From the NCBI GenBank assembly GCA_030606485.1, contig JAUWGH010000005.1:198129-262128 (forward strand): a stretch of DNA of 64,000 nucleotides, in the 5' to 3' direction. Within the stretch, counting starts at the first letter, position 1. Each line of letters starts with the position of its first letter. A program made the translations under genes and the position numbers. The notes under the pieces were generated by a model. That model searched no databases. It was not told the DNA's origin and worked only from the letters and a program-made list of their open reading frames with translations. Positions 1 through 64,000 of the stretch are shown one piece after another. Source of the stretch: Promethearchaeota archaeon. GTDB taxonomy: Archaea; Asgardarchaeota; Lokiarchaeia; Sigyniarchaeales; SOKP01.

Positions 1-2
1 AT

Positions 3-500
3 ACATTACCAGCAACTCAAATGGTAAATTTAACTATTATTGATCCTGAGGCAGATCCTTATCTTATATTTGATAATACAACCTATCTCCCAGAAAAGCT
101 TGAGTTTGCTGATGTTCTATTCGGAATTGCATTTCGTGGTTCTTATTTATTTAAATTTGGTATAGCTTCAGCATATCCCAAATATAATTTTGCATATCTA
201 ATATATGAATTTGGAAAAATTGGACAAGGAATTAATGAAACTCAAGCCTACGAAATAAATAATCCAGTGAATGACTCTATTAATAATTATACTAGCAATT
301 TTAACACAACATTTTATTACGAAATCCCTCAAGAAGGTTATTTTTTAATGATAGTCGTAAGTATTGTGGTTGTAATTGTAATAATTTTATCAATGCAAGC
401 AAGGAAAATAAGAATTAAAGGATTGGAGCAAGGAAATAGGGAAAAACCAATAAATAAAAAAAAATATAAACCTAATCAAACATTAGAGAAACTAGAATAG
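3..500 (+). CDS. C-terminal part of a membrane-anchored surface protein (5' end outside window)
   Basis: The frame is open to the first bases of the window, so the gene starts upstream; the ATG at base 21 need not be the real start. The visible part has several N-x-S/T sites, suggesting an extracytoplasmic glycosylated region. It ends with one strongly hydrophobic segment (about residues 115-133 counted from base 21) and a lysine-rich tail, the usual C-terminal anchor of archaeal surface proteins. I recognise no family in this fragment. Topology (outside, one membrane span, basic inside tail) is inferred from composition only. Confidence 0.6.
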   Translation, partial: TLPATQMVNLTIIDPEADPYLIFDNTTYLPEKLEFADVLFGIAFRGSYLFKFGIASAYPKYNFAYLIYEFGKIGQGINETQAYEINNPVNDSINNYTSNFNTTFYYEIPQEGYFLMIVVSIVVVIVIILSMQARKIRIKGLEQGNREKPINKKKYKPNQTLEKLE

Positions 501-580
501 TACAGAAGTTTATTCTAACAATTCTTTTTTGATTTATTCATTAAATAAATAAAATTTATAAAAAAAAAGATTTATTTTTT

Positions 581-1759
581 CTAAGCAGGAATTTGTTCAA
601 TCCATTCTTTTACTTTCTTACTTGAGATTCCAGGCAAATCTTTAGCAAGATCATTAGGATTTAAGTCTTTCAATTGCTCAGTAGTAGTAATTCCTATTTG
701 TTCCAATTTCTTCATTATATTTTTTCCTATTCCTCTAATTTTTTCTAAGGTAAATTCATCATTAGCCATAACAAACTTGGCTTCAATATTTTCTTCCATA
801 CTTGAAAAATCTATTTTTTCTGTATCTGCGATTCCTGCTGGAGTTATAAAAAATTGGCAATCCTCAGGAGGTAAATCAGGTGCGTCAACAATAATTGCCT
901 TTCTTTCAAGAGAATTATTCGCGGCGAACCCTTTGGTCTTTAACATCACCCGAATTTGGCAGCCATGAGCAACGATATTCCCTCCAATTGCATCAATACC
1001 ACTGAACATTCCCTTTATTTGTTGGGCAACCTGATTTGTTACAAGGATCGCAATATTATAACTCTCTGCAATTCTGGAAAGAGCATGAATCATTTGGTTT
1101 AAAGTAGCTTGTCGTTGTGGAAGCATTCCAATTCCAATATATTCTGCTCGAAGAAGCGCCATTAAACTATCTAAAATAATTAATCTAACATTTTTTTCTT
1201 TTACGAGTTTCTCCGCTTCTAAAATCATTTGAGCTTGATGATCGGAACTATAAATTCTCGCATGAAAAATGTGTGAGAGTACATCTTCGGGTTTAAGACC
1301 AAATCTTCTGGTAATTCGTTTGATCTTTTCTTTAGAAAATGTATTTTCGGTATCAATATAAATTACAGCACCACTTAATCCACCTTTTCCTTTTGGTAAT
1401 TGTGTAGTAACACACAAAGTGTGCGCTAAATTGGTCTTTCCGGATTTAAATGGACCAAAAACTTCTGTTATAAAACCTGTTTCTATACCACCTCCTAAAA
1501 TTGCATTAAAATTTAATGACCCTGTACTGATAAACTCGTGGTTCTCTTGAAATTCCGATATAGATTTGAACTCGGTCATACCCAAAGCACTCCGAGCATT
1601 CCATATGAGTTTTTTAGAAGTTGCTTCTCCAATACCATCCATTGCAGTAATACTCTTAAAACCCGACATAGCCAGAGCTTCTGCTGTAGTAATACCGTTC
1701 TCTATAAAAATCTTAATATGTCTCGCTTGAATGCCTTTCACTAATTTTAATTCTGTCAT
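581..1759 (-). CDS. radA: DNA repair and recombination protein RadA, with an extra C-terminal helix-hairpin-helix
   Basis: RadA is the archaeal RecA/Rad51 recombinase: it forms ATP-dependent filaments on single-stranded DNA and exchanges strands. The 392-residue product has an N-terminal helix-hairpin-helix region (about 1-60), Walker A GPFKSGKT at 102-109, Walker B LIILDS at 193-198 and the family stretch IAILVTNQV. Walker A normally reads GExGSGKTQ; here Pro-Phe-Lys replaces the usual residues. After the ATPase core comes a second HhH-like segment (about 340-390, with GIGKNIMKKL and LPGISSKKV), making the protein longer than the usual 320-350 residues. An upstream in-frame TTG at 1768 exists, but the ATG at 1759 fits RadA N-termini better. 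It is transcribed alone. Confidence 0.9.
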   Translation of the reverse strand: MTELKLVKGIQARHIKIFIENGITTAEALAMSGFKSITAMDGIGEATSKKLIWNARSALGMTEFKSISEFQENHEFISTGSLNFNAILGGGIETGFITEVFGPFKSGKTNLAHTLCVTTQLPKGKGGLSGAVIYIDTENTFSKEKIKRITRRFGLKPEDVLSHIFHARIYSSDHQAQMILEAEKLVKEKNVRLIILDSLMALLRAEYIGIGMLPQRQATLNQMIHALSRIAESYNIAILVTNQVAQQIKGMFSGIDAIGGNIVAHGCQIRVMLKTKGFAANNSLERKAIIVDAPDLPPEDCQFFITPAGIADTEKIDFSSMEENIEAKFVMANDEFTLEKIRGIGKNIMKKLEQIGITTTEQLKDLNPNDLAKDLPGISSKKVKEWIEQIPA

Positions 1760-2006
1760 TATTATCAAAATTTCTTAAATTTTGAAATAATTATACGATG
1801 AAGATATTTAAAAGAAAAAATTAGAATAATTGAAAATAGTTAATTTTTTCCTCTACAATTAATTTAAAGCAAGTTAATATAAAAAGAAAAAAACTAAATG
1901 AAAAAGAAATAATCTCGGAAGTAAAAATTCCTAAAAGTCCAATATTACTTACCTTGCAAGAGTGAATCTCTTTTTTATTTAAATATTTTTAATTTAAAAA
2001 CTATTC

Positions 2007-2705
2007 ATGAGCAAATCTGAACAATTTATTCAATATTCTTACTACGAGAAAACGGTAATTGATAGTTTTGAACTAATTTTAAACAAATTGATGTTTACTT
2101 TAGATTTGACAAAATATATTAATTTGCATAATGAATGTATTCAGATTTTTTTGCAAATATGGAAACGGATGAGGAAGGGAACCAAATTCAGATCACCAAA
2201 AAGATTAGGCCCAGTAATAATTTATATGATACTTAAAGCAAAAGGATTTGATATCAAAATTTCATATTTTATTGAAAAGATTAATATAAATAAAAAAAAA
2301 TTTACTGAAATTTTAAAACAAGCAGTGATATTTTATCCTACTTATTTTAAAAGAGATAGAAAGACCGTTATTATCAAAAAAATAAATGAAACAAGGGAAA
2401 TTTTTGGATTTGACCGTGATTTTACTAATAAATATCAAGAGATTTTTAAAAAATTTTGGCCTATTATAAAAAATACAAAAGATGATGTAATCGCAGGAGT
2501 AATTTTTATTTTAACAATGATTGCATTGGGAATAAATTCCATCCCTTTTGTACACGTATGTAATAAAATAGGAATTAAAATGAGCACAGTAAATTATCAA
2601 GTAAAAAATAAAATTTTTAAAAGTCTTCATTTGCCTGGATTTATAAGTCTGAGAAAATCATCTAATGTTATAAAGGACTTAATAGATAAAATAATTAAAA
2701 AATAA
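2007..2705 (+). CDS. TFB-like cyclin-fold protein lacking a zinc ribbon
   Basis: This 232-residue protein is a paralogue of the TFB-like factor at 29194-30450. Both share the segments KNTKDDVIAG and KIGIKMST(V/I)NYQVKN and a similar helical core, which corresponds to the two cyclin-type repeats of archaeal TFB (TFIIB homologue). Known TFBs use an N-terminal zinc ribbon to contact RNA polymerase; here there is no CxxC pair at all, and the protein starts directly at the helical core. It could act as an alternative or inhibitory initiation factor; that is inference. The relationship to the 29 kb gene is seen directly, but assignment to TFB rests on that gene's zinc ribbon plus the fold pattern. 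Confidence 0.6.
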   Translation: MSKSEQFIQYSYYEKTVIDSFELILNKLMFTLDLTKYINLHNECIQIFLQIWKRMRKGTKFRSPKRLGPVIIYMILKAKGFDIKISYFIEKININKKKFTEILKQAVIFYPTYFKRDRKTVIIKKINETREIFGFDRDFTNKYQEIFKKFWPIIKNTKDDVIAGVIFILTMIALGINSIPFVHVCNKIGIKMSTVNYQVKNKIFKSLHLPGFISLRKSSNVIKDLIDKIIKK

Positions 2706-2718
2706 ATGAATATTGATT

Positions 2719-3873
2719 TTATTTTTTAAGAGCACGCAATCTTTTTTGAAAAACAATATGCTTCCTTAAAGGTTTAGTATGAGGAAAGATTGACTGTACC
2801 GCTTCTTCATTCTTATTCCAGATATGTGTTCCTTCAATATATTTTATTCCGTTGAATCCGGTAGTGATCTGTCCGATGTTATTTAATGCAGAGAATATTC
2901 CTTTACCTGTATAACCGGGTTTAACAAAAACCGTATCAACATTAACCCGTGTAATCGATTCTCCAAGCCATAGTTGATAAAGATCAGGAAGTGAAAAGAT
3001 GGCTCCAACAATCTCTCCTATATAACGATTAATTGCTATCGGAGCCCATGTAACTACATTTTCTAGGTCACAAGATTCCCATGCTTCAATAAACTCTGGA
3101 ATATCGGAATATTTCCTTGGGCTAAAATTGGGCGGCAATTTATAATGAGTTTTTGGTACGGCAGCATATTGTCTCATAACTTCATCAAACCTACCACTTC
3201 CACTATGATCAGGTAAAATGAAATTAAACGCGTTGGATGCCAATTCCATAATCTCTTCTTCTTTAGCAATTATATCTTTTAAAGGAAGAAATCTTAAACG
3301 AATATTATTATCTATTTTTTTTCCCTTTTTCCAAGTTTTTTCTGTCACATGAACACAAATATATTCAGCATCTCTTTTAAATCCCAACTTGTCTAAATAA
3401 TCTGCGATATTAGTTGGATTGAAAGCAACACCATAAAATAACTTCTCATTAAATCCATCTACTTGAACTCCAATACCACCTAAACCTTTTGGATAATTAA
3501 TTGGACCTCTAATTTTTCGAAATCCATGTTTTCTAGCAAAATTTTCACAAGCATTCATAAGTTTTTTGCATGTTTCTATGGAATCAGCCCGTAACCATCC
3601 AAAAGTAGGACACAACTTTCCATAACTTCGATAACTAGGATCAATTTGAGCAATGACAAATCCAACAATTTCAGAATTATCACAACAGATATAAACAGCT
3701 ACTTTATAACTATTATCAAAAAATTTCTCAATTAGATATTTTAAAATTTCACTTACAACTCTTGATTTCAATCGTTTATCGGAAATTTCGAGGATAGATT
3801 CTAAAGCATATTTAATTTCTATTAAGTCATGGGTTTGATAAATCTTTTTTACTAATTCATATTCTAATACCAT
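2719..3873 (-). CDS. GNAT-fold N-acetyltransferase-like protein, YghO type
   Basis: About 384 residues. The segment around residues 135-165 (KIRGPINYPKGLGGIGV, then DGF) and the following Pro/Tyr-containing stretch before KLGFKR resemble the YghO-like acyltransferase-fold family, in which a 'GP.N.S..E.G.L..GF' motif precedes the second half of the GNAT fold. The C-terminal third (VFVKPGYTGKGIFSALNN) looks like a second GNAT acetyl-CoA-binding loop, so two GNAT-like halves are likely. The substrate is unknown. A GTG lies three codons upstream of the chosen ATG (GTG-AAA-AAA-ATG); I prefer the ATG. It converges with the TFB-like gene, with stops 13 nt apart. Confidence 0.5.
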   Translation of the reverse strand: MVLEYELVKKIYQTHDLIEIKYALESILEISDKRLKSRVVSEILKYLIEKFFDNSYKVAVYICCDNSEIVGFVIAQIDPSYRSYGKLCPTFGWLRADSIETCKKLMNACENFARKHGFRKIRGPINYPKGLGGIGVQVDGFNEKLFYGVAFNPTNIADYLDKLGFKRDAEYICVHVTEKTWKKGKKIDNNIRLRFLPLKDIIAKEEEIMELASNAFNFILPDHSGSGRFDEVMRQYAAVPKTHYKLPPNFSPRKYSDIPEFIEAWESCDLENVVTWAPIAINRYIGEIVGAIFSLPDLYQLWLGESITRVNVDTVFVKPGYTGKGIFSALNNIGQITTGFNGIKYIEGTHIWNKNEEAVQSIFPHTKPLRKHIVFQKRLRALKK

Positions 3874-4212
3874 TTTTTTCACTTATGGGTTTAACAAAAT
3901 TTATAAATTTATTTTAAAGGAAAGTTAAAACAGACATATTTAAATAAAAATTTCTAATTAAATAGAAATTAAATAATGAAATTTTAATATCATATTATCA
4001 AAAGCTTTTAATTCTTCAATAGTACTCATCTAAATATCATAATAATTGATCATAAAATGTATTCAAATTCTTAGATCTTATCTGTTTTTCTGTTTGATAA
4101 GTTATTATAATTCTTTTAATAATATGGTTTAATTTTTTCTTTAAATATCCTCATTTTATGAAGTTCCTATCAAATTTTAAAAGAATAAAAAGAGAGTATT
4201 GCTGATTTTTTT
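3874..4212. other. AT-rich intergenic region
   Basis: A divergent gap of about 340 bases between two GNAT-fold genes, so it should hold promoters for both. TTTAAATA-like tracts near 3935-3950 and 4140-4150 could serve. A 23-codon ATG frame on the minus strand near 3960-4030 is too short to call. I see no RNA gene or repeat. Confidence 0.4.
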
Positions 4213-5439
4213 ATGGCGTCAAGTAGTCTTATAATAAAAACTAAATTGATAACATCAGATTCTACAGAAAAATTTATTGAGAAATTTGCTAAAATTGGAG
4301 TTAATCCAGATATAACTGAAAATATGGAATTAAATTTCGAGATTGATAAAAATTTAGATAGATTAGATTGCTATTTGACCTTAGCTTCACCTGAAGATGC
4401 CTATGATATAACTGAAATTTATAAAGATTGTTATAACGGGACCTATCCTTATAAAGAGATGGAAAACCCCACAGAAGTTCAAAAGATGATATTTGATAAA
4501 GATTTTTATTGGATCTTATTCAGAACACCTAGAGGAAAGACTATAGGATGTTTTACTTATGTATTAAATAGAAAACAAAAGAGAGGTTATATGAGAGGTT
4601 TATTAGTAAAAAAGAAATATCAGAAAATTACAAATGTTAAGAAATTAATGATTGGGTCGATGATTGGAATGTGGGGTACATTCAGAAATAGTATTTATAT
4701 ATGGTACGCAGAATGTCGGACAGCCCATATAAAATCACAATATTTAGCAAATATCTGTGGTATAAAACCCTTAGCTTTTCTACCTAATAAAGATATTTTC
4801 TTTAATAAAATAGAATCAGATATCTTCCATACAATTTATTCAGAGAAGGTTTTATCTTCTTTACGGAAAAAAAATCCTGTTCTAATACCAGAGATAAATA
4901 TGATATATTCATTTATTCAAAAACAATATAATCTTGAAGAAGCAATCTATTTAGAACCATTAGTTCAATATGATTTTGATTTAGATAGGAAGATTTATAA
5001 TAGAAAAAGTGTAAAAATTTATGAAGAAATTGATAAATTTGGATATCATAAGGTTATAATTAAGATTTTAGGAACAGATTCCAATATCAACTTCTTATAT
5101 ACACCAACTGTTGAAAACATCGAAAAGATTAAGTATAATGTTAATAATGATATTGCATTGTTTGTCTTACTTAAAGAACTTAAACGATATGCTTCTGAAA
5201 AAAAAGTTCGTTATATTGAATGTTTTGTATCAGCCTATAAACCTAATCATCAAAGAATATTTTGTGATGTTGGATTTAAAATTAGAGGATATATTCCAAG
5301 TTGGAAAAGAGTTATCACACCATCAGGAGAATTATTTGAAGATCATATAATATTTAATCTAGAAAAAGGAAAATTAAATCCTAAACTACAATTAATTCCT
5401 GAAGCACAAAAAATAGTGGATATTGTTTACAGAAAATAG
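4213..5439 (+). CDS. Tandem GNAT-like acetyltransferase-fold protein
   Basis: A 408-residue soluble protein that appears to contain two GNAT-like halves. The first (about 60-190) has YMRGLLVKKKYQKITNVKKL, matching the strand-loop-helix that carries the acetyl-CoA pyrophosphate loop, though the usual Q/RxxGxG/A is degenerate. The second (about 240-400) ends in RIFCDVGFKIRGYIP, matching the C-terminal 'GF...' strand common in GNATs. There is no membrane segment. The substrate cannot be deduced. It lies downstream of, and divergent from, another GNAT-fold gene (2719-3873); whether they act together is unknown. Confidence 0.4.
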   Translation: MASSSLIIKTKLITSDSTEKFIEKFAKIGVNPDITENMELNFEIDKNLDRLDCYLTLASPEDAYDITEIYKDCYNGTYPYKEMENPTEVQKMIFDKDFYWILFRTPRGKTIGCFTYVLNRKQKRGYMRGLLVKKKYQKITNVKKLMIGSMIGMWGTFRNSIYIWYAECRTAHIKSQYLANICGIKPLAFLPNKDIFFNKIESDIFHTIYSEKVLSSLRKKNPVLIPEINMIYSFIQKQYNLEEAIYLEPLVQYDFDLDRKIYNRKSVKIYEEIDKFGYHKVIIKILGTDSNINFLYTPTVENIEKIKYNVNNDIALFVLLKELKRYASEKKVRYIECFVSAYKPNHQRIFCDVGFKIRGYIPSWKRVITPSGELFEDHIIFNLEKGKLNPKLQLIPEAQKIVDIVYRK

Positions 5440-5496
5440 TTTTTAAATAAATATTTTAATAAAAAGAAGACAAGAGAAAAAAAAAAGAAAAGAAAA

Positions 5497-6645
5497 CTAT
5501 AAGGAAATTCCTTTTAATTTCATAGCATTCTCAATATTATCCCTTCGAGGATCATTTTTCCGTTTAAATCGAGCTAGTTCTATCAATTCATCTCTTGTCA
5601 TACCTATTTGCTTAAAAAAACGGTCTACTTGTTGAGTATTGAACTCACCATTCGCTACGAGAGGTTCTAACCTGTTAAAAATCTCTAACCAATGCTCTCT
5701 GTCTCCTACTCCCTGTCGTATCAATTTTGCGATTTGTAATCTATACATATGGTGTCCAAATCGCATTATATCATACATACCTATAGCCCAGATAAGTATG
5801 CAATTAGTTTTTAGAGGATCAGCTTTACCTCTCCTTACGAGACCTGCTCTCTCAACCGTTGCAATGACTTCCTTCTCATTATACGGCCAGATATGAAGAG
5901 GAAATAACAATCGAGGTTTCTTTTTTGATCCAAATTCATTTGGATCCCACCACCATTTTCTATCCTCATTACTATAAAAATCAGATTTCCAATGTTCAGG
6001 TAACAAGGAATGATTTAATTTTTCTTTAGGAATTTCAAAGAAATATCTTGCATTCTCGTCTGGCGAAAGCCCAATAAAAACATAAGGGATTCCCCTACGT
6101 GCTGCTTCTCTTATCACAAGCGAGTCAATAAGATCAGTGCAATTATCACAGATTTTCTTCATCATAGGTAAATCGTTAGAATCATAGTTAATAATGTGCC
6201 AGCGATATAATTTAGTGAATACTTCTATTGGTGGTTTAATAAAAATATGCTCCACACCTAAGTTTTTAATCGTTTGTTTAATATTATTTAAAGCAACCTT
6301 ATTCATATAACCTGAATTTACTGAAACTGCAAGAACGTTAAGTCCATATTTAACGGTAAGAATGTACAACAGATATGTAGAATCCTTTCCGCCAGAAAAA
6401 CCAACCACACAGTCATATTCCCGATTTCTATGTTTGGCTTTTATTTTTTTTAGGATTCCATTCATTTCTTTACGTTTTTGCTCTTTTAATTCTTGTGATA
6501 TTGGGACAACAAAATATTTATCTGGTTCTTTACAGTGATTGCAAATGCCATCACTTCCTATCTCTACGCTGATACATCCTTTATGATTAATACATTTTTT
6601 ACAATAAAATGTATTTTCTTGTATTTCAATTTGCAAATTAAACAT
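5497..6645 (-). CDS. PP-loop ATPase, N-acetyl sugar amidotransferase-like
   Basis: The 382-residue protein carries the PP-loop SGGKDST at residues 84-90, the signature of ATP-pyrophosphatases that adenylate a substrate before adding N or S. The N-terminus has a likely metal site: C15-x2-C18, C24 and C35-x2-C38. This zinc-binding start followed by a PP-loop domain is the layout of N-acetyl sugar amidotransferases (WbpG/LegA-like), which build amidino sugars on surface polysaccharides. The sugar role is inferred from layout; tRNA thiolation enzymes share the PP-loop but usually differ at the termini. A TTTAAATA tract at 6693-6700 may be its promoter. Confidence 0.55.
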   Translation of the reverse strand: MFNLQIEIQENTFYCKKCINHKGCISVEIGSDGICNHCKEPDKYFVVPISQELKEQKRKEMNGILKKIKAKHRNREYDCVVGFSGGKDSTYLLYILTVKYGLNVLAVSVNSGYMNKVALNNIKQTIKNLGVEHIFIKPPIEVFTKLYRWHIINYDSNDLPMMKKICDNCTDLIDSLVIREAARRGIPYVFIGLSPDENARYFFEIPKEKLNHSLLPEHWKSDFYSNEDRKWWWDPNEFGSKKKPRLLFPLHIWPYNEKEVIATVERAGLVRRGKADPLKTNCILIWAIGMYDIMRFGHHMYRLQIAKLIRQGVGDREHWLEIFNRLEPLVANGEFNTQQVDRFFKQIGMTRDELIELARFKRKNDPRRDNIENAMKLKGISL

Positions 6646-6798
6646 CTTTTTTAATAATTTTAGAAATTTAAGTGAAAGATAAAATAGACACTTTTAAATA
6701 AAAAAAAAAAGAAAATATTTTTCTTTAATAATAAAGAGTATATATTCCGTCTACAAATTGGAATTTTTTATTTAGAAAAAAATAAATAAGAAGATAAA

Positions 6799-7275
6799 AT
6801 GAAAAAAAACTCTCATAGATTTATGAGTCTTGGAATCGGCTCTTTTTTATTAACAATTTTTAATTTTTTTCAAAATATTGGAGTTATTTATTTTTTTATG
6901 TTGCCAATTTATTTTGAAGCGGGAATAATAAATGATATCCTTGATTATAAATTGTTTATTAAACATAAAAGATATTTTTGGACACATTCTCCACTCTCTC
7001 CATTACTTATCGGATTAGCAATAATCTTAGGATTATTTGGAATTTTTATTAATCTTCCTTTTTCAATGTTTTTAACCGTTTCTATGTGGTTTATTTTTGA
7101 AATTCATATATTACTGGATGCATTAAATCCGACTGGCATCCCTTTACTATTTAATAATAAAAAAATATCCAATATACCTTATGACGACTTTAAATGGAAT
7201 GCCATTTTTATCTTGATTGGAATTATCTTAACAGGAATGTCATTATTTAATAATTTGCTTATATATTATGGTTAG
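6799..7275 (+). CDS. Membrane protein resembling archaeal DUF1286 / YdjM-type metal-dependent hydrolases
   Basis: A 158-residue protein with about four hydrophobic helices. Between them are a His-Lys-Arg cluster followed by WTHS (about residues 57-67) and a later LLDALNPTGIP. An 'HR..THS' motif plus a downstream Asp on the membrane face is characteristic of the YdjM/DUF1286 group of integral membrane proteins, proposed to be metal-dependent hydrolases. The family resemblance is moderate and no substrate is known. The gene stands alone on the plus strand. Confidence 0.45.
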   Translation: MKKNSHRFMSLGIGSFLLTIFNFFQNIGVIYFFMLPIYFEAGIINDILDYKLFIKHKRYFWTHSPLSPLLIGLAIILGLFGIFINLPFSMFLTVSMWFIFEIHILLDALNPTGIPLLFNNKKISNIPYDDFKWNAIFILIGIILTGMSLFNNLLIYYG

Positions 7276-7454
7276 AAAGACCATATTAATAATAAGAAAC
7301 AAGATATTTGTAAGTTTTTGTACAATAAAATCATTCTGTATAAAAATTCATTTAAAATTTCAATTAATTTCAAAAGTCAAAAAAGATAAAACGTTAAACT
7401 TAGTTAATCTTCAAAAATCTTCAAAATCTTTTATATAGATGTTTTTAAACAATA

Positions 7455-8327
7455 ATGCAAATTTTATATCAAAAACCTTTAAAATATTTTAATTTGATTC
7501 TTATGACTTCTACAAAACTAAATAAATTGTATTTAATCCTTATTATGGTTTTTATAATTGCAATTTTAAATTTTATTAGTTTTTTAAGTTCTTTTGTTCT
7601 TGCTCAATCACCTCCAACCGGAATGGAATTTAATGTTGATCCTTTATTAACCATTTCAATTATTGCTAGAGAAATCGTGTTAATATTTTTAGGTTTTTTT
7701 TTACTAAATAAATGGTTTAAAGCAGAAAAACGATTTTTTACAGATTTACCATTTCTGATGGCACTTACTACTTTCATACTAATTGTTGCAAAAGCATACG
7801 ATCTATACCTTTACAATCTCTTTGGAGACTACAATTTTGAAATCTATATCGCTACAGATCCAATTTTAATATGGTATGCTAAAATAAGATGGCTCGTAAT
7901 ACTGGCGAATACAGTTCCAATGGTGGGTTTATTATTATCTATATGGATGGCAGATTATGATAAAAAATATTTATATTTAACGCTTATTATATTCATTTCC
8001 TCTTGGACTATATACATTGTTGTAGTTCCTACTTTTGGACTTATAAAAGATATTCATGTTTTTTTGTTGTTACCAATTATTCTCTTATCTATTATTACAT
8101 ATCTATTTCTTTATAAATATAAAAGGCTACCTGAGATACATAGTTTAATAATATCTATTGCTTGGATAGCGTATTTAGTTTCATCAATTTTAAGACCTTT
8201 CCTCATGACAATTGGAGAACCCCCTTGGGGCCTTGTATGGGTTTCAGAATTAATGGATCTAATTATATGGTGTATAATGACTTTGGGTTTTGTAATAAAA
8301 CCAAATTATTCAAAAACTGTAAAATAA
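7455..8327 (+). CDS. Multispanning integral membrane protein of unknown function
   Basis: The product is 290 residues long with about seven or eight predicted membrane helices covering nearly the whole length; an internal ATG at 7503 could be the real start. Short loops carry few charges and I see no catalytic motif or known transporter signature. A TTTTATATA tract at about 7429-7437 may be its promoter, which would put the first ATG close to the transcription start. Function unknown. Confidence 0.6.
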   Translation: MQILYQKPLKYFNLILMTSTKLNKLYLILIMVFIIAILNFISFLSSFVLAQSPPTGMEFNVDPLLTISIIAREIVLIFLGFFLLNKWFKAEKRFFTDLPFLMALTTFILIVAKAYDLYLYNLFGDYNFEIYIATDPILIWYAKIRWLVILANTVPMVGLLLSIWMADYDKKYLYLTLIIFISSWTIYIVVVPTFGLIKDIHVFLLLPIILLSIITYLFLYKYKRLPEIHSLIISIAWIAYLVSSILRPFLMTIGEPPWGLVWVSELMDLIIWCIMTLGFVIKPNYSKTVK

Positions 8328-8395
8328 ATAAATAAATTAAGTCACTTTATCTTTTTTCTTTTAACGATTTACAATAACAATTGTAATTATAAATT

Positions 8396-9133
8396 TTATT
8401 CAAATAATTTCTTATTTTTTTCAACCCATTTGAATCCTATACCCCGTATTTCTCCTAAAGGACCTTCCACTCCCTTAGGATTTCCTGTTTTTGTAAATAA
8501 TAATTTTGAATGATTTATTGTATAGAGAACATCATATGGAGTTTTAAACTTTTCAATTAAAATTTTCGCGAGTTTTGGACCTGTATCATAAAACCCCTCC
8601 AAAATAAATTTTTTCCTTTCTTCATTATTCATCTTTTTTGGGGCATACCGGGCAAAAATAGGGGCAGGGTTTTTAACTTGTTCTCGAATTGCGATTCTCT
8701 TTAAGCATGTCGCGGTTTCCGCTATATTTCTAGTAGGAATAATAGGGTATCCAAATTTTATTGCAATATAAATAAGAGCACCGTAGAGAGAATCAATTTT
8801 CATTTTTGGTCGTGTGAACATTTTTTCAAAATCCTCTAAAATCAAAATTGGCGATTCGAATGATTCCTTTAATCTCAATAATTGTTCAAAAAGCCGAGTA
8901 TCATATAATGATTTTGCAAAATCGTCACCACGTTTTCTTTCAACAGCTACTTTTTCAGAGAGAATATAGTCGGCTATATCAAGAGTTTGATTAATAATAT
9001 CACACCCTATATTATCAAGTATCTCTTTAATGATTTTTGGTTCTCTCTTATCTACAATAATATAGGGTCGATATTTAATTGAGGATTTCGATTTTTTCTT
9101 ATATTGACTTTTAGAAATAATTATACACCCATT
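8396..9133 (-). CDS. Stand-alone XPF/Hef-type structure-specific endonuclease (ERCC4 nuclease plus HhH)
   Basis: Reading the minus strand upstream of the TTG at 8878 reveals the missing half of an ERCC4 nuclease. IIVDKREPK (around 9035-9060) and VAVERKRGDDF (around 8918-8950) form the conserved active site (D...ERKxxxD). The downstream part has GFYDTGPKLAKILIEKF and EIRGIGFKWVEK, a tandem helix-hairpin-helix DNA-binding domain. Such nucleases cut branched DNA in repair, usually with PCNA or a fused helicase. The frame is open from a stop at 9134-9136, but no ATG, GTG or TTG occurs before the catalytic domain. An ATG in the neighbouring frame at 9132 would join if one G were added to the adjacent GGG. 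The exact start is therefore unresolved. Confidence 0.75.
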   Translation of the reverse strand, partial: NGCIIISKSQYKKKSKSSIKYRPYIIVDKREPKIIKEILDNIGCDIINQTLDIADYILSEKVAVERKRGDDFAKSLYDTRLFEQLLRLKESFESPILILEDFEKMFTRPKMKIDSLYGALIYIAIKFGYPIIPTRNIAETATCLKRIAIREQVKNPAPIFARYAPKKMNNEERKKFILEGFYDTGPKLAKILIEKFKTPYDVLYTINHSKLLFTKTGNPKGVEGPLGEIRGIGFKWVEKNKKLFE

Positions 9134-9186
9134 CTATAATTTACAGAAATATTATTATGATGAAAGTATAAAAATTAAAAGGAAAA

Positions 9187-10356
9187 CTAAGGAAGATGTT
9201 TTTTTTCTAGAATTGAATCAATCTGATCTAATTTATTAAGGATCCATTTCTCAAACTTGTCTATATTATTAATACTTGGAATCTCTTTAATATCAGTACC
9301 TTTAAGGTTGAAATCAATAGAGGAATTAGAGTTATTTATTATCAGTGATTTTTTTTTTTCCTTAGTCGATAAGATCTTTATAAAAAGAGAGTTAATTTCT
9401 GGCTCAGATACGTTTAATATGCTTAAAATCTGTTTGAATTCTGTGTAATCCTCCTCGTTTGGGTTCATTTGACTAATATAACGAGAATGCCAATTATTTA
9501 AAAATTTTCGAGGTATACCATTTTTCCAATGATGTTCTCTTAAATATACAAAAAAATTTTTCGGAAATAATTGCTTAGTTGCTAGATTACTATCATCAAA
9601 ATTTTTCTTGTAATCTTGCAATAAGGTCTTAAAAATCGAAAATATTTTTAAATTTATCTTTTGAATTTTTTGATATTGTTCTATTATTTTAGAACCAGTG
9701 TTTTTATTGGGTTGGTTTAGTTCTTTTGAAATAGAAATAGGAATAACAATATCATAATAATTTGAAACAAATTCTAAAATTTTTTTATGGTATTGAGGTT
9801 TAAGTTCACTCAGTAAGTAAATAATATCTTCAATTTTTCCGGTTTTATTAAATTCCAGATATATCCTATTGCCAAGATTTTTAATAGATTGAATCTCATC
9901 AGCTAAAAATTCTAATGAAGAAGATTTTTGTATTATCTCAGTTTCAAATGATAGATCAATGTTAGAAAAATCTTGATTTAGAAATGTTTTCGTTTTTTTA
10001 TTATATACAACAAAATCGGAATTAGAAATTAGATTATCAGATACTTCTTCTTTTGTGTTAATTATACAATGAAAATTCTTTATCTTAATTAATTTTTCAA
10101 TTTCTTCTCGATTAACATTTGTGATGATAAAAAATGTAGGATTATGATTATGAGTTGAAATTGAACCATATTCAATAATCTCACTTAAATTATATAATGC
10201 TGTTCCATCTAATTTTTCAATATTATAACTAACTAAAAAGCACTCAAGGGGAATTAAATGCTTTAAATCAATATATGGGTAAATAATTAGACTTTTTTGC
10301 TTAAAAAATAATAAATAAAAGAGTTCAGGAGATATAATGTCATATTCAGTATCCAT
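9187..10356 (-). CDS. Unknown protein, third gene of the Roadblock-GTPase operon
   Basis: A 389-residue soluble protein with no membrane segment and no motif I recognise. The first 110 residues look alpha/beta, the middle (150-330) mostly helical. It contains one conspicuous aromatic/basic stretch, FVYLREHHWKNGIPRKFLNN. It follows the MglA-like GTPase gene by 15 nt on the same strand and is almost certainly co-transcribed with it and with the Roadblock gene. Because of that linkage I infer it is an effector, regulator or scaffold of the GTPase; no direct sequence evidence supports a biochemical role. Confidence 0.55.
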   Translation of the reverse strand: MDTEYDIISPELFYLLFFKQKSLIIYPYIDLKHLIPLECFLVSYNIEKLDGTALYNLSEIIEYGSISTHNHNPTFFIITNVNREEIEKLIKIKNFHCIINTKEEVSDNLISNSDFVVYNKKTKTFLNQDFSNIDLSFETEIIQKSSSLEFLADEIQSIKNLGNRIYLEFNKTGKIEDIIYLLSELKPQYHKKILEFVSNYYDIVIPISISKELNQPNKNTGSKIIEQYQKIQKINLKIFSIFKTLLQDYKKNFDDSNLATKQLFPKNFFVYLREHHWKNGIPRKFLNNWHSRYISQMNPNEEDYTEFKQILSILNVSEPEINSLFIKILSTKEKKKSLIINNSNSSIDFNLKGTDIKEIPSINNIDKFEKWILNKLDQIDSILEKKHLP

Positions 10357-10371
10357 ATTAACAATATACCT

Positions 10372-11019
10372 TCAATTATTTTTTATAAAAAAATTGATGA
10401 ATATTTTCATAACCAAATCTTTAAAAATTCTTACAACATTTTCACCCTCTAAAGCTACGGTTTCATAAACAATTGGTGTTCCATCTTCATTTTTATCTAA
10501 ATTTGGAAGGCCTAAATGTTTTTTAAAATTTTTTAAAGAAATTGCATCTGGCAAATCTCGCTTATTTAACTGAATAACAATAGGTATATTATTTCTATTG
10601 ACAAAACTTATTAGCTCTCGATAGCTCCGTTTATTTTGCTCTATTTTATCAGGACATGAATCTCCGACAAAAATAACTCCATCAGCACCATCGATAACAT
10701 ACTCTCGAGTTGATAAAAAACGCTCTTGACCGGTACAAGTGGTTATTTGAGTAATAATATTATATTTTTTTCCTTTAATTTGTAAATTAAATGTAAAAAA
10801 TATGGAATCGTGCCAAAGTGTTCTGCCATCAGTAGTATCTATAGAATATCCATTAGAAATTTTTAAAAGACTGAATTTTTCCTTTAATCTTAGAAAATTT
10901 GTTGTTTTTCCTGATTCACCTGGGCCCCAATATACAATTTTAAATTGAATTATATACTCATCTTTATTAAAATCTGGAAGTTCTGATTTGCCTGAATCAT
11001 GTTCAGATTTGATAATCAC
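10372..11019 (-). CDS. MglA-like small GTPase
   Basis: A 215-residue Ras-superfamily GTPase. G1 is GPGESGKTT (about residues 32-40), the G3 region is TTCTGQERF, and G4 is QLNKRDLP. The G3 stretch lacks the usual DxxG aspartate (TCTG), as in the MglA family, which has a hydrophobic strand and 'TVPGQ' there. The phrase DGVIFVGDS and the asparagine-rich SYREL helix are also MglA-like. Bacterial MglA is a polarity/motility switch controlled by MglB, a Roadblock-fold GAP. Here the upstream gene encodes a Roadblock-fold protein, 18 nt away, matching that pairing. No C-terminal cysteine for lipidation is seen. Confidence 0.8.
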   Translation of the reverse strand: MIIKSEHDSGKSELPDFNKDEYIIQFKIVYWGPGESGKTTNFLRLKEKFSLLKISNGYSIDTTDGRTLWHDSIFFTFNLQIKGKKYNIITQITTCTGQERFLSTREYVIDGADGVIFVGDSCPDKIEQNKRSYRELISFVNRNNIPIVIQLNKRDLPDAISLKNFKKHLGLPNLDKNEDGTPIVYETVALEGENVVRIFKDLVMKIFINFFIKNN

Positions 11020-11037
11020 AGGTTATAGACCTCCTAA

Positions 11038-11583
11038 TCATGAGATAATTCCGATTTTATCCGAAAATATTTGCTTCTTTAATTCTTTTATATGTTCTCT
11101 AAGTTCGCTTTCTGTCATTTTCAATGTGTTCTTAATATTTCCGCTTTTCTCAATCAATGCTTTTATCTTATTTGCAAATTTACTCATTTGTAAGATGATA
11201 ATTCCGATATTTACTTCATTATCTGCTAAAATAACAATAAGAATATCTCTTTTACCCTTATCTCCAATATAGACATTACCGATAGACTTAACAAATAACT
11301 GCATGTTTTTATAAATTAAAGCACCGCGCTCAAGTTCCTCTGCCTCGAAAAAATCTTGACCTTGTTTTGCAACTCCATATAATGCTGTACCAATCGATGC
11401 AAGATCCCAATAATTTAATTTTTTATCAAATCTAGTATCAACTGCAATAATTTTTGCGTCCTGATCCACTGCTATTAAACCATAAATGTAACCATGTCGT
11501 GATAAAATCCCGTAATTATATCTAATTTCACCCAAAATTTCTGAAATTTTATTTTTATACAATAGTTTCGGTATTGCTTGCAT
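11038..11583 (-). CDS. Roadblock/LC7 (MglB-like) protein
   Basis: The product of about 181 residues has the alternating pattern of the Roadblock/LC7 fold. A central part reads GYIYGLIAVDQDAKIIAVDT, then a helix (DLASIGTALYGVAKQG), then strands (YIGDKGKRDILIVILADNE) and a final helix. Roadblock proteins form dimers that bind small GTPases as GAPs or scaffolds (MglB, Ragulator, dynein light chain). It heads an operon with an MglA-like GTPase and an unknown protein. I start at the ATG at 11583, preceded by a GAGGATAT ribosome-binding-like stretch; the longer frame to 11646 would add an implausible 21-residue extension. Confidence 0.7.
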   Translation of the reverse strand: MQAIPKLLYKNKISEILGEIRYNYGILSRHGYIYGLIAVDQDAKIIAVDTRFDKKLNYWDLASIGTALYGVAKQGQDFFEAEELERGALIYKNMQLFVKSIGNVYIGDKGKRDILIVILADNEVNIGIIILQMSKFANKIKALIEKSGNIKNTLKMTESELREHIKELKKQIFSDKIGIIS

Positions 11584-11631
11584 TTTATATATCCTCTTTT
11601 TTTTAATATTAATCAGACAAAAAATGAAATG

Positions 11632-11645
11632 AGTATATTTAAACA
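11632..11645 (-). promoter_or_regulatory. Putative TATA element of the Roadblock-GTPase operon
   Basis: On the minus strand the sequence TTTGTTTAAATATAC lies about 50 nt upstream of the ATG at 11583. Similar TTTAAATA boxes precede several other minus-strand genes here (17681-17690, 24732-24741, 25232-25241), which supports it as a recurrent TATA element. Confidence 0.4.
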
Positions 11646-11735
11646 AAAATTTTTAAAATGCTTAGAAATTAAAAGATTTTTCTAATCCAGTGTTTTTTTT
11701 GTTTTTAAATTCTCAATTTATAACATTTTATCGAA

Positions 11736-12827
11736 ATGGGAGTAAAAATTAAAGATATTCTGACTATTCATCAAATTGAATTAAAGGATTTGGAAGGTAG
11801 CATAGTTGCAGTAGATGGACCAAATGTAGTCATGTCTTTATTAAGTTTTTCTTATAAAAAATCCAGTTATTTCAACTCAAAATATATGATAGATCGGACA
11901 AGAAGGATTATTTCTCATCTTTATGGACTGTTATATCGAATAAATTTTTATTATTCGAAAAAAATACTCCCAATTTTTTGCTTTGATGGTTGTGTACATC
12001 CCTATAAACGATTGATTACCAAAGATAAATTACATGACTTCCAATACATTAAACAAAAATACAAAGAAGCAATAGAAAATCATAATTACCAACTTGCTCA
12101 ACAAATCGCTACTGGAAAAGAATTTTTGTGGATTAATACAATTCAAGAATCAAAAAAGATGTTGTCATATTTAGGAATTCCTTACGTGGAATCTCCTGCA
12201 TCAGCGGAGTCACAATGTGCTTGTTTAGTCAAGGATAAAGTGGTAGATTTTACAATTAGTCAGGATTTTGATTGTTTAGTCTTCGGCAGCTTGGGACAAG
12301 TTAGAAATTTATCAAAATCGAGAGTAAGGAAAATAAATAATAGTTGGCAATATACAAAAGTAAAACCATCCATCATTAAATTAAAAGAGAATTTAAAAAA
12401 ATGGGGCATTGATATATTTCAATTAGTCGATATCGCAATGCTTATTGGAACAGATTATAATAAAGGAATTATGGGAATAGGCCCCAAATTAGCGTTAAGG
12501 TTTATTAAAAAATTTGGCCATGTGGAATCAGTTATCAAAAATTGTGCGTCTAAATTTGATTTCTCAAAGTTAAATGAAAAAAAAATCGCGGAGATTAGAA
12601 AAATATTTCTATTTCCCGAAGTAATTAGCAAATATTCTAATTTTAACTGGAATTATCCCCAAATAAAGAAAATTATGGAATTTTTGTGTGAGGATCATAC
12701 ATTAAATTCAAAAAGAATTAAAAATAATATAATTAAATTTACTAATAATTACGAAAAATGCATATCTTTTTTTAAAAACAAGAAATTAATAACTTTAAAG
12801 CAGAGAAAACTATTTTCTTTTATCTAA
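11736..12827 (+). CDS. fen: Flap endonuclease 1 (FEN1/XPG family)
   Basis: FEN1 removes 5' flaps during Okazaki fragment maturation and base-excision repair. The 363-residue length is typical. Family signatures are present: VAVDGPNV near the N-terminus, LPIFCFDG, the central GIPYVESPASAESQC (normally GIPYVQAPSEGEAQA, with the acidic metal ligands partly replaced by Ser), SQDFDCLVFG, and the H3TH motif LIGTDYNKGIMGIGPKLAL. The last residues, QRKLFSFI, resemble a PCNA-interacting PIP box. The Ala-Ser-Ala-Glu-Ser-Gln variant of the E-G-E-A-Q metal-binding motif retains one glutamate. The gene stands alone between divergent operons. Confidence 0.85.
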   Translation: MGVKIKDILTIHQIELKDLEGSIVAVDGPNVVMSLLSFSYKKSSYFNSKYMIDRTRRIISHLYGLLYRINFYYSKKILPIFCFDGCVHPYKRLITKDKLHDFQYIKQKYKEAIENHNYQLAQQIATGKEFLWINTIQESKKMLSYLGIPYVESPASAESQCACLVKDKVVDFTISQDFDCLVFGSLGQVRNLSKSRVRKINNSWQYTKVKPSIIKLKENLKKWGIDIFQLVDIAMLIGTDYNKGIMGIGPKLALRFIKKFGHVESVIKNCASKFDFSKLNEKKIAEIRKIFLFPEVISKYSNFNWNYPQIKKIMEFLCEDHTLNSKRIKNNIIKFTNNYEKCISFFKNKKLITLKQRKLFSFI

Positions 12828-13076
12828 TATATATATATTAAATTCATGTAATTCTAATATCAATAAAATTGATTAACATTTTGAATAAAAAATTTATTGT
12901 GAATGAGTAACTTAAATGGGGTTTATTAATCCTTTAAAATAAAATAAAATTAAAAAATAATTGAATATTTGGATTATTAATCGTGAATGACAATATCTAT
13001 ACTTTAAAATTTTAATATCTATAAAATTAAATACATAAATTATTAATTTCAATTTAAGGAAAATAAAAATTTTTGA

Positions 13077-13631
13077 CAAAACCAAGGTGTAACCAAAATT
13101 CGAGATGCAGTTTTTAAGATTTTTATTTGTGGGGAGGGTGGGGTAGGAAAGACTGCATTGACTTATCGTTATGTAACAGGTATTTTTAAAAGTGATTCAT
13201 TAATGACAATAGGTCTTGATTTTCACTTAAAAAATATTAATTTTAATGGGAAAAAGATTTCTTTACAAATCTGGGATTTTGCAGGAGAGTCAAGATTCAG
13301 ATTTCTTTTACCCGGTTATATAATTGGGGCTTCTGGAGGCATTTTTATGTATGATATAACAAGATATTCTAGTTTTACAAATTTAGATCAATGGCTTAAA
13401 GTAATAAGTCAAGGTTTAAAAGATGATTATAACAAAATTCCAATCTTGATGGTCGGAGGGAAGGCAGATCTTTCTCCAAAAAGAACTGTAAATAAAGAAG
13501 AAGCTATAGAGATGGCAAAATCTCGTGATTTTATTGGATACACTGAATGTTCTTCTAAATCTGGCGAAAATGTTGAATCAGTCTTCATTGCTTTAGCTCG
13601 TGTAATGATGGAAAATGCAAATTTGCTTTAG
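13077..13631 (+). CDS. Rab-like small GTPase (start codon unresolved)
   Basis: The Ras-superfamily features are clear: a P-loop GEGGVGKTAL encoded at about 13131-13160, LQIWDFAGESRF as the G3 box (normally WDTAGQERF), GGKADL as a variant G4 box (normally NKxDL) and ECSSKSGEN as G5. There is no C-terminal cysteine motif for prenylation. A TTG at 13158 would start after the P-loop lysine and cannot be right. The frame is open upstream to a TGA at 13074 but has no ATG, GTG or TTG in that stretch. ATT at 13098 could be used, or loss of one A from AAAA at 13077-13080 would fuse a TTG start. The whole open frame is listed. Confidence 0.7.
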   Translation, partial: QNQGVTKIRDAVFKIFICGEGGVGKTALTYRYVTGIFKSDSLMTIGLDFHLKNINFNGKKISLQIWDFAGESRFRFLLPGYIIGASGGIFMYDITRYSSFTNLDQWLKVISQGLKDDYNKIPILMVGGKADLSPKRTVNKEEAIEMAKSRDFIGYTECSSKSGENVESVFIALARVMMENANLL

Positions 13632-13660
13632 TTAAAAAATTATATACTCAAAAGGAAAGT

Positions 13661-14197
13661 CTAAACAATTATTTGGTAATATTTAACATCATTAGTTTTT
13701 AAATTTTGATCAATTTTTTTGTCTTTTAAAGCCAATTTTGTAAATTGTCTAATTTCTGAACTCTTAAAACCCTTATTTATAAAAAATAAATTAAAAATAG
13801 TTTGTGGAATAGTAGAGAAATTGCATTTTAATTTTTTCAGCTCAAATATAAATTTATTATATGAATTTTTATCATTTTCTTTATTCTTTTTTCTGAATTG
13901 CTGGAATTTGGATCTAGATTTATTAGATCCTGGTATGGTAAAACCAGATGTTAAAGATGCTAAATCAACATTTTTAAATCCATTTTTTATAGTAAATCCA
14001 TCTTGTTTTTTTCTTACTAACAAATTTGCTTCTTTCAAATTATTAACAATTTCTCCAGTGATTTCTGAAATTTTGTGATTTTTTCCACAACGTGGGCATT
14101 TTTTTCCTTTTTGATTCACTCTACCGTAAGTATATTGACAGCATTTCTTACAAGGAAATACAATATACTTTCTTATTTGGGTCTTTTTTTCAATCAT
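13661..14197 (-). CDS. DUF1922-like zinc-ribbon protein next to the Hef-type helicase
   Basis: A 178-residue protein starting with a zinc ribbon: FPCKKCCQYTYGRVNQKGKKCPRCGKN (Cys pairs at about 15/18 and 33/36), as in the archaeal DUF1922 family. The middle is Lys/Arg-rich and probably flexible (about 60-110), followed by a helical tail. It begins 3 nt after the stop of the Hef-type helicase gene, so the two are co-transcribed. A nucleic-acid-binding accessory role for the helicase is a reasonable inference; no enzyme motif is visible. Confidence 0.55.
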   Translation of the reverse strand: MIEKKTQIRKYIVFPCKKCCQYTYGRVNQKGKKCPRCGKNHKISEITGEIVNNLKEANLLVRKKQDGFTIKNGFKNVDLASLTSGFTIPGSNKSRSKFQQFRKKNKENDKNSYNKFIFELKKLKCNFSTIPQTIFNLFFINKGFKSSEIRQFTKLALKDKKIDQNLKTNDVKYYQIIV

Positions 14198-14199
14198 TT

Positions 14200-16230
14200 C
14201 TAAATTCTCTTTTTGAAAAATCCTCTCAATAATAGAAATAATTCATCTTTATTATCAATGGGAATAATTTGAATTTCATATTTTTGAGAAATTTTTAATA
14301 AGTTTCTTTTGACATACTTCTTCTCATTTTTAAAAATCTCGGTAAAATCAAGAAATTGGGCTATAATTATAATGATTTTAAAATTTTTCTTAAATTTTTC
14401 AATAAAATCTTTGAACTGATTACTTGCATTTTGTTGTATTAACTTTCTAGGTTTAAAAATGTGAATACCTATTTGATTCTGAATTTGAACATGATATTCA
14501 TTAGAAGATACCTGAAATTTAATACCGGAGGCGGAGAAAAATTGTCGAATTCCAAAAAATAAAGGAATATTTTTACTTAAATTTACAATAGGAGAAAGAT
14601 AATTATCTAAATTATCATTTTGCGATATTGTTATATGTTTATTTTTATTTTTTTGTTTAATAATTTCATGGATTTTTTTCGGGTTTTTTAATAATTCATG
14701 CATTTTTTTAAGTCTATTTAAAGAAATATGTAAATATATCTCTTCTGAAGTTCCTCTACAATAAAGGATAAATACTTTACCTTCACGAATTCTAGCTGTT
14801 CGCCCTTTACGCTGTATAAGTCTAATTTCTGAAGCAACAACATCATAAAATATAACAAGATCACATTCTGCAATATCAAGCCCCTCTTCTGCGACATTTG
14901 TAGAAATTAAAACATTATATTTTCCTTCTTTAAAATCATTAAGTATTTCTATCTGCTTTTTCTGAGAAAGTCCTTTATCTTGACTTGATTTAGTTGCTTG
15001 TCCCACAAATCTTTTTGGTCTTATTAAACTATTTTTTTTTAATTTAGAAGTGATAGTTGCTACTGAATCTCTTAGTTTTGAAAATATTAAAATTCTTGTA
15101 TCAGGATTTACCTTCAGCTCCTTTAGGATTATTTGTTTACAAATATTAAATTTTGGATGGATTAATAGTAGTTCATCTAATTCATTATATTGCCGAAGTT
15201 CATTGAAGATTTTATTGATTTCATAATTATTCGCTAAACTTATTAACGCTTTAGAGGCATTTTTTTTTGAAGATTGATTTTTCATAGATTTTAAATAAGA
15301 TAATAATGAATCAAGTCCTTGACTTTCAACTAAGCTTAACATATGAAACAGCCTAAGTATTTGTGCATTAACTGATAATGCTTTATAAGCACCTGTTTTA
15401 CTTCCATCTCCATTAATTATTTGCAAAAGATCACTATTTAATTTTATTAAATCTTTCTTATAGATATTTTCCAATTGTTCTTTATTAGAATCGATAAATC
15501 CAAGAGAATTTAGATAATTTAATCTTTCTTGAATCATATTTTTGAAAGCAGAAAGAAAAATTCTCATTAAATCTGTCATATCAACACCAACTTTCCAAAT
15601 TTTCATTGGTTTGATATATTCTTTGACATCTTTATCATCTCTTGTTCTAAGGAAAATATTTGAATCGGGAATATGCAAATTCTTGCAAAGAACTGAGATT
15701 TTTTCTTTGTTTGACCCTGGAGAGGCAGTAAGACCAAGTATAAGACCATCATTATTATGTTCAATATATTCATCAGCAATTTGACAATAAGCGTAGTCTC
15801 CTTGAGCTCTATGGGCTTCATCGAATATAACTAAACAAACATTCATTAAAGAATATCTATTATTTATGATGTCATTCCTTAATGTTTGAGGAGTATAAAA
15901 TAAGACCTGGTTATCAATAAATTCATAGGTTCTTTTATTTGGTTCAATCTGTCCAGTCAAAATACTGAATTTTTCACCGGGAATATTTAAGAATTTCAAA
16001 AAATTTTCATGATGTTGGTTAATCAAAGGACGTGTTGGTGCTAAAACTACCACTTTGCTATTTGGTGGAGAATTCTCAAGAGTATGAGCTGCAATAATTA
16101 TAGCTATTATCGTTTTCCCTAATCCAGTTGGAATCACAACTAAGGAATTATTACCAAAACATTTCTTAGCAATATTTACTTGATACTCTCTATGGTCAAT
16201 TTTCTCGTTATTAAGAAAATTAAACTTCAA
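14200..16230 (-). CDS. hef: Hef-type (FANCM/Mph1) superfamily 2 DNA helicase
   Basis: A 676-residue SF2 helicase. Motif I is PTGLGKT (about residues 34-40), motif Ia APTRPLINQH, motif II DEAH (about 137-140), motif III LTASPG, motif V ISTNVAEEGLDIAECDLVIFYD and motif VI RKGRTAR. An insertion between the two RecA halves and the HRAQ-type sequence after DEAH match the Hef/FANCM group, which remodels stalled forks and branched DNA. Beyond about residue 560 is a region shaped like an ERCC4 nuclease fold but lacking an ERKxxxD active site. A separate active nuclease lies at 8396-9133. It is the middle gene of a three-gene minus-strand operon. Confidence 0.85.
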   Translation of the reverse strand: MKFNFLNNEKIDHREYQVNIAKKCFGNNSLVVIPTGLGKTIIAIIIAAHTLENSPPNSKVVVLAPTRPLINQHHENFLKFLNIPGEKFSILTGQIEPNKRTYEFIDNQVLFYTPQTLRNDIINNRYSLMNVCLVIFDEAHRAQGDYAYCQIADEYIEHNNDGLILGLTASPGSNKEKISVLCKNLHIPDSNIFLRTRDDKDVKEYIKPMKIWKVGVDMTDLMRIFLSAFKNMIQERLNYLNSLGFIDSNKEQLENIYKKDLIKLNSDLLQIINGDGSKTGAYKALSVNAQILRLFHMLSLVESQGLDSLLSYLKSMKNQSSKKNASKALISLANNYEINKIFNELRQYNELDELLLIHPKFNICKQIILKELKVNPDTRILIFSKLRDSVATITSKLKKNSLIRPKRFVGQATKSSQDKGLSQKKQIEILNDFKEGKYNVLISTNVAEEGLDIAECDLVIFYDVVASEIRLIQRKGRTARIREGKVFILYCRGTSEEIYLHISLNRLKKMHELLKNPKKIHEIIKQKNKNKHITISQNDNLDNYLSPIVNLSKNIPLFFGIRQFFSASGIKFQVSSNEYHVQIQNQIGIHIFKPRKLIQQNASNQFKDFIEKFKKNFKIIIIIAQFLDFTEIFKNEKKYVKRNLLKISQKYEIQIIPIDNKDELFLLLRGFFKKRI

Positions 16231-16285
16231 TAGATTATTCCCTTCATTTTTTAAGGTCTTTGAATTGCTAATTTTACCTCACTCT

Positions 16286-16660
16286 TTACAAACTCAATTT
16301 ATTATAAATCTTTTCTACTCTAGGAGCGATTTTTGAAAGCAATTGATTATATTTTTTAATTTTATCTTTTTGTGCTTCAACGCTTTTAATAACTCTTTTA
16401 ATCTCTGTTTCAGTATATAATTCAATTAAATCTTTAATATCTTCTACTGAACTAACTCCATGCTCAATTATCAATTTCTTTAAGTCCTTTTGTTCAATTT
16501 GCCCGTTAGTTAATTTTAAAATGGTCTCTTTTAATATTGCTAAATATTGAGTGTCAAAAATAATATCTCTTATGGATTCTAAGATGAAATCTAAAGTATT
16601 TAATTTAGTTTTTGTTTTATCTGGTGATATATTTTCAACATTTCTTATTGTTTCTTCCAT
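16286..16660 (-). CDS. Small helical protein upstream of the Hef-type helicase
   Basis: A 124-residue, highly charged, predicted all-helical protein with long amphipathic stretches (for example SVEAQKDKIKKYNQLLSKIA), possibly coiled coil. It has no cysteine or enzymatic motif and no membrane segment. It sits 56 nt upstream of the helicase gene on the same strand, so it probably heads that operon. I do not recognise a family. Confidence 0.55.
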   Translation of the reverse strand: MEETIRNVENISPDKTKTKLNTLDFILESIRDIIFDTQYLAILKETILKLTNGQIEQKDLKKLIIEHGVSSVEDIKDLIELYTETEIKRVIKSVEAQKDKIKKYNQLLSKIAPRVEKIYNKLSL

Positions 16661-16706
16661 AATAAAATATCTCTCTGCAAAAATTCAAGGAGTTTTAATT
16701 TGAATT

Positions 16707-16802
16707 TATATAAAATGATATAACATTTTTGATGAAATGAAAAATATATCCAATTCCCAAAGATGCAATTATTATTAATATTATCGAAGTTATTTGTGCC
16801 AT
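16707..16802 (-). CDS. Possible 31-residue single-span membrane peptide
   Basis: An ATG frame with AGGAAG just upstream encodes MAQITSIILIIIASLGIGY plus a short polar/basic tail. The hydrophobic run of about 18 residues would be one membrane helix. It is below normal gene-calling length and has no recognised homologue, so coding is uncertain. The rest of the 16661-16941 gap shows only AT-rich sequence. Confidence 0.25.
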
Positions 16803-16941
16803 ACTTCCTGTTCAAAATAAAAATATTTAAAGAAAAAATTTATCAAAGAGCGTCAACACATATGCTTTTTATTTATATATCTTCGCTCTATAATTTTGCA
16901 AATAATAAAATAAATTAAATAATTTAATTTTGAGAATAGAT

Positions 16942-17190
16942 ATGAAGAAAACCAAAAAAAGTCAAATAAAACGAATAAAAAATTTGTTAGAAATTGTAAA
17001 CTTATACCTTAATAAAAACCAAATCATCGAATCAAACTGGTTATTAGATAAATTGGAAGATTTTGTTAGTAAACATGAAATTTTTGAATTAAAATTAGAT
17101 ATTTCATTGTTTCGGGCTATGATTAAATCAAAACAGTACGAAAATAAAGTATTAGAATCTCAGAAATTATTTGGTGCAGGAATTACTTGA
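16942..17190 (+). CDS. Small basic helical protein of unknown function
   Basis: 82 residues when started at the ATG at 16942; an in-frame TTG lies four codons upstream. It is lysine-rich and predicted helical, with the pattern of a TPR-like helical pair (NLYLNKNQIIESNWLLDKLE). It has no catalytic motif. It is isolated on the plus strand between minus-strand genes. Confidence 0.4.
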   Translation: MKKTKKSQIKRIKNLLEIVNLYLNKNQIIESNWLLDKLEDFVSKHEIFELKLDISLFRAMIKSKQYENKVLESQKLFGAGIT

Positions 17191-17229
17191 ACAAATTGCG
17201 TTGAAATAATAAACTCTTTTTTTATATTA

Positions 17230-17622
17230 TTATCTGCATTTCTTAACCGAGTTAGAATATTTTAAAAGAGTTTCAGAAAATTTTAGCATATATCTACCAG
17301 GATCTAGAAATTTAAAATGCCACATTTTTTGGAACATTAATTGGGCTGATCTTTGAGCAATTTGATTATCCCATGGCAACCCTAGATTTATACAATGTTC
17401 CTTTTGAATACTGAAGCAGCCTTCTACTACTCTTTTTAAGGTTTCCCAAAATTCTTCTGCACGATCTTCTTCTTCTATATAATGAGCATAATACCTTTTA
17501 AAAATTTGGTATTCAAACTCATCCCATTTTGGTTGCTTCCACTTAAATATATTGATGAAATTTTCATCCAAAAATAAGTTTATGGAAATAAATTTTCTGT
17601 TTGCTTTCGATTTTGCTTCCAT
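17230..17622 (-). CDS. Hypothetical protein rich in aromatic residues
   Basis: A soluble 130-residue protein, predicted mostly helical, rich in Trp, Tyr and Phe (KWKQPKWDEFEYQIFKRYY). The end of the gene encodes KKCR. No family recognised. A TTTAAATA tract at 17681-17690 on the coding strand is a likely promoter. Confidence 0.5.
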   Translation of the reverse strand: MEAKSKANRKFISINLFLDENFINIFKWKQPKWDEFEYQIFKRYYAHYIEEEDRAEEFWETLKRVVEGCFSIQKEHCINLGLPWDNQIAQRSAQLMFQKMWHFKFLDPGRYMLKFSETLLKYSNSVKKCR

Positions 17623-17885
17623 TTTTATAAAATTATTTTGTAATTTTGGGATTAAGTTATCGTCAGTTTAGAAAGAAACTATTTAAATAAAAAAAGACTC
17701 CCGGCTTAATGATTTATTATTTACAATATATTTTGATAGATCCTCCATTTTAACTCGGTTATTAACCAGAAAATAAAATGAATTTATATTAAAAATAGAA
17801 ATTAAAAAAAAGGGAAGTTATTTAAATTATGTTGATTCAAATCTATATTCTTTATCATTGTGGATATAAGATATCTCGAAGTAAA

Positions 17886-19157
17886 TTATTGTGTTAAATA
17901 TAGAAAACGTTCTAAGTAATAAACCCATACTTGACCAATGTTCGTACTTAAAACGAAATCATTAGCATGTCCTGCGAATGGGAATATTAAAAGACAGCAT
18001 TGAACCCCTTTCGACTCCATCTCTGATTCTAAAGTTTCAACCCCTGTGATCGATACTTGACCATCACTAGTTCCTTGAAAGAAAAGTGCAGGTGGGTCTT
18101 GGGGGTCAGCAAGCTTTGTAAGGTCGTAAGCATCGTACATCTCGGGATTTGTAGTTTTATTTTCTTTTAAGAATATTTCTGGAGCTGCTGAAGGAGAATA
18201 TAGAGGAATTATCCCCTTCACATTCAAGTTAGGACTAAACGTACCATTATGATATTCTTCATTACATCCTAATCCCATTACACCTGCAAGATGTGCTCCA
18301 GCTGATCGACCCATAAAATAAACGGAATCCAAATTTGCCCCATATGTCATAGAAAAGTTAGTCTCAAGTAGATTCGTGAAGATACCTATATGTCGAATCT
18401 GATCTTCTATAGTGAAATTACCCATCACATGCTCGGGTGTATCGGGAGCCTGAGCATAATAATGGAAACCCTCGATCAATCCGTACTCAATGTCAAATAC
18501 AACATAACCTTGACTTGCCAAATATTTACTAGTTGAAATCATATTCCAAGTACCTTTTCCCCCAGAAACCCAAGCACCTGGGTGTAGATTGATAATGACA
18601 CTCCCATTACCAGGCAATTGTGAGGATGATTGAGCAGACATATATACATCAAAGAACAGTGTGATATTTTCACCTTCATAAAATAGAACATCTTTTTCTA
18701 CATGAATTGGTTTTTCGGGAATTGTTAGAATATGCGCAGGCAGAATATAAGGTGTCTGGAGGAAATGTTGTTTAACATCTTCAGGGATGGTACTTTCCCA
18801 ATTAGGCCCAAAAACCTCATCGAATTCAGCATTGGCGTGCAATATTGTGAAGGGGGTGGCTAGTAAGGAAATAGAATTCAATCCAGCAATTGTAAAACCA
18901 ATAATAGCGAGAGCATAATATTGTTTTGGATGACGAATTCTTTTGGAAGAAAAGAGTTTCAACAATAAAATTGTGGCTGAAACACAAAGACCAACCATCA
19001 AAGTCGCACTTTGCGCGACAAATTCCTCTAGTAATATCATAACACCCCGTAATTGCCTACCTCCGACAAATAGTAAATATATCCACAAGCAACCCCAAAC
19101 TAAGATTGTGATGCAAAAAATTACCAATAACAGCTTGAAAATCTTGAGTTTATTCAA
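17886..19157 (-). CDS. Membrane-anchored alpha/beta-hydrolase (esterase/lipase, BD-FAE-like)
   Basis: 423 residues. The first about 110 hold three or four membrane helices; the rest is an alpha/beta-hydrolase domain of the hormone-sensitive-lipase/BD-FAE type. Evidence: an oxyanion-hole motif NLHPGAWVSGG (usually HGGAW), nucleophile GRSAGAHLAG, acid loop GTSDGQVSI and histidine loop FAGHAND. The catalytic domain probably faces outward. It overlaps by 8 nt with the upstream four-helix gene (19150-19584), so they are translated together. The base composition is somewhat richer in GC than its neighbours, which may mean acquisition from bacteria. Substrate unknown. Confidence 0.75.
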   Translation of the reverse strand: MNKLKIFKLLLVIFCITILVWGCLWIYLLFVGGRQLRGVMILLEEFVAQSATLMVGLCVSATILLLKLFSSKRIRHPKQYYALAIIGFTIAGLNSISLLATPFTILHANAEFDEVFGPNWESTIPEDVKQHFLQTPYILPAHILTIPEKPIHVEKDVLFYEGENITLFFDVYMSAQSSSQLPGNGSVIINLHPGAWVSGGKGTWNMISTSKYLASQGYVVFDIEYGLIEGFHYYAQAPDTPEHVMGNFTIEDQIRHIGIFTNLLETNFSMTYGANLDSVYFMGRSAGAHLAGVMGLGCNEEYHNGTFSPNLNVKGIIPLYSPSAAPEIFLKENKTTNPEMYDAYDLTKLADPQDPPALFFQGTSDGQVSITGVETLESEMESKGVQCCLLIFPFAGHANDFVLSTNIGQVWVYYLERFLYLTQ

Positions 19158-19584
19158 AGTTCCATGCCTCCGGAATATCTAATTTTTTTATATTCAAATA
19201 AGCCAAGATGCTACCAAAAAGAAAAAAGCCAAAAAAGCTAATAAATATCAATGGATATTGAACTAAAGGCGATGTCCAATCTGCATTCAAAAGAAAGAGT
19301 CCACCTACCATGCAAAACACCCCAAATATCTGGAAACAAACAAAACCATAACCAAGTCGATTAAGAATTTTTCCAGTTGCATTGTTTTTTGCGAGTTTGA
19401 AATCATCTAATAAAATTAAACCGATGTCAAGAAACCATGAGATGACTAAGATAATACTAAATAAAAATCCAAATATTAAATCAGGTCCAATCACGAAATA
19501 GAGAATTCCCATCACAATAGAAGTAAGATTTAATCCAAGCGTAATTAAGAAATAATAATTCATCTGATTTTTTTTAATTCTCAT
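19150..19584 (-). CDS. Four-helix membrane protein coupled to the esterase gene
   Basis: 144 residues containing four hydrophobic helices and little else; loops are short. Its stop overlaps the start of the membrane esterase by 8 nt, a sign of translational coupling and likely complex formation. The esterase has a similar membrane part at its own N-terminus. No family recognised. Confidence 0.6.
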   Translation of the reverse strand: MRIKKNQMNYYFLITLGLNLTSIVMGILYFVIGPDLIFGFLFSIILVISWFLDIGLILLDDFKLAKNNATGKILNRLGYGFVCFQIFGVFCMVGGLFLLNADWTSPLVQYPLIFISFFGFFLFGSILAYLNIKKLDIPEAWNFE

Positions 19585-19863
19585 TACTTCTCACTTTAAT
19601 AATTTTTTTTTTAGATTTTTTAAAATGAAATTTTCTTTTCGATTATTACTCTCTTTTTGTATTTAAAATAATATGCTTAATGATTTTATTTCAATTTTTT
19701 AAAATGTAATTAGATCATCACATAACTGAAACTCCTGCTAAAATAATTAATAATTTATAATAGCAATTTATAAATAATCAAAAATAGAAGGAAAAAATGG
19801 TATATAGTTTTGAAAACTATACCTTTATTGAATCCAAATAAAATAAAAAAGGTGGTAAAAAAA

Positions 19864-20178
19864 ATGATATTTATTTCATATTGGGAGTTAAATCCAGATT
19901 TTGATCCATCAGAATTATCTGAAATTGCGCAAACAATCCTTAGCAAGAAACTCTATCCAGTTGAAGGCACAAAGACAATTGCTTGGTATATCAGCACCTC
20001 TGATTTTTGGGGCATATCAATAACAGAAGCGGATACCGAAGAACAAATGGCACAAGGCACATCAGTATGGAGAATCGCCAAACCGGGTGTTTTTAAATTC
20101 ATAAAAACTACGCCTGCTATGGAATTGACTAAAATGCTTCCAATTATTATGAAACTTGGTAAAAAATTAAAAGGATAA
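19864..20178 (+). CDS. DUF3303-like small protein
   Basis: 104 residues from the ATG at 19864, preceded by a GGTGG ribosome-binding-like sequence; the longer frame from a TTG at 19810 is less likely. The pattern MIFISYWELNPD, then a proline- and Gly-containing strand (KLYPVEGTKTIAWY), then WGISITEAD matches the ferredoxin-like fold of the DUF3303 family, whose function is not known. It is isolated between minus-strand operons. Confidence 0.5.
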   Translation: MIFISYWELNPDFDPSELSEIAQTILSKKLYPVEGTKTIAWYISTSDFWGISITEADTEEQMAQGTSVWRIAKPGVFKFIKTTPAMELTKMLPIIMKLGKKLKG

Positions 20179-20272
20179 GAAAAATCTTAAAAATAAAAAT
20201 TCAATTAATCTCTTTTTTTTTTAACTCTGTAGCCGTAATTGACGTTTAGGAGTAGTAGTAAAAATAGATCAT

Positions 20273-20699
20273 CTAATCCATGCCCCCTATCAAAATTTTT
20301 TGTGTAAAATCATAAAGCATTTCATAACGATTTTTTGCAGTATTTTCTAACTCTCCACTTTTAATTTCAATAATATTAATCTTTTTGAGAATATCTGAAT
20401 TTAGGAAAATAATAAAAAATGTCTTGGAAAAATATTAACACAAAAGAGATAATTATCAAACTCGGGAATAAGAATGAGGCTACCAATACCCCACACTACA
20501 ATAATATAACAATAAAGTAAATATTATAAATATACCAATGATAAAACCACTTTTTTAAAAAAATAAAAAATTTATTCACATCTTTGAAGACAGGACGTTC
20601 ATTCCAAATGTTAATGTCAGTAATGGCTCCAAATCTATTTAAATCTTCTTTCTCCGAAGGTTTTAGGTCTTTTATGATATATTTTGGTGATTTGCTCAT
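20273..20699 (-). pseudogene. Broken two-span membrane protein gene (in-frame TAG plus frameshift)
   Basis: The intact first part (20496-20699) encodes 67 residues and starts inside the stop of the upstream gene (ATGA overlap). It ends at TAG after a hydrophobic segment. Read through in the same frame, a second hydrophobic segment follows immediately (VLVASFLFPSLIIISFVLIF), ending in FPKFRYSQK. Removal of one A in a five-A run there would continue the frame through KINIIEIKSGELENT and RYEMLYDFTQ to a stop at 20273-20275. The pieces together resemble one protein of about 140 residues with a membrane hairpin. Alternatives are a truncated but functional short protein or TAG readthrough. Confidence 0.5.
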
Positions 20700-21574
20700 T
20701 TTTTTCCTCTAATAAAAAATTTAATAAAGATATAAAAGCAAATAAAACTAATTAAACCGGTAAATGTTGCGCTAGGATATAATGATACAGCCAGTATAGG
20801 CACCAGGATAATCTCCATAAATATAAAACTCAAAAATATCGCTGAAATAATACCAAAAGATAATATAAGATATCCTGGCATCCATAATGTGTAGATTTTA
20901 TATTCTAAATTATCAGATAAGGTTCCAATGATCTCTATTTGGTGAGATTTTTTCTTTAAAGTCTCTATATTTTTTTGGATAGAATCTAAGGTTGCTAATT
21001 TTCTGAAACTTTTATCAAAAGCTAGTTTACCTTTCTCATAATCTCTCTTAATTTTATCAATATCATTTTGAATACGATTGGAGATCATTTCTTGTAATGC
21101 ATCTTCCATGTTAGTATTATCATAATTCTTATTTTTTTTTCCAAAGACTAAATTGTACCCCTTTAGTGTTTGAAAATTAGCGTATTTACTTGTCTTATAA
21201 CTTTCAATACCTTGAAAAACATTAGGAACCCTAATTCCTTTAAGTTCATAATATTCTTCAACTAATTCTTTTATATCATACTGATCTAGTTTTAGGTTTT
21301 CAGAAGAATTACTAACTTTATCATATAAAGTATGAAAATTAATTAATTTCTGAATATGTTCTCCAAATAAAACAATATTAATATTATTTAAGAGGAATTG
21401 ATCGATTATTATCATATAATCATAAATTTTTTCGTTGAATTTAGGAGTTCTAATATTTAATTTTATACCGATTTTTATGATCGCATTATAAATCAAATCT
21501 AAATAGATTTTAAATAGGTCATTGTAATTTTGATTCTCGATTAATATTTTAGTAGCTTCTAATAATTTTGACAC
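20696..21574 (-). CDS. Unknown protein with helical/coiled-coil body and C-terminal membrane hairpin
   Basis: 292 residues. The first 120 are helical; about 160-215 is a charged coiled-coil-like stretch (IDKIKRDYEKGKLAFDKSF and on); the end (about 225-290) has two strongly hydrophobic helices and a basic tail. It follows the preceding membrane protein gene with no gap (stop at 21575, start at 21574) and overlaps the next one by 4 nt. This tight packing suggests a membrane complex. No family recognised. Confidence 0.6.
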   Translation of the reverse strand: MSKLLEATKILIENQNYNDLFKIYLDLIYNAIIKIGIKLNIRTPKFNEKIYDYMIIIDQFLLNNINIVLFGEHIQKLINFHTLYDKVSNSSENLKLDQYDIKELVEEYYELKGIRVPNVFQGIESYKTSKYANFQTLKGYNLVFGKKNKNYDNTNMEDALQEMISNRIQNDIDKIKRDYEKGKLAFDKSFRKLATLDSIQKNIETLKKKSHQIEIIGTLSDNLEYKIYTLWMPGYLILSFGIISAIFLSFIFMEIILVPILAVSLYPSATFTGLISFICFYIFIKFFIRGKK

Positions 21575-22330
21575 CTATGATTCACTCTCCAAGCGTATAT
21601 TATCCAGATTAAATTTTTCTTTTTGTAGTTTTCCGTTAGAAGATCGATTGAATGTCGTATCTTTCTTTATCCTCTCTTTCATTATTATTTTATCAAAATC
21701 TATTTTTTTAGTACTTTCTTCAATTACTTTATCAATTTCAACCTTATTCTCCTTTAATTTGAATTTTCGAGGGATCTGTAAAACTATAGCAGAAAAAGGA
21801 AACATAAAAATAAAAGAAATTATATGTAAGATACATCCAGGACCAAGCCAATAATAATATAAAGTTTCAGAATTTTCAGAAATAATATAAAGTTTTAAAA
21901 ATGGAAAATAGAAATTAGCCTGAAATAAATTAAATAAAAATAATGCTAATATGATAAGGTTAAATCCAAGATTTGCGGGAAATATATAATTTAAAGTCTT
22001 TACCTTATTATAAAAATCTTTCTTGCTGAAGAAAAGCGGATGCTCGAGTGAAATATAAAAAAATGAAATTGCTGAAAAAACAAAAATAAACACATAAAGC
22101 GAAAGGACTACCACATCAATCTCAACTATCCCAGGACAACCCTTAGAATTATTTGTAAGGCAATTCCATCCTATGACTATGTTATATCCCCAAATTGTAG
22201 TTTCATTGATGATATAAGCGTAATAATACCACTCAGAGAAAAAAGATGCAATAACTAACACTATCCCTATAATATACAAAATTTTAAAGCATCTTACAAT
22301 CTTCTCACTATTCTCAATCATTTTAATCAT
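21575..22330 (-). CDS. Unknown integral membrane protein with a cytosolic tail
   Basis: 251 residues with about four or five membrane helices in the first 190 and a charged, probably cytosolic tail of about 60 residues. The loop after helix 1 has two cysteines (WNCLTNNSKGCPG), possibly a disulfide outside the cell. The start ATG overlaps the stop of the 22323-24704 gene by 8 nt. It is a member of the four-gene membrane operon. I recognise no family. Confidence 0.6.
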   Translation of the reverse strand: MIKMIENSEKIVRCFKILYIIGIVLVIASFFSEWYYYAYIINETTIWGYNIVIGWNCLTNNSKGCPGIVEIDVVVLSLYVFIFVFSAISFFYISLEHPLFFSKKDFYNKVKTLNYIFPANLGFNLIILALFLFNLFQANFYFPFLKLYIISENSETLYYYWLGPGCILHIISFIFMFPFSAIVLQIPRKFKLKENKVEIDKVIEESTKKIDFDKIIMKERIKKDTTFNRSSNGKLQKEKFNLDNIRLESES

Positions 22331-24704
22331 CCTTTAAGAAATCTTTAAATATATTTTCTGGTGGGGCTCCTCCCGTATAGCCGATGCTTCTTTCAAATAC
22401 AGTATTCTCTTCAAATTTTTGAACATTTTCTTCATGAAAATTATTAATTTCTTTATAGTCTTCAGTCAATTTAGTATTCTTCTGAATTATTTCGATAATA
22501 TTATATACTATATTTACAATTTGAGTAAAAGAAATCTGATTTATGTGCCCCTTCAGTTCCCGAATTTTCTCTATTCTTTTTATTGCTTCTATAGACTTAT
22601 TTTCAAATAGGATATTACATTCAGCGCATATTATATCTAGTAGGGAAGAGATATTATGGATCTCATCGGCTGATTTATTCAAACGATGTCCTATAAAATC
22701 TCTTATTTTCAACACAAGAATTGATCGAAGAATACAATATGCTTTGTAGAAACTATGTTTTTGCTTAAAATAATTAAAAAACTGCTTTAGTTTGTTTAAA
22801 TTCTCATTTGTTATGGCGATATTTACTAAGTTTGTTTCAAATAATTCAACAAATTCCGAAAAAGTGTGAGGATTTTCAATCTTTTTTAATAAATCATTGG
22901 GAATTGGACGCTTATTATATATTTCATATAGGAATTGCTCTCTTTCATGAGGATTAATTTGATTTAAGGCTATAGATAAATTTTGCCTATCAAAATCCGG
23001 ATGATCGAACCCGAATGGGCTATTGTAGTTCTGAATAATCTCATATTGGTTTTTTTTATATATGTATATGAAGATACCTGTTAGAAGTATTATTCCCATT
23101 ATAAACGGAATTAGCAAAACTTGAAAAACACTGACAAAAATTTTATCATTTACAAACAATGAAATTAAGTCAGAAACCCCAAACACTCCTAATAAAATGC
23201 TTATTAACCTTAAAGCATTGCTTAATTTTATCTTATTATCAATAAATAAGTTAATTGGCTGCTTCTTGATACAAATTTTTTCAATGGAACTTCTTTTCTG
23301 TTCCAAGTAACTTAGTAAGTCAGTTAAATCGTTGATATTAACAATATATAAATCAGAAGATTGTTGAAATGCATATGGAATATTCCTCTCCAAAAAACCA
23401 ATTTTATTTTGGGATATGATAATTGGCTGAATTATAAAATTGTATTGCATACGCCCTCTATAATAAAAATAACCTTTACTTGATATTCGAGTTTTTTCTA
23501 AGGAAATATCATCATTAATATAAGAAATGAAATTTTTAACGATTGGTCCCTCATCTTCGAGATCATTTGATAAAATCTGAACAACATCATTTAAATCTTC
23601 TTTTATTGACTTTACAAGATTTTTACGCTCAATCGGAGATAAATTTGTATTATTGCTATTATAATCAATCTTTTTTTCTGAGATAAGTAATAAACCATAT
23701 AGTTTAGCAAGTTTTAGTGGCAAAATATGGCATATATCTAAAAATTCATTAATATGCTGTGTTTTAATTGCTAAAAAATCAATCTTATTATATAATTCTT
23801 GAAAATCAATATTATCATTAGGAAAAATTTGGTAATTATTAGCAATTAACGTTTTTCTTAACTGTGCTAATAACATTTTGACCGATTTTTTATCTAAAAT
23901 TTCACTCTCCATGCTATTTTCTTCAATTTCAGGTGTATCTGAAATCACCATAATTTGATCTAACCCATTTATTTTGTTAGGTTTATCGAGTGAATCTATG
24001 CTATCCTCCTCCACTTCATTATCCTCTAATAATATTATTTCTGATTGAGCTAATTCAACTTGATCCATTACCTTAGATTCAACCTCAGTTATGGGATTCA
24101 TTTCTCCTTCAGTATCATGATTCTGTAAAGGAATTTGATCATTTGTACCAAAATTGATTTCCTCAAATTCTGCATTAATCTCTTTAAATTCATCTGAATA
24201 TGGCTTTTGCTCAGTTTTACTTGATTTTTTGTTCAAAGAGATTGATAAATTCTCATTTAATATCTTTTTAGTTAATTTACTAATTTTCTCTTTTACTTCA
24301 TTTATTTCATTTATGTCTATGCCTTTATTTCCTAATTTATATAAAAAATTCATTGAATCTCTTATTTTCTTATAAAGATTTACTGATTTCTTAAAATCCT
24401 TTCTCTTCTCCTCATTTTTTGCCTCTTCTAACAATTTCTTAATTCGTTTCTCATGATAATTTGTTTTAATCATTAATTGATGTTCAGCGAATTTTTTTAC
24501 CTCAGAATCTAATGATTTCTCTGGCAATATTTCTTTTTTCTCGTTTAAATTATTGATTGCCATCTCAATATGAACAATAGCCGACTCAAGACTTTCTAGA
24601 GTTCCTTCTTTCTCCAATTTCTCTGCTTCATTATAATGATATTTATAATCTGCTCTGTCTATAGTTTCTAATGTCGTATCACTTTGATATAAGTAATTGT
24701 CCAT
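22323..24704 (-). CDS. Large unknown protein: helical repeat N-terminus, acidic linker, membrane hairpin, helical C-terminus
   Basis: About 793 residues. The first 150 contain two helical-pair units (around 20-60 and 90-120) that resemble TPR or MIT-type bundles. An acidic low-complexity linker follows (about 170-260), then a helical domain. Two membrane helices lie at about 515-535 and 545-575, and a second helical domain makes up the C-terminus. No catalytic motif is visible. A MIT-like reading would be attractive in an archaeon with ESCRT genes, but it is only a resemblance in helix pattern. I start at the ATG at 24704; a TTG lies 9 nt upstream. A TATA element at 24732-24741 would give an almost leaderless transcript. 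Confidence 0.6.
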   Translation of the reverse strand: MDNYLYQSDTTLETIDRADYKYHYNEAEKLEKEGTLESLESAIVHIEMAINNLNEKKEILPEKSLDSEVKKFAEHQLMIKTNYHEKRIKKLLEEAKNEEKRKDFKKSVNLYKKIRDSMNFLYKLGNKGIDINEINEVKEKISKLTKKILNENLSISLNKKSSKTEQKPYSDEFKEINAEFEEINFGTNDQIPLQNHDTEGEMNPITEVESKVMDQVELAQSEIILLEDNEVEEDSIDSLDKPNKINGLDQIMVISDTPEIEENSMESEILDKKSVKMLLAQLRKTLIANNYQIFPNDNIDFQELYNKIDFLAIKTQHINEFLDICHILPLKLAKLYGLLLISEKKIDYNSNNTNLSPIERKNLVKSIKEDLNDVVQILSNDLEDEGPIVKNFISYINDDISLEKTRISSKGYFYYRGRMQYNFIIQPIIISQNKIGFLERNIPYAFQQSSDLYIVNINDLTDLLSYLEQKRSSIEKICIKKQPINLFIDNKIKLSNALRLISILLGVFGVSDLISLFVNDKIFVSVFQVLLIPFIMGIILLTGIFIYIYKKNQYEIIQNYNSPFGFDHPDFDRQNLSIALNQINPHEREQFLYEIYNKRPIPNDLLKKIENPHTFSEFVELFETNLVNIAITNENLNKLKQFFNYFKQKHSFYKAYCILRSILVLKIRDFIGHRLNKSADEIHNISSLLDIICAECNILFENKSIEAIKRIEKIRELKGHINQISFTQIVNIVYNIIEIIQKNTKLTEDYKEINNFHEENVQKFEENTVFERSIGYTGGAPPENIFKDFLKDD

Positions 24705-24731
24705 AATATCCAATAGATGTTCAAATAAGTA

Positions 24732-24743
24732 TATTTAAATAAA
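24732..24743 (-). promoter_or_regulatory. Putative TATA element for the membrane-complex operon
   Basis: TATTTAAATA lies 28-37 nt upstream of the ATG at 24704 on the minus strand. At this distance transcription would start at or within a few bases of the ATG, as in leaderless archaeal mRNAs. Confidence 0.5.
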
Positions 24744-24781
24744 AAAAAACGCCAAAGTTTTTTTTATATTGGTGAAAACAC

Positions 24782-25207
24782 TTAAATAGAAGAAGACTTA
24801 ACTTTTTGATTCAAATTCCTTATGAAAATTTTATTTGGTGTATAAAAATCTCTTTGAAATTCGATTTCATAAGGCTCAATATCTCTAATATGTATTTTTT
24901 CTCGTAGATCACGATATGAAACAAACCCTTCTAAAGTATCAAAAATATAATCTATTCCAGGAATTAACCTGAAATAAACTGAGATATTCGTTTTTGGATT
25001 CAAATTTGGAATTCTATGAATTTGTTTTGGCTCTAATTTCATATCTATGGGAATTTTGTGTAAGAAAAATTTGAGATTATAAATATTAAATTCTGAGTTA
25101 TTCTCTAATTTAATCCCAAAATATAAAATACTATGATCCCGTTCTGTTTTCCATATTCCCGAGCATGAAATTTTTATGTCATCTGGATCAAATAACTCTG
25201 ATTCCAT
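24782..25207 (-). CDS. Small beta-sandwich-like protein of unknown function
   Basis: 141 residues with alternating hydrophobic residues that suggest eight or so beta strands (for example YFGIKLENNSEFNIYNLKFF, then SVYFRLIPGI), like an immunoglobulin-type, CARDB or adaptin-ear fold. It has no signal peptide, so it is probably cytosolic. It precedes the membrane operon on the same strand, but the next gene has its own TATA box. No family recognised. Confidence 0.5.
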   Translation of the reverse strand: MESELFDPDDIKISCSGIWKTERDHSILYFGIKLENNSEFNIYNLKFFLHKIPIDMKLEPKQIHRIPNLNPKTNISVYFRLIPGIDYIFDTLEGFVSYRDLREKIHIRDIEPYEIEFQRDFYTPNKIFIRNLNQKVKSSSI

Positions 25208-25231
25208 ATTAGTAGAAGTATAAAATCAAAC

Positions 25232-25244
25232 TATTTAAATAAAA
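25232..25244 (-). promoter_or_regulatory. Putative TATA element for the gene at 24782-25207
   Basis: On the minus strand TTTTATTTAAATA ends 25 nt upstream of the ATG at 25207, a spacing expected for leaderless transcription in archaea. It is the same element as at 24732. Confidence 0.5.
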
Positions 25245-25392
25245 GAAGTGAGAAAAAAAAGTATTAAATGGTTTTAATTGTAATATTTGTAATTAATTTA
25301 TGATTTTTTCTTTATAAATTGCAATTTTAGCAATATTTAACTGATTTAAAAAAGGTTCAATCCAGATTAATTAAAGAACCTCTTAAGAAAAA

Positions 25393-27924
25393 ATGACAAC
25401 CACTAATTTTGAAAAATCACCGGAGGAAATAATCTCAGAACTTAATCAATATATAGATGATGAAAGAATAGTTAGAATCTTATTAAAAAATAACATTTAT
25501 AATTTACGAGATATCCAAAAAGAAGCTATTATTAAGGGACTCTATTTTAATAAATCTTTTTTAGTTGTTGCACCTTCCGGTAGCGGAAAAACATTGATTG
25601 GCGAACTATGTATTGTTAATAATATTTTCAAAAACTATGGAAAGGCAGTTTATTTAGTTCCCTTTAAGGCATTGGCTTCAGAAAAATTTCTTTATTTCAG
25701 AAGAAATTATGGAAAATACGGAATAAAAACAGAATTATCAATCGGGGATATTGTCATTGACGACAAGGAACTTCAGAAAGCCGATATAATTATAACTACA
25801 TATGAGAAGATGGATTCGATATTAAGAAATTATAAAGAAGAAAAATGGATTAATGAAATTACTACAATTATTATAGATGAAATACATTGTGTTGGAGAGA
25901 GAGAGAGAGGTCCGAGGTTAGAATCATTAATTGTTAGATTGAATGAATTTTTGATTAATCCTCAAATTATTGCTTTATCTGCCACAGTAGCAAATCCTGA
26001 ATTTTTTTGCAACTGGCTATCGTCACTTGGGCAAGAATTTATCTTAATAATTTCTAATGAAAGACCGGTTCCATTAAAATATAATATTAAAGTGTCACAA
26101 AATAAAGATTCAACCATTAAACACTATGTAAATGAAATTTTAAAGAAAAAAGGCCAAATAATAATATTCGTAAATAAAAGAAAGGAAGCGCAAAAGCTTG
26201 CTCTATACCTGAAAAATTTTATAAAGAAAAAGTTAGATCCTCAAGAACTATCAATTTGTAAAAGACTATCCCGGCAATTAGAAAACATCAAGGGAGGAAT
26301 TACCGAATTAAAGAGCTACATAAAAGGAGGTGTGGTTTTCCATCATGCAGGGCTTCTCTCAAAAGAGCGACAAATAATCGAAGAATATTTCAATAAGAGA
26401 ATTTTAAAAGTAATTTGTTCCACAACAACTCTCTCGGCAGGAATAAACACACCAGCTCGCATGGTAATTATTAAAGACTTTAAAAGGTATCAAACAAGTG
26501 TAGATAATATTACTGATTTTTCTAAATTTTATGAAGATTTTAGCAATGGATTTACTTATTTTGAGCCTTTTTCAAGAAATCAAATTTTCCAGATGTTAGG
26601 TCGAGCAGGCCGACCTGGTTTAGATCTTAAAGGTTACGGAATAATACTTGTAAAAAATATTGAAGAAAAAATATGGGTGGAGGATCACTATTTTCAAATT
26701 GGAGAGGATGGGAAGCGATTGGTTCCTATATATAATCCCATTCAATCAGCCATAAATTCAACTGAAACTTTAAGAGAACAAGTATTATTAAGGGTTTTTG
26801 AGCAAGAATCCATTTCATTTAATGAACTAAAAAACTTTTTTGAAAAAACATATTACTGGAATTGCATAAAGGATAAAATAATTCCCATAGATCAATTCCT
26901 ACGAATTAAAGAGATAACACCAGAAAATATATTGAAATTGCATTCAAATCCAGAGATATTAGAAAAAATCAAAAATTCCAACTTTCAGACAAAAATTACA
27001 AATATTTCAAAGGATTCAATAGATGGAATTGTCAAAACTGATTTTGGAGTCTTTCATGTAAGATTTAATATAGATAATGGAATTACCTGTAGTTGCAATT
27101 TTAATAATAGAGTTGGAGAAGATCTACTAGGACAAAATTCTTGTAGCTTTATTTTTTGCAATCACGTAAGTAGTTTTCTTTTATCTTTGGTTTCTCATAC
27201 CGATGTAAGAATAACAAAATATGTAAATGATATAATTCCCAAAAGCGTGAGGGGAGAATATATTTTAGATTATTTAATTGAGAAAGGTCTTTTATTAAAA
27301 GAAAGAAATAGATTAATTTGCTCGAATTTTGGAAAATTAATAATTAAATTATATCTATATCCTTCAAGCGGTGTAAAAATTAGAAAAATGTTAGAAAATG
27401 GTGAGATCAATAATTTTAAAAGTTTAATTAAGTGTTCTTTTGTTGTTTTAAAATCTGAATCGAGAATTAGAGATATGAAGTTGATGAAACCACTCATTTG
27501 GTGGGCAGATGAAGAACCTTTACACAATATTTTAGATGAATTTAAAATTTATGCTGGGGACTTATTTTCGATTAAAGAAAACATTATCAGAATTATCAAA
27601 TTTATTGGAATAATTGCATCATTTATCGACGACGATAAGACGGCAAACTTATGCGAAACGCTATCTATACGGCTAACTCATGGAATTCGTGAAGAATTAT
27701 TTGATTTAGTTTTAAGGTTGAGGAATGTAGGAAGAGTCAGGGGTCGCATTTTGTATAATGCTGGATATCATATAGCATCAAAAATTCTTTCTGAAAACCC
27801 TCATATGTTGCAGCATAAAACAGGTATAAACTTGACAATCTGTAAATCAATAATACAATCAACAAAATCAAGAAAAACTAAAAGTAAAATAAAACAATTT
27901 GAGGGGTTTAATGCATTAGCATGA
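25393..27924 (+). CDS. Ski2-like SF2 helicase with SWIM zinc finger
   Basis: 843 residues. Motif I is APSGSGKTLIGE (about 58-69), motif II DEIHCVGERERG (DExH; about 162), motif III LSATVANPEFF, motif V STTTLSAGINTPA and motif VI QMLGRAGRPG. These place it in the Ski2/Hel308 group, which remodels forks or RNA. Between helicase and C-terminus, at about residues 563-600, lies a SWIM-type zinc finger: CSC followed by about 22 residues and CNH. It is normally a DNA- or protein-binding module and is absent from classical Hel308. The C-terminus has a helical domain with an HhH-like LVLRLRNVGRVRGRILYNAG. It is the only gene in its transcript. Confidence 0.85.
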   Translation: MTTTNFEKSPEEIISELNQYIDDERIVRILLKNNIYNLRDIQKEAIIKGLYFNKSFLVVAPSGSGKTLIGELCIVNNIFKNYGKAVYLVPFKALASEKFLYFRRNYGKYGIKTELSIGDIVIDDKELQKADIIITTYEKMDSILRNYKEEKWINEITTIIIDEIHCVGERERGPRLESLIVRLNEFLINPQIIALSATVANPEFFCNWLSSLGQEFILIISNERPVPLKYNIKVSQNKDSTIKHYVNEILKKKGQIIIFVNKRKEAQKLALYLKNFIKKKLDPQELSICKRLSRQLENIKGGITELKSYIKGGVVFHHAGLLSKERQIIEEYFNKRILKVICSTTTLSAGINTPARMVIIKDFKRYQTSVDNITDFSKFYEDFSNGFTYFEPFSRNQIFQMLGRAGRPGLDLKGYGIILVKNIEEKIWVEDHYFQIGEDGKRLVPIYNPIQSAINSTETLREQVLLRVFEQESISFNELKNFFEKTYYWNCIKDKIIPIDQFLRIKEITPENILKLHSNPEILEKIKNSNFQTKITNISKDSIDGIVKTDFGVFHVRFNIDNGITCSCNFNNRVGEDLLGQNSCSFIFCNHVSSFLLSLVSHTDVRITKYVNDIIPKSVRGEYILDYLIEKGLLLKERNRLICSNFGKLIIKLYLYPSSGVKIRKMLENGEINNFKSLIKCSFVVLKSESRIRDMKLMKPLIWWADEEPLHNILDEFKIYAGDLFSIKENIIRIIKFIGIIASFIDDDKTANLCETLSIRLTHGIREELFDLVLRLRNVGRVRGRILYNAGYHIASKILSENPHMLQHKTGINLTICKSIIQSTKSRKTKSKIKQFEGFNALA

Positions 27925-28067
27925 TATAAAAGGAAAAATCATCAGATTTTTTAAATTCAATAAAAAAAAATTGGAATTAATAATGAGTTACAGAAAAATT
28001 AATTAATAGAAAATAACAAAATTAAATTAACCATATTGGATAAAAAAATTCTTGAGTTCATTTACAG

Positions 28068-28811
28068 ATGAATTCTAAATTAGAAAACATGTTGTTGGAA
28101 GCGGAATTCAGATATAGTGAGAATAACATCGAAGAAGCATACAAACTTCTGAAAAACATATTTGAAATTGATAGTGATTACAGTACTGCTTATGGTTTTA
28201 TGGCAAAGGTTCTCTATAAGTTAAAAAAATTTGAAGAAAGTGAAGATTTTCTCAATAAAGCAATACTGAACGATCCTGAAGATTTTGAATCACTATACAT
28301 TTTAGGAAAAATAAAATATAGGCAGGAAAAATATAATGCAGCAAAAGAATTTTTCATTGCTTCTAAAAAAATTAATCAATTTTTTGACGAAAATTATTTT
28401 TATTTGGGATTGACCGAAGAAATTGCAGGGAACAAAATAGAAGCACAAAAACTATTCATTGAAAGCTTTAAAATAAGTAATGGGGCTAATTTTAAAGCAT
28501 TACAGAAAATTAAAAATAAGAAAGATAGTTTAAAGATTATCGAAAAAACAATGTTTAATAATGAAGGACTTGTTCCTGATAAAGTTTGGATTAATTTAGG
28601 TTACATTTTAACTGATGATGTCGATTTTTTTAGTAAGTTTTTAAATTGGATAAGTAATACTCCTCTTTCTGATATTTCGCGCAACCTTATATTTCAAAAT
28701 TTTAATTTAAATGAAAATGATTACGATGAATTTTTGGATCTTTTTCTTCAATATTATGATTTTTCTGATGAAATTACCCCAAAATTAAATAAATTATTAA
28801 ATTTAGAATAA
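28068..28811 (+). CDS. Tetratricopeptide-repeat protein
   Basis: 247 residues. The N-terminal 150 contain at least four TPR units (for example AYGFMAKVLYKLKKFEESED and SLYILGKIKYRQEKYNAAKE) with the Gly/Ala/Tyr positions typical of the repeat. The C-terminal 90 residues are acidic and helical. It has no signal peptide or membrane helix, so it is likely a cytosolic scaffold. Partners cannot be deduced. Confidence 0.75.
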   Translation: MNSKLENMLLEAEFRYSENNIEEAYKLLKNIFEIDSDYSTAYGFMAKVLYKLKKFEESEDFLNKAILNDPEDFESLYILGKIKYRQEKYNAAKEFFIASKKINQFFDENYFYLGLTEEIAGNKIEAQKLFIESFKISNGANFKALQKIKNKKDSLKIIEKTMFNNEGLVPDKVWINLGYILTDDVDFFSKFLNWISNTPLSDISRNLIFQNFNLNENDYDEFLDLFLQYYDFSDEITPKLNKLLNLE

Positions 28812-29193
28812 ATTTTTATAAAGCATATCAAATAACGCTTCCTAATAGATAGAAGCTAATATTTTTAGATAAAAATTAATTTTTAGTTTTTTATACATAA
28901 ATAATTTTTTAATAATTTAAGAACTTTTAACACAATAAACTTATTAATTTTTAAAAATAATTGCAGTATCTTTTAATATTTTTATCAGAGACGTCTTTTA
29001 AACAATTTAATGGATCTTAGATTATTGATGAAGAATACTAGATCTTAGATTGTTCCTTAAGAATTCAATTTTATTCCATTTTATTCCATTTAAAATATAA
29101 TAGAATTGATTTTCAGATGGTAATCGTAATCTTTAAAATTAAAACTGCTACTCTATCATATTCAGTAATAATTAAATTTCGGATCTATAAAGA
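28812..29193. other. Long AT-rich leader region of the TFB-like gene, with short repeats
   Basis: No gene seen. Two imperfect direct repeats of GATCTTAGATT(A/G)TT occur at about 29013 and 29041, and TTTTATTCCATTTTATTCCAT is a tandem repeat at about 29069-29091. Their place upstream of a transcription factor gene makes them candidate operator sites, but this is only positional. Confidence 0.3.
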
Positions 29194-30450
29194 ATGATTT
29201 TTAATAAAAACCTTCAAATATTTGATTTACCAGAAAAAACAATTGATTTTTTCTGTGACGGCTGTAGATCAGACGAGATTATCGAGTCTGATGGTGGTTA
29301 TGTTTGTAAAAATTGTGGATTAACATTAGATTTACCGATCTTTCAATATAACTCTCCCTATAATCAAGATTCAATTCAAGTTTATTCTAATGAACTTAAG
29401 AAAACAACAAAATTGGGGACTAATTTAGAAAGGAGAGCAAATTCACGCTCTGTTGAGTTAGAGCGAATGTCTAAGATGCAAAGGATTTCTAATGAATATA
29501 GCAATTTAGTACTTCAAATAGCTGATTCAGAATTTAATCGTATCATAACTGCCCTTCATCTTCCTAATTCGTTAAAAATTGATTGTCTCTTCGTTTTTAA
29601 GAATATTTGGAAAAATTTAAAAAAAGGAACTAAAGGAAGATCTGCCGAGAAGTTAGTCCCCGTTATTCTCTTTATGGTTTCAAAAGTAAAAGCAATCAAT
29701 TTCGATTTTATAAAATTTAAAAACATTTTAAACGTAAGTAAAAGCGATTTTAAAGCGATTTTAATGGAAGCATCTCGCTATTATCCAGCTTACGCTAAGA
29801 GAGATAGAAAACAATTGATCCTTAAAAAAATATATGAAATTTGTTTATCCTTTAATTTTAACAATGATTTCACAAAAATTGCAAATATTATACTACTGAG
29901 ATTTTGGCCATTTATCAAAAATACAAAAGATGATGTGATTGCAGGTGTGGTGACCACCTTAACAATGATTGCTAAAGACATTAATTCCGTTTCGATCTCA
30001 AGTATTTGTGATAAGATTGGAATTAAAATGAGCACAATTAATTACCAAGTTAAAAATCATATTTTCAGTAAAAAGAAAATTTCAGGATTTAGAAGTTTAG
30101 TAAATTCATCAAATTTGATAAAAGAAGTAATCGAAGGTGTTGTGTTTGATACACAAATAGTTTTACCTGAAATTAATCAAGATCTCTCAGTTGGGAAAGA
30201 AATTGATGAATCTGATAAAAGTGAAATTGTTATTATAGATCTAAAAAATGAAAACGAACATCATTTTAATGTAAGTTTGAATGATTTTCGAGAGATAATA
30301 CCTCATAATTTACATTCTGGATCACTTCAATTTACCATAAATACTTATCCACTTAATCTTTTAGAGAACTATACAAATATAATAAATAGGAGCGATTTTC
30401 AAATTTTAAAATTAAATAAAAGGCATCCGAAAAAGGGCCCTCCTATATAA
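29194..30450 (+). CDS. TFB-like transcription initiation factor with zinc ribbon
   Basis: 418 residues. The zinc ribbon is C21-x2-C24 ... C38-x2-C41 (FCDGC, VCKNCG), followed by a B-finger-like segment and two cyclin-like repeats (about 100-310). The core shares KNTKDDVIAG and KIGIKMST(I/V)NYQVKN with the ribbon-less gene at 2007-2705. A C-terminal extension of about 100 residues is unlike ordinary TFB. The core is divergent from housekeeping TFB (ordinary TFB has stronger 'K.(R)G.S..SVAAA' repeats), so it may be an alternative factor for a gene subset. The long upstream region suggests regulation. Confidence 0.65.
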   Translation: MIFNKNLQIFDLPEKTIDFFCDGCRSDEIIESDGGYVCKNCGLTLDLPIFQYNSPYNQDSIQVYSNELKKTTKLGTNLERRANSRSVELERMSKMQRISNEYSNLVLQIADSEFNRIITALHLPNSLKIDCLFVFKNIWKNLKKGTKGRSAEKLVPVILFMVSKVKAINFDFIKFKNILNVSKSDFKAILMEASRYYPAYAKRDRKQLILKKIYEICLSFNFNNDFTKIANIILLRFWPFIKNTKDDVIAGVVTTLTMIAKDINSVSISSICDKIGIKMSTINYQVKNHIFSKKKISGFRSLVNSSNLIKEVIEGVVFDTQIVLPEINQDLSVGKEIDESDKSEIVIIDLKNENEHHFNVSLNDFREIIPHNLHSGSLQFTINTYPLNLLENYTNIINRSDFQILKLNKRHPKKGPPI

Positions 30451-30532
30451 GTTTTAATTACTTCCTTTTTTTCTCTCCTTTTAATAAATTTTTTTTAAAG
30501 TTCCTCCACGCTCTAAAAAACGTGTGAAAGGT

Positions 30533-31729
30533 TTAAAATAAACTGATAATCAAATAAACGATTAATAATAAACCAAAACAGATAAATACGGGAAATGCCA
30601 CATATTTGAAAGCTTTTTTATAGTCAGTTTTGAAGTATTGAATGCTATATGCAAGGCATGGATGAAGTGGGGTCATTAAATAGCCTAAAAATGTAGCAAA
30701 ATATAGAAATACAAAATCAAGTAGGGGCATAATTGTTAAAATGTTTTGGATTAAATAAATCGGAATTAAAATAGAAATTGGTAATAGAACGCGCCCTAAA
30801 GCAAATCCAAGGAAAAATCCGATGCAAATTAATAATATAAACGGTAGTTCTAATGCTCCAATATCTTCAGGCACCCCTGATTTTATAAATATCTCTAAAA
30901 ATAAGAACATTGCAAAAATTAAAAGTGGAAATCGCCAAATTTTCATTTTTTTGGCAATACTTCTTATAGATGAGAATGGCATTTCTGCAAATTTTAAAGC
31001 AACCCAAATACTCAGACATAATCCAATAAGTAGAAAAATCTCTGGAATGGAAAGATTTAGAAATGTTCTACCAAAAAAATCAATAATTGGGGCTATTACA
31101 ATAGGAATAAGATTAATGAAAACTCTTTTCAGATCGCGAGTATTTATCTCTTCCGTTTTTTCAACTTGCTGGAGTAATGTGAAATATCCAATAATTATCA
31201 TAACGATGAATGGAATAATCATAGCTACAATGATAATATACAATGAAATTCCAGATAAAACACTAGCTACAAGTAAAGTTGATGATAAAGGATATATTAA
31301 AATTAATGCATGCCGATACCATACATTGATACCAACCTTACGATTAGCATTAAGATTTGGATCTATTTGATCTACTATTGGGGCGGACATTAAGGCACCA
31401 CCTGCTACTGGTAGCAGCCCAAAAAGCCCAGGGGAAACCATTAAGGCTGTTTTCTTAGAAACATTCATTTTTTGAACCAATTCAAGCATTAAGCCTGACT
31501 CTTCCATTATCCCACCAAGAATAGGAATGAGAGTTACACAAAGTGCTAATAGGATAATTGAAGGATCTATAAAAACTGTAATAATTGAGTTTAGTATATC
31601 TACTTGAGTTAATAATCCAAATAATAGTGCCCCAATAAATAAAACGATGCCTAACTCTTTTTTAGAAAAAATAATAATTAATGCAATTATCAGAAGAAAG
31701 CTTAGCCAAGGTGGTATCGGTGGTATCAC
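30533..31729 (-). CDS. DUF401-family permease
   Basis: 398 residues with about 10-12 membrane helices. The helical hairpins FGLLPVAGGALMSAPI and the C-terminal PLHPCLAYSIQYFKTDYKKAFK match the archaeal/bacterial DUF401 family (COG1906), related to the ArsB/NhaD and GntP-type ion-transporter superfamily. The substrate is unknown. It starts at a GTG at 31729, with no better ATG. It is monocistronic. Confidence 0.7.
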   Translation of the reverse strand: MIPPIPPWLSFLLIIALIIIFSKKELGIVLFIGALLFGLLTQVDILNSIITVFIDPSIILLALCVTLIPILGGIMEESGLMLELVQKMNVSKKTALMVSPGLFGLLPVAGGALMSAPIVDQIDPNLNANRKVGINVWYRHALILIYPLSSTLLVASVLSGISLYIIIVAMIIPFIVMIIIGYFTLLQQVEKTEEINTRDLKRVFINLIPIVIAPIIDFFGRTFLNLSIPEIFLLIGLCLSIWVALKFAEMPFSSIRSIAKKMKIWRFPLLIFAMFLFLEIFIKSGVPEDIGALELPFILLICIGFFLGFALGRVLLPISILIPIYLIQNILTIMPLLDFVFLYFATFLGYLMTPLHPCLAYSIQYFKTDYKKAFKYVAFPVFICFGLLLIVYLIISLF

Positions 31730-31890
31730 AATAAAAAAAATATTTATTCACTTAAAAATCGTTTCAAATATATAATTTATTTTGTTTGAATAAAAAACAA
31801 GACAATTTCGTAAAAGAAATAACATAATTTATAAATAATTATGATTAAAATATTTATAATCGAAATCTTTTTTAAGAGGTTTGTTAAATA

Positions 31891-32403
31891 ATGAGTGCTG
31901 GAAAATTTTTTTGTATATTGGCTGGAATTTTAACGATAGTTGCAACATACGTTCTATCTTTATTTTCATTTGAATTTTTTTTTGTAACCGTGTATGTATG
32001 GGGAATAAGTTCAATTAAAAAAATCCCAGAGATGTTTACGAATCCAGATGCATATGCCACTTTATTAAGTTTACCGACTTATGCAATTTATATTTTTGCA
32101 GTCGTTATTATTTTTTTCTTGATTTCAGGGATCTTTCAGTTAATTGGTGTAAAAAGTCGCGTATTAGTGATTCTAGGCTCAATCTTACCAATTTTAATAG
32201 GTATATATATTTTATTATTTGGTTTTGGGGTTCTTCCTACGGAATTGAATGCATATTCATTTGTGTTTTGGGATAGCGAGCCATTAATAGAAGGAATAAT
32301 TCCGCTTAAAATATTAGAACTCAACACAGTGGATATTGGGACATACGTATTAATTGGAGGAGGCTTTTTAGGTCTTATTGGAGGTTTTGCAGGCAGAGAT
32401 TAA
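31891..32403 (+). CDS. Four-helix membrane protein of unknown function
   Basis: 170 residues with four membrane helices, the last rich in glycine (GGGFLGLIGGFAG). A loop of about 40 residues between helices 1 and 2 and another between 3 and 4 would lie outside the cell. An AAGAGG ribosome-binding-like site is seen upstream. No known family. Confidence 0.6.
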   Translation: MSAGKFFCILAGILTIVATYVLSLFSFEFFFVTVYVWGISSIKKIPEMFTNPDAYATLLSLPTYAIYIFAVVIIFFLISGIFQLIGVKSRVLVILGSILPILIGIYILLFGFGVLPTELNAYSFVFWDSEPLIEGIIPLKILELNTVDIGTYVLIGGGFLGLIGGFAGRD

Positions 32404-32573
32404 TAACATTTAATTTTTTTTTTATTATATTATTTTTTCTCGATATTTCTTTAATTAAGACTTCCAATAATTAAAAAAAAAAGGAAAATGATTATATTAT
32501 AATTTAGATCACTCTATATCTCTAAAAAACATGAAATATTAATGATTTAAGGAATATTATTGAGTTTTTAAGC

Positions 32574-32993
32574 TTATTTAATTTTTGAAAATGATTTCTT
32601 ATATTCTTCTGGATTTCCACCAGCTTCAATATAATCAACATATACTTTTAAACTCTTTAAAAATAAATCTGCTGCTATTTCCATAACACTTCTTTGGTCC
32701 TCCAATTCAAATTCGCACCAAAGCGTGACTTCAACACCTTCATCCACGGGTTTAAAAATATATCCCATTGAAGTCATTGGGCTTCCCTCTTGTGTCGATG
32801 TCAATCTCTCATTTGGAATATTTTCTATTTCAGTATTGTAAATGTCTCCAACATTTGTTTTAAAGAAGAATTTTCCTGGTTCAATTTCAGTAGCTTCATT
32901 TACAACAATATTCCATCTAGATAAAGTTGAATAGTCCTTCATTATATCATAAACTTTATTCACAGCCGCTTTAATTATTAGTTTTTTATCCAT
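32574..32993 (-). CDS. SRPBCC/START-like (polyketide cyclase-type) protein
   Basis: 139 residues from the ATG at 32993; a TTG start at 33011 would add six residues. The pattern AAVNKVYDIMKDYSTLSRWN at the start, an inner set of strands, and a long C-terminal helix fits the START/SRPBCC fold, which holds a hydrophobic ligand in a deep pocket. The ligand is unknown and there is no operon partner. Confidence 0.6.
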   Translation of the reverse strand: MDKKLIIKAAVNKVYDIMKDYSTLSRWNIVVNEATEIEPGKFFFKTNVGDIYNTEIENIPNERLTSTQEGSPMTSMGYIFKPVDEGVEVTLWCEFELEDQRSVMEIAADLFLKSLKVYVDYIEAGGNPEEYKKSFSKIK

Positions 32994-33147
32994 TCTTGGC
33001 AAAAAAAACAACTCTTTTAGATTTTTTTCAAGTTTGCTTTTATATGATTTATTTATTTAAAGTTATATATAAAAATTTTCATGAATTTCTTTCTAATTTG
33101 GAAATTATGTTAATTTTTCTTTATATATTTATATTTGTAGTCTTTTT

Positions 33148-36100
33148 TTGATTAAATTGACTAAACTTAAACACAAAATATTGGTTGGAAGTCTAATAAT
33201 ATTCATTTTTGGGATGGCTGGATTTATTTCTATATTATCATCTAATAAAACAGTATCGACTGATTTTTCCCAAGTAAATATGAAACGTATAAACTCATCA
33301 GCATCAGGTCTAAATCAATCCGAAATAAATGATTTATTAGATGGAAGATTAGCAAAATATAATCTGTATGGTCATTTTGAGGAATATTATGTCCCCTCCA
33401 TAAGAGATACTTATTTTGCTTTATATATTTTGGATGCAATCGGAAAATTAAATCAAACTGACAAGGTTGCTATTTCCAATTACATTATGAATCATTACAA
33501 TGCAATAAATAATGAGTTTCAAGATGATTATTCACTTAGATTCTTTGATCTCGATAATTCCGAAGCATATTACCAAAATTCCCCCCTATTAACCTACTGC
33601 TATGCAGTTCTTTCATTAATACTATTAGATCAATTAGATTCTTTAGTCCCAGCAGATATTATGAATTATATCTGGAATTGTTTCGATTCAAATTCAGGCG
33701 GGTTCTTTGGTTTTCCCACTCCTGATAAATCACCTCAGAACATTACAACTGCCGAAAATACTTTTTTCGCCGTAATCGTTTTAAATGAATTAAGTATTGA
33801 CTGGGACCTCTATGTTATTCAAAAAACTCAAATTATATCTTTCTTAAATTTACTTCAAATTCAAAGTCCTTATAACCCATTTACTCATGGAGGTTTTAAT
33901 AACGATTTAGAAGATACTGTAGATACCGTTTTAAGATATGATCCAAACTTAAGATCTGCTTTTTTTACAATAAATACACTAAATTCATTGAATATGTTAA
34001 GCGCAATAAATATTGATAATTTCTTGCAATATATTGGAGGATTATATAATTCAGATTCAGGATGTTTCTATTATAATTATTTTTTTAGAAATGGGTCCCA
34101 AATCAGCTATAATATTTTTTCTACAGGTTTAGGGATGGAACTTGCCGACCTGGTCGGTTATAATTATGATGATATACTTTCATTGAATTTTTTATTAAAC
34201 ATAAGAATGAGCGGTGGAGGCTGGGAAAATACACAATATTTAGGGAATTATGAATTAATAGATACGTATGAGGTTATTCGATATTTCAAAAGAAATAATA
34301 AACTTTCCTATATAGATAATTTAACAAAAGAAGAGATTTATCATTTCATTTTACGATTTCACCAATTCAATGGGTTTTCATCTTTATCGAAAGACCACAC
34401 TTCGTTGAAAGTTATTAGTAATACGATTAAATCTTTTAAATTAAATAATAGAATTTGGGATTTAAATCCATACATTCAAGATTTATATGATGTTATAGAA
34501 TCGGCTCATAAATACTATGAGTTTGGAGATCTAGGTGAAGGTACTTGGTACGGACCAGTTGCTACAAACTTATCCAGTGTCAATTACAGAACGGCTCCAT
34601 TGGAATATAAAGGAACCAGGAGCCATAATTATTCCCAAAATATAGGATTTTTACATTCCGCTGAGCAAATTTTTTACGCTCTTTCTGCTTTAGATGACAT
34701 CTTTAAGCTAGACGACTTTTCTTCAGCAAATAACCTTACTGAATTACTTGAACATCTAGTAGATTGCCAGTTTTTAGAAACAGGATATGAAAGATATGGA
34801 GGGTTTATTCCAGATTATCAATTTACAATATACCCTCCAGAAAACTATGAAAATTATATTTATCTGCGATATGCTTACTTTACCATCAGAAGTATAGAGA
34901 TTCTCGATACATTCTTAGATGATGGGGATATTACTGATAATGGGATTAATACAACCGCCTTAGTTTCATTTATTTCTAAGCAAATAAGAGAGACCGAACA
35001 ATATTTATATTATGAGCCTTATTATTCCAGTGAAATTGGAGATAATATCGAAAATGCTTATTTTATGGTATATATCTTAAAAACTCTTGATTTATATTCC
35101 TTAGAAACTGATAAAATTATGAATTATATAATTAATAATATTGATTATTCTAATTTTCGAGATATATATAATCTTTTTAAATTATCAAAACTATTGAATT
35201 ATTCTGTTAAATATAACTTAGATGCAGTTCGAACATTGATTAGGGACTTATATATTAATGAAGATCAAGAATTTCTTGAATCTTATAACTCGGAAACATT
35301 TGATACCGATGTTCTATATTGGATTTGCGATATTGCTGCAAATGATGAAATTAGATTAAATTATAATATTGAAGATCCTATTGGGTTGGGTAATTATTTT
35401 TCAATTAATGCTATTATTTGTAATTTAATTTTGGATGATTTTGGTTCCACAGCAAATTTAAAATTCGAAAGCGAAGATTTGGGGGTCTTCGAATTAGAGC
35501 ATCAAGAGGGTATTTTCTCTAAGGAGATCTATTTACCCCTCAATCCTATGTTTATTTCAGGAATAGTTGGATACTTGAATGTATATATAGGTTTAGAAAA
35601 GGTCCTCGAAGTTCCTGTCTCTTTAGAGACCTATATTGATATAATTACTAAACATTCCTACCATAATCTCTCTTCAGATGCTATAAAAGTTCAATTTAAC
35701 TATACAATCAAAACTTCGTTTGGGTCTGAAATACTTGAGAATTCCACCATGTATGTTAATATATTTCTCAATGATTCATTAAAAGAATCAGGAAATTCTC
35801 AATATTATTTTATCGATAACACAGCATATCATGAATTTTTATATAATTTCAGTGATGGGGGTGTATATACTTTAGAATTCTATATACGTCATCCATATCT
35901 CAATCCTGCGATATATTCACCTACTATAGGAAAGAAAGAATTAACTCTACTAATTAATCATTTAAATGTGAGCGTAATTGACGATACAGACGATAATGAA
36001 GACAATGACAATGAAGACCCTAATCTTCCAGATTCGCCAGATGACTCGTCTAATTTTAATCTTCTAATTAATAATATACCTACTATATCAGGTATTTTTG

Positions 36101-36237
36101 GATTTGCAATTGTTTTAACTGTATCATCAACTATGATAAAGAGAAAGCATAAAAAAGATGAAATAATTGAAAAAAAAAATAAAATGAAGATAAAAAAAAA
36201 CAATAAATCAGAAGATAATAAAGATCTGAAATTATAA
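33148..36237 (+). CDS. Large surface protein with prenyltransferase/terpene-cyclase-like toroid repeats
   Basis: 1029 residues. It starts with TTG (33148 or 33157) and a clear signal sequence (GSLIIFIFGMAGFISIL). Repeated units such as NSGGFFGFPTP ... TAENTFFAVIVLNEL and DSGCFYYNYF ... NIFSTGLGMELADL have the pattern of squalene-cyclase/prenyltransferase alpha-alpha barrel repeats. They cover about residues 90-740 and are interrupted by other segments. The last part has beta-rich domains, a Glu/Asp/Asn-rich linker (around 945-970), a C-terminal membrane helix (about 975-995) and a Lys-rich tail. It is probably a cell-surface protein; I see no DxDD catalytic motif, so enzyme activity is uncertain. 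Confidence 0.6.
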   Translation: MIKLTKLKHKILVGSLIIFIFGMAGFISILSSNKTVSTDFSQVNMKRINSSASGLNQSEINDLLDGRLAKYNLYGHFEEYYVPSIRDTYFALYILDAIGKLNQTDKVAISNYIMNHYNAINNEFQDDYSLRFFDLDNSEAYYQNSPLLTYCYAVLSLILLDQLDSLVPADIMNYIWNCFDSNSGGFFGFPTPDKSPQNITTAENTFFAVIVLNELSIDWDLYVIQKTQIISFLNLLQIQSPYNPFTHGGFNNDLEDTVDTVLRYDPNLRSAFFTINTLNSLNMLSAINIDNFLQYIGGLYNSDSGCFYYNYFFRNGSQISYNIFSTGLGMELADLVGYNYDDILSLNFLLNIRMSGGGWENTQYLGNYELIDTYEVIRYFKRNNKLSYIDNLTKEEIYHFILRFHQFNGFSSLSKDHTSLKVISNTIKSFKLNNRIWDLNPYIQDLYDVIESAHKYYEFGDLGEGTWYGPVATNLSSVNYRTAPLEYKGTRSHNYSQNIGFLHSAEQIFYALSALDDIFKLDDFSSANNLTELLEHLVDCQFLETGYERYGGFIPDYQFTIYPPENYENYIYLRYAYFTIRSIEILDTFLDDGDITDNGINTTALVSFISKQIRETEQYLYYEPYYSSEIGDNIENAYFMVYILKTLDLYSLETDKIMNYIINNIDYSNFRDIYNLFKLSKLLNYSVKYNLDAVRTLIRDLYINEDQEFLESYNSETFDTDVLYWICDIAANDEIRLNYNIEDPIGLGNYFSINAIICNLILDDFGSTANLKFESEDLGVFELEHQEGIFSKEIYLPLNPMFISGIVGYLNVYIGLEKVLEVPVSLETYIDIITKHSYHNLSSDAIKVQFNYTIKTSFGSEILENSTMYVNIFLNDSLKESGNSQYYFIDNTAYHEFLYNFSDGGVYTLEFYIRHPYLNPAIYSPTIGKKELTLLINHLNVSVIDDTDDNEDNDNEDPNLPDSPDDSSNFNLLINNIPTISGIFGFAIVLTVSSTMIKRKHKKDEIIEKKNKMKIKKNNKSEDNKDLKL

Positions 36238-36264
36238 CAATTTTTTTCATCTGGATTATCTATC

Positions 36265-36822
36265 ATGTCAGAGTTTTGTTTTAAAAATTGGTATAAGTTT
36301 ATGGATTTTATACAGGAAAATCTCCTAAATAAGGAAGTAAAATCTTTTAATCTTAATGCTTTATCTAAAAAACTAGATTTTACAAAAAATGAATTAATCT
36401 TTTTATTTACAATTTTTATTTACGCCTGTGATTACAGCAATAAATATCTTAACAAGATTAATATTAAAATTTTAAAAGATACAATATATTTTACTTATTC
36501 TGAAAACCACATCAAAAAAATTTCATTAAGTATCAAAGATTACAAAGATCTCAGTGATATTATCTACCTTTTTAAAAATATCCAAAAAGGAAAGGGCTTC
36601 GAAATTAATTCAAATTCTAATATTCCTGTAATTATGAAAATCCAAGGATTATATCGACAATATCCCTTTATGTTTAAGAAATTAAATGGTTACATTTTCC
36701 CTTCAGAAATTGGATATAAATTAGGAATTGCAGCACTATCCTTCAAAAGAATAAATCAAATTCCCAAAACATTAGATGTATTAAATTATAAATTTAAAAT
36801 AAAAAAAAAGGAATTTAATTAA
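36265..36822 (+). CDS. Unknown protein downstream of the toroid surface protein
   Basis: 185 residues, mostly helical then beta strands, rich in Lys/Asn/Ile, with no signal or membrane segment. The N-terminal part (NLNALSKKLDFTKNELIFLF) could be a winged-helix-like domain; this is weak. It starts 27 nt downstream of the surface-protein gene, so likely co-transcribed, and its stop overlaps the convergent acyltransferase gene by 8 nt. Confidence 0.5.
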   Translation: MSEFCFKNWYKFMDFIQENLLNKEVKSFNLNALSKKLDFTKNELIFLFTIFIYACDYSNKYLNKINIKILKDTIYFTYSENHIKKISLSIKDYKDLSDIIYLFKNIQKGKGFEINSNSNIPVIMKIQGLYRQYPFMFKKLNGYIFPSEIGYKLGIAALSFKRINQIPKTLDVLNYKFKIKKKEFN

Positions 36823-37981
36823 TTTTTATCGATATTCGACGTTTCCGTATTTTTGTTTCTATTAAATACCATAAAACACCAAGAGGGATGCAAATCACCC
36901 AATTAATAGGTAAGTAAGTAAAACATACAATATAGTTAAAAGGGTTAATCCCAATAATTGATGCACAATAATGGTCGCCCCAAATGGCAACAACAACCCC
37001 GAAATATAAGATTTGTGCTAATAAGATATGATATGTCGCCTTCCCAATCACAGCAATTGCTTTTGCGAATTTACCCTCCGCTCTTTCAGGTAATAATCTC
37101 ATTCCAATCAGAAATAAGAAAGCTGAGTAAGGAAATATAAATAAATTGTAATCCCCCCTAATAAAGTCAAATCGAAAATCGAAAAACATATATATTATAA
37201 GATAAATGACACTAAGTGGAAATAAAATCCACATAAATAAATTCCTCTTCTCTGTGATACCGTATCCCATAGAAAACCACAAACCTAACCCAATAGCAGA
37301 AAGATATATAAAAACACTACAAATTATAAAAAGAAAGCTATAATATATTTCCCACGAAGGAAATGGAGGTGGACCAAAACAAAAAAAGATAAACAACTGA
37401 GCGGCAATTTCAATGACAAAACATGAAATTAGGGTTAATACACTCCAAATTGGTTTGCTTGAAAAACCTTTATATAGTAATGGCATGATTAAAATAGATT
37501 GGAAAATTATTGGAATAAACCAATTGCCCGGACCCCAAAATGGAAGAATTCCCATAATCAAATTAACTACTCCAAAATGAGGTAATAATTGAGTTTCAAT
37601 CATCGCATTAAAATCAAAACTATAAAGAATCAAACCAACAACAGTTGATATTATGTATAGTATTAGAAAAGGAACTATGTAACGTAGGATTTTATTTTTA
37701 AAGTAACTCTTCGAATATAACTCCCTCAATGGGACATCTCCCTTCTGTTTAAATGAATTCCCCATATTGAAACCCATAATCACTAAAAAAACCGGAATAG
37801 AAATTCTTTCCCAAAGCGCAACCCCCATATCACCTTTTATCGTCCATGGTATTGTATGGTCGAATATAACTAAAAATATCATTAACGCTTTCATTGCATC
37901 TACTTGAAAATAATGAGTCTTGCTCTGTCCCAAATCTTCTGGCTCACTTTTAATTAAATTAACTTCATTCATATTTTTCAT
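36815..37981 (-). CDS. Acyltransferase 3 (OafA-like) membrane protein
   Basis: 388 residues with about ten membrane helices. The first helix begins FQVDAMKALMIFLVIFDH with the catalytic-type His after the 'R/K.(L)..(V)..H' pattern of the acyltransferase-3 family (COG3274/1835), which O-acylates surface sugars. The loop PSWEIYYS and the GPGNWFIPIIF stretch also fit. The substrate is not known. Confidence 0.65.
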   Translation of the reverse strand: MKNMNEVNLIKSEPEDLGQSKTHYFQVDAMKALMIFLVIFDHTIPWTIKGDMGVALWERISIPVFLVIMGFNMGNSFKQKGDVPLRELYSKSYFKNKILRYIVPFLILYIISTVVGLILYSFDFNAMIETQLLPHFGVVNLIMGILPFWGPGNWFIPIIFQSILIMPLLYKGFSSKPIWSVLTLISCFVIEIAAQLFIFFCFGPPPFPSWEIYYSFLFIICSVFIYLSAIGLGLWFSMGYGITEKRNLFMWILFPLSVIYLIIYMFFDFRFDFIRGDYNLFIFPYSAFLFLIGMRLLPERAEGKFAKAIAVIGKATYHILLAQILYFGVVVAIWGDHYCASIIGINPFNYIVCFTYLPINWVICIPLGVLWYLIETKIRKRRISIKIN

Positions 37982-38014
37982 TAAGATTTTAAAAACACTT
38001 ATTTCTTATCAAAA

Positions 38015-38308
38015 TTAATTAGATTGTAAATTCTTTAGACCTATATAAGTTTTTTCCCAATAGAATTTTGAAGTTAATTCTTTCCTTTTGCCTCTAATAA
38101 CTTGTAAATGTTAAATCTTGTAATTAATGCTTCCCCAAACCTTAGAAATTAAAAAAAACCCTGATTTAATTTCAATGCCTGTTTTAATAATAGCAGCCGC
38201 TTTATCTACCCTTGGTATTCTTATACCTTTAATTTTATGATGAGAAAAATTAGCTTCATTGGATAAAATCTTAAATGCAATTTGTAAAGAGGTAACAAGG
38301 TACTTTTT
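38015..38308 (-). pseudogene. Possible decayed gene fragment
   Basis: Over 98 codons of the minus strand there is a single internal stop (TAA at 38111-38113) and no start codon. The translation looks protein-like (KIKGIRIPRVDKAAAIIKTG, then SGFFLISKVWGSI, then after the stop HLQVIRGKRKELTSKFYWEK). An opposite-strand open frame (38319-38456) next to it also encodes a protein-like tail without a start. Together they look like remnants of one or two genes in an otherwise gene-free gap of about 470 bases. No family recognised. Confidence 0.3.
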
Positions 38309-38452
38309 TTATGGTTAGCTTACTTCAGTAAAAATTCTTAAAGCAAAAACATCAATCTCAATGGATATGGATATTTTTACCACTATTGCAACCGAAAAAT
38401 CTCTCGAAATAAATATAGGGAAAGTAGATATCATTCAGATTAGATATATTAA

Positions 38453-39301
38453 TTAAACCTGTTCTGATTGCATGAACTTTTCTAAATCGTTGACGAATTC
38501 CTGTGGCTTCTCCCAGTGAAGGCCATGCCCGGTTTCCCGGTATAAATTGAAAATCGAATTGGGAATTCGGCTTGCAATGGTTTCCTGTTCTTCCAGCGTA
38601 AAGAAATCATCGTGATCTCCCCAAACAATCAGTGTAGGCACACTAATTTGACGTAATTGATCGCTGTGGTCTATTTTACTCAACCCGGCCAGCACCTCCT
38701 TCCACACACGTGCAGGAACTTTCATGCTTTCCGAGACAACTGTCTCCAGAAATTCATTGGGCACGGGGTTATGGAGAGTGCTCGACTGAAATTCGTACAC
38801 AAATTTTCTATCAATGGGGTCTTCTACCGTATCAACAATCTCCCGAAACTGCATGATTCCCTCGTTATTTGCTGCGGAGGGGGCAGACCCTATGAGAACA
38901 AGCCTCGTAACACGATCAGCGTAGTCAATAGCCACTCTCTGTGCAATAAAACTCCCCATCGAATGTCCAACAATGGTAGCCTTTTCAATTCCGAGCTTGT
39001 TCATGAAGGCTTCGACATCAGCAGCAAAATCGTTGACGCCATAGTGATCCGGTTTTTCCGAGTCACCATGACCACGCTGAGTCAGGGAATAGGCGTGATA
39101 CTCGGTAGATAGTAAGGATAATACAACATTAAACGAATACCAAGAATCGGTGTATCCATGCAAGAAGATTATGACTTCACCATCCGTTTTTCCTCTTTCC
39201 GCATAGTGCAACCTCACACCCGTTTCTAATTGCACCTCGCTGAATCTGATTTCATCTGGGGGAACAGAACTCGTTACATCTTTCATAGATTTCTTATACA
39301 T
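38453..39301 (-). CDS. Alpha/beta-hydrolase, probably acquired from bacteria
   Basis: 282 residues of a soluble alpha/beta-hydrolase. It has oxyanion motif FLHGYTDS, nucleophile GHSMGS, acid GDHDDFF and the histidine in GHGLHWE, so the catalytic triad is complete. Bacterial haloperoxidase/epoxide-hydrolase-like esterases have this layout. The base composition is strikingly different: two sampled 60-base lines (38641 and 38881) are about 48% and 52% GC, compared with roughly 25-30% around. The neighbouring gap holds decayed fragments. Both fit recent horizontal transfer; substrate unknown. Confidence 0.8.
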   Translation of the reverse strand: MYKKSMKDVTSSVPPDEIRFSEVQLETGVRLHYAERGKTDGEVIIFLHGYTDSWYSFNVVLSLLSTEYHAYSLTQRGHGDSEKPDHYGVNDFAADVEAFMNKLGIEKATIVGHSMGSFIAQRVAIDYADRVTRLVLIGSAPSAANNEGIMQFREIVDTVEDPIDRKFVYEFQSSTLHNPVPNEFLETVVSESMKVPARVWKEVLAGLSKIDHSDQLRQISVPTLIVWGDHDDFFTLEEQETIASRIPNSIFNLYRETGHGLHWEKPQEFVNDLEKFMQSEQV

Positions 39302-39508
39302 TATTTTTTAATTTTTAATTCATAATGAAATAAAATTATTTAAAAACATTCCTATTTGTTTTTGCCAATAAATTCATTAAAATTCAATGCTTTTTATCTC
39401 ATATCACATTAATTTTTTTGTTGAAATCCAAATTAAAAAAGAGCAAAAAATATTAATTTAACCAAAAATTTTAAAACTTTAAAAAATAAGGAAAATTATT
39501 AATTAAAT

Positions 39509-39518
39509 CTTTATAAGT
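39509..39518 (+). promoter_or_regulatory. Putative TATA element of aEF1A
   Basis: CTTTATAAG lies about 36-44 nt upstream of the ATG at 39553. A GTGAG motif 5 nt before the ATG could serve as ribosome-binding site. Confidence 0.45.
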
Positions 39519-39552
39519 TCAATATTTAATAAATATCTAAAAGTGAGAATAA

Positions 39553-40857
39553 ATGCCTAAGGAATTACCGCATTTAAATTTGATTATAATCGGTCATGTC
39601 GACCATGGCAAATCAACCATGATGGGACACATGCTAATACTCGCAGGAGCTATCTCAGACCGCGAAGCAAGGGAACTTGAAAAACTTGCGAAAGAACTCG
39701 ACCGTGAATCCTGGAAATTCGCCTATGTACTTGATAGACTAAAAGAAGAGCGAGAACGTGGACTTACAATAGACCTTGCGTTCAGAAGATTCAATACAAA
39801 TAACTTTTACTTCACTATAATTGATGCACCAGGACATGCGGATTTTGTTAAAAATATGATAACCGGCGCCTCTCAAGCAGACGCAGCAGTTCTCGTAGTT
39901 TCCGGTAAAAAAGGAGAATTCGAAACTGGAATTGCAGCTAATGGTCAAACCACTGAACACGCATATCTTGCCCAAACTTTGGGAATTAAACAATTGGTTG
40001 TCGCAGTTAATAAAGCGGACGACGCAACATATAACTATTCTGAAGATCGGTTCAATGAAGTAAAAGATGGAGTCTCTAATCTCTTAAAAAGAATTGGCTT
40101 TAACATTAAAGATATTGAATTTGTACCAGTTAGTGGAATTATAGGTGATAATATCATTGAAAAAAGTGATAAAACTCCTTGGTATGATGGGCCAACACTT
40201 TTCGATGCAATGGACAAATTTAAAATCCCTGAAAAACCATTGGATAAGCCATTGAGGTTGCCGATACAGGATGCGTATAAAATAAAGGGCACAGGCGTTG
40301 TACCCGTTGGCAGAGTTGAGACGGGTGTAATGAAGGTTGGAGAAGAAATTCTTATAATGCCCACAGGCTTCAAAGGGGAGGTTCGGAGCATCGAAATGCA
40401 TCATGAAGGCTATGATAAGGCGGAACCAGGTGATAATATTGGATTCAGCATTCGAGGTATAACTATGGATGATGTCCATCGTGGAGATGTCTTAGGTCAT
40501 CCAAATGATCCTCCTACAGTTATTGCCAAAACAGGTAAATTTATGGGACAAATGATGGTTATATGGCACCCTACAGCAATAGCACAAGGTTATACACCGG
40601 TAGTTCATGCTCATACTTCACAGACAGCTTGCAAGTTTATTAATCTGGTTAAAAAAATTGACCAAAAGACAGGTGCTGTCATTGAAGATAACCCAAAATT
40701 TATAAAACGAAACGAGGTTGCATTTATTGAGATGCAACCTTTAAAGAGACTCTGTGTTGAGAAATACTCAGAGATCCCAGAGTTAGGTAGATTCGCCGTA
40801 CGTGATATGGGAAGAACTGTAGCAGTTGGGATCATAAAAGAAATTACGCCAGAGTAA
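39553..40857 (+). CDS. tuf: Translation elongation factor 1-alpha (aEF1A)
   Basis: aEF1A brings aminoacyl-tRNA to the ribosome as a GTP complex. At 434 residues it has the normal archaeal length. GTPase motifs: G1 GHVDHGKS (13-20), G3 DAPGHADF, G4 NKADD; the RGLTIDLAFRRF switch segment follows. Domains II and III are complete (KIKGTGVVPVGRVETGVMK; PLKRLCVEKYSEIPELGRFAVRDMGRTVAVGI). Codon use and GC are somewhat higher than in the surrounding genes, as expected for a highly expressed gene. It is followed by a long T-rich stretch, consistent with a terminator. Confidence 0.97.
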   Translation: MPKELPHLNLIIIGHVDHGKSTMMGHMLILAGAISDREARELEKLAKELDRESWKFAYVLDRLKEERERGLTIDLAFRRFNTNNFYFTIIDAPGHADFVKNMITGASQADAAVLVVSGKKGEFETGIAANGQTTEHAYLAQTLGIKQLVVAVNKADDATYNYSEDRFNEVKDGVSNLLKRIGFNIKDIEFVPVSGIIGDNIIEKSDKTPWYDGPTLFDAMDKFKIPEKPLDKPLRLPIQDAYKIKGTGVVPVGRVETGVMKVGEEILIMPTGFKGEVRSIEMHHEGYDKAEPGDNIGFSIRGITMDDVHRGDVLGHPNDPPTVIAKTGKFMGQMMVIWHPTAIAQGYTPVVHAHTSQTACKFINLVKKIDQKTGAVIEDNPKFIKRNEVAFIEMQPLKRLCVEKYSEIPELGRFAVRDMGRTVAVGIIKEITPE

Positions 40858-40960
40858 AAATTTATTTTTTTTTAAATATATTTTATTCCTTTATATTTTT
40901 TGTAATTTAATTTTTCTATATTTTTTTATTTTCTTTTTAATTTGTTTTTTCTTCTTTTAT
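40858..40960 (+). terminator. T-rich transcription terminator region after aEF1A
   Basis: Directly after the stop codon the coding strand has repeated runs of five to nine T within 100 bases. Archaeal RNA polymerase terminates at such oligo-T runs without a hairpin. Confidence 0.6.
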
Positions 40961-41088
40961 GTATCAAAGAAAGTAATTTTTCAATTATAAAATAAATAAA
41001 TGTTAATTGAAAAAAGGAAAAGAAAAAAAAATCAATAAATATAGATAGAAGATATAGGAATTAAAAATGAAAATAGAAAATGATAAGT

Positions 41089-41325
41089 ATGGTGGATAAA
41101 CAAAAAATTTATAAAAATTTAAGGTATTTTAGCATAATTCCGCTGATCCTAGGAGTTGGTTCGATAATATATGGAATAATTCTTGTTGATAGACCTGGGG
41201 ATACAAGTCTCATTTTTAGTAATATATTATCTGGAATAATTCTAACTGTTTTGGGTCTAATTTGTCTTTTTCTTGAACCTATTGAAAATAAAATCATGGG
41301 TTTTCGGCAGGATAACCAACTTTAA
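41089..41325 (+). CDS. Small two-span membrane protein
   Basis: 78 residues from the ATG at 41089; an in-frame ATG lies three codons upstream. Two hydrophobic helices (IPLILGVGSIIYGIILV and NILSGIILTVLGLICLFL) are joined by a polar loop. No family recognised. Confidence 0.45.
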   Translation: MVDKQKIYKNLRYFSIIPLILGVGSIIYGIILVDRPGDTSLIFSNILSGIILTVLGLICLFLEPIENKIMGFRQDNQL

Positions 41326-41456
41326 TACGCAATTTAAAAGAAGAGTCAGATAAATCCTAAAATTTTATGAAAATTTAGAGTAAATTAATTTAAAATTTTT
41401 AATTGATATTTACATAATGAAAATTTTATAAAAAAAAAACTTTTTTTAAGAATTTA

Positions 41457-42667
41457 TCAATTGCTTCTTTGCTTAATTCGATTTGTTTTTATTTTTCTTT
41501 TTAAAATGGCAAGCGATATAAAAGCAGAAATGAGAAGAATCAAGATATTATATCCGCTAATTTCTAGACCAGAGATATCAACTATAACTGTATCGGATAT
41601 TCCATATTGATTTTGATCGTCATAATATTCAATAGTGTATTTAAAAGAGCCTGAAACGGTTCGGTTAATTGGGATATTAAGAGTAATATTATTGGTCCAT
41701 GATGTCCAATTTTTCCACATATAATTATTGCCGCTAGTATCATTAGCTAACACGCGATATAGACCTCCTGCACAATCATCATATAGTGTCCAATTTATTG
41801 TTTCTGAACCTGTTTTAGTAGTTGTAATATCTGCTGGATGAGATGATGTTGGAAGTTCATTTTTTATACGTTGTGCATATATATCCCAATGAGAAAGAGA
41901 CCTCCAATCTGCCCACGTGATGATTGCACCTCCTGCTCCATCACTACAAACCTGAGGTTCTTTTTGGGTAGCAGCCTTTGTACATATAGCACTTCCGTCA
42001 AGTGTCCATTGAATACTTCCAGCTGAATTAACTCGCTGTGCATAAATGTCATTAGAAGTCCCTCTTTGATCTTGCCATGTGATAATAGCTCCATTAGATC
42101 CGTCGGTTATAATTTGAGGATAATTTTGATCGTCGATAGCTCCACATATTTCTATTCCGTCAAGTGTCCATTGAATACTTCCAGCTGAATTAACTCGCTG
42201 TGCGTAAATATCCATATCTACTGTTCCTCTATCATCTTCCCACACAATGATAGCTCCCCCAGCATCGTCACTACAAATTTGAGGAGAATATTGAAAATCG
42301 CTTTCCGCGCATATAGCCCTACCATTGGAAGTCCATTGTACATCTCCATTAGAATTAATTCGCTGAGCGTAAATATCATAAGTAGCTCCTCTTGAATCTG
42401 CCCACACAATAATTGCACCGCCTGCCCCATCACTGCAAATTTGAGGAATAACTTGATGATCGTCTGAAGTACATATGGGCTTACTCTCAGTTCCCCAAGC
42501 AATTCCCCAAGATAAATTAGGCAAATTTTTTATAGAACTCGTTGAAGTTATGTTATTATTACTCGCTGATGACCAAAAAATTAATAGAGACGTATTTATC
42601 ATAAATAAAAGTGTTGTAATTATGAATAAATGTATTAATAATGAACCTTTAAAATTTTTTTTCTCAT
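41457..42667 (-). CDS. Secreted repeat protein with C-terminal membrane anchor (frameshift near its start)
   Basis: Four or five tandem units of about 54 residues share the core SDGAGGAIIVWADSRG..YDIYAQRINSNG..QW, a pattern of beta-propeller-like blades. These are followed by a beta domain and a membrane helix (ISGYNILILLISAFISLAIL) with a basic tail. From the ATG at 42602 the protein lacks a good signal peptide. The same frame is open further upstream through a hydrophobic, lysine-led signal-like sequence (KKNFKGSLLIHLFIITTLLF), but the ATG at 42667 is out of frame by one because of an eight-base A run (T run 42655-42662 on the plus strand). One more A would restore an intact gene. It is likely exported and cell-attached. 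Confidence 0.65.
41993..42041. repeat. 49-base perfect direct repeat, copy 1
   Basis: Identical to 42155-42203, one repeat unit (162 bases, 54 codons) away, within the secreted repeat protein. Identity at the DNA level suggests recent internal duplication or gene conversion of blade-encoding units. Confidence 0.8.
42155..42203. repeat. 49-base perfect direct repeat, copy 2
   Basis: Second copy of the repeat at 41993-42041; the following base differs (A in copy 1, G here). Confidence 0.8.
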
Positions 42668-42902
42668 GATTTTACCCATCTTCAACTCTATTTTTAAAAA
42701 ATATTATTAGAAGTGTATAATATTTCATTTTTCCTATATTTATACATTTTCGTTGATAGAATTTACTAAGAAAAATAGAAGTGCTTTCGGGGAAATTTTT
42801 ACAAATATTTCAAGAAATTTAACATTTTTTAACTACTTTTTTTCATTTCTCTTTTTTTTTTGTAGTTAATTATTTCGAGGTATTTTTAATTTTTTTACTG
42901 TT

Positions 42903-43694
42903 TTATTTCTGTTTAAGATAACCGGGAGCAAACATTTTTTTACAGATTTCGGGGAGGTCCCTCTCATCATATTTTATTGTGATGTATCGCAAGATGTGAT
43001 TGATAGTGAGGATTCTAAGAAGATCTTTCCCGTAATTCTCGAGCATACCGGATTTAACCCCCAAAATAAGGGGTATTAATTCATGGTTTTCGGTATATTT
43101 TATCCTAATTGTTATTCCAGGAAAGATTTCTTTATTTAACTCCCAGAAGTCTTTATATTTAATGAAGGTCCCACCAATAAATTCTGCTATATTCGGAATA
43201 TCTTCATTAATTATAAAATAGAACGAGGGGCTTCTTTCATCAATGGCATTTTTTAACATTTCAGATTGTTTTTCTTTACCGGATTTAAATGGTTCTTTAT
43301 TTATAATTATTCTTTCGGCGTAATTCATCATAATATCTATAAAATTTGCGAGGTCTTCCCCGGGAATCCACCTTATACGCTCACCTGAAAAGAAAAATTT
43401 TAATTGATCCGTTTCATTTGACCCAAACTCATCTCCATAATAAAAATAGATTGTGTGAATTTTAACATCAGGAAAAAAAGTTTTAGTTATTGTCCAATCT
43501 TCATTCAACCCTGTGTTTTCAAGTGTGCCCCCGATAATATTTTTTGTCACATTTTTAAGTTGTTCTTCAGTGAGTGTTCTGAAGGTATTAGCTTTTCTCC
43601 TCCCAATTTCCTTTAATTCTTTTTTATGGGGGCTACTGATAGAAGTTACTCCATCTATTTCATTAATTGAATAAAGCTCTTTATGTTTCTCCAT
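42903..43694 (-). CDS. Unknown protein with two similar halves
   Basis: 263 residues, soluble. Two halves share a pattern: IIGGTLENTGLNEDWTITKTFFPD with a later FFSGERIRWIPGEDLANFID, and FIGGTFIKYKDFWELNKEIFPG with a later LGVKSGMLENYGKDLLRILT. Each half ends in a helix followed by a strand, so this is an internal duplication of a domain of about 110 residues. A resemblance to DUF3786-type proteins is possible but not firm. Confidence 0.5.
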   Translation of the reverse strand: MEKHKELYSINEIDGVTSISSPHKKELKEIGRRKANTFRTLTEEQLKNVTKNIIGGTLENTGLNEDWTITKTFFPDVKIHTIYFYYGDEFGSNETDQLKFFFSGERIRWIPGEDLANFIDIMMNYAERIIINKEPFKSGKEKQSEMLKNAIDERSPSFYFIINEDIPNIAEFIGGTFIKYKDFWELNKEIFPGITIRIKYTENHELIPLILGVKSGMLENYGKDLLRILTINHILRYITIKYDERDLPEICKKMFAPGYLKQK

Positions 43695-43830
43695 ATTTTC
43701 AGACCTATAAATTATAGATATAAAAGATACTATTAAAACATAAAATTATATCTTCATGAATTTTTCTGAATTTATTACAATAAATAAAAAAAAAAAAAAA
43801 GAAAAATAAATTTAATATTATTAAGCTTTA

Positions 43831-44394
43831 CTACATTCTTAATTCTTGTATCCACAGGCTTCGCGAATAATTATACCCAGAATCTGCTAATTTTAGAAAA
43901 TTGGTGCCACTTGCATCAAATCTCGACTGCCAGTACACTGCAACATTATATGTTCCCGCTGGTAAAGGGTTTGTTACATAATTTACATAGAGATTGTAAG
44001 TTAATTGTCGATAAGCACCCGTTGCTCCGCTACTATCATAGTAAGAAATAAAAAAAGTTTTATTACCGACTCCTTCTACCACTACAGAAAAAAAATAGCT
44101 ATTTTTTACATTAAAGGTACCACTTAGAGTTAAAATTGCGTCAGCAGTAAAAATAATAGCTAGTGAGGAGCTCTCTTGAATAGTTATATTTAATTCAGTG
44201 TCGCTTATTTTTGTATATGCTGTAGTTTCACTATCAAAAATTATCGCGGTAGTTCTCCATTCTGCGTATTTAGATTGAACAACAATATTTTTCTCACTGA
44301 CACCTGGAAAAATAAACGGTAAAGCAAAAAAAACTATCGCACTCATTAAGATTAAAGAAATTAAAATACTTCCAACAACTTCTTTGCCAGACAT
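43831..44394 (-). CDS. Secreted or membrane-anchored beta-sandwich protein
   Basis: 187 residues. The N-terminus has a short charged start and one long hydrophobic segment (ILISLILMSAIVFFALPFIF), either a signal peptide or a membrane anchor. The rest is Ser/Thr/Tyr-rich with alternating strands and N-x-S/T sites (for example NKT, NYS), as in archaeal pilin-like or surface proteins. No prepilin cleavage motif is evident, so I do not call it a pilin. Confidence 0.5.
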   Translation of the reverse strand: MSGKEVVGSILISLILMSAIVFFALPFIFPGVSEKNIVVQSKYAEWRTTAIIFDSETTAYTKISDTELNITIQESSSLAIIFTADAILTLSGTFNVKNSYFFSVVVEGVGNKTFFISYYDSSGATGAYRQLTYNLYVNYVTNPLPAGTYNVAVYWQSRFDASGTNFLKLADSGYNYSRSLWIQELRM

Positions 44395-44705
44395 AATTTC
44401 ACCTTCAAATTTTCAGATAAAATTTTTTATTTATGCATATTTATAGTTAGAAATTAGAACTATTTATTGGATTAAAATAAGTTTAATTGTTAAATATATA
44501 AACTTTTTTTTTTTAAAAAAAAAGCACTTAGAATTATTAACCATTCATTTTTTCGACTAATCATTAAATTAAAACAAGTATTTCACCATTTTGTGTAATT
44601 TCAAATTTAAAATTATGGCTTAATAACATCTGTATGATACTTTATTTTTTGAAATTTTTTTGGAAATTAATATTCATCCTTTTAAAAATTTTTAATATAG
44701 TAATA

Positions 44706-45185
44706 ATGGTTGGTAATTTCAAACAAAAAGTTGTTTTCATAGGTAAAGGTGGCGTAGGCAAATCTACTATTCTTTCTTTAATGCAAGGTAAGGAAATTTC
44801 GGAACGTCGTGATCCAACAATTGGCGTTGCTATTGAGCAAGTAAAATTAAATAATAGTGAAAAAATAACCATATGGGATATGGGGGGACAAGAACGCTTT
44901 CAATTCATGTGGGAAGATTTTGTTAAAGGAGCTGGATTAACAGTATTAATTACTGATTCTACAGAAGAGAATATTAACTTCACTAAAGGATTTTATGAAA
45001 GGTTTTCTAGGTTTAAAGGGAGTAAAGTTATCGCAATTGCAAATAAACAAGACTTACCCGGAGCAATTAATATCCAGAATGTTGCTAATAGATTAGGTGT
45101 TAAAACATATGGGATGTGCGCAATAGATCCTGCTAAAAGAAAAGAAGTTCAAGCAATTTTAAGGCAAGAGATTTCCGAAATTTAG
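44706..45185 (+). CDS. Arf-like small GTPase
   Basis: 159 residues from the ATG at 44706; the 24 extra residues of a longer frame (from 44634) would be an unlikely hydrophobic extension, though a membrane anchor cannot be excluded. G1 is GKGGVGKST, the Arf-like switch 2 is IWDMGGQERF and G4 is NKQDLPGA, all typical of Arf/SRPRB GTPases. The usual N-terminal myristoylation Gly2 of Arf is Val here. In Asgard archaea such GTPases are numerous; the specific role is unknown. It is convergent with the DUF99 gene. Confidence 0.85.
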   Translation: MVGNFKQKVVFIGKGGVGKSTILSLMQGKEISERRDPTIGVAIEQVKLNNSEKITIWDMGGQERFQFMWEDFVKGAGLTVLITDSTEENINFTKGFYERFSRFKGSKVIAIANKQDLPGAINIQNVANRLGVKTYGMCAIDPAKRKEVQAILRQEISEI

Positions 45186-45227
45186 TAAAACTTTTAGTAA
45201 TTATCATTTTTGTTAATTGTGAAAAAG

Positions 45228-45794
45228 TTAAATCTCGAAAGACGCTCCTATCAAATGAGCAATTCGAACGGGTTCGGGAAGTTTTGAATCTATTGAAACT
45301 TTTTCCATTAGAATCTTAACTTTCTCAGGAGGTACTCCTACTGAATGAAAATAAACTGTTGAATATCCACCATGGGTTTTTATTTTCATTTCATATAAAT
45401 TACCAGCTTTAATGATTTTATTGATTTTATCTGTGTTTTTTTTTGGAAATTTTTTAATGATAGCTTTTTTTACATCATCAAGGTTTACCATACGTTCAGT
45501 AAATGCAATTATCGGAATTTCAAGTTTTTGGTATATCTCCTCAATATCTGCAATGTTGAAACCACCAAATGTGATTGTATGGGTTAGGATATATTGAACA
45601 TTATTTTCGCATGATCTAACCAGATCAATAATCGCATCCGTAGAATCATCTCCATCAATGGATATTTCTTTTTTTACAACCTTTACTACTCTAGTTCCTT
45701 GACATACAACACCAATTAAGGGAGTAGTTTGTTTTTGTCCATCAAAACGAAATTTAGCATCATCAAAGCCAATAGTTATTGGATAATCTTTCAA
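45228..45794 (-). CDS. DUF99 (UPF0215) protein, RNase H/endonuclease V-like fold
   Basis: 188 residues matching the archaeal DUF99 family: TIGFDDAKF at the start, GVVCQGTRVVKV, and TFGGFNIADI in the middle. The fold is like endonuclease V and acidic residues are conserved, but activity is unproven. It is the last gene in a minus-strand operon with an RNase III-like protein, Rpo11 and Csl4, an RNA-processing context that suits a nucleic-acid enzyme. Confidence 0.7.
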   Translation of the reverse strand: MKDYPITIGFDDAKFRFDGQKQTTPLIGVVCQGTRVVKVVKKEISIDGDDSTDAIIDLVRSCENNVQYILTHTITFGGFNIADIEEIYQKLEIPIIAFTERMVNLDDVKKAIIKKFPKKNTDKINKIIKAGNLYEMKIKTHGGYSTVYFHSVGVPPEKVKILMEKVSIDSKLPEPVRIAHLIGASFEI

Positions 45795-45800
45795 ATTAAA

Positions 45801-46274
45801 TCACTCAATCCTAGGGATGAATTTTTTAACGTTTTTTAATAAGTGAGTAAACGATTTAATAGCTTCAATTCTTTCAATTTTGTAATTGGAGATATCATCT
45901 TCAAGTTGACTCGCAAGAATTGATATTATTTGTTTAATAGTTATTTCTCCAGACAACCAAACATATGCAATTAGACCCTCATAAGTATTCGCTAAATCAT
46001 GGGAATCTGGGCGAGTTTTTGCATATTGCCTCATATCTGCATTTTTTAAAGCATTAGAAAGAATATGTTTATCAACTTTTTTTCCCTCTCTAATTGGAGA
46101 TTCAGGAATGCTTTTAAAATGTGTTAAATATTTCGATTTTGCTACAGAATATGTTAAATTAATAATGCCATCTCCGATTTTCGCTAAACCTTTATCAGTT
46201 CCAATTAATTTTGGTTTATCTTTTAAATCAGAAATTAGAAATGTGAGTTCATTTTTATTATTATTTTCTTCCAT
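45801..46274 (-). CDS. Ribonuclease III-like family protein
   Basis: 157 residues from the ATG at 46274. The segment LAKIGDGIINLTYSVAKSKY resembles the LGD-containing helix of RNase III domains. DSHDLANTYEGLIAYVWLSG aligns with the second acidic helix (D..A..E..IAY..L..G). This fits the archaeal 'ribonuclease III family protein' group that lacks a dsRBD. The conserved acidic residues seem to be present. Six nt separate it from the DUF99 gene, suggesting one transcript. Confidence 0.55.
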   Translation of the reverse strand: MEENNNKNELTFLISDLKDKPKLIGTDKGLAKIGDGIINLTYSVAKSKYLTHFKSIPESPIREGKKVDKHILSNALKNADMRQYAKTRPDSHDLANTYEGLIAYVWLSGEITIKQIISILASQLEDDISNYKIERIEAIKSFTHLLKNVKKFIPRIE

Positions 46275-46292
46275 AATATGACACAAAAAGAA

Positions 46293-46769
46293 TCAGAAGT
46301 TTTTAATAAAAACTTTTTGAAGTTTAATTACTTCTTCTTCGAGAAGAGAAACTCCCTCAGAGATAATTTTTATAATATCAAATCCATTTTTTAATCTAAT
46401 AAATACTTTTGATGGCTCAATAGTTGTACTCTTATAAGCAGCTATTTCAACACCTTCAATATCTAGTAGGTACTTAACTAAGATATTACAAAATCCATGA
46501 GTTTGACCTTCAATACTTAGTTCATAATCTTTTTCTCTGATTTTCTTAAGTTGTAGATTTAAATATTTGTAAAATTTTTCTTCTTTTACTGGTATTTTTT
46601 GAATTTCTTCTTCCTCTTCTGATACTTCTTCTTGTGGTTTTTCTTCTTCTTTAGTTTCCGTATCCGGATATTCTTCCTCAATATCAGCAGAAAAAAGTTC
46701 TTCATCTATATCTTCTAATTCTTTATTCTTTGTCTTATTTTTTTTACTTGTAGTTGTTTTTTTTGCCAT
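46293..46769 (-). CDS. rpo11: RNA polymerase subunit Rpo11 (RpoL) with an acidic N-terminal extension
   Basis: Rpo11 (RPB11/AC19 homologue) dimerises with Rpo3 at the start of polymerase assembly. Residues about 70-158 match the family: ELSIEGQTHGFCNILVKYLL, VEIAAYKSTTIEPSKVFIRL and a C-terminal helix. Before it are about 70 residues of Lys/Glu-rich, probably disordered sequence (about residues 1-65), not normal for a subunit of 90-100 residues. The extension is real by frame, as the ATG at 46769 is the first one. It lies between a possible Pcc1 gene and an RNase III-like gene. Confidence 0.85.
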   Translation of the reverse strand: MAKKTTTSKKNKTKNKELEDIDEELFSADIEEEYPDTETKEEEKPQEEVSEEEEEIQKIPVKEEKFYKYLNLQLKKIREKDYELSIEGQTHGFCNILVKYLLDIEGVEIAAYKSTTIEPSKVFIRLKNGFDIIKIISEGVSLLEEEVIKLQKVFIKNF

Positions 46770-46848
46770 TTAAAGGAACACCTATTTGATTAAAATTCGT
46801 AATATAATTTATTTTTTTCTCTTATTTCTATTAGTTCTGAATAATAAG

Positions 46849-47058
46849 TTAAGAAATCTCCTTTTTAAGGATCTCTTTAAATAAATCTTGAATTAAAAAA
46901 GTCGCTAAACGTTGTAAATCTCTTGGACCACTTAATTCAATATTTATTTTCATTCTTACGTTATCCATTGTCAAATTAATATTTAAATTAACGATTTTTT
47001 TTTTAATTGCTTCAATAAATTGAACTGCTTGTTTTACATTATTATATGTAAAAGACAA
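46849..47058 (-). CDS. Possible KEOPS subunit Pcc1-like protein (start uncertain)
   Basis: 69 residues from a TTG at 47058. The ALRA-like end of Pcc1 is suggested by SGPRDLQRLATFLIQDLFK, preceded by a strand KINIELSG, and a first strand/helix VLSFTYNNVKQAVQFIEAIK is partly encoded upstream of the TTG (the frame reads ..PKTKRKV.. before it). The true start is therefore likely further upstream, but there is no ATG in frame. The frame is open back into the end of the Csl4 gene. In other archaea a Pcc1 gene often sits beside rpoL and csl4, which supports this. Confidence is limited by length. Confidence 0.4.
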   Translation of the reverse strand: MSFTYNNVKQAVQFIEAIKKKIVNLNINLTMDNVRMKINIELSGPRDLQRLATFLIQDLFKEILKKEIS

Positions 47059-47122
47059 TACTTTTCGTTTAGTTTTAGGAATAAGAGATCCCTCTTCACA
47101 TTTATAAAGACATGAAAAAATT

Positions 47123-47719
47123 CTAAAATATTAATCGGGTTTTTACTGAACCATAATCATTTGCTAATTTCCTTTTTTCTACATTTTCACAAATTTCACA
47201 TTTCAATAAATCCCTTTTGGTTCTATATAAAGGAGCTCCACATCTTGAGCAATCCGCTGATATTACACCTAAATTTGGTTGATCTGTAACTAAATCTACT
47301 TCATTATACTTTAGTTTTGATACTCTTGCTCTAATAATATCTGTTTTTTGAAGGGCATCTTCTATTTTTTCAATATAATTTCTAGAAATTTGAGATACAT
47401 GAACATTTCCTAAATATCCCGAATAAAATTTTACATTATTATTGATGATATATACCTCTACGCCTACAGAATACTTTCTTACAAAATTTATCATACCAAT
47501 AACAATATCACCGATTATCATATTTTGTCTCTTACGTTCGTCAAATCTTTTAACAGAGATCTTCTTTTTGTGGGAATCAATATATATTCTTCCTGAACGA
47601 GTCGCATAAATAACCCCTTTGTCTGCATAAGTAGAATTTTTATCAGGTAAATATTCTTCAACTACACCCAATCTCTGCCCAATGAAAGCGTATTCTCCGT
47701 CTTTTGTATTCTTTGTCAT
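47123..47719 (-). CDS. csl4: Exosome RNA-binding subunit Csl4
   Basis: Csl4 caps the archaeal RNA exosome and brings RNA substrates to it. The 198-residue product has an N-terminal domain (GQRLGVVEEYLPDKNSTYAD), a central S1 domain (IIGDIVIGMINFVRKYSVGV, GNVHVSQIS) and a C-terminal zinc ribbon (CSRCGAPLY ... LKCEICE). Length and domain order are exactly those of Csl4. It is the first gene of an operon that continues to Rpo11. A METTL5-like methylase is encoded divergently. Confidence 0.9.
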   Translation of the reverse strand: MTKNTKDGEYAFIGQRLGVVEEYLPDKNSTYADKGVIYATRSGRIYIDSHKKKISVKRFDERKRQNMIIGDIVIGMINFVRKYSVGVEVYIINNNVKFYSGYLGNVHVSQISRNYIEKIEDALQKTDIIRARVSKLKYNEVDLVTDQPNLGVISADCSRCGAPLYRTKRDLLKCEICENVEKRKLANDYGSVKTRLIF

Positions 47720-47853
47720 TCAAATCAATTTTTTTTTAATTATTTCTTTAATTTTCTTAGTAACACTCGCTTAAATATACAAATAAAAATGATCTATAAT
47801 AAATAATGGTTTCTAATATTTTTTATTAAGGAAAAAAATATTATTGGGATTAG

Positions 47854-48495
47854 ATGAGAAAAAAAGAATTAGTTACCATTATCCAAAAAACAAAAACTTT
47901 TACTAATCCTAATTTATCTTTAGAGCAATATTGTATCAGTGCAATTTCTGCAGTGGATATAATGTACTACGCTGGATTCGAACACAGTGATATTGAAAAC
48001 AAAATAGTTCTTGATTTAGGAGCCGGTACTGGAAGGTTATCGATTGCCGCTACCTTTATTAGACCGGTATTAGTATTAAATATTGATATAGATCTTTCTG
48101 CGTTAATTATATTAAAGTATAATTGCGATAAATTAGATCTATATCATATTAATCATCCTATTGCATCAGATATTAACCATTTACCCTTGAGGGATGCCTT
48201 TTTACGAGGAAACATTAATATCACAACTATAATGAATCCACCATTTGGAGTTCAAACAAGAAAGGCAGACAGATTATTTTTAGATACTGCATTAAACATT
48301 TCAGATATTATTTATTCGGTTCATTTATCAAATAAAAATACTCGAGAATTTCTAATGTCTTATATAGAAAAAAGAAATTGGACGGTTGATGATATATTTT
48401 CTTTCAATATGTTTTTAGAGAAAACTTTTCAATTTCATACTCAAAAAAGGAAAGAGATTTTAGTTGATTTATACCGAATTATAAAAAAAGATTGA
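47854..48495 (+). CDS. METTL5-like RNA N6-adenine methyltransferase
   Basis: 213 residues. A Rossmann SAM-binding motif I VLDLGAGTGRLSIAA (about 51-65) and the catalytic NPPFGVQTRKADRLFLDTA (about 129-147) match the METTL5/archaeal methylase group, in which NPPF is followed by 'GT' or 'GV' and a lysine-containing stretch. Human METTL5 methylates 18S rRNA A1832; archaeal members often lie next to csl4 as here. The rRNA target in this organism is inferred. Confidence 0.8.
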   Translation: MRKKELVTIIQKTKTFTNPNLSLEQYCISAISAVDIMYYAGFEHSDIENKIVLDLGAGTGRLSIAATFIRPVLVLNIDIDLSALIILKYNCDKLDLYHINHPIASDINHLPLRDAFLRGNINITTIMNPPFGVQTRKADRLFLDTALNISDIIYSVHLSNKNTREFLMSYIEKRNWTVDDIFSFNMFLEKTFQFHTQKRKEILVDLYRIIKKD

Positions 48496-48498
48496 GAT

Positions 48499-49803
48499 TT
48501 ATTGATATTTTTTCCAGTCATTAAATGATGAGGGATAGCTTACTATATTAGGATTACCTCCCTCAATCCTCAATAATTGATTATATTTCGCATTTCTATC
48601 TGTTCTACATGGAGCTCCTGTTTTTATCAAACCTGTACATAAACCTACAGCCAAATCAGCAATGAACGTATCCTCAGTCTCACCCGAGCGATGGGAGACT
48701 ACAACATTAAAATCGTTATTAAAAGCCATTTTTGCGGCGTGTATAGCCTCTGTTAATGTTCCTATCTGATTAACCTTTAATAAAAGCGCATTTCCCGCTT
48801 CCATACTGATTGCTTTCTCTAATATTTTAACATTTGTAACTGTTATATCATCATCGACAATTATTACATTTTTATTTACATTTTTCGTTAATTTCCTAAA
48901 TGAATCAAAAGCTTTCTCATCAAATGGATCCTCAATTAATTTTATTGGATAATCTTCTACAAGATTAATATAATATTGAATCATTTCATTTGGATCTAAA
49001 ACTTTTCCATCAATATGATATACACCATCTTTATAGAATTCACTTGCTGCTGCATCAAGCCCTAATACAAAATCAATTCCAGGGGTGAATCCACTACTAT
49101 TTATCGCATCTACGATAATATCTAAAGCTTCGGTTGTTTTTTGCATTGATGGAGCAAACCCGCCCTCATCCCCCACATTAATTGAATTTTTTCCATATTC
49201 CTTCATTAAAAGGTCTTTCATAGTATGGTAAGTTTCAACTAAAAACTGTATGCTTTCATCAAAAGTTTTCGCACCGATTGGTAAAATCATAAACTCTTGG
49301 ATTGCTAATGCATTTCCTGCGTGTTTTCCACCATTAAGAATGTTAGAACAAGGAATGGGCATTAAGTAAGAATTAGTTGATTTATTATAACTCACTTGAT
49401 ACAAATGTGCGAATAATGGAATTTTTTGTAAAGTTGCTGCTAATTTAGCAGTTGCTAAAGATACAGATAAGATTGCATTCGCTCCTAACTTGCTTTTATT
49501 TTCTGTTCCATCCAGTCTTATCATTTCTTCGTCAATTTTTTTCTGCTCTCTAACATCAAATCCAATCATTTTTTTCCCTAAAATGTCATTAACATTTGCA
49601 ACCGCGGTTTTTACTCCCTTTCCTAAGAAAGTATTACCTCCATCTCTTAATTCTAGCGCCTCTGAAGAGCCTGTTGATGCTCCTGATGGAACTGCAGCAC
49701 GAGAATAAACATCACCACTATAGATTTCTGTTTCTACTGTTGGGTTCCCCCTACTGTCCAAAATCCAGCGTGATTTAATTTTTGTAATAGTAAATTCTGG
49801 CAT
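48499..49803 (-). CDS. eno: Enolase
   Basis: Converts 2-phosphoglycerate to phosphoenolpyruvate. 434 residues from the ATG at 49803 (an in-frame TTG lies five codons upstream). Family features: ILDSRGNPTVETE, AVPSGASTGSSEALELRDG, VGDEGGFAP, LIEDPFDE, LLKVNQIGTLTEAI and SHRSGETEDTFIADL. All metal ligands and catalytic Lys appear present. It converges with the METTL5-like gene (stops 4 nt apart) and is divergent from the RFC small subunit. Confidence 0.97.
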   Translation of the reverse strand: MPEFTITKIKSRWILDSRGNPTVETEIYSGDVYSRAAVPSGASTGSSEALELRDGGNTFLGKGVKTAVANVNDILGKKMIGFDVREQKKIDEEMIRLDGTENKSKLGANAILSVSLATAKLAATLQKIPLFAHLYQVSYNKSTNSYLMPIPCSNILNGGKHAGNALAIQEFMILPIGAKTFDESIQFLVETYHTMKDLLMKEYGKNSINVGDEGGFAPSMQKTTEALDIIVDAINSSGFTPGIDFVLGLDAAASEFYKDGVYHIDGKVLDPNEMIQYYINLVEDYPIKLIEDPFDEKAFDSFRKLTKNVNKNVIIVDDDITVTNVKILEKAISMEAGNALLLKVNQIGTLTEAIHAAKMAFNNDFNVVVSHRSGETEDTFIADLAVGLCTGLIKTGAPCRTDRNAKYNQLLRIEGGNPNIVSYPSSFNDWKKYQ

Positions 49804-49942
49804 CTTTTTCTCTTTCAAATTTTTTTTTTATTGTTATTAAAAAATTTTATATGAATTTTAAAGATTTATTAAATATAATCTACGAAACTAATATTTTTAA
49901 TAATTATTATTAAATTTTTCTAAGTTATTTATCTGATACATT

Positions 49943-50911
49943 ATGACTGAAAAATTACGAAAACCTTGGGTGGAACAATATAGACCTATGAAATTAGCCG
50001 ATGTTGTAAATCAGACAGAAATTATATCTCGTCTTAAACAATTCATTAAAGATAAAGCAATGCCGCATTTAATATTTGCTGGACCTGCCGGAACGGGTAA
50101 AACTACAAGTGCTTTAGTGATGGTTAGAGAAATATATGGCAGAAAAATGACTCCTAATATTACATTTTTAGAGCTGAACGCAAGTGATGAAAGAGGTATC
50201 AATGTAATTAGAACAATAATTAAGGATTTTGCGAAAGCTAAGCCTCCACTAGATATCCCTTTTAAAATTCTAATTTTAGATGAAGCGGATAATATGACTG
50301 CACCAGCTCAACAGGCATTGAGAAGAACTATGGAAAAATATACAAGAAATTGTCGAATGATTCTGATTTGTAATTACTCAAATAAAATAATTCTCCCTAT
50401 CCAATCAAGAGCAGTTGTATTTAGATTCTCAAAATTGTCTGATAATGATATCAAGGAAAGATTAAAATTTATTGTAGCTAAGGAAAATATTAAAATTGAC
50501 GAAAGCGGTTTAAATGCGCTTATAAATGTAAGTAGGGGCGATTTAAGAAGGGCAATTAATTACCTGCAATCAAGCAGCACTTTATCCGATGACATTAATG
50601 AAGATATCATATTAAGAATAGCTGGAGAAGTACCCTCTGAAGAAATTAAAAAAATATTAAATTATTCAATAAAAGGGGAATTGCAACTGGCTAAATTAAC
50701 TTTAGACAAATTAATTAGAGAGTACGGATTGTCTGGAAATAATTTAATTAGACAAATGCACCGGGAGATCTATAATTTAAAAATATCAGAAGAACAGAAG
50801 ATAGAAATTATAAAGATTTTAGCGGAAATTGAATATAGACTAAGCCAGGGAGGAACTGAAATTATTCAATTAAATGCTCTTTTAGCAAAAATAGTTCTAT
50901 TAAATTTATAA
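49943..50911 (+). CDS. rfcS: Replication factor C small subunit
   Basis: The clamp-loader small subunit loads PCNA on DNA. 322 residues with the RFC boxes: PWVEQYRPMKLADVV, Walker A AGPAGTGKTTSA (about 46-57), NASDERGINVIRTI, DEAD box LILDEADNMTAPAQQALRRTME, the SRC-like QSRAVVFRFSKL and sensor 2 SRGDLRRAINYLQS. It is monocistronic; an RFC large subunit is not in this window. Confidence 0.95.
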   Translation: MTEKLRKPWVEQYRPMKLADVVNQTEIISRLKQFIKDKAMPHLIFAGPAGTGKTTSALVMVREIYGRKMTPNITFLELNASDERGINVIRTIIKDFAKAKPPLDIPFKILILDEADNMTAPAQQALRRTMEKYTRNCRMILICNYSNKIILPIQSRAVVFRFSKLSDNDIKERLKFIVAKENIKIDESGLNALINVSRGDLRRAINYLQSSSTLSDDINEDIILRIAGEVPSEEIKKILNYSIKGELQLAKLTLDKLIREYGLSGNNLIRQMHREIYNLKISEEQKIEIIKILAEIEYRLSQGGTEIIQLNALLAKIVLLNL

Positions 50912-51145
50912 TTTTCAAAATAATAAATTAAATTCAAATTTTTGCAAATTTTTTCACATAATTTCCTATTATTTTTAAGATTTCAGTAAAATAGCAGATA
51001 TTTTTAACCCGATTTAATAAAACAAAAATTTGTTAAATATATATTTTTTCAAATCATCAGAATTAATAGTAAACATTTTATAAAACGATAAATAATCAAA
51101 AATTATCAATCTTAAAAAAAATAAAAAACAACGAGATGCAAAAAA

Positions 51146-51379
51146 ATGGTTGATATAAAAGAGACATTGGATGTGAGAGGAGAAGTTTGCCCTTATCCAG
51201 ATGTAAAGAGCAAGAGAAAAGTAAAGAAAATGAATTCGGGAGAAGTTCTTCAAATTTTAGTTGACTATCCTCTTTCTGCGGAGAGAATTCCTGAAACTAT
51301 GAAATCTTTAGGACATGAACTAATCTCTGTAGAAAAAAAAGGAGATGCTGAATGGGAGATTCTCGTTAAAATAAAATAA
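51146..51379 (+). CDS. TusA/SirA-family sulfur (or selenium) carrier protein
   Basis: 77 residues: LDVRGEVCPYPDVKSKRKVKK contains the TusA motif CPxP, in which the cysteine carries a persulfide. It starts a five-gene run (51146-53510) with a YeeE/YedE-type channel and three DsrE-fold proteins. TusA-like proteins hand sulfur to DsrE-type relays; TusA/YedE pairs are also linked to selenium uptake. Because a selenoprotein gene (56506) follows, the selenium role is plausible, but sequence alone cannot separate the two. Confidence 0.8.
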   Translation: MVDIKETLDVRGEVCPYPDVKSKRKVKKMNSGEVLQILVDYPLSAERIPETMKSLGHELISVEKKGDAEWEILVKIK

Positions 51380-51393
51380 GGAGACGAAGAAAA

Positions 51394-52455
51394 ATGGAAC
51401 TAGAACTATTTTTACTAATGTTAATCCCTGGACTTATAGTGGGATTTATATTTGGTTTTATTTTGCAACGTGGACGATTCTGCATGAATTCTGCATTTAG
51501 AGATATTATTCTGCTAAAAGAATACAAGCTAGTAAAAGGTGTGGCGCTTGCAATTGGAGTTCAAATGATTGGGTTTTCAATACTGATACTTGCAGGTGCG
51601 GTTACTCAGAATCCTAAACCTTTTACAGTGTTTGGAAATATTATTGGAGGTTTTGTTTTTGGAATAGGAATGGTTCTTGCTGCAGGTTGTGCTAGTGGAA
51701 CTACATACCGAGTCGGAGAAGGAATGGTGGGGTCATTTGTAGCATTAATTGGGCTAGGACTTGGAGCTTATATGACAAAATCAGGGATTTTATCAAGTAC
51801 CAGTACAGCTTTGAAAACAACAATAACCGATGGTGATGGAAATAACCTTACCGTTGCTGGTGTTGCTACACCAATCGTAATGCTCATCATAGGTATTGTT
51901 ATCCTTGGCGTTTTTGTATATTTTCATTTATTACCGGCTTTAAAAAGTAGAAAGGAGGCTAAAGAATCAATCTTAGATTTTAGTGATATGAAAACAAAAA
52001 TCTTTAAAAAGTCATATCCTTGGTGGGTTGCTGGCACTGCAATTGGTATACTTAATTGTGTAGCATGGTTATCTTCTGCAGCAGCAGGTAGAAATTATCC
52101 GTTGGGTATTACTTCGGGCTGGCTTGGTTGGCTTAATTTTTCGGTGACGGCAGATGAAGCCGCTCTTAACTGGCTTTTATTTATGGTTGCAGGTGTTATC
52201 TTAGGTGCTTTTATAGCTGCTCTTATTTCAAAAGAATTTAAATTAAGGATTCCAAAACAGGGAAAAACATTGTTAATCCAATTTGCTGGAGGACTTATTA
52301 TGGGTTTCGGAGCGGTTACAGCAGCTGGTTGTAATATTGGAAATCTTCTAAGTGGTGTTCCAATGCTTTCAGTTGGGAGTATAGTTACCTCTGCATTTAT
52401 AATATTAGGTTGCTGGTTGATGGCTTATTTGCTTTTCATGAGAGAGAAAGAATAA
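51394..52455 (+). CDS. YeeE/YedE-family transporter
   Basis: 353 residues with about nine or ten membrane helices. Family motifs: GRFCMNSAFRD near the N-terminus, AAGCASGTTYRVGEG and AAGCNIGNLLSGVPMLSVGS, which each place one cysteine in the channel, matching thiosulfate transporter TsuA and the YedE group proposed for selenium compounds. It follows the TusA gene by 14 nt with a ribosome-binding site (AAGGAGACG), so the two are co-transcribed. Substrate is either thiosulfate-like sulfur or a selenium compound. Confidence 0.8.
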   Translation: MELELFLLMLIPGLIVGFIFGFILQRGRFCMNSAFRDIILLKEYKLVKGVALAIGVQMIGFSILILAGAVTQNPKPFTVFGNIIGGFVFGIGMVLAAGCASGTTYRVGEGMVGSFVALIGLGLGAYMTKSGILSSTSTALKTTITDGDGNNLTVAGVATPIVMLIIGIVILGVFVYFHLLPALKSRKEAKESILDFSDMKTKIFKKSYPWWVAGTAIGILNCVAWLSSAAAGRNYPLGITSGWLGWLNFSVTADEAALNWLLFMVAGVILGAFIAALISKEFKLRIPKQGKTLLIQFAGGLIMGFGAVTAAGCNIGNLLSGVPMLSVGSIVTSAFIILGCWLMAYLLFMREKE

Positions 52456-52480
52456 TAATATAAGGAGTGTAGAATAAAAA

Positions 52481-52843
52481 ATGGCAAAACTGGGTATTCT
52501 CTTTTTTACAGGCCCTTATCAATCTCAAGCGTGCGAAACAGTTTGCAAATTAGCTAACGCTGCGTTAGATAAAGGACATGAAGTGCGTATTTTTTGCTAC
52601 ATGGATGCCGTCAATGCGGTATTGCAAAACCAAAAAAAAATCGATGGAATCTATAACATCGAAGAAGGATTTAAAGAAATACTTAGTAAAGGAGCCGTTG
52701 TGAGATTATGTAATTTATGTCTTTTAGTAAGAGGTACTACAAAAAATTGCTTAACGCGTGATTGCGGTGATATCAAACGAGCTGGAACTCCAGACTTAGC
52801 AAAAATAATAGAATTAACTGATAGGTTAATAGCAATTTGTTAA
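52481..52843 (+). CDS. DsrE/TusD-like sulfurtransferase subunit
   Basis: 120 residues of the DsrE fold: GILFFTGPYQSQACETVCKL at the start, then FCYMDAVNAVL and a C-terminal RLCNLCLLVRGTTKN. The cysteine in the last segment corresponds to the persulfide-bearing site of TusD/DsrE; several more cysteines occur. A ribosome-binding site AAGGAGTG precedes it. With the next two genes it should form a TusBCD/DsrEFH-like complex that receives sulfur from TusA. Confidence 0.75.
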   Translation: MAKLGILFFTGPYQSQACETVCKLANAALDKGHEVRIFCYMDAVNAVLQNQKKIDGIYNIEEGFKEILSKGAVVRLCNLCLLVRGTTKNCLTRDCGDIKRAGTPDLAKIIELTDRLIAIC

Positions 52844-52854
52844 GGTGATAAAAA

Positions 52855-53199
52855 GTGTCGGAAGAAAAAAATTTAATAATACTATTAAGAGAGGCTCCTC
52901 ACGGTTCTCTCCATCCTGTTGAGGGGTTACGAATGTCAGTTGCAGTTAGTAGTGATTACGACCCTATTACCATTGCTATTGATGATGCTGTATATACTTT
53001 TCTTAAGGGTTCAGATAAAACAATATATCAAATGCATATAGATTTCTTAAAAGAAATTGACCTAGATGTTTTTGTTGATAAAAGATCATTAGAGGAACTC
53101 GGTCTTACTAAGGAAGATTTAATTGAGCAGGTGGAAATTAAAGAACATGAGGAAATATTAAAATTAATATCTGAATGTGATTTACTTATTCCTTTTTAG
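52855..53199 (+). CDS. DsrF/TusC-like protein
   Basis: 114 residues starting with GTG, preceded by AAGGTGATAA. IILLREAPHGSLHPVEGLRM, then ITIAIDDAVYTFLKGSDK, then VFVDKRSLEELGLTKEDL match the TusC/DsrF subunit. In the DsrE-fold trimer TusC is usually not the sulfur-bearing one, in line with the single cysteine here near the end. It forms a run with its neighbours (11 nt and 5 nt gaps). Confidence 0.75.
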   Translation: MSEEKNLIILLREAPHGSLHPVEGLRMSVAVSSDYDPITIAIDDAVYTFLKGSDKTIYQMHIDFLKEIDLDVFVDKRSLEELGLTKEDLIEQVEIKEHEEILKLISECDLLIPF

Positions 53200-53204
53200 G
53201 AGGT

Positions 53205-53510
53205 TTGATGATAATGGGAAAAAAAGCATTATATTTTATTACAACAGAAAAAAGATCTGGGATAGAAATGGCCCTAGAAAATACAGAAGACGAAGTTACA
53301 ATCTGTTTGCTCCAAAATGCAGTATTTTTTGCAAATAAAGCTGATAAACAAATAACTAAAGCGCTTGACCAAAATAAAACTGTGATTGCATTAAAAGAAG
53401 ATGTGGAAATAAGAGGATTAAAGAATTTAATCCCTGATAATGTCAAATTACTTGATTATGGAGAAGTAATTGATAAAATCTTTGAATATGATTCTATTAT
53501 AAATATGTAA
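53205..53510 (+). CDS. DsrH/TusB-like protein
   Basis: 101 residues. TICLLQNAVFFANKAD matches the 'LLQDGV.AA' motif of DsrH/TusB. The start ATG at 53205 (or 53211) is preceded by a strong AGGAGGT ribosome-binding site, which overlaps the stop region of the DsrF gene. Last gene of the sulfur/selenium relay run. Confidence 0.75.
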   Translation: MMIMGKKALYFITTEKRSGIEMALENTEDEVTICLLQNAVFFANKADKQITKALDQNKTVIALKEDVEIRGLKNLIPDNVKLLDYGEVIDKIFEYDSIINM

Positions 53511-53816
53511 TCGATTTTAGACTATTAAATAATTATAAATACTATTTTTTTTTTAATTTTTTTCGATTCTTAATTTTTAACAGTGAAAATTTTTTTAAGG
53601 ATTTTTATTAATTTTTCAAAATTTATCCTCTTTTTTTTACTAGATTTAATCTAAAAATTAGAGATTTTTAATCGAATTAATCAATGTCTAAAACAAATTT
53701 ATGAATATATATCCATAAATAAAAAATAATGCTGAATCTTATATAAAACTAAATATAAATAAAATTATCAATTAATAAAGAATTATTTTAAAACACATAT
53801 AAAAAGTAGATGAAAA
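53511..53816. other. Terminator and promoter region between the relay cluster and the hydrogenase cluster
   Basis: The first part (53545-53640) has T runs of up to ten on the coding strand, a likely terminator for the relay genes. The second part contains CTTATATAAA at 53738-53747, a good TATA box about 70 nt ahead of the hydrogenase gene at 53817. No open frame of interest is seen. Confidence 0.5.
53738..53747 (+). promoter_or_regulatory. Putative TATA element of the hydrogenase operon
   Basis: CTTATATAAA about 70 nt upstream of the ATG at 53817. This distance leaves an untranslated leader of about 45 nt. Confidence 0.45.
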
Positions 53817-55124
53817 ATGGCCGTAAAAGTATGTTTTAGTCAATTGAGTTCGTGTTGGGGTTGTCATCAGAGTTTACTTAATGCTCATCTTGGCCTTCTT
53901 GATGTGCTCCCAGCATTGGAGATTGTATATTGGCCTACAGTTGTGGATTTTAAACTTGCCTCATTAGAAGCTAGAGAAAACGGAGAGGTTGACGTTGGTT
54001 TTATTGAAGGTTTAGTTCGTACAAAACAAGATTTAGAACTTACTAAATTAACTAGAGAAAAATGTAAAATTATTATTGCTTTTGGTACATGTGCTTGCTA
54101 CGGTAGTGTTCCTGGACTTGCAAATCAATGGTCTATTGAAGAAGTCCAAAATAGAAAATTCATGGAAGTTGAATCAGCAACAACTAAAAGAATTCCTGAT
54201 CAACACGTTCCAGGTTTTGTAGATAAAGTCGTAAATGTTGATGATATTATCAAGGTAGATGCTTACTTGAGTGGTTGTCCTCCAAGAACCGAGCAAATTG
54301 TTGGAGCAGTTCAATTTTTATTGGGACAAAAAGGATTTCCGATGAATGAGAAGACCTTCTGCGAAGATTGTGTATTAAAAGAGAGTAATTGTTTATTAGA
54401 TAAAGGAATTTTATGTTATGGACCAGTTACTAGTATCGGCTGTTCTTTAAAATGTCCGAATAAAGGTGATCCTTGCGTCGGATGTATGGGTCCAGCAAAA
54501 AACACTTCAGAGAAAGTGCAAAAACTACTGGATATGACAAAATCTCTTGATTATATTAGTAGTGGCGATAAAAAGAATTTATTCGAATTCTTATCTTTAT
54601 TCTTAAATATACCATTAATGGCTGGATTTGACCTCTCAAGTGATATTTTAAAGCAAATTAAAAAAAGAGGAAAACCAGATACACCTATAACAAATATGCC
54701 ATCAATTACCACTGAAATCGCAACGAATTTACTCGCATTCTTAGCAAAGCATCCTGAATTCCATGAGATCTCAAATGTTTGTCAAACATGTCCTAGAATA
54801 GTAGGAAAGGGAACAATGACAAAAGTGAAAAGAGATTATGAAGGTCTTCCAAATCAAGAAGACTGCTTTATAGAGCAAGGATATATATGTGTTGGTCCAA
54901 TAACTAAAGCCGGTTGTGGAGGTTTATGTATCAAAGTAAATGCAACTTGCACAGGATGCTATGGACAAACAGAATGGGTAACTGATCAAGCTACAAGATT
55001 TTATAAAACTATTAAAGAGAGTTTCAATGTAGATTTAAGTAAGGAAGAATTTTTTACGCAAGTAAAGGACCCAATCGGAACATTTAATAAATTTACATTA
55101 GCATCAAATCGAGATTTTAATTGA
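53817..55124 (+). CDS. vhuG: F420-non-reducing hydrogenase small subunit with a duplicated C-terminal iron-sulfur module
   Basis: The small subunit of an Mvh/Vhu-type [NiFe] hydrogenase passes electrons from the NiFe site through FeS clusters. The N-terminal 175 residues hold the proximal-cluster ligands: SSCWGCH (C13, C16), FGTCACYGSVPG and SGCPPRTEQI. A Cys-rich module follows (CEDC, CLLDKGILCYGPVTSIGC, CVGCMGP; about 181-225). After about 90 residues a second copy appears (CQTC, CFIEQGYICVGPITKAGC, CTGCYGQ; about 321-385). Normal MvhG has one such module and about 290-310 residues; this has 435. It starts the hydrogenase operon, 12 nt ahead of the large subunit. Confidence 0.85.
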   Translation: MAVKVCFSQLSSCWGCHQSLLNAHLGLLDVLPALEIVYWPTVVDFKLASLEARENGEVDVGFIEGLVRTKQDLELTKLTREKCKIIIAFGTCACYGSVPGLANQWSIEEVQNRKFMEVESATTKRIPDQHVPGFVDKVVNVDDIIKVDAYLSGCPPRTEQIVGAVQFLLGQKGFPMNEKTFCEDCVLKESNCLLDKGILCYGPVTSIGCSLKCPNKGDPCVGCMGPAKNTSEKVQKLLDMTKSLDYISSGDKKNLFEFLSLFLNIPLMAGFDLSSDILKQIKKRGKPDTPITNMPSITTEIATNLLAFLAKHPEFHEISNVCQTCPRIVGKGTMTKVKRDYEGLPNQEDCFIEQGYICVGPITKAGCGGLCIKVNATCTGCYGQTEWVTDQATRFYKTIKESFNVDLSKEEFFTQVKDPIGTFNKFTLASNRDFN

Positions 55125-55136
55125 GATGAATAATAA

Positions 55137-56444
55137 ATGGTAAAAGAAATAATAGTAGAACCAATAACTCGCCTTGAGGGACATGGAGGACTCAGGATCG
55201 TTATTGGAGATGATGGAAAAGTTAAAGACGCTCAATTTAATGTTACATCAACTAGATTTTTTGAAAAGTTTTGCGAAGGGCGTTATTGTGAGCATGTTCC
55301 AAGAATTACAACTAGAATTTGCGGTATTTGTCCAATTCCTCATCATTTAACTCCAACTAAGGCTGTTGAGGACGCTTGGAATGTTCCAATTCCAACACCT
55401 GCATTAAAATTGAGAAAATTGTTGATAAATGCAAAACAATATTCCTCGCATTTGCTACATTTTTACGCTTTAGCTGCACCAGACTTTTTGGTAGGTCCAT
55501 TTGCTGATCCAGCATTAAGAAATATAGTTTATGTAATTAATAAAATGCCTGATGTAGGAGCAATGGCTTTGAAAATGATGGATTTTGGTCAAAAACTCTG
55601 TGCAGAAGTAGGAGGTAAATCTGTACATCCTATTGCAGCAATTGTCGGAGGAATGAAAAAACCAATGGATGAGGACGCTAGACAAAAATTCCTAAAAATG
55701 GTGCCTGAACAAGTTGAGTTTACAAAAAAAACTGTAGATATTGCCTTAAAGGTTATAGAAGATTATTGGGAAGTAATAGCAAATGTGGGAGTGGTTCCAA
55801 CTTATTATCTTGGGATGACTAATAAAGGAGTTCATGATATTTATGAAGGAGATATTCGTGTTGTTGCTCCAGATGGTAAGAAAATGGATTACGATGTTCA
55901 TAAATATTTAGATGTAATAGGAGAGCATGTTCCAGCTCATTCATATGCAACTCATACATATTATAAGCCCGCTGGATATCCAGATGGAATATATCGTACT
56001 AATTGTTTAGCAATGACTAATTGCGCCGATAAAATGGCCACTCCACTAGCAGATGAGGCTTTGAAAGCTATGAAAGCAAAGATTGGAACTGATCCCATTC
56101 ATCATACGTTTGCCTATCATTGGGCCAGAATAATTGAGACAGTTGAGGCAATTGAAGTAATTGCGGGACTTCTTGAGGATTCAGATATATGTAATCCAGA
56201 TTGTAAGACATTAGATATTGAGCCAAAAGAGGCAGAAGGAATAGGAATCACAGAAGCACCACGAGGAATATTATTATATCATATATGGTCTGATGCAGAT
56301 GGGATTTGTAAGAAATTAAATCTGTTAGTCGCAACAAATCATAATATTGCTGGTATCGAGAAGTCGTTGATGCATGTAGCTAAGCAGGTGTTTGAGGATA
56401 AAGTATTAGATGGATTAAAATTGCCAGACCCTTGGATAAAATAA
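55137..56444 (+). CDS. vhuA: F420-non-reducing hydrogenase large subunit lacking its C-terminal metal-binding motif
   Basis: 435 residues. The N-terminal nickel-binding motif RICGICPIPHH (C62, C65) is intact and the interior matches MvhA/VhuA (EPITRLEGHGG; AVGGKSVHP-like AEVGGKSVHPIAAIVGGMKK; EAPRGILLYHIWSDADG). The protein ends at DGLKLPDPWIK, just before the usual DPCxxCxxH end that supplies the other two nickel ligands and the maturation cleavage site. The missing end is encoded by a separate small gene 61 nt downstream (vhuU, 56506-56655), as in methanococcal Vhu. Both products would have to assemble into one active site. Confidence 0.9.
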   Translation: MVKEIIVEPITRLEGHGGLRIVIGDDGKVKDAQFNVTSTRFFEKFCEGRYCEHVPRITTRICGICPIPHHLTPTKAVEDAWNVPIPTPALKLRKLLINAKQYSSHLLHFYALAAPDFLVGPFADPALRNIVYVINKMPDVGAMALKMMDFGQKLCAEVGGKSVHPIAAIVGGMKKPMDEDARQKFLKMVPEQVEFTKKTVDIALKVIEDYWEVIANVGVVPTYYLGMTNKGVHDIYEGDIRVVAPDGKKMDYDVHKYLDVIGEHVPAHSYATHTYYKPAGYPDGIYRTNCLAMTNCADKMATPLADEALKAMKAKIGTDPIHHTFAYHWARIIETVEAIEVIAGLLEDSDICNPDCKTLDIEPKEAEGIGITEAPRGILLYHIWSDADGICKKLNLLVATNHNIAGIEKSLMHVAKQVFEDKVLDGLKLPDPWIK

Positions 56445-56505
56445 AAACTATAGAGGATTTTTTTACTCTAAATAATTAAAAAATTGGAGAAAAGTGAAAA
56501 AAAAT

Positions 56506-56655
56506 ATGGAAGATATTCCTGAAGGACTAGTAAATTTCTTAGAAATGATAGTCCGATGTTATGATTGTTGACTATCGTGTGCCGCCCACATCACAGTTGT
56601 GAATGAGGACGGTAAAGAAATTTACTCTCGTGAATTGAATGTTGGTTTAGGATGA
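56506..56655 (+). CDS. vhuU: VhuU: selenocysteine-containing C-terminal peptide of the hydrogenase large subunit
   Basis: A 49-codon frame from an ATG (preceded by TTGGAGA; a GTG lies four codons upstream) reads into an in-frame TGA at 56569-56571, codon 22. Decoded as selenocysteine (U), the centre is RCYDC-U-LSCAAH, which lines up with the DPC-xx-CxxH nickel-binding end of [NiFe] hydrogenases, U taking the place of the first Cys. The large subunit upstream lacks exactly this end. VhuU of Methanococcus is the known precedent, and selenoproteins including VhuU have been reported in Lokiarchaeota. Residues after AAH (ITVVNEDG...) would be the cleaved tail. The stop is TGA at 56653; if that too were Sec the frame would reach TAA at 56713. 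The Pro of DPC is replaced by Cys here. Confidence 0.85.
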
Positions 56656-56713
56656 ATATCCAATAAAAACAATAGATTGGATATAACTGCCCTTGCATGG
56701 GTTAAAGGCCAAT
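56642..56713 (+). promoter_or_regulatory. Candidate SECIS-like structured element at the 3' end of vhuU
   Basis: A 9-bp perfect inverted repeat (ATATCCAAT at 56656-56664, ATTGGATAT at 56676-56684, 11-base A-rich loop) starts one base after the vhuU stop. A GAA precedes it on the 5' side. An outer pairing TTGGTTTA (56642-56649) with TAAA and CCAA (56703-56712, GG bulge) would enclose it together with a CCC/GGG hairpin (56690-56701). It is more GC-rich than its surroundings. Archaeal SECIS elements sit in the 3' untranslated region, as here. The exact archaeal consensus (GAA/A internal loop with a short GC stem) is only partly matched. Confidence 0.5.
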
Positions 56714-56760
56714 AAACAATAAATAAATGAAAAAAAATTAAAAAAACATATGTGAAAAAA

Positions 56761-57255
56761 ATGGCAACAGATTTTGAATTTAGAAAGCAAGTTCTTGATA
56801 TGCATATGAGTGGTGTGATCAAATATTGTTATCAATGCAATCGATGCACAGATTATTGCCCCGTTGCCGAAGTTACTGATAATGCATACAATCCAAGACA
56901 AAATATTTTAAATGCATTGCTTGGCTTTAAAGATGCAATATTTTCAGCAGAAAAAATTGCTATATGGGGTTGTACAGTTTGTGATACATGCGATGAAGTA
57001 TGCCCACAGAATATCGAATTAACAGAGATTTTCAAATTATTAAAGAATCATAGCGTTGCATCTGGGGATGCGCCAGATTTTTATTATCTCCAGGCAAAAA
57101 CAATTTTTGAAAATGCTAAAGCAGTTCCATCTCAACCTGCTATAGAAAGACGACGTGAACAACTTGGTTTACCAGCGGTTGCTGCACCTGATATAAATGA
57201 ACTTACTACCTTATTGAAAAATATGGGAATTGATAAGAAATTGAAAGGAGAGTAA
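56761..57255 (+). CDS. hdrC: Heterodisulfide reductase subunit C (HdrC)
   Basis: 164 residues from the ATG at 56761 (GTG three codons earlier). Two 4Fe-4S ferredoxin motifs: CYQCNRCTDYCP (C23, C26, C29, C33) and CTVCDTCDEVCP. Size and motifs are those of HdrC, which passes electrons to HdrB. Located between vhuU and hdrB, with a 6-nt gap to hdrB. HdrA and MvhD, which normally link hydrogenase to HdrBC, are not in this window. Confidence 0.9.
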   Translation: MATDFEFRKQVLDMHMSGVIKYCYQCNRCTDYCPVAEVTDNAYNPRQNILNALLGFKDAIFSAEKIAIWGCTVCDTCDEVCPQNIELTEIFKLLKNHSVASGDAPDFYYLQAKTIFENAKAVPSQPAIERRREQLGLPAVAAPDINELTTLLKNMGIDKKLKGE

Positions 57256-57261
57256 AGAAAA

Positions 57262-58131
57262 ATGGCAGAGTTTAAAATGTTTGAAGGTTGTATGATTGGT
57301 AATAGGATTCCTTTTATAGAAGCTTCTTGTAGAAAAGTTTTCGATAAATTAGGTATAGCAACTTCTCAGGCTCCATTCTCGTGTTGTCCTGATCCAACCG
57401 GTTTTGCTAATTTTGATAACGATGGATGGTTAGCAGTAGGTGCTCGTAATTTAGCATTAGCCGAATCTGAAGGAAAAGATATTATCTCTCTTTGTAATGG
57501 CTGTTCAAATACATTAAAACTAGTTAATCATACATTAAAACATGACAGTTTTAAGAAAGACAAAATTAACGCAGAATTGGCTAAAATCGGGAAGGAATAT
57601 AAAGGAACTATTGATGTAAAGCACTTTGTTAGTGTGCTTAAAGGTGAATTAGAAAAGATAAAAAGTTCCACAGTGAAACCATTATCAGGTTTAAAAGTTG
57701 CGTGCCATCCTGGCTGTCACTATATGCGTCCTTCTGAGGTTATGGAAACTGACGATCCTATGCATCCAATAGATCTAAAAGAGATTGTTACTGCATGCGG
57801 AGCAACAGTAGTTGATTATGGAGAAGAAGTATTATGTTGTGGTTCATCAGTTTCAAATGCGTATGAGGATCATGGCATGGCAATCTTGAAGAAGAAGATG
57901 GATGCTGTGAAAAAAGCAGGTGCTGATTGCTTGGTTGTTAATTGTCCTGCGTGTTTTCAACAATTTGATGGAAAACAGAGAGATTTATCAAAGAAATTCG
58001 AGGAGGAATTCAAAATTCCAATATTGTACATTTCTGAATTAATCGCTCTTGGAATGGGAATTCCTGCCGATGAGTTGGGAACTAAGTTTCATAGAACTAG
58101 AGTAAGTGATATTTTAGAAAAGATTGGTTAA
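57262..58131 (+). CDS. hdrB: Heterodisulfide reductase subunit B (HdrB)
   Basis: 289 residues. Both cysteine-rich CCG domains are present: FSCCPDP with SLCNGCSNTLK, and ACHPGCHYMRPSE with VLCCGSS and VNCPACFQQFD. In methanogens these hold two non-cubane [4Fe-4S] clusters that reduce the CoM-S-S-CoB disulfide. In a non-methanogen the disulfide or other acceptor is unknown. It is the last gene of the operon: T runs at 58159-58177 follow. Confidence 0.9.
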   Translation: MAEFKMFEGCMIGNRIPFIEASCRKVFDKLGIATSQAPFSCCPDPTGFANFDNDGWLAVGARNLALAESEGKDIISLCNGCSNTLKLVNHTLKHDSFKKDKINAELAKIGKEYKGTIDVKHFVSVLKGELEKIKSSTVKPLSGLKVACHPGCHYMRPSEVMETDDPMHPIDLKEIVTACGATVVDYGEEVLCCGSSVSNAYEDHGMAILKKKMDAVKKAGADCLVVNCPACFQQFDGKQRDLSKKFEEEFKIPILYISELIALGMGIPADELGTKFHRTRVSDILEKIG

Positions 58132-58158
58132 AATTATCTAAATAATAATTAATCTAAC

Positions 58159-58177
58159 TTTTTTTATTTTTCTTTTT
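58159..58177 (+). terminator. T-rich terminator after hdrB
   Basis: Runs of T (seven, four and five) within 20 bases on the coding strand, 28 nt downstream of the hdrB stop. Confidence 0.5.
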
Positions 58178-58198
58178 AAACATAGAAATTGTATTAAA

Positions 58199-59692
58199 TT
58201 ACTTTGGAAATCTATTGTGATTTTGAAGGAATTCCCTATAAGTATTCAGATAATTTAACACTTTCCCTGCTAATTCTATAGATTCATAAACAGGAATAGC
58301 CCGATTTAAAAGGCTTAATTTAAATTTATATCTACTTTTATATTCTTTAAAACCTTCATTTATTTTTAACATAACACAGATAATGGGTTTTTTACAAACT
58401 TTTCTTACTTTTCTCATATACTTTAAGAATACTTTATTTAAATCGATTTTATCAAGCTTACCATGTTCTTCCATAACTTGTTCTTCAAAACCTCCAAACC
58501 GCTCAGGATCCTTTACAAAAATAATTGCTGAAATATTTGGATCTTTTTCGAGTGAAACTATGGTCCGATAGTAAATATTTGGCATTATTCCCATTGCTCC
58601 AAGGTCTATTGGATTTGTCAGATTAGTATTTACATCTGGAAGAAATCTTTCTAATTTTGCAGTAGTTTTTTGAGTTAATTGAGGAATTTTAAGATTAAAT
58701 TTTTCTAATATATCAACCAATTCAATACAAGAACCACCACCTATTCCTATTACACCAAGATTACGAGTTTTTGGTAAATTTAATAATTTAAATCCGGATG
58801 CCAATGCTGCAAGTTCTTTTGAACTACTTACTAAACTACAACCAGTTTGTTTTGCAACTGCTTCAAATATTTTAATATTTCCCGCTAAACCACCGGTGTG
58901 AGACATGATTGCTTTTTGTGTTGCTTCACCATAACCAACTTTCCATAATATCACAGGCTTCCTGTTTAAATTTAAATTTTTAACACTATTTAAGAATCTA
59001 CGACCAATCTTTTGAGATTTAAGATTTTCAAGATACAATCCAATAATTGCTGTTTTAGGATCAGTTAAAAAATAATCTAAAAAATCTGGATAAGTTAAAT
59101 CTATTGCATTCCCCAATGAAATTAATTTTGATATGAAGCAACCATAAGAAACAGCTAGATTACTAACATTTACTGAAAGACCACCTGATTGAAAAATTGC
59201 TGAGAAATTTCCCGCCTTTTTTGATTGAACAGCATTAATATAGAGGTTGCTGCTTGGATTATATACTCCCAAACAATTTGGTCCCAAGATTCTTATTTTG
59301 TATTTTTTTGCTATATCCAATACATTTTTCTCAAGATCTGAAAAGCCAATCTCTGAAAAACCCGACGAAAATATTGTAACAAATGGAACTCCTTTTCTTC
59401 CAATTTCCTCTAGTAATTTGGGACATAATCTGGCTGGAACTGCAAGGATTACGTAATCAATAGGTTCTGATTCAGGAATTTCCAAAATTGAGCCATATAC
59501 TTTTATACCAAATAATTTTTGCCCTTTTAATCGAGGATTAAATAAATAAATAGGACCTCGAAATTTATTTTTTAAGATCCTTACAAAATAACCTCCACCT
59601 GCTGGGTTTTGTGAAGCTCCTATAATTCCAACAGCTCTTGGGAAAAATAATTTCTCAAAATCTATTTTCTCTGAGAAAGACGTATTATTCAT
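58199..59692 (-). CDS. ADP-forming acyl-CoA synthetase, alpha-type subunit
   Basis: 497 residues. An N-terminal CoA-binding Rossmann domain (FPRAVGIIGASQNPAGGGYF) is followed by CoA-ligase domains: ILGPNCLGVYNP, IFQSGGLSVN, and SHTGGLAGNIKIF, in which the His should be the phosphorylated catalytic residue. Archaeal ACD alpha subunits of 450-500 residues have this layout; the beta (ATP-grasp) subunit is not adjacent. It produces ATP from acyl-CoA in fermenting archaea. The acyl substrate is unknown. Confidence 0.8.
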   Translation of the reverse strand: MNNTSFSEKIDFEKLFFPRAVGIIGASQNPAGGGYFVRILKNKFRGPIYLFNPRLKGQKLFGIKVYGSILEIPESEPIDYVILAVPARLCPKLLEEIGRKGVPFVTIFSSGFSEIGFSDLEKNVLDIAKKYKIRILGPNCLGVYNPSSNLYINAVQSKKAGNFSAIFQSGGLSVNVSNLAVSYGCFISKLISLGNAIDLTYPDFLDYFLTDPKTAIIGLYLENLKSQKIGRRFLNSVKNLNLNRKPVILWKVGYGEATQKAIMSHTGGLAGNIKIFEAVAKQTGCSLVSSSKELAALASGFKLLNLPKTRNLGVIGIGGGSCIELVDILEKFNLKIPQLTQKTTAKLERFLPDVNTNLTNPIDLGAMGIMPNIYYRTIVSLEKDPNISAIIFVKDPERFGGFEEQVMEEHGKLDKIDLNKVFLKYMRKVRKVCKKPIICVMLKINEGFKEYKSRYKFKLSLLNRAIPVYESIELAGKVLNYLNTYREFLQNHNRFPK

Positions 59693-59775
59693 ATAATATA
59701 TCTGTAAACAGATGATTAAAATTTTTTGGAGAAAAAAAGATATATTTTGGATTAATTTCTAATTGTTATTGCATT

Positions 59776-60615
59776 TTAATCTTTTGCATCTTTTAGAATA
59801 TTGAAAAAATTAGTTCTAAATAGGGAATAATAATATTTTTGCTCGAAAAAATTGCACATTCGCTCTTTGCCTTTTATATTTTCAAAAAAATTAACCTCTT
59901 TTGGATAAATTATATCCCATAAAACTAGACCGTTAGGAGAATAAGGTTTGTAAGAAAATGATTTTATTGGATCGAATAGAGTCTTAAACTCATCAAATGT
60001 TATTTTTTTAGTTCCTAGTTCAACTAATTTTCTAATTATCTTTCGTATTTGTTGCCTTAAAAAACTCTGGCTATAAAAATCCAAAATTAGAAAATCATTT
60101 ATAATTGATAATTTAATATACTCCAGATCTCTGACTGTATTTTTATCTTTATCTTTTTTAGCAAAATTAACAAAATCATGACTACCTTTTAATAGATTGC
60201 ATCCCTGTTTAATCAAATCGATTTCGAATTCTGATTTTTTTATGAGATAGGATATTGGATACTCAAAAATATATTTATAATGCCGACAAATTGCATTCCG
60301 CCTTGGCTTATAATCTATTGGAACTCTTGCAACTGCCCATACCCCTATATCATTCGGGAGAGCACTATTTAATTCCTCAGGATAAAAACTTTTCTGAGTT
60401 ATAAAAGAAAACACAGATCCTCTTGCAGAAACAAAACGATCTGTTCGACTTGCTGCTTCAAAACCAGATTTGCTTTCATTTTCAATATAGGATTTATCAA
60501 TAAGTTTCTTTATTAAAATACCTTCAATGGTATTTTCTTCCTTTTGACGTTGAGATCCAAGATAATGATCAGCCAAATAATACATCTTAATAAAATATCG
60601 TTGTGCTGATTTCAT
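59776..60615 (-). CDS. truA: tRNA pseudouridine synthase A (TruA)
   Basis: Modifies U38-U40 of tRNA anticodon arms. 279 residues with SRTDRFVSARGSVFSF, holding the catalytic Asp in the RTD motif, and later LKGSHDFVNFAKKD and QSFLRQQIRKIIRKLVELG, both typical of TruA. Transcribed in the same direction as the acyl-CoA synthetase gene, with a gap of 83 nt. Confidence 0.85.
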   Translation of the reverse strand: MKSAQRYFIKMYYLADHYLGSQRQKEENTIEGILIKKLIDKSYIENESKSGFEAASRTDRFVSARGSVFSFITQKSFYPEELNSALPNDIGVWAVARVPIDYKPRRNAICRHYKYIFEYPISYLIKKSEFEIDLIKQGCNLLKGSHDFVNFAKKDKDKNTVRDLEYIKLSIINDFLILDFYSQSFLRQQIRKIIRKLVELGTKKITFDEFKTLFDPIKSFSYKPYSPNGLVLWDIIYPKEVNFFENIKGKERMCNFFEQKYYYSLFRTNFFNILKDAKD

Positions 60616-60644
60616 CGAACTCTGATTTACTAGTTAAACTATTT

Positions 60645-60797
60645 CTAATCTAAAATAATAGTTATTTTTTTAACCACATCTGGCATCTCTCGTAGGTTAT
60701 TAATTATTGCTAAATTAACATCTTTGATGATTTTTGTAACAAAAGGATTCATAGGTATCTCTTTCTCATTAATTAATAGTTTTATTTCATCACTCAT
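60645..60797 (-). CDS. Conserved-looking small archaeal protein (50 residues)
   Basis: An ATG frame of 50 codons too short for routine gene calling. IKLLINEKEIPMNPFVTKII followed by a helical stretch and a final strand (KKITIILD) resembles small archaeal proteins with 'I.INGK.VPLNPFV..I', known in other archaea but without assigned function. It lies upstream of truA on the same strand (30-nt gap). The protein-like pattern rather than its length is the reason to report it. Confidence 0.55.
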   Translation of the reverse strand: MSDEIKLLINEKEIPMNPFVTKIIKDVNLAIINNLREMPDVVKKITIILD

Positions 60798-60993
60798 AGT
60801 TTATATAAAGTAATATTTGATTTTAAGTTTGATATCAAAATTCTTGAAAAGGTTTTTTAGTAATATAAATTTCATATTTATATTATATATAGATGTATTA
60901 GAACTTGATATGGAATATATCTAAGTCGATTATTGATAATAAAGATTTATTGAAATATAATATATACAAAAATTTTAGAGATAGTAAAGTTCT

Positions 60994-63900
60994 ATGAAAT
61001 TAAAATTGAAATCAAGATTTCTAGATTTTCGTGATAAGATAAGAACAAAGATCAGAGTAAAGAAAGAGAACTTTGTATTTATTATCTGTATAATTTTAAT
61101 TGTCTTTATTGCATTTCTTATTAGAATCAGCCCAGTGTTTGTTGGGCCCCCCTTGATTAAAGCGTTTGATCCTTGGATACAATATTATTCGGCAGAATAT
61201 CTAAGTCAAAATGGGATTTATGAATATTTTCATTGGCGCGATTATAAGTCTTGGTATCCTGGGGGAATTGAACGTTTTAGACTGAGACCCGGACTACAAT
61301 TAACAGTCTGTGTTATTTATTGGGTCTTAAATGGACTGGGAATTCCTATTCAATTATATGATGTTTGCTATTATTTTCCTGCATTTGCTGGAGCTTTAAC
61401 AGTTTTTGTTATGTACTTTTTAGGTAAGGAAATTTTAGATAAACGAACTGGTCTTCTTGCTGCATTTTTCTTAGCATTCAATCCTGGACATATGCAACGA
61501 ACAGTAGTTGGATTTTTTGATAATGAAACAATTGGCATTCTTGGAACATTATTAGTTCTTTTGTTTTTTGTTAAAGCAGTAAAAACAGGAAAAATCCATC
61601 ATGCAATCCTTGCTGGATTATCACTAGGTTATTTATCACTAAGTTGGGGTGGTTATGTTTATACGTTATTAATAATTCCTTTATTAACAGGGATATTAAT
61701 TTTAGTTGATAAATATTCACCAAGATTATTAATTGCTTATGCGGGAACTGAAGGGGTTGGAATCCTTGTTTATTCCTTATATATTAATTTTTCCCCCCAA
61801 AATTTTTTTAACGATTTTGAATTTTTAGCAGTTTTTCTCTTTTCAGTAGTATTAATTATATTTCATATTTTTTATCGACAAAAAACAATAAACCCAAAAT
61901 TTTATGATGGTATATTAACTTTCATGCGATGGGCAATAATTCCTATTATTTTAATTGGAGCAATAGTTCTATGGTTATTTCCTAATTTAATCCCATTTGG
62001 ATTTGATGCACGATTTACAAGCGTATTTTCTCCTATGTTAAGGCAAGATTTACAGTTAGTTGCTTCGGTTGCTGAGCATATGCCAAGCCCGTGGAGTGTA
62101 TTTTATTATAATACATTAATTCCGAGTTTATTAGTACCCGTAGGAATATATTTCTGTCTTAAAAGAGGAAATGAAGAGGATTTTTTAATTATAATCTATG
62201 TTCTCACTCTTTTCTATTTTACAGGCAGCATGATTAGAATTATTTTATTATTTGCTCCTGCAGTAGCTTTAATTGGCTCTTACGGGTTATCGAGTATTTT
62301 AAAATTGTTTGGAAGTTTTATTGGTAAAGAAAAAAGTATGATAACTAGACGTAGGAAAAGACAAATAAAAACGACTATTGGAAGTTGGGAATCCTTTGGA
62401 GTATATGCCATAGTCGGTTTTTTAATGTTTGCTCAAGTTTCTCACGCAGCAGATATTTCGATTAGTTCATTAGCTTACTCACAAATTACTCCAGGGGGTA
62501 ATCTTCATGATTGGGAAGAAAGTATGACTTGGATTAGGACTAATTTACCTCCCGGGACTGTAGTAGTAAGCTGGTGGGATTATGGATATTGGATAACTCC
62601 AATTGGTAATGCTACTACTGTTAATGATAATGCAACAATAAACCAAACACGAATAGGTGCCACAGGTATGGCATTTATGCAAACAGATGAACTAGAGAGT
62701 GCTAAAATTCTACGTCACTTGAAAGCTGATTATGTTCTCGTATATTTTGGTATGCTATATACAGGCCTTGGCGGCGATGAGGGAAAATGGCCTTGGATGG
62801 TTAGAATCTGTAATGATAATTATCAGTCGTATAAAAATTTTGGCTGGGAAGCTTATAATTGGAAAGAAAATAGTGTATTTGATGAATCAGAATATCAAAA
62901 TTCAACTACGGGTAAATATAAAGAAAAGTGGCTTCAGAGTCAATTAGTTAGATTAATGTTTGCTGGATTACCAACTAGGCTAGAAGAAGCAGATACAAAT
63001 AAATTAGAATTTAATTACGCGGAGCAAATTGCTGGTAATCCAAGTCGGGGTATTTCCCCACGTGAACTCGACGATGGTAGATTATGGTCTGAACTTATTC
63101 CTTACCACGGTTATTATGACTTCAAAGTGTTTAAACCAATATACTTTTCTGCACAGGGATTAGTAAAATTATTTCGAGTTGATTATACTGCATTAGATTC
63201 CTCAATAGAAATTAACAATCCGAAAGTTTATGATAATGGCTTTGCCAATTTTAAATTAGTAAATACAGGAATTAAAGAGGTAACCTTAGAGAATGTATTC
63301 ATTAAAGGAGATTCTTATGATTTTACTATTGAAGATAATAACAGTCAAATTGAACCAGGAGAGGAAAAACTCGTTTGGATAGATGCCCAAAATGCAGGTT
63401 TTGAATTAAACGATATTGTTGAAATATCAGTTAGCATTGAGGCTGAAGCTCTAGAAAATCAAAAGTATACCTTTGAAAATAGTTCTACTAATATTTTAGT
63501 TGAACCAACTCCTACATATGGAATTAAAATCAATAGAGAAAACAGTATTGCTTTAATTAATGAAGATAATTCTAATGCTAGCTTTTATTTAGAAGTAGAA
63601 AATACAGGCGAAGGAATTCTTAATATAAATTCAACATCCATAAACGGAATTGAATTCAACAAAACCAATTATCAGCTAAATAATTCATTATTAAAATCAG
63701 GATCTAAAATAACAATTTATCTTCCTGAATCTCCAGTCAATAAAACTACATTAGGAGATTCAATGGACAACTTAAGTGATACGATAAGAGTAGGTACATC
63801 TGAAGGAATATTCGATGAAACAATTTTTTCTTATAATAAAAAAGATTACAAAATTTCAATAATCTCTGAAGACCGGGTACTATCTGATGAAACAGAAATC

Positions 63901-64000
63901 TTATTTAGTAAAAATCGAACTCAAATTCCTATAGATTTAAATAGCGCTTGTGCCTATGATAATGGAACAATTTTTATTAAAGTAAAAAACACTGGAACTA
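60994..64000 (+). CDS. aglB: STT3/AglB oligosaccharyltransferase (3' end outside window)
   Basis: The enzyme transfers a lipid-linked oligosaccharide to Asn in N-glycosylation sequons outside the cell. The frame is open from the ATG at 60994 to the end of the window (over 1000 codons). The first about 470 residues contain roughly 13 membrane helices; FDPWIQYY near residue 60 is the first metal-binding acidic motif and FDNETIGI (around 175) the second. The sequon-binding WWDYGYW is at 527-533. The soluble part continues with Ig-like beta domains past residue 750, so the protein is longer than typical AglB. N-x-S/T sites are frequent in its own C-terminal region. Confidence 0.9.
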   Translation, partial: MKLKLKSRFLDFRDKIRTKIRVKKENFVFIICIILIVFIAFLIRISPVFVGPPLIKAFDPWIQYYSAEYLSQNGIYEYFHWRDYKSWYPGGIERFRLRPGLQLTVCVIYWVLNGLGIPIQLYDVCYYFPAFAGALTVFVMYFLGKEILDKRTGLLAAFFLAFNPGHMQRTVVGFFDNETIGILGTLLVLLFFVKAVKTGKIHHAILAGLSLGYLSLSWGGYVYTLLIIPLLTGILILVDKYSPRLLIAYAGTEGVGILVYSLYINFSPQNFFNDFEFLAVFLFSVVLIIFHIFYRQKTINPKFYDGILTFMRWAIIPIILIGAIVLWLFPNLIPFGFDARFTSVFSPMLRQDLQLVASVAEHMPSPWSVFYYNTLIPSLLVPVGIYFCLKRGNEEDFLIIIYVLTLFYFTGSMIRIILLFAPAVALIGSYGLSSILKLFGSFIGKEKSMITRRRKRQIKTTIGSWESFGVYAIVGFLMFAQVSHAADISISSLAYSQITPGGNLHDWEESMTWIRTNLPPGTVVVSWWDYGYWITPIGNATTVNDNATINQTRIGATGMAFMQTDELESAKILRHLKADYVLVYFGMLYTGLGGDEGKWPWMVRICNDNYQSYKNFGWEAYNWKENSVFDESEYQNSTTGKYKEKWLQSQLVRLMFAGLPTRLEEADTNKLEFNYAEQIAGNPSRGISPRELDDGRLWSELIPYHGYYDFKVFKPIYFSAQGLVKLFRVDYTALDSSIEINNPKVYDNGFANFKLVNTGIKEVTLENVFIKGDSYDFTIEDNNSQIEPGEEKLVWIDAQNAGFELNDIVEISVSIEAEALENQKYTFENSSTNILVEPTPTYGIKINRENSIALINEDNSNASFYLEVENTGEGILNINSTSINGIEFNKTNYQLNNSLLKSGSKITIYLPESPVNKTTLGDSMDNLSDTIRVGTSEGIFDETIFSYNKKDYKISIISEDRVLSDETEILFSKNRTQIPIDLNSACAYDNGTIFIKVKNTGT

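Follow-up and report, generated by a model that had tools for sequence, protein, structure and literature searches.

The short reading frame at 56506-56655 is, with high probability, vhuU, the selenocysteine (Sec)-carrying C-terminal piece of the large subunit of a Vhu/Mvh-type [NiFe] hydrogenase. This assignment is drawn from sequence and comparison: the split of the large subunit, a conserved UGA, a SECIS element with covariation, the Sec machinery of the genome and selection on the codons. The gene lies in the window, the 64,000-nucleotide stretch of DNA analysed here (contig C5:198129-262128), which belongs to a 3.75 Mb assembly estimated to be 100% complete with 4.65% contamination. The features discussed are located in Table 1.

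Table 1. Features of the vhu locus and the tRNA-Sec gene (positions in the window unless a contig or locus is named)
Feature	Position (strand)	Description	Evidence
VhuG/MvhG-like hydrogenase small subunit	53817..55124 (+)	435 aa, extra Cys-rich segment	PF01058 93 bits; NCBIfam VhuG E 2e-74, below cut-off
VhuA	55137..56444 (+)	First nickel-binding motif RICGICP, second motif absent	NCBIfam VhuA 439 bits over 4-419, cut-off 800
Shine-Dalgarno-like GGAGAAAAGTGA	56486..56497 (+)	Upstream of vhuU	Sequence
vhuU	56506..56655 (+)	Predicted 49-aa selenoprotein with second nickel-binding motif; coordinates include UGA stop
Sec codon UGA	56569..56571 (+)	Residue 22; first-Cys position of DPCxxCxxH	Alignment to 5ODC and 9sfi chain M
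SECIS, eukaryote-like type I	56641..56713 (+)		Folds, covariation
SECIS lower stem	56641-56646/56708-56713	GUUGGU/GCCAAU
SECIS core	56652-56655, 56685-56686	AUGA, AA
vhuU stop UGA	56653..56655 (+)	Within SECIS core AUGA
SECIS upper stem	56656-56664/56676-56684	9 bp
SECIS apical loop	56665-56675	AAAAACAAUAG, 11 nt, begins AAAAA
HdrC-like subunit	56761..57255 (+)		NCBIfam TIGR03290 E 1e-24, below cut-off
HdrB-like subunit	57262..58131 (+)		NCBIfam TIGR03288 E 3e-81, below cut-off
tRNA-Sec	C2:189906-190018 (= L014:507-619 (-))		Covariance model 47.1 bits, gathering score 47

The vhuU reading frame

The vhuU frame opens with the ATG at 56506, passes through the TGA read here as Sec and meets its next in-frame stop at the TGA of 56653-56655. 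Its translation is MEDIPEGLVNFLEMIVRCYDC-U-LSCAAH-ITVVNEDGKEIYSRELNVGLG*; written with everything downstream of Sec as one piece it is MEDIPEGLVNFLEMIVRCYDC-U-LSCAAHITVVNEDGKEIYSRELNVGLG, followed by the TGA stop. Among relatives, GTGA is repeatedly found a few bases 5' of the vhuU ATG. An earlier note on this DNA had described a short frame 61 nt past the end of VhuA with a start, a ribosome-binding-like site, an in-frame TGA and a later stop, and all of these are present in the window.

When the peptide was scanned against NCBIfam with Cys substituted for Sec, the VhuU model NF041786 was its best match (E 1.2e-13), scoring 50.7 bits against a cut-off of 70. That cut-off is an annotation threshold and not a defining biological feature of VhuU. 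The window does hold a short separate ORF adjoining a VhuA without the second motif, with a UGA where D-x-C-x-x-C-x-x-H has its first nickel-binding Cys. The earlier claim that annotation misses the gene was overstated: the family model does recognize the peptide, though at a score below its cut-off.

A large subunit in two pieces

VhuA ends before the DPCxxCxxH motif, as the earlier note had it, and VhuA and VhuU together tile the large subunit of a solved hydrogenase, 5ODC MvhA of Methanothermococcus thermolithotrophicus. In a PDB search, VhuA residues 5-417 matched 5ODC MvhA residues 4-416 (E = 6e-97) and VhuU residues 2-31 matched residues 422-451 (E = 7e-6). The trimmed VhuU peptide likewise matched the C-termini of Mvh large subunits, with a best E of 2.6e-5. 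In the alignment with large-subunit C-termini that had been proposed as a check, the U falls on the first Cys of DPCLSCATH in 5ODC. The closest solved large subunit to VhuA is 9sfi, with an alignment that runs to about residues 416-417. Since 9sfi itself consists of a 418-residue alpha chain and a 27-residue VhuU-like chain, a split large subunit is real biochemistry elsewhere; its chain M contains RAYDPXYSCAAHM, with a non-standard residue (X) in the place of Sec. Both the tiling of 5ODC and the two chains of 9sfi support the earlier proposal that the active-site ligands come from two polypeptides. VhuA, with the first motif, and VhuU, with the second (D-C-U-L-S-C-A-A-H), would come together at a single Ni-Fe site, and the VhuU tail past His28 would probably be trimmed in maturation.

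The SECIS element and the stop codon within it

A SECIS element that overlaps the vhuU stop, absent from the earlier note, was found in the present analysis. Type I eukaryote-like SECIS elements of Asgard archaea have a GA_[G/A]A core, an upper stem of 7-15 bp and an apical loop of 8-20 nt (PMC11227280), and the vhuU element falls within this description with its AUGA_AA core, 9 bp and 11-nt loop. Both sides of the upper stem have changed among relatives in 7 of 8 pairs while 99.5% of cells remain paired; no shuffle equals this, and controls in which the stem was slid collapse. For the lower stem, 49 sequences together retain 292 of the 294 possible pairs; 2000 shuffles averaged 271, peaked at 281 and never reached the observed value. 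Since these shuffles ignore relatedness, their counts should not be read as probabilities; relatedness is retained in the slid controls, which also support the structure. The 5' half of the lower stem is vhuU coding sequence (Val-Gly) and the 3' half is untranslated, and paired changes occur across them among relatives (GTTGG/CCAAC to GTAGG/CCTAC). Therefore, codon choice in this part of vhuU is tied to RNA structure. We propose that EFSec would bring Sec-tRNA to the UGA at 56569-56571, directed by this SECIS.

Rfam gave no match at the SECIS position. A genome-wide search with a SECIS-like pattern was too loose to be of use (about 1000 matches, versus several hundred with a reversed-pattern control). 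An RNA model trained on the vhuU SECIS found only that element convincingly, and it therefore misses the SECIS types of other selenoprotein genes.

The UGA within the core AUGA (UUGA in four) doubles as the in-frame stop of vhuU, both in the window and in nearly all close relatives, an overlap that has been reported for Lokiarchaeia (PMC11227280). As the SECIS spans the vhuU stop, one UGA would be a termination signal and at the same time part of a recoding signal. This second UGA may terminate because it lies inside the SECIS core, which a ribosome standing there would already have opened. If both UGA codons were instead read as Sec, a longer VhuU with the C-terminal extension ISNKNNRLDITALAWVKGQ would result; the frame past the second UGA is open until a later TAA in the window, and the SECIS lies on the same mRNA. 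However, the extension is not conserved, as many relatives have just two or three codons here (UGA-N-I-Q-stop). Two relatives (L051 and L076) stop ahead of the core at a TAG created by a TA insertion that leaves the core intact, and TAA or TAG is a frequent stop in the order's other families, with the SECIS-like element, where visible, further downstream. Moreover, a ribosome that had reached the second UGA would be expected to disrupt the SECIS. We consider double decoding very improbable and prefer a VhuU that ends at the second UGA. The gene thus offers a simple test case, with two UGA codons of different meaning on one short mRNA.

Conservation, selection and the Cys paralogue

We took 55 loci from named genomes, most of which could be aligned through the SECIS, and together with the window these gave 52 rows. 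The Sec position is TGA in all 52 of these Lokiarchaeia loci and a Cys codon in none. The VhuA of the window and that of the MAG 'Candidatus Lokiarchaeota archaeon 6H3_1' share 99% identity, and all other relatives found in the named collection are Lokiarchaeal, which makes the source an Asgard archaeon. Most of the more distant Asgard genomes read, which come from other families, orders and classes, likewise carry a vhuU with TGA. Over eight relatives (near-identical L026 left out), vhuU has a dS of 0.18-0.82 and a dN of 0.02-0.09; vhuA, compared with the two nearest clearly diverged relatives, has a dS of about 0.5 and a dN of about 0.045, and dN/dS is about 0.1 for either gene. Because dN is well below dS in vhuU, the codons before as well as after the UGA are under purifying selection. 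The conservation around the TGA that the earlier note had asserted is thus seen in the 52 aligned loci as well as in these rates. With peptide and TGA kept, purifying selection and a PDB match, the vhuU frame is, as judged from these comparisons, not a chance one.

The earlier note had also named, as grounds for giving up its reading, a separate full-length large subunit with its own Cys motif that would show this cluster to be dead. Such a copy does exist, on contig C8 (434 aa, ending DPCISCATH), and it could be the working enzyme if the vhu cluster were decaying and its UGA a genuine nonsense mutation. However, the C8 large subunit is only about 26% identical to VhuA and sits in another cluster, where a separate small subunit and an HdrA-like gene accompany it; it is a distant paralogue and therefore does not show that the vhu cluster is dead. 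The UGA is kept in 52/52 loci across many genera, a covarying SECIS stands directly behind it, and the selection estimated for vhuA and vhuU is not what a dead copy would show. We regard decay as extremely unlikely and retain the reading of a functional, Sec-containing VhuU.

Gene order varies among the relatives. In eight loci (L031, L034, L036, L047, L055, L064, L075 and L080) the order is vhuA-hdrC-hdrB-vhuU, and several of these sit in genomes that also have the normal order. A reading in which one VhuU serves two large subunits, which these eight relatives had seemed to suggest by lacking vhuU beside VhuA, was rejected because vhuU was found about 1.6 kb downstream, past hdrC and hdrB. 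Cys takes the place of the usual Pro before Sec (D-C-U) in the close relatives and in most of the Asgard VhuU sequences read; a few genomes have DPU, DFU or DNU. A function for this Cys, such as a reversible Cys-Sec bond guarding the site, is an unlikely proposition; if true, the Asgard VhuU hydrogenases would have a distinct active-site chemistry.

Two further observations concern the C-terminal end. In L037 (also L090), one genome has a TAA at L037:5447-5449 in the vhuU tail, 13 codons past Sec and beyond the conserved His, which reflects either a tolerated loss of the tail or a sequencing error. A distant Asgard genome (L128) has an extra single-chain Cys large subunit that ends in FDLCMPCAAH-stop, without a trimmable tail, and also carries a separate large-subunit copy beside it.

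Selenocysteine machinery of the genome

Asgard archaea are already known as selenocysteine users (PMC11227280), and the genome contains tRNA-Sec, SepSecS, EFSec, SelD and a PSTK candidate. A 22-24-nt insertion following the UCA anticodon makes the tRNA-Sec score marginal; the insertion is probably an intron that would be spliced out, and with it removed in silico the RNA folds into a cloverleaf whose acceptor has 9 bp and whose T stem has 4 bp. ARAGORN did not detect this tRNA, whereas the covariance model did. SepSecS (E = 7.8e-116) and EFSec (C2:193372; 263.8 bits, above cut-off) are encoded near it on C2. The PSTK candidate, on C10 (121.9 bits), is assigned from the KTI12/PSTK Pfam family alone. 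SelD on C1 has an in-frame TGA of its own (FGUSCK). Elsewhere in the genome, four HdrA/MvhD gene pairs (L154, L155, L156 and L157) each have an HdrA frame with a TGA in DDC-(S/G)-I-U preceding an MvhD frame with two in-frame TGA codons. In the HdrA of L154, CVEUYAC may hold a second Sec.

The earlier statement that the organism uses selenocysteine agrees with this inventory, and the absence of tRNA-Sec and SelB, which was to count against it, is not the case, as tRNA-Sec and EFSec are present. Decoding of the UGA at 56569 as Trp or Cys through a changed genetic code has nothing specific in its favour and is hardly credible given a complete Sec pathway and a SECIS, conserved motifs with TGA in SelD, HdrA and MvhD (other known Asgard selenoprotein families), and ordinary genes of the vhu operon that have no in-frame TGA.

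Operon context and predicted function

The large subunit and the MvhG-type small subunit, with closest homologues in Mvh/Vhu, point to [NiFe] hydrogenase group 3c (Mvh/Vhu) for the enzyme. MvhD and HdrA genes are missing from the vhu cluster, and we infer that VhuG, VhuA and VhuU work with HdrC and HdrB and are probably joined by HdrA and MvhD from the pairs encoded elsewhere. By analogy with the methanogen system, this Vhu/Mvh-type hydrogenase would oxidise H2 and pass the electrons through an Hdr unit. The Cys-rich iron-sulfur segment of the small subunit is seemingly present twice, and once in the C8 paralogue (262 aa).

Directly upstream of the vhu operon, at 51146-53510, lie TusA-YeeE-DsrE-DsrF-DsrH-like sulfur-relay genes. 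About 14 further Lokiarchaeal loci have these genes next to vhu, usually oriented the other way, but the nearest relatives (L026-L028) do not. A selenium-transport role for TusA-YeeE-DsrEFH was weakened as a candidate by YeeE, which is closest to the thiosulfate transporter TsuA and not to seleno-YedE. It was weakened too by a yedE deletion in M. maripaludis, which had no clear effect on selenium transport (PMC11097638).

Comparison with known systems

Split VhuU selenoproteins in Lokiarchaeia were reportedly described by Mariotti in 2016. In the accessible literature, that 2016 Lokiarchaeota paper excepted, we found no description of the D-C-U motif, the relocated vhuU or the covariation across the stop and coding half of the SECIS. 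The novelty implied by the earlier note was overstated, since both the family and the split were already known (PMC11227280, PMC13188914, PDB 9sfi): VhuU is listed for Lokiarchaeia (PMC11227280, PMC13188914) and was described as a selenoprotein subunit for Methanococcus (PMC11097638). The present gene is best seen as a well-supported further example of a system known from methanogens and other Lokiarchaea. It would confirm that a nearly complete Lokiarchaeal genome encodes a selenium-dependent hydrogenase with one active site built from two polypeptides.

Like VhuU of the Methanococcales (F420-non-reducing hydrogenase, NF041786), the Lokiarchaeal protein is a small separate polypeptide just after VhuA, with predicted Sec for the first Cys of the second motif, and the G-A-U gene order is that of vhuDGAUB in M. 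maripaludis (PMC11097638). It differs in scoring below the family cut-off, in having D-C-U rather than D-P-U, in a SECIS that is eukaryote-like rather than euryarchaeal, and in a cluster that continues with HdrC/HdrB and has no MvhD gene. The 5ODC MvhA has the same motifs in one polypeptide, with Cys for Sec. The hydrogenase of PDB 9sfi/9t1s (418-aa alpha and 27-aa chain) shares the two-polypeptide large subunit, with a small chain that ends DPXYSCAAHM, although DP stands before its Sec position where the VhuU of the window has DC. From the FrhA/MvhA/VhuU selenoproteins of Lokiarchaeia (Huang 2024, PMC11227280), which are of the same lineage and family, we found no difference: the AUGA_AA core (reported there for frhA genes), the UGA stop overlapping the SECIS AUGA and the lower stem [U/C]GG_C[C/U][A/G] are all present in the window too. 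The vhuU loci form a clean comparative set for a SECIS that bridges archaeal and eukaryotic Sec decoding.
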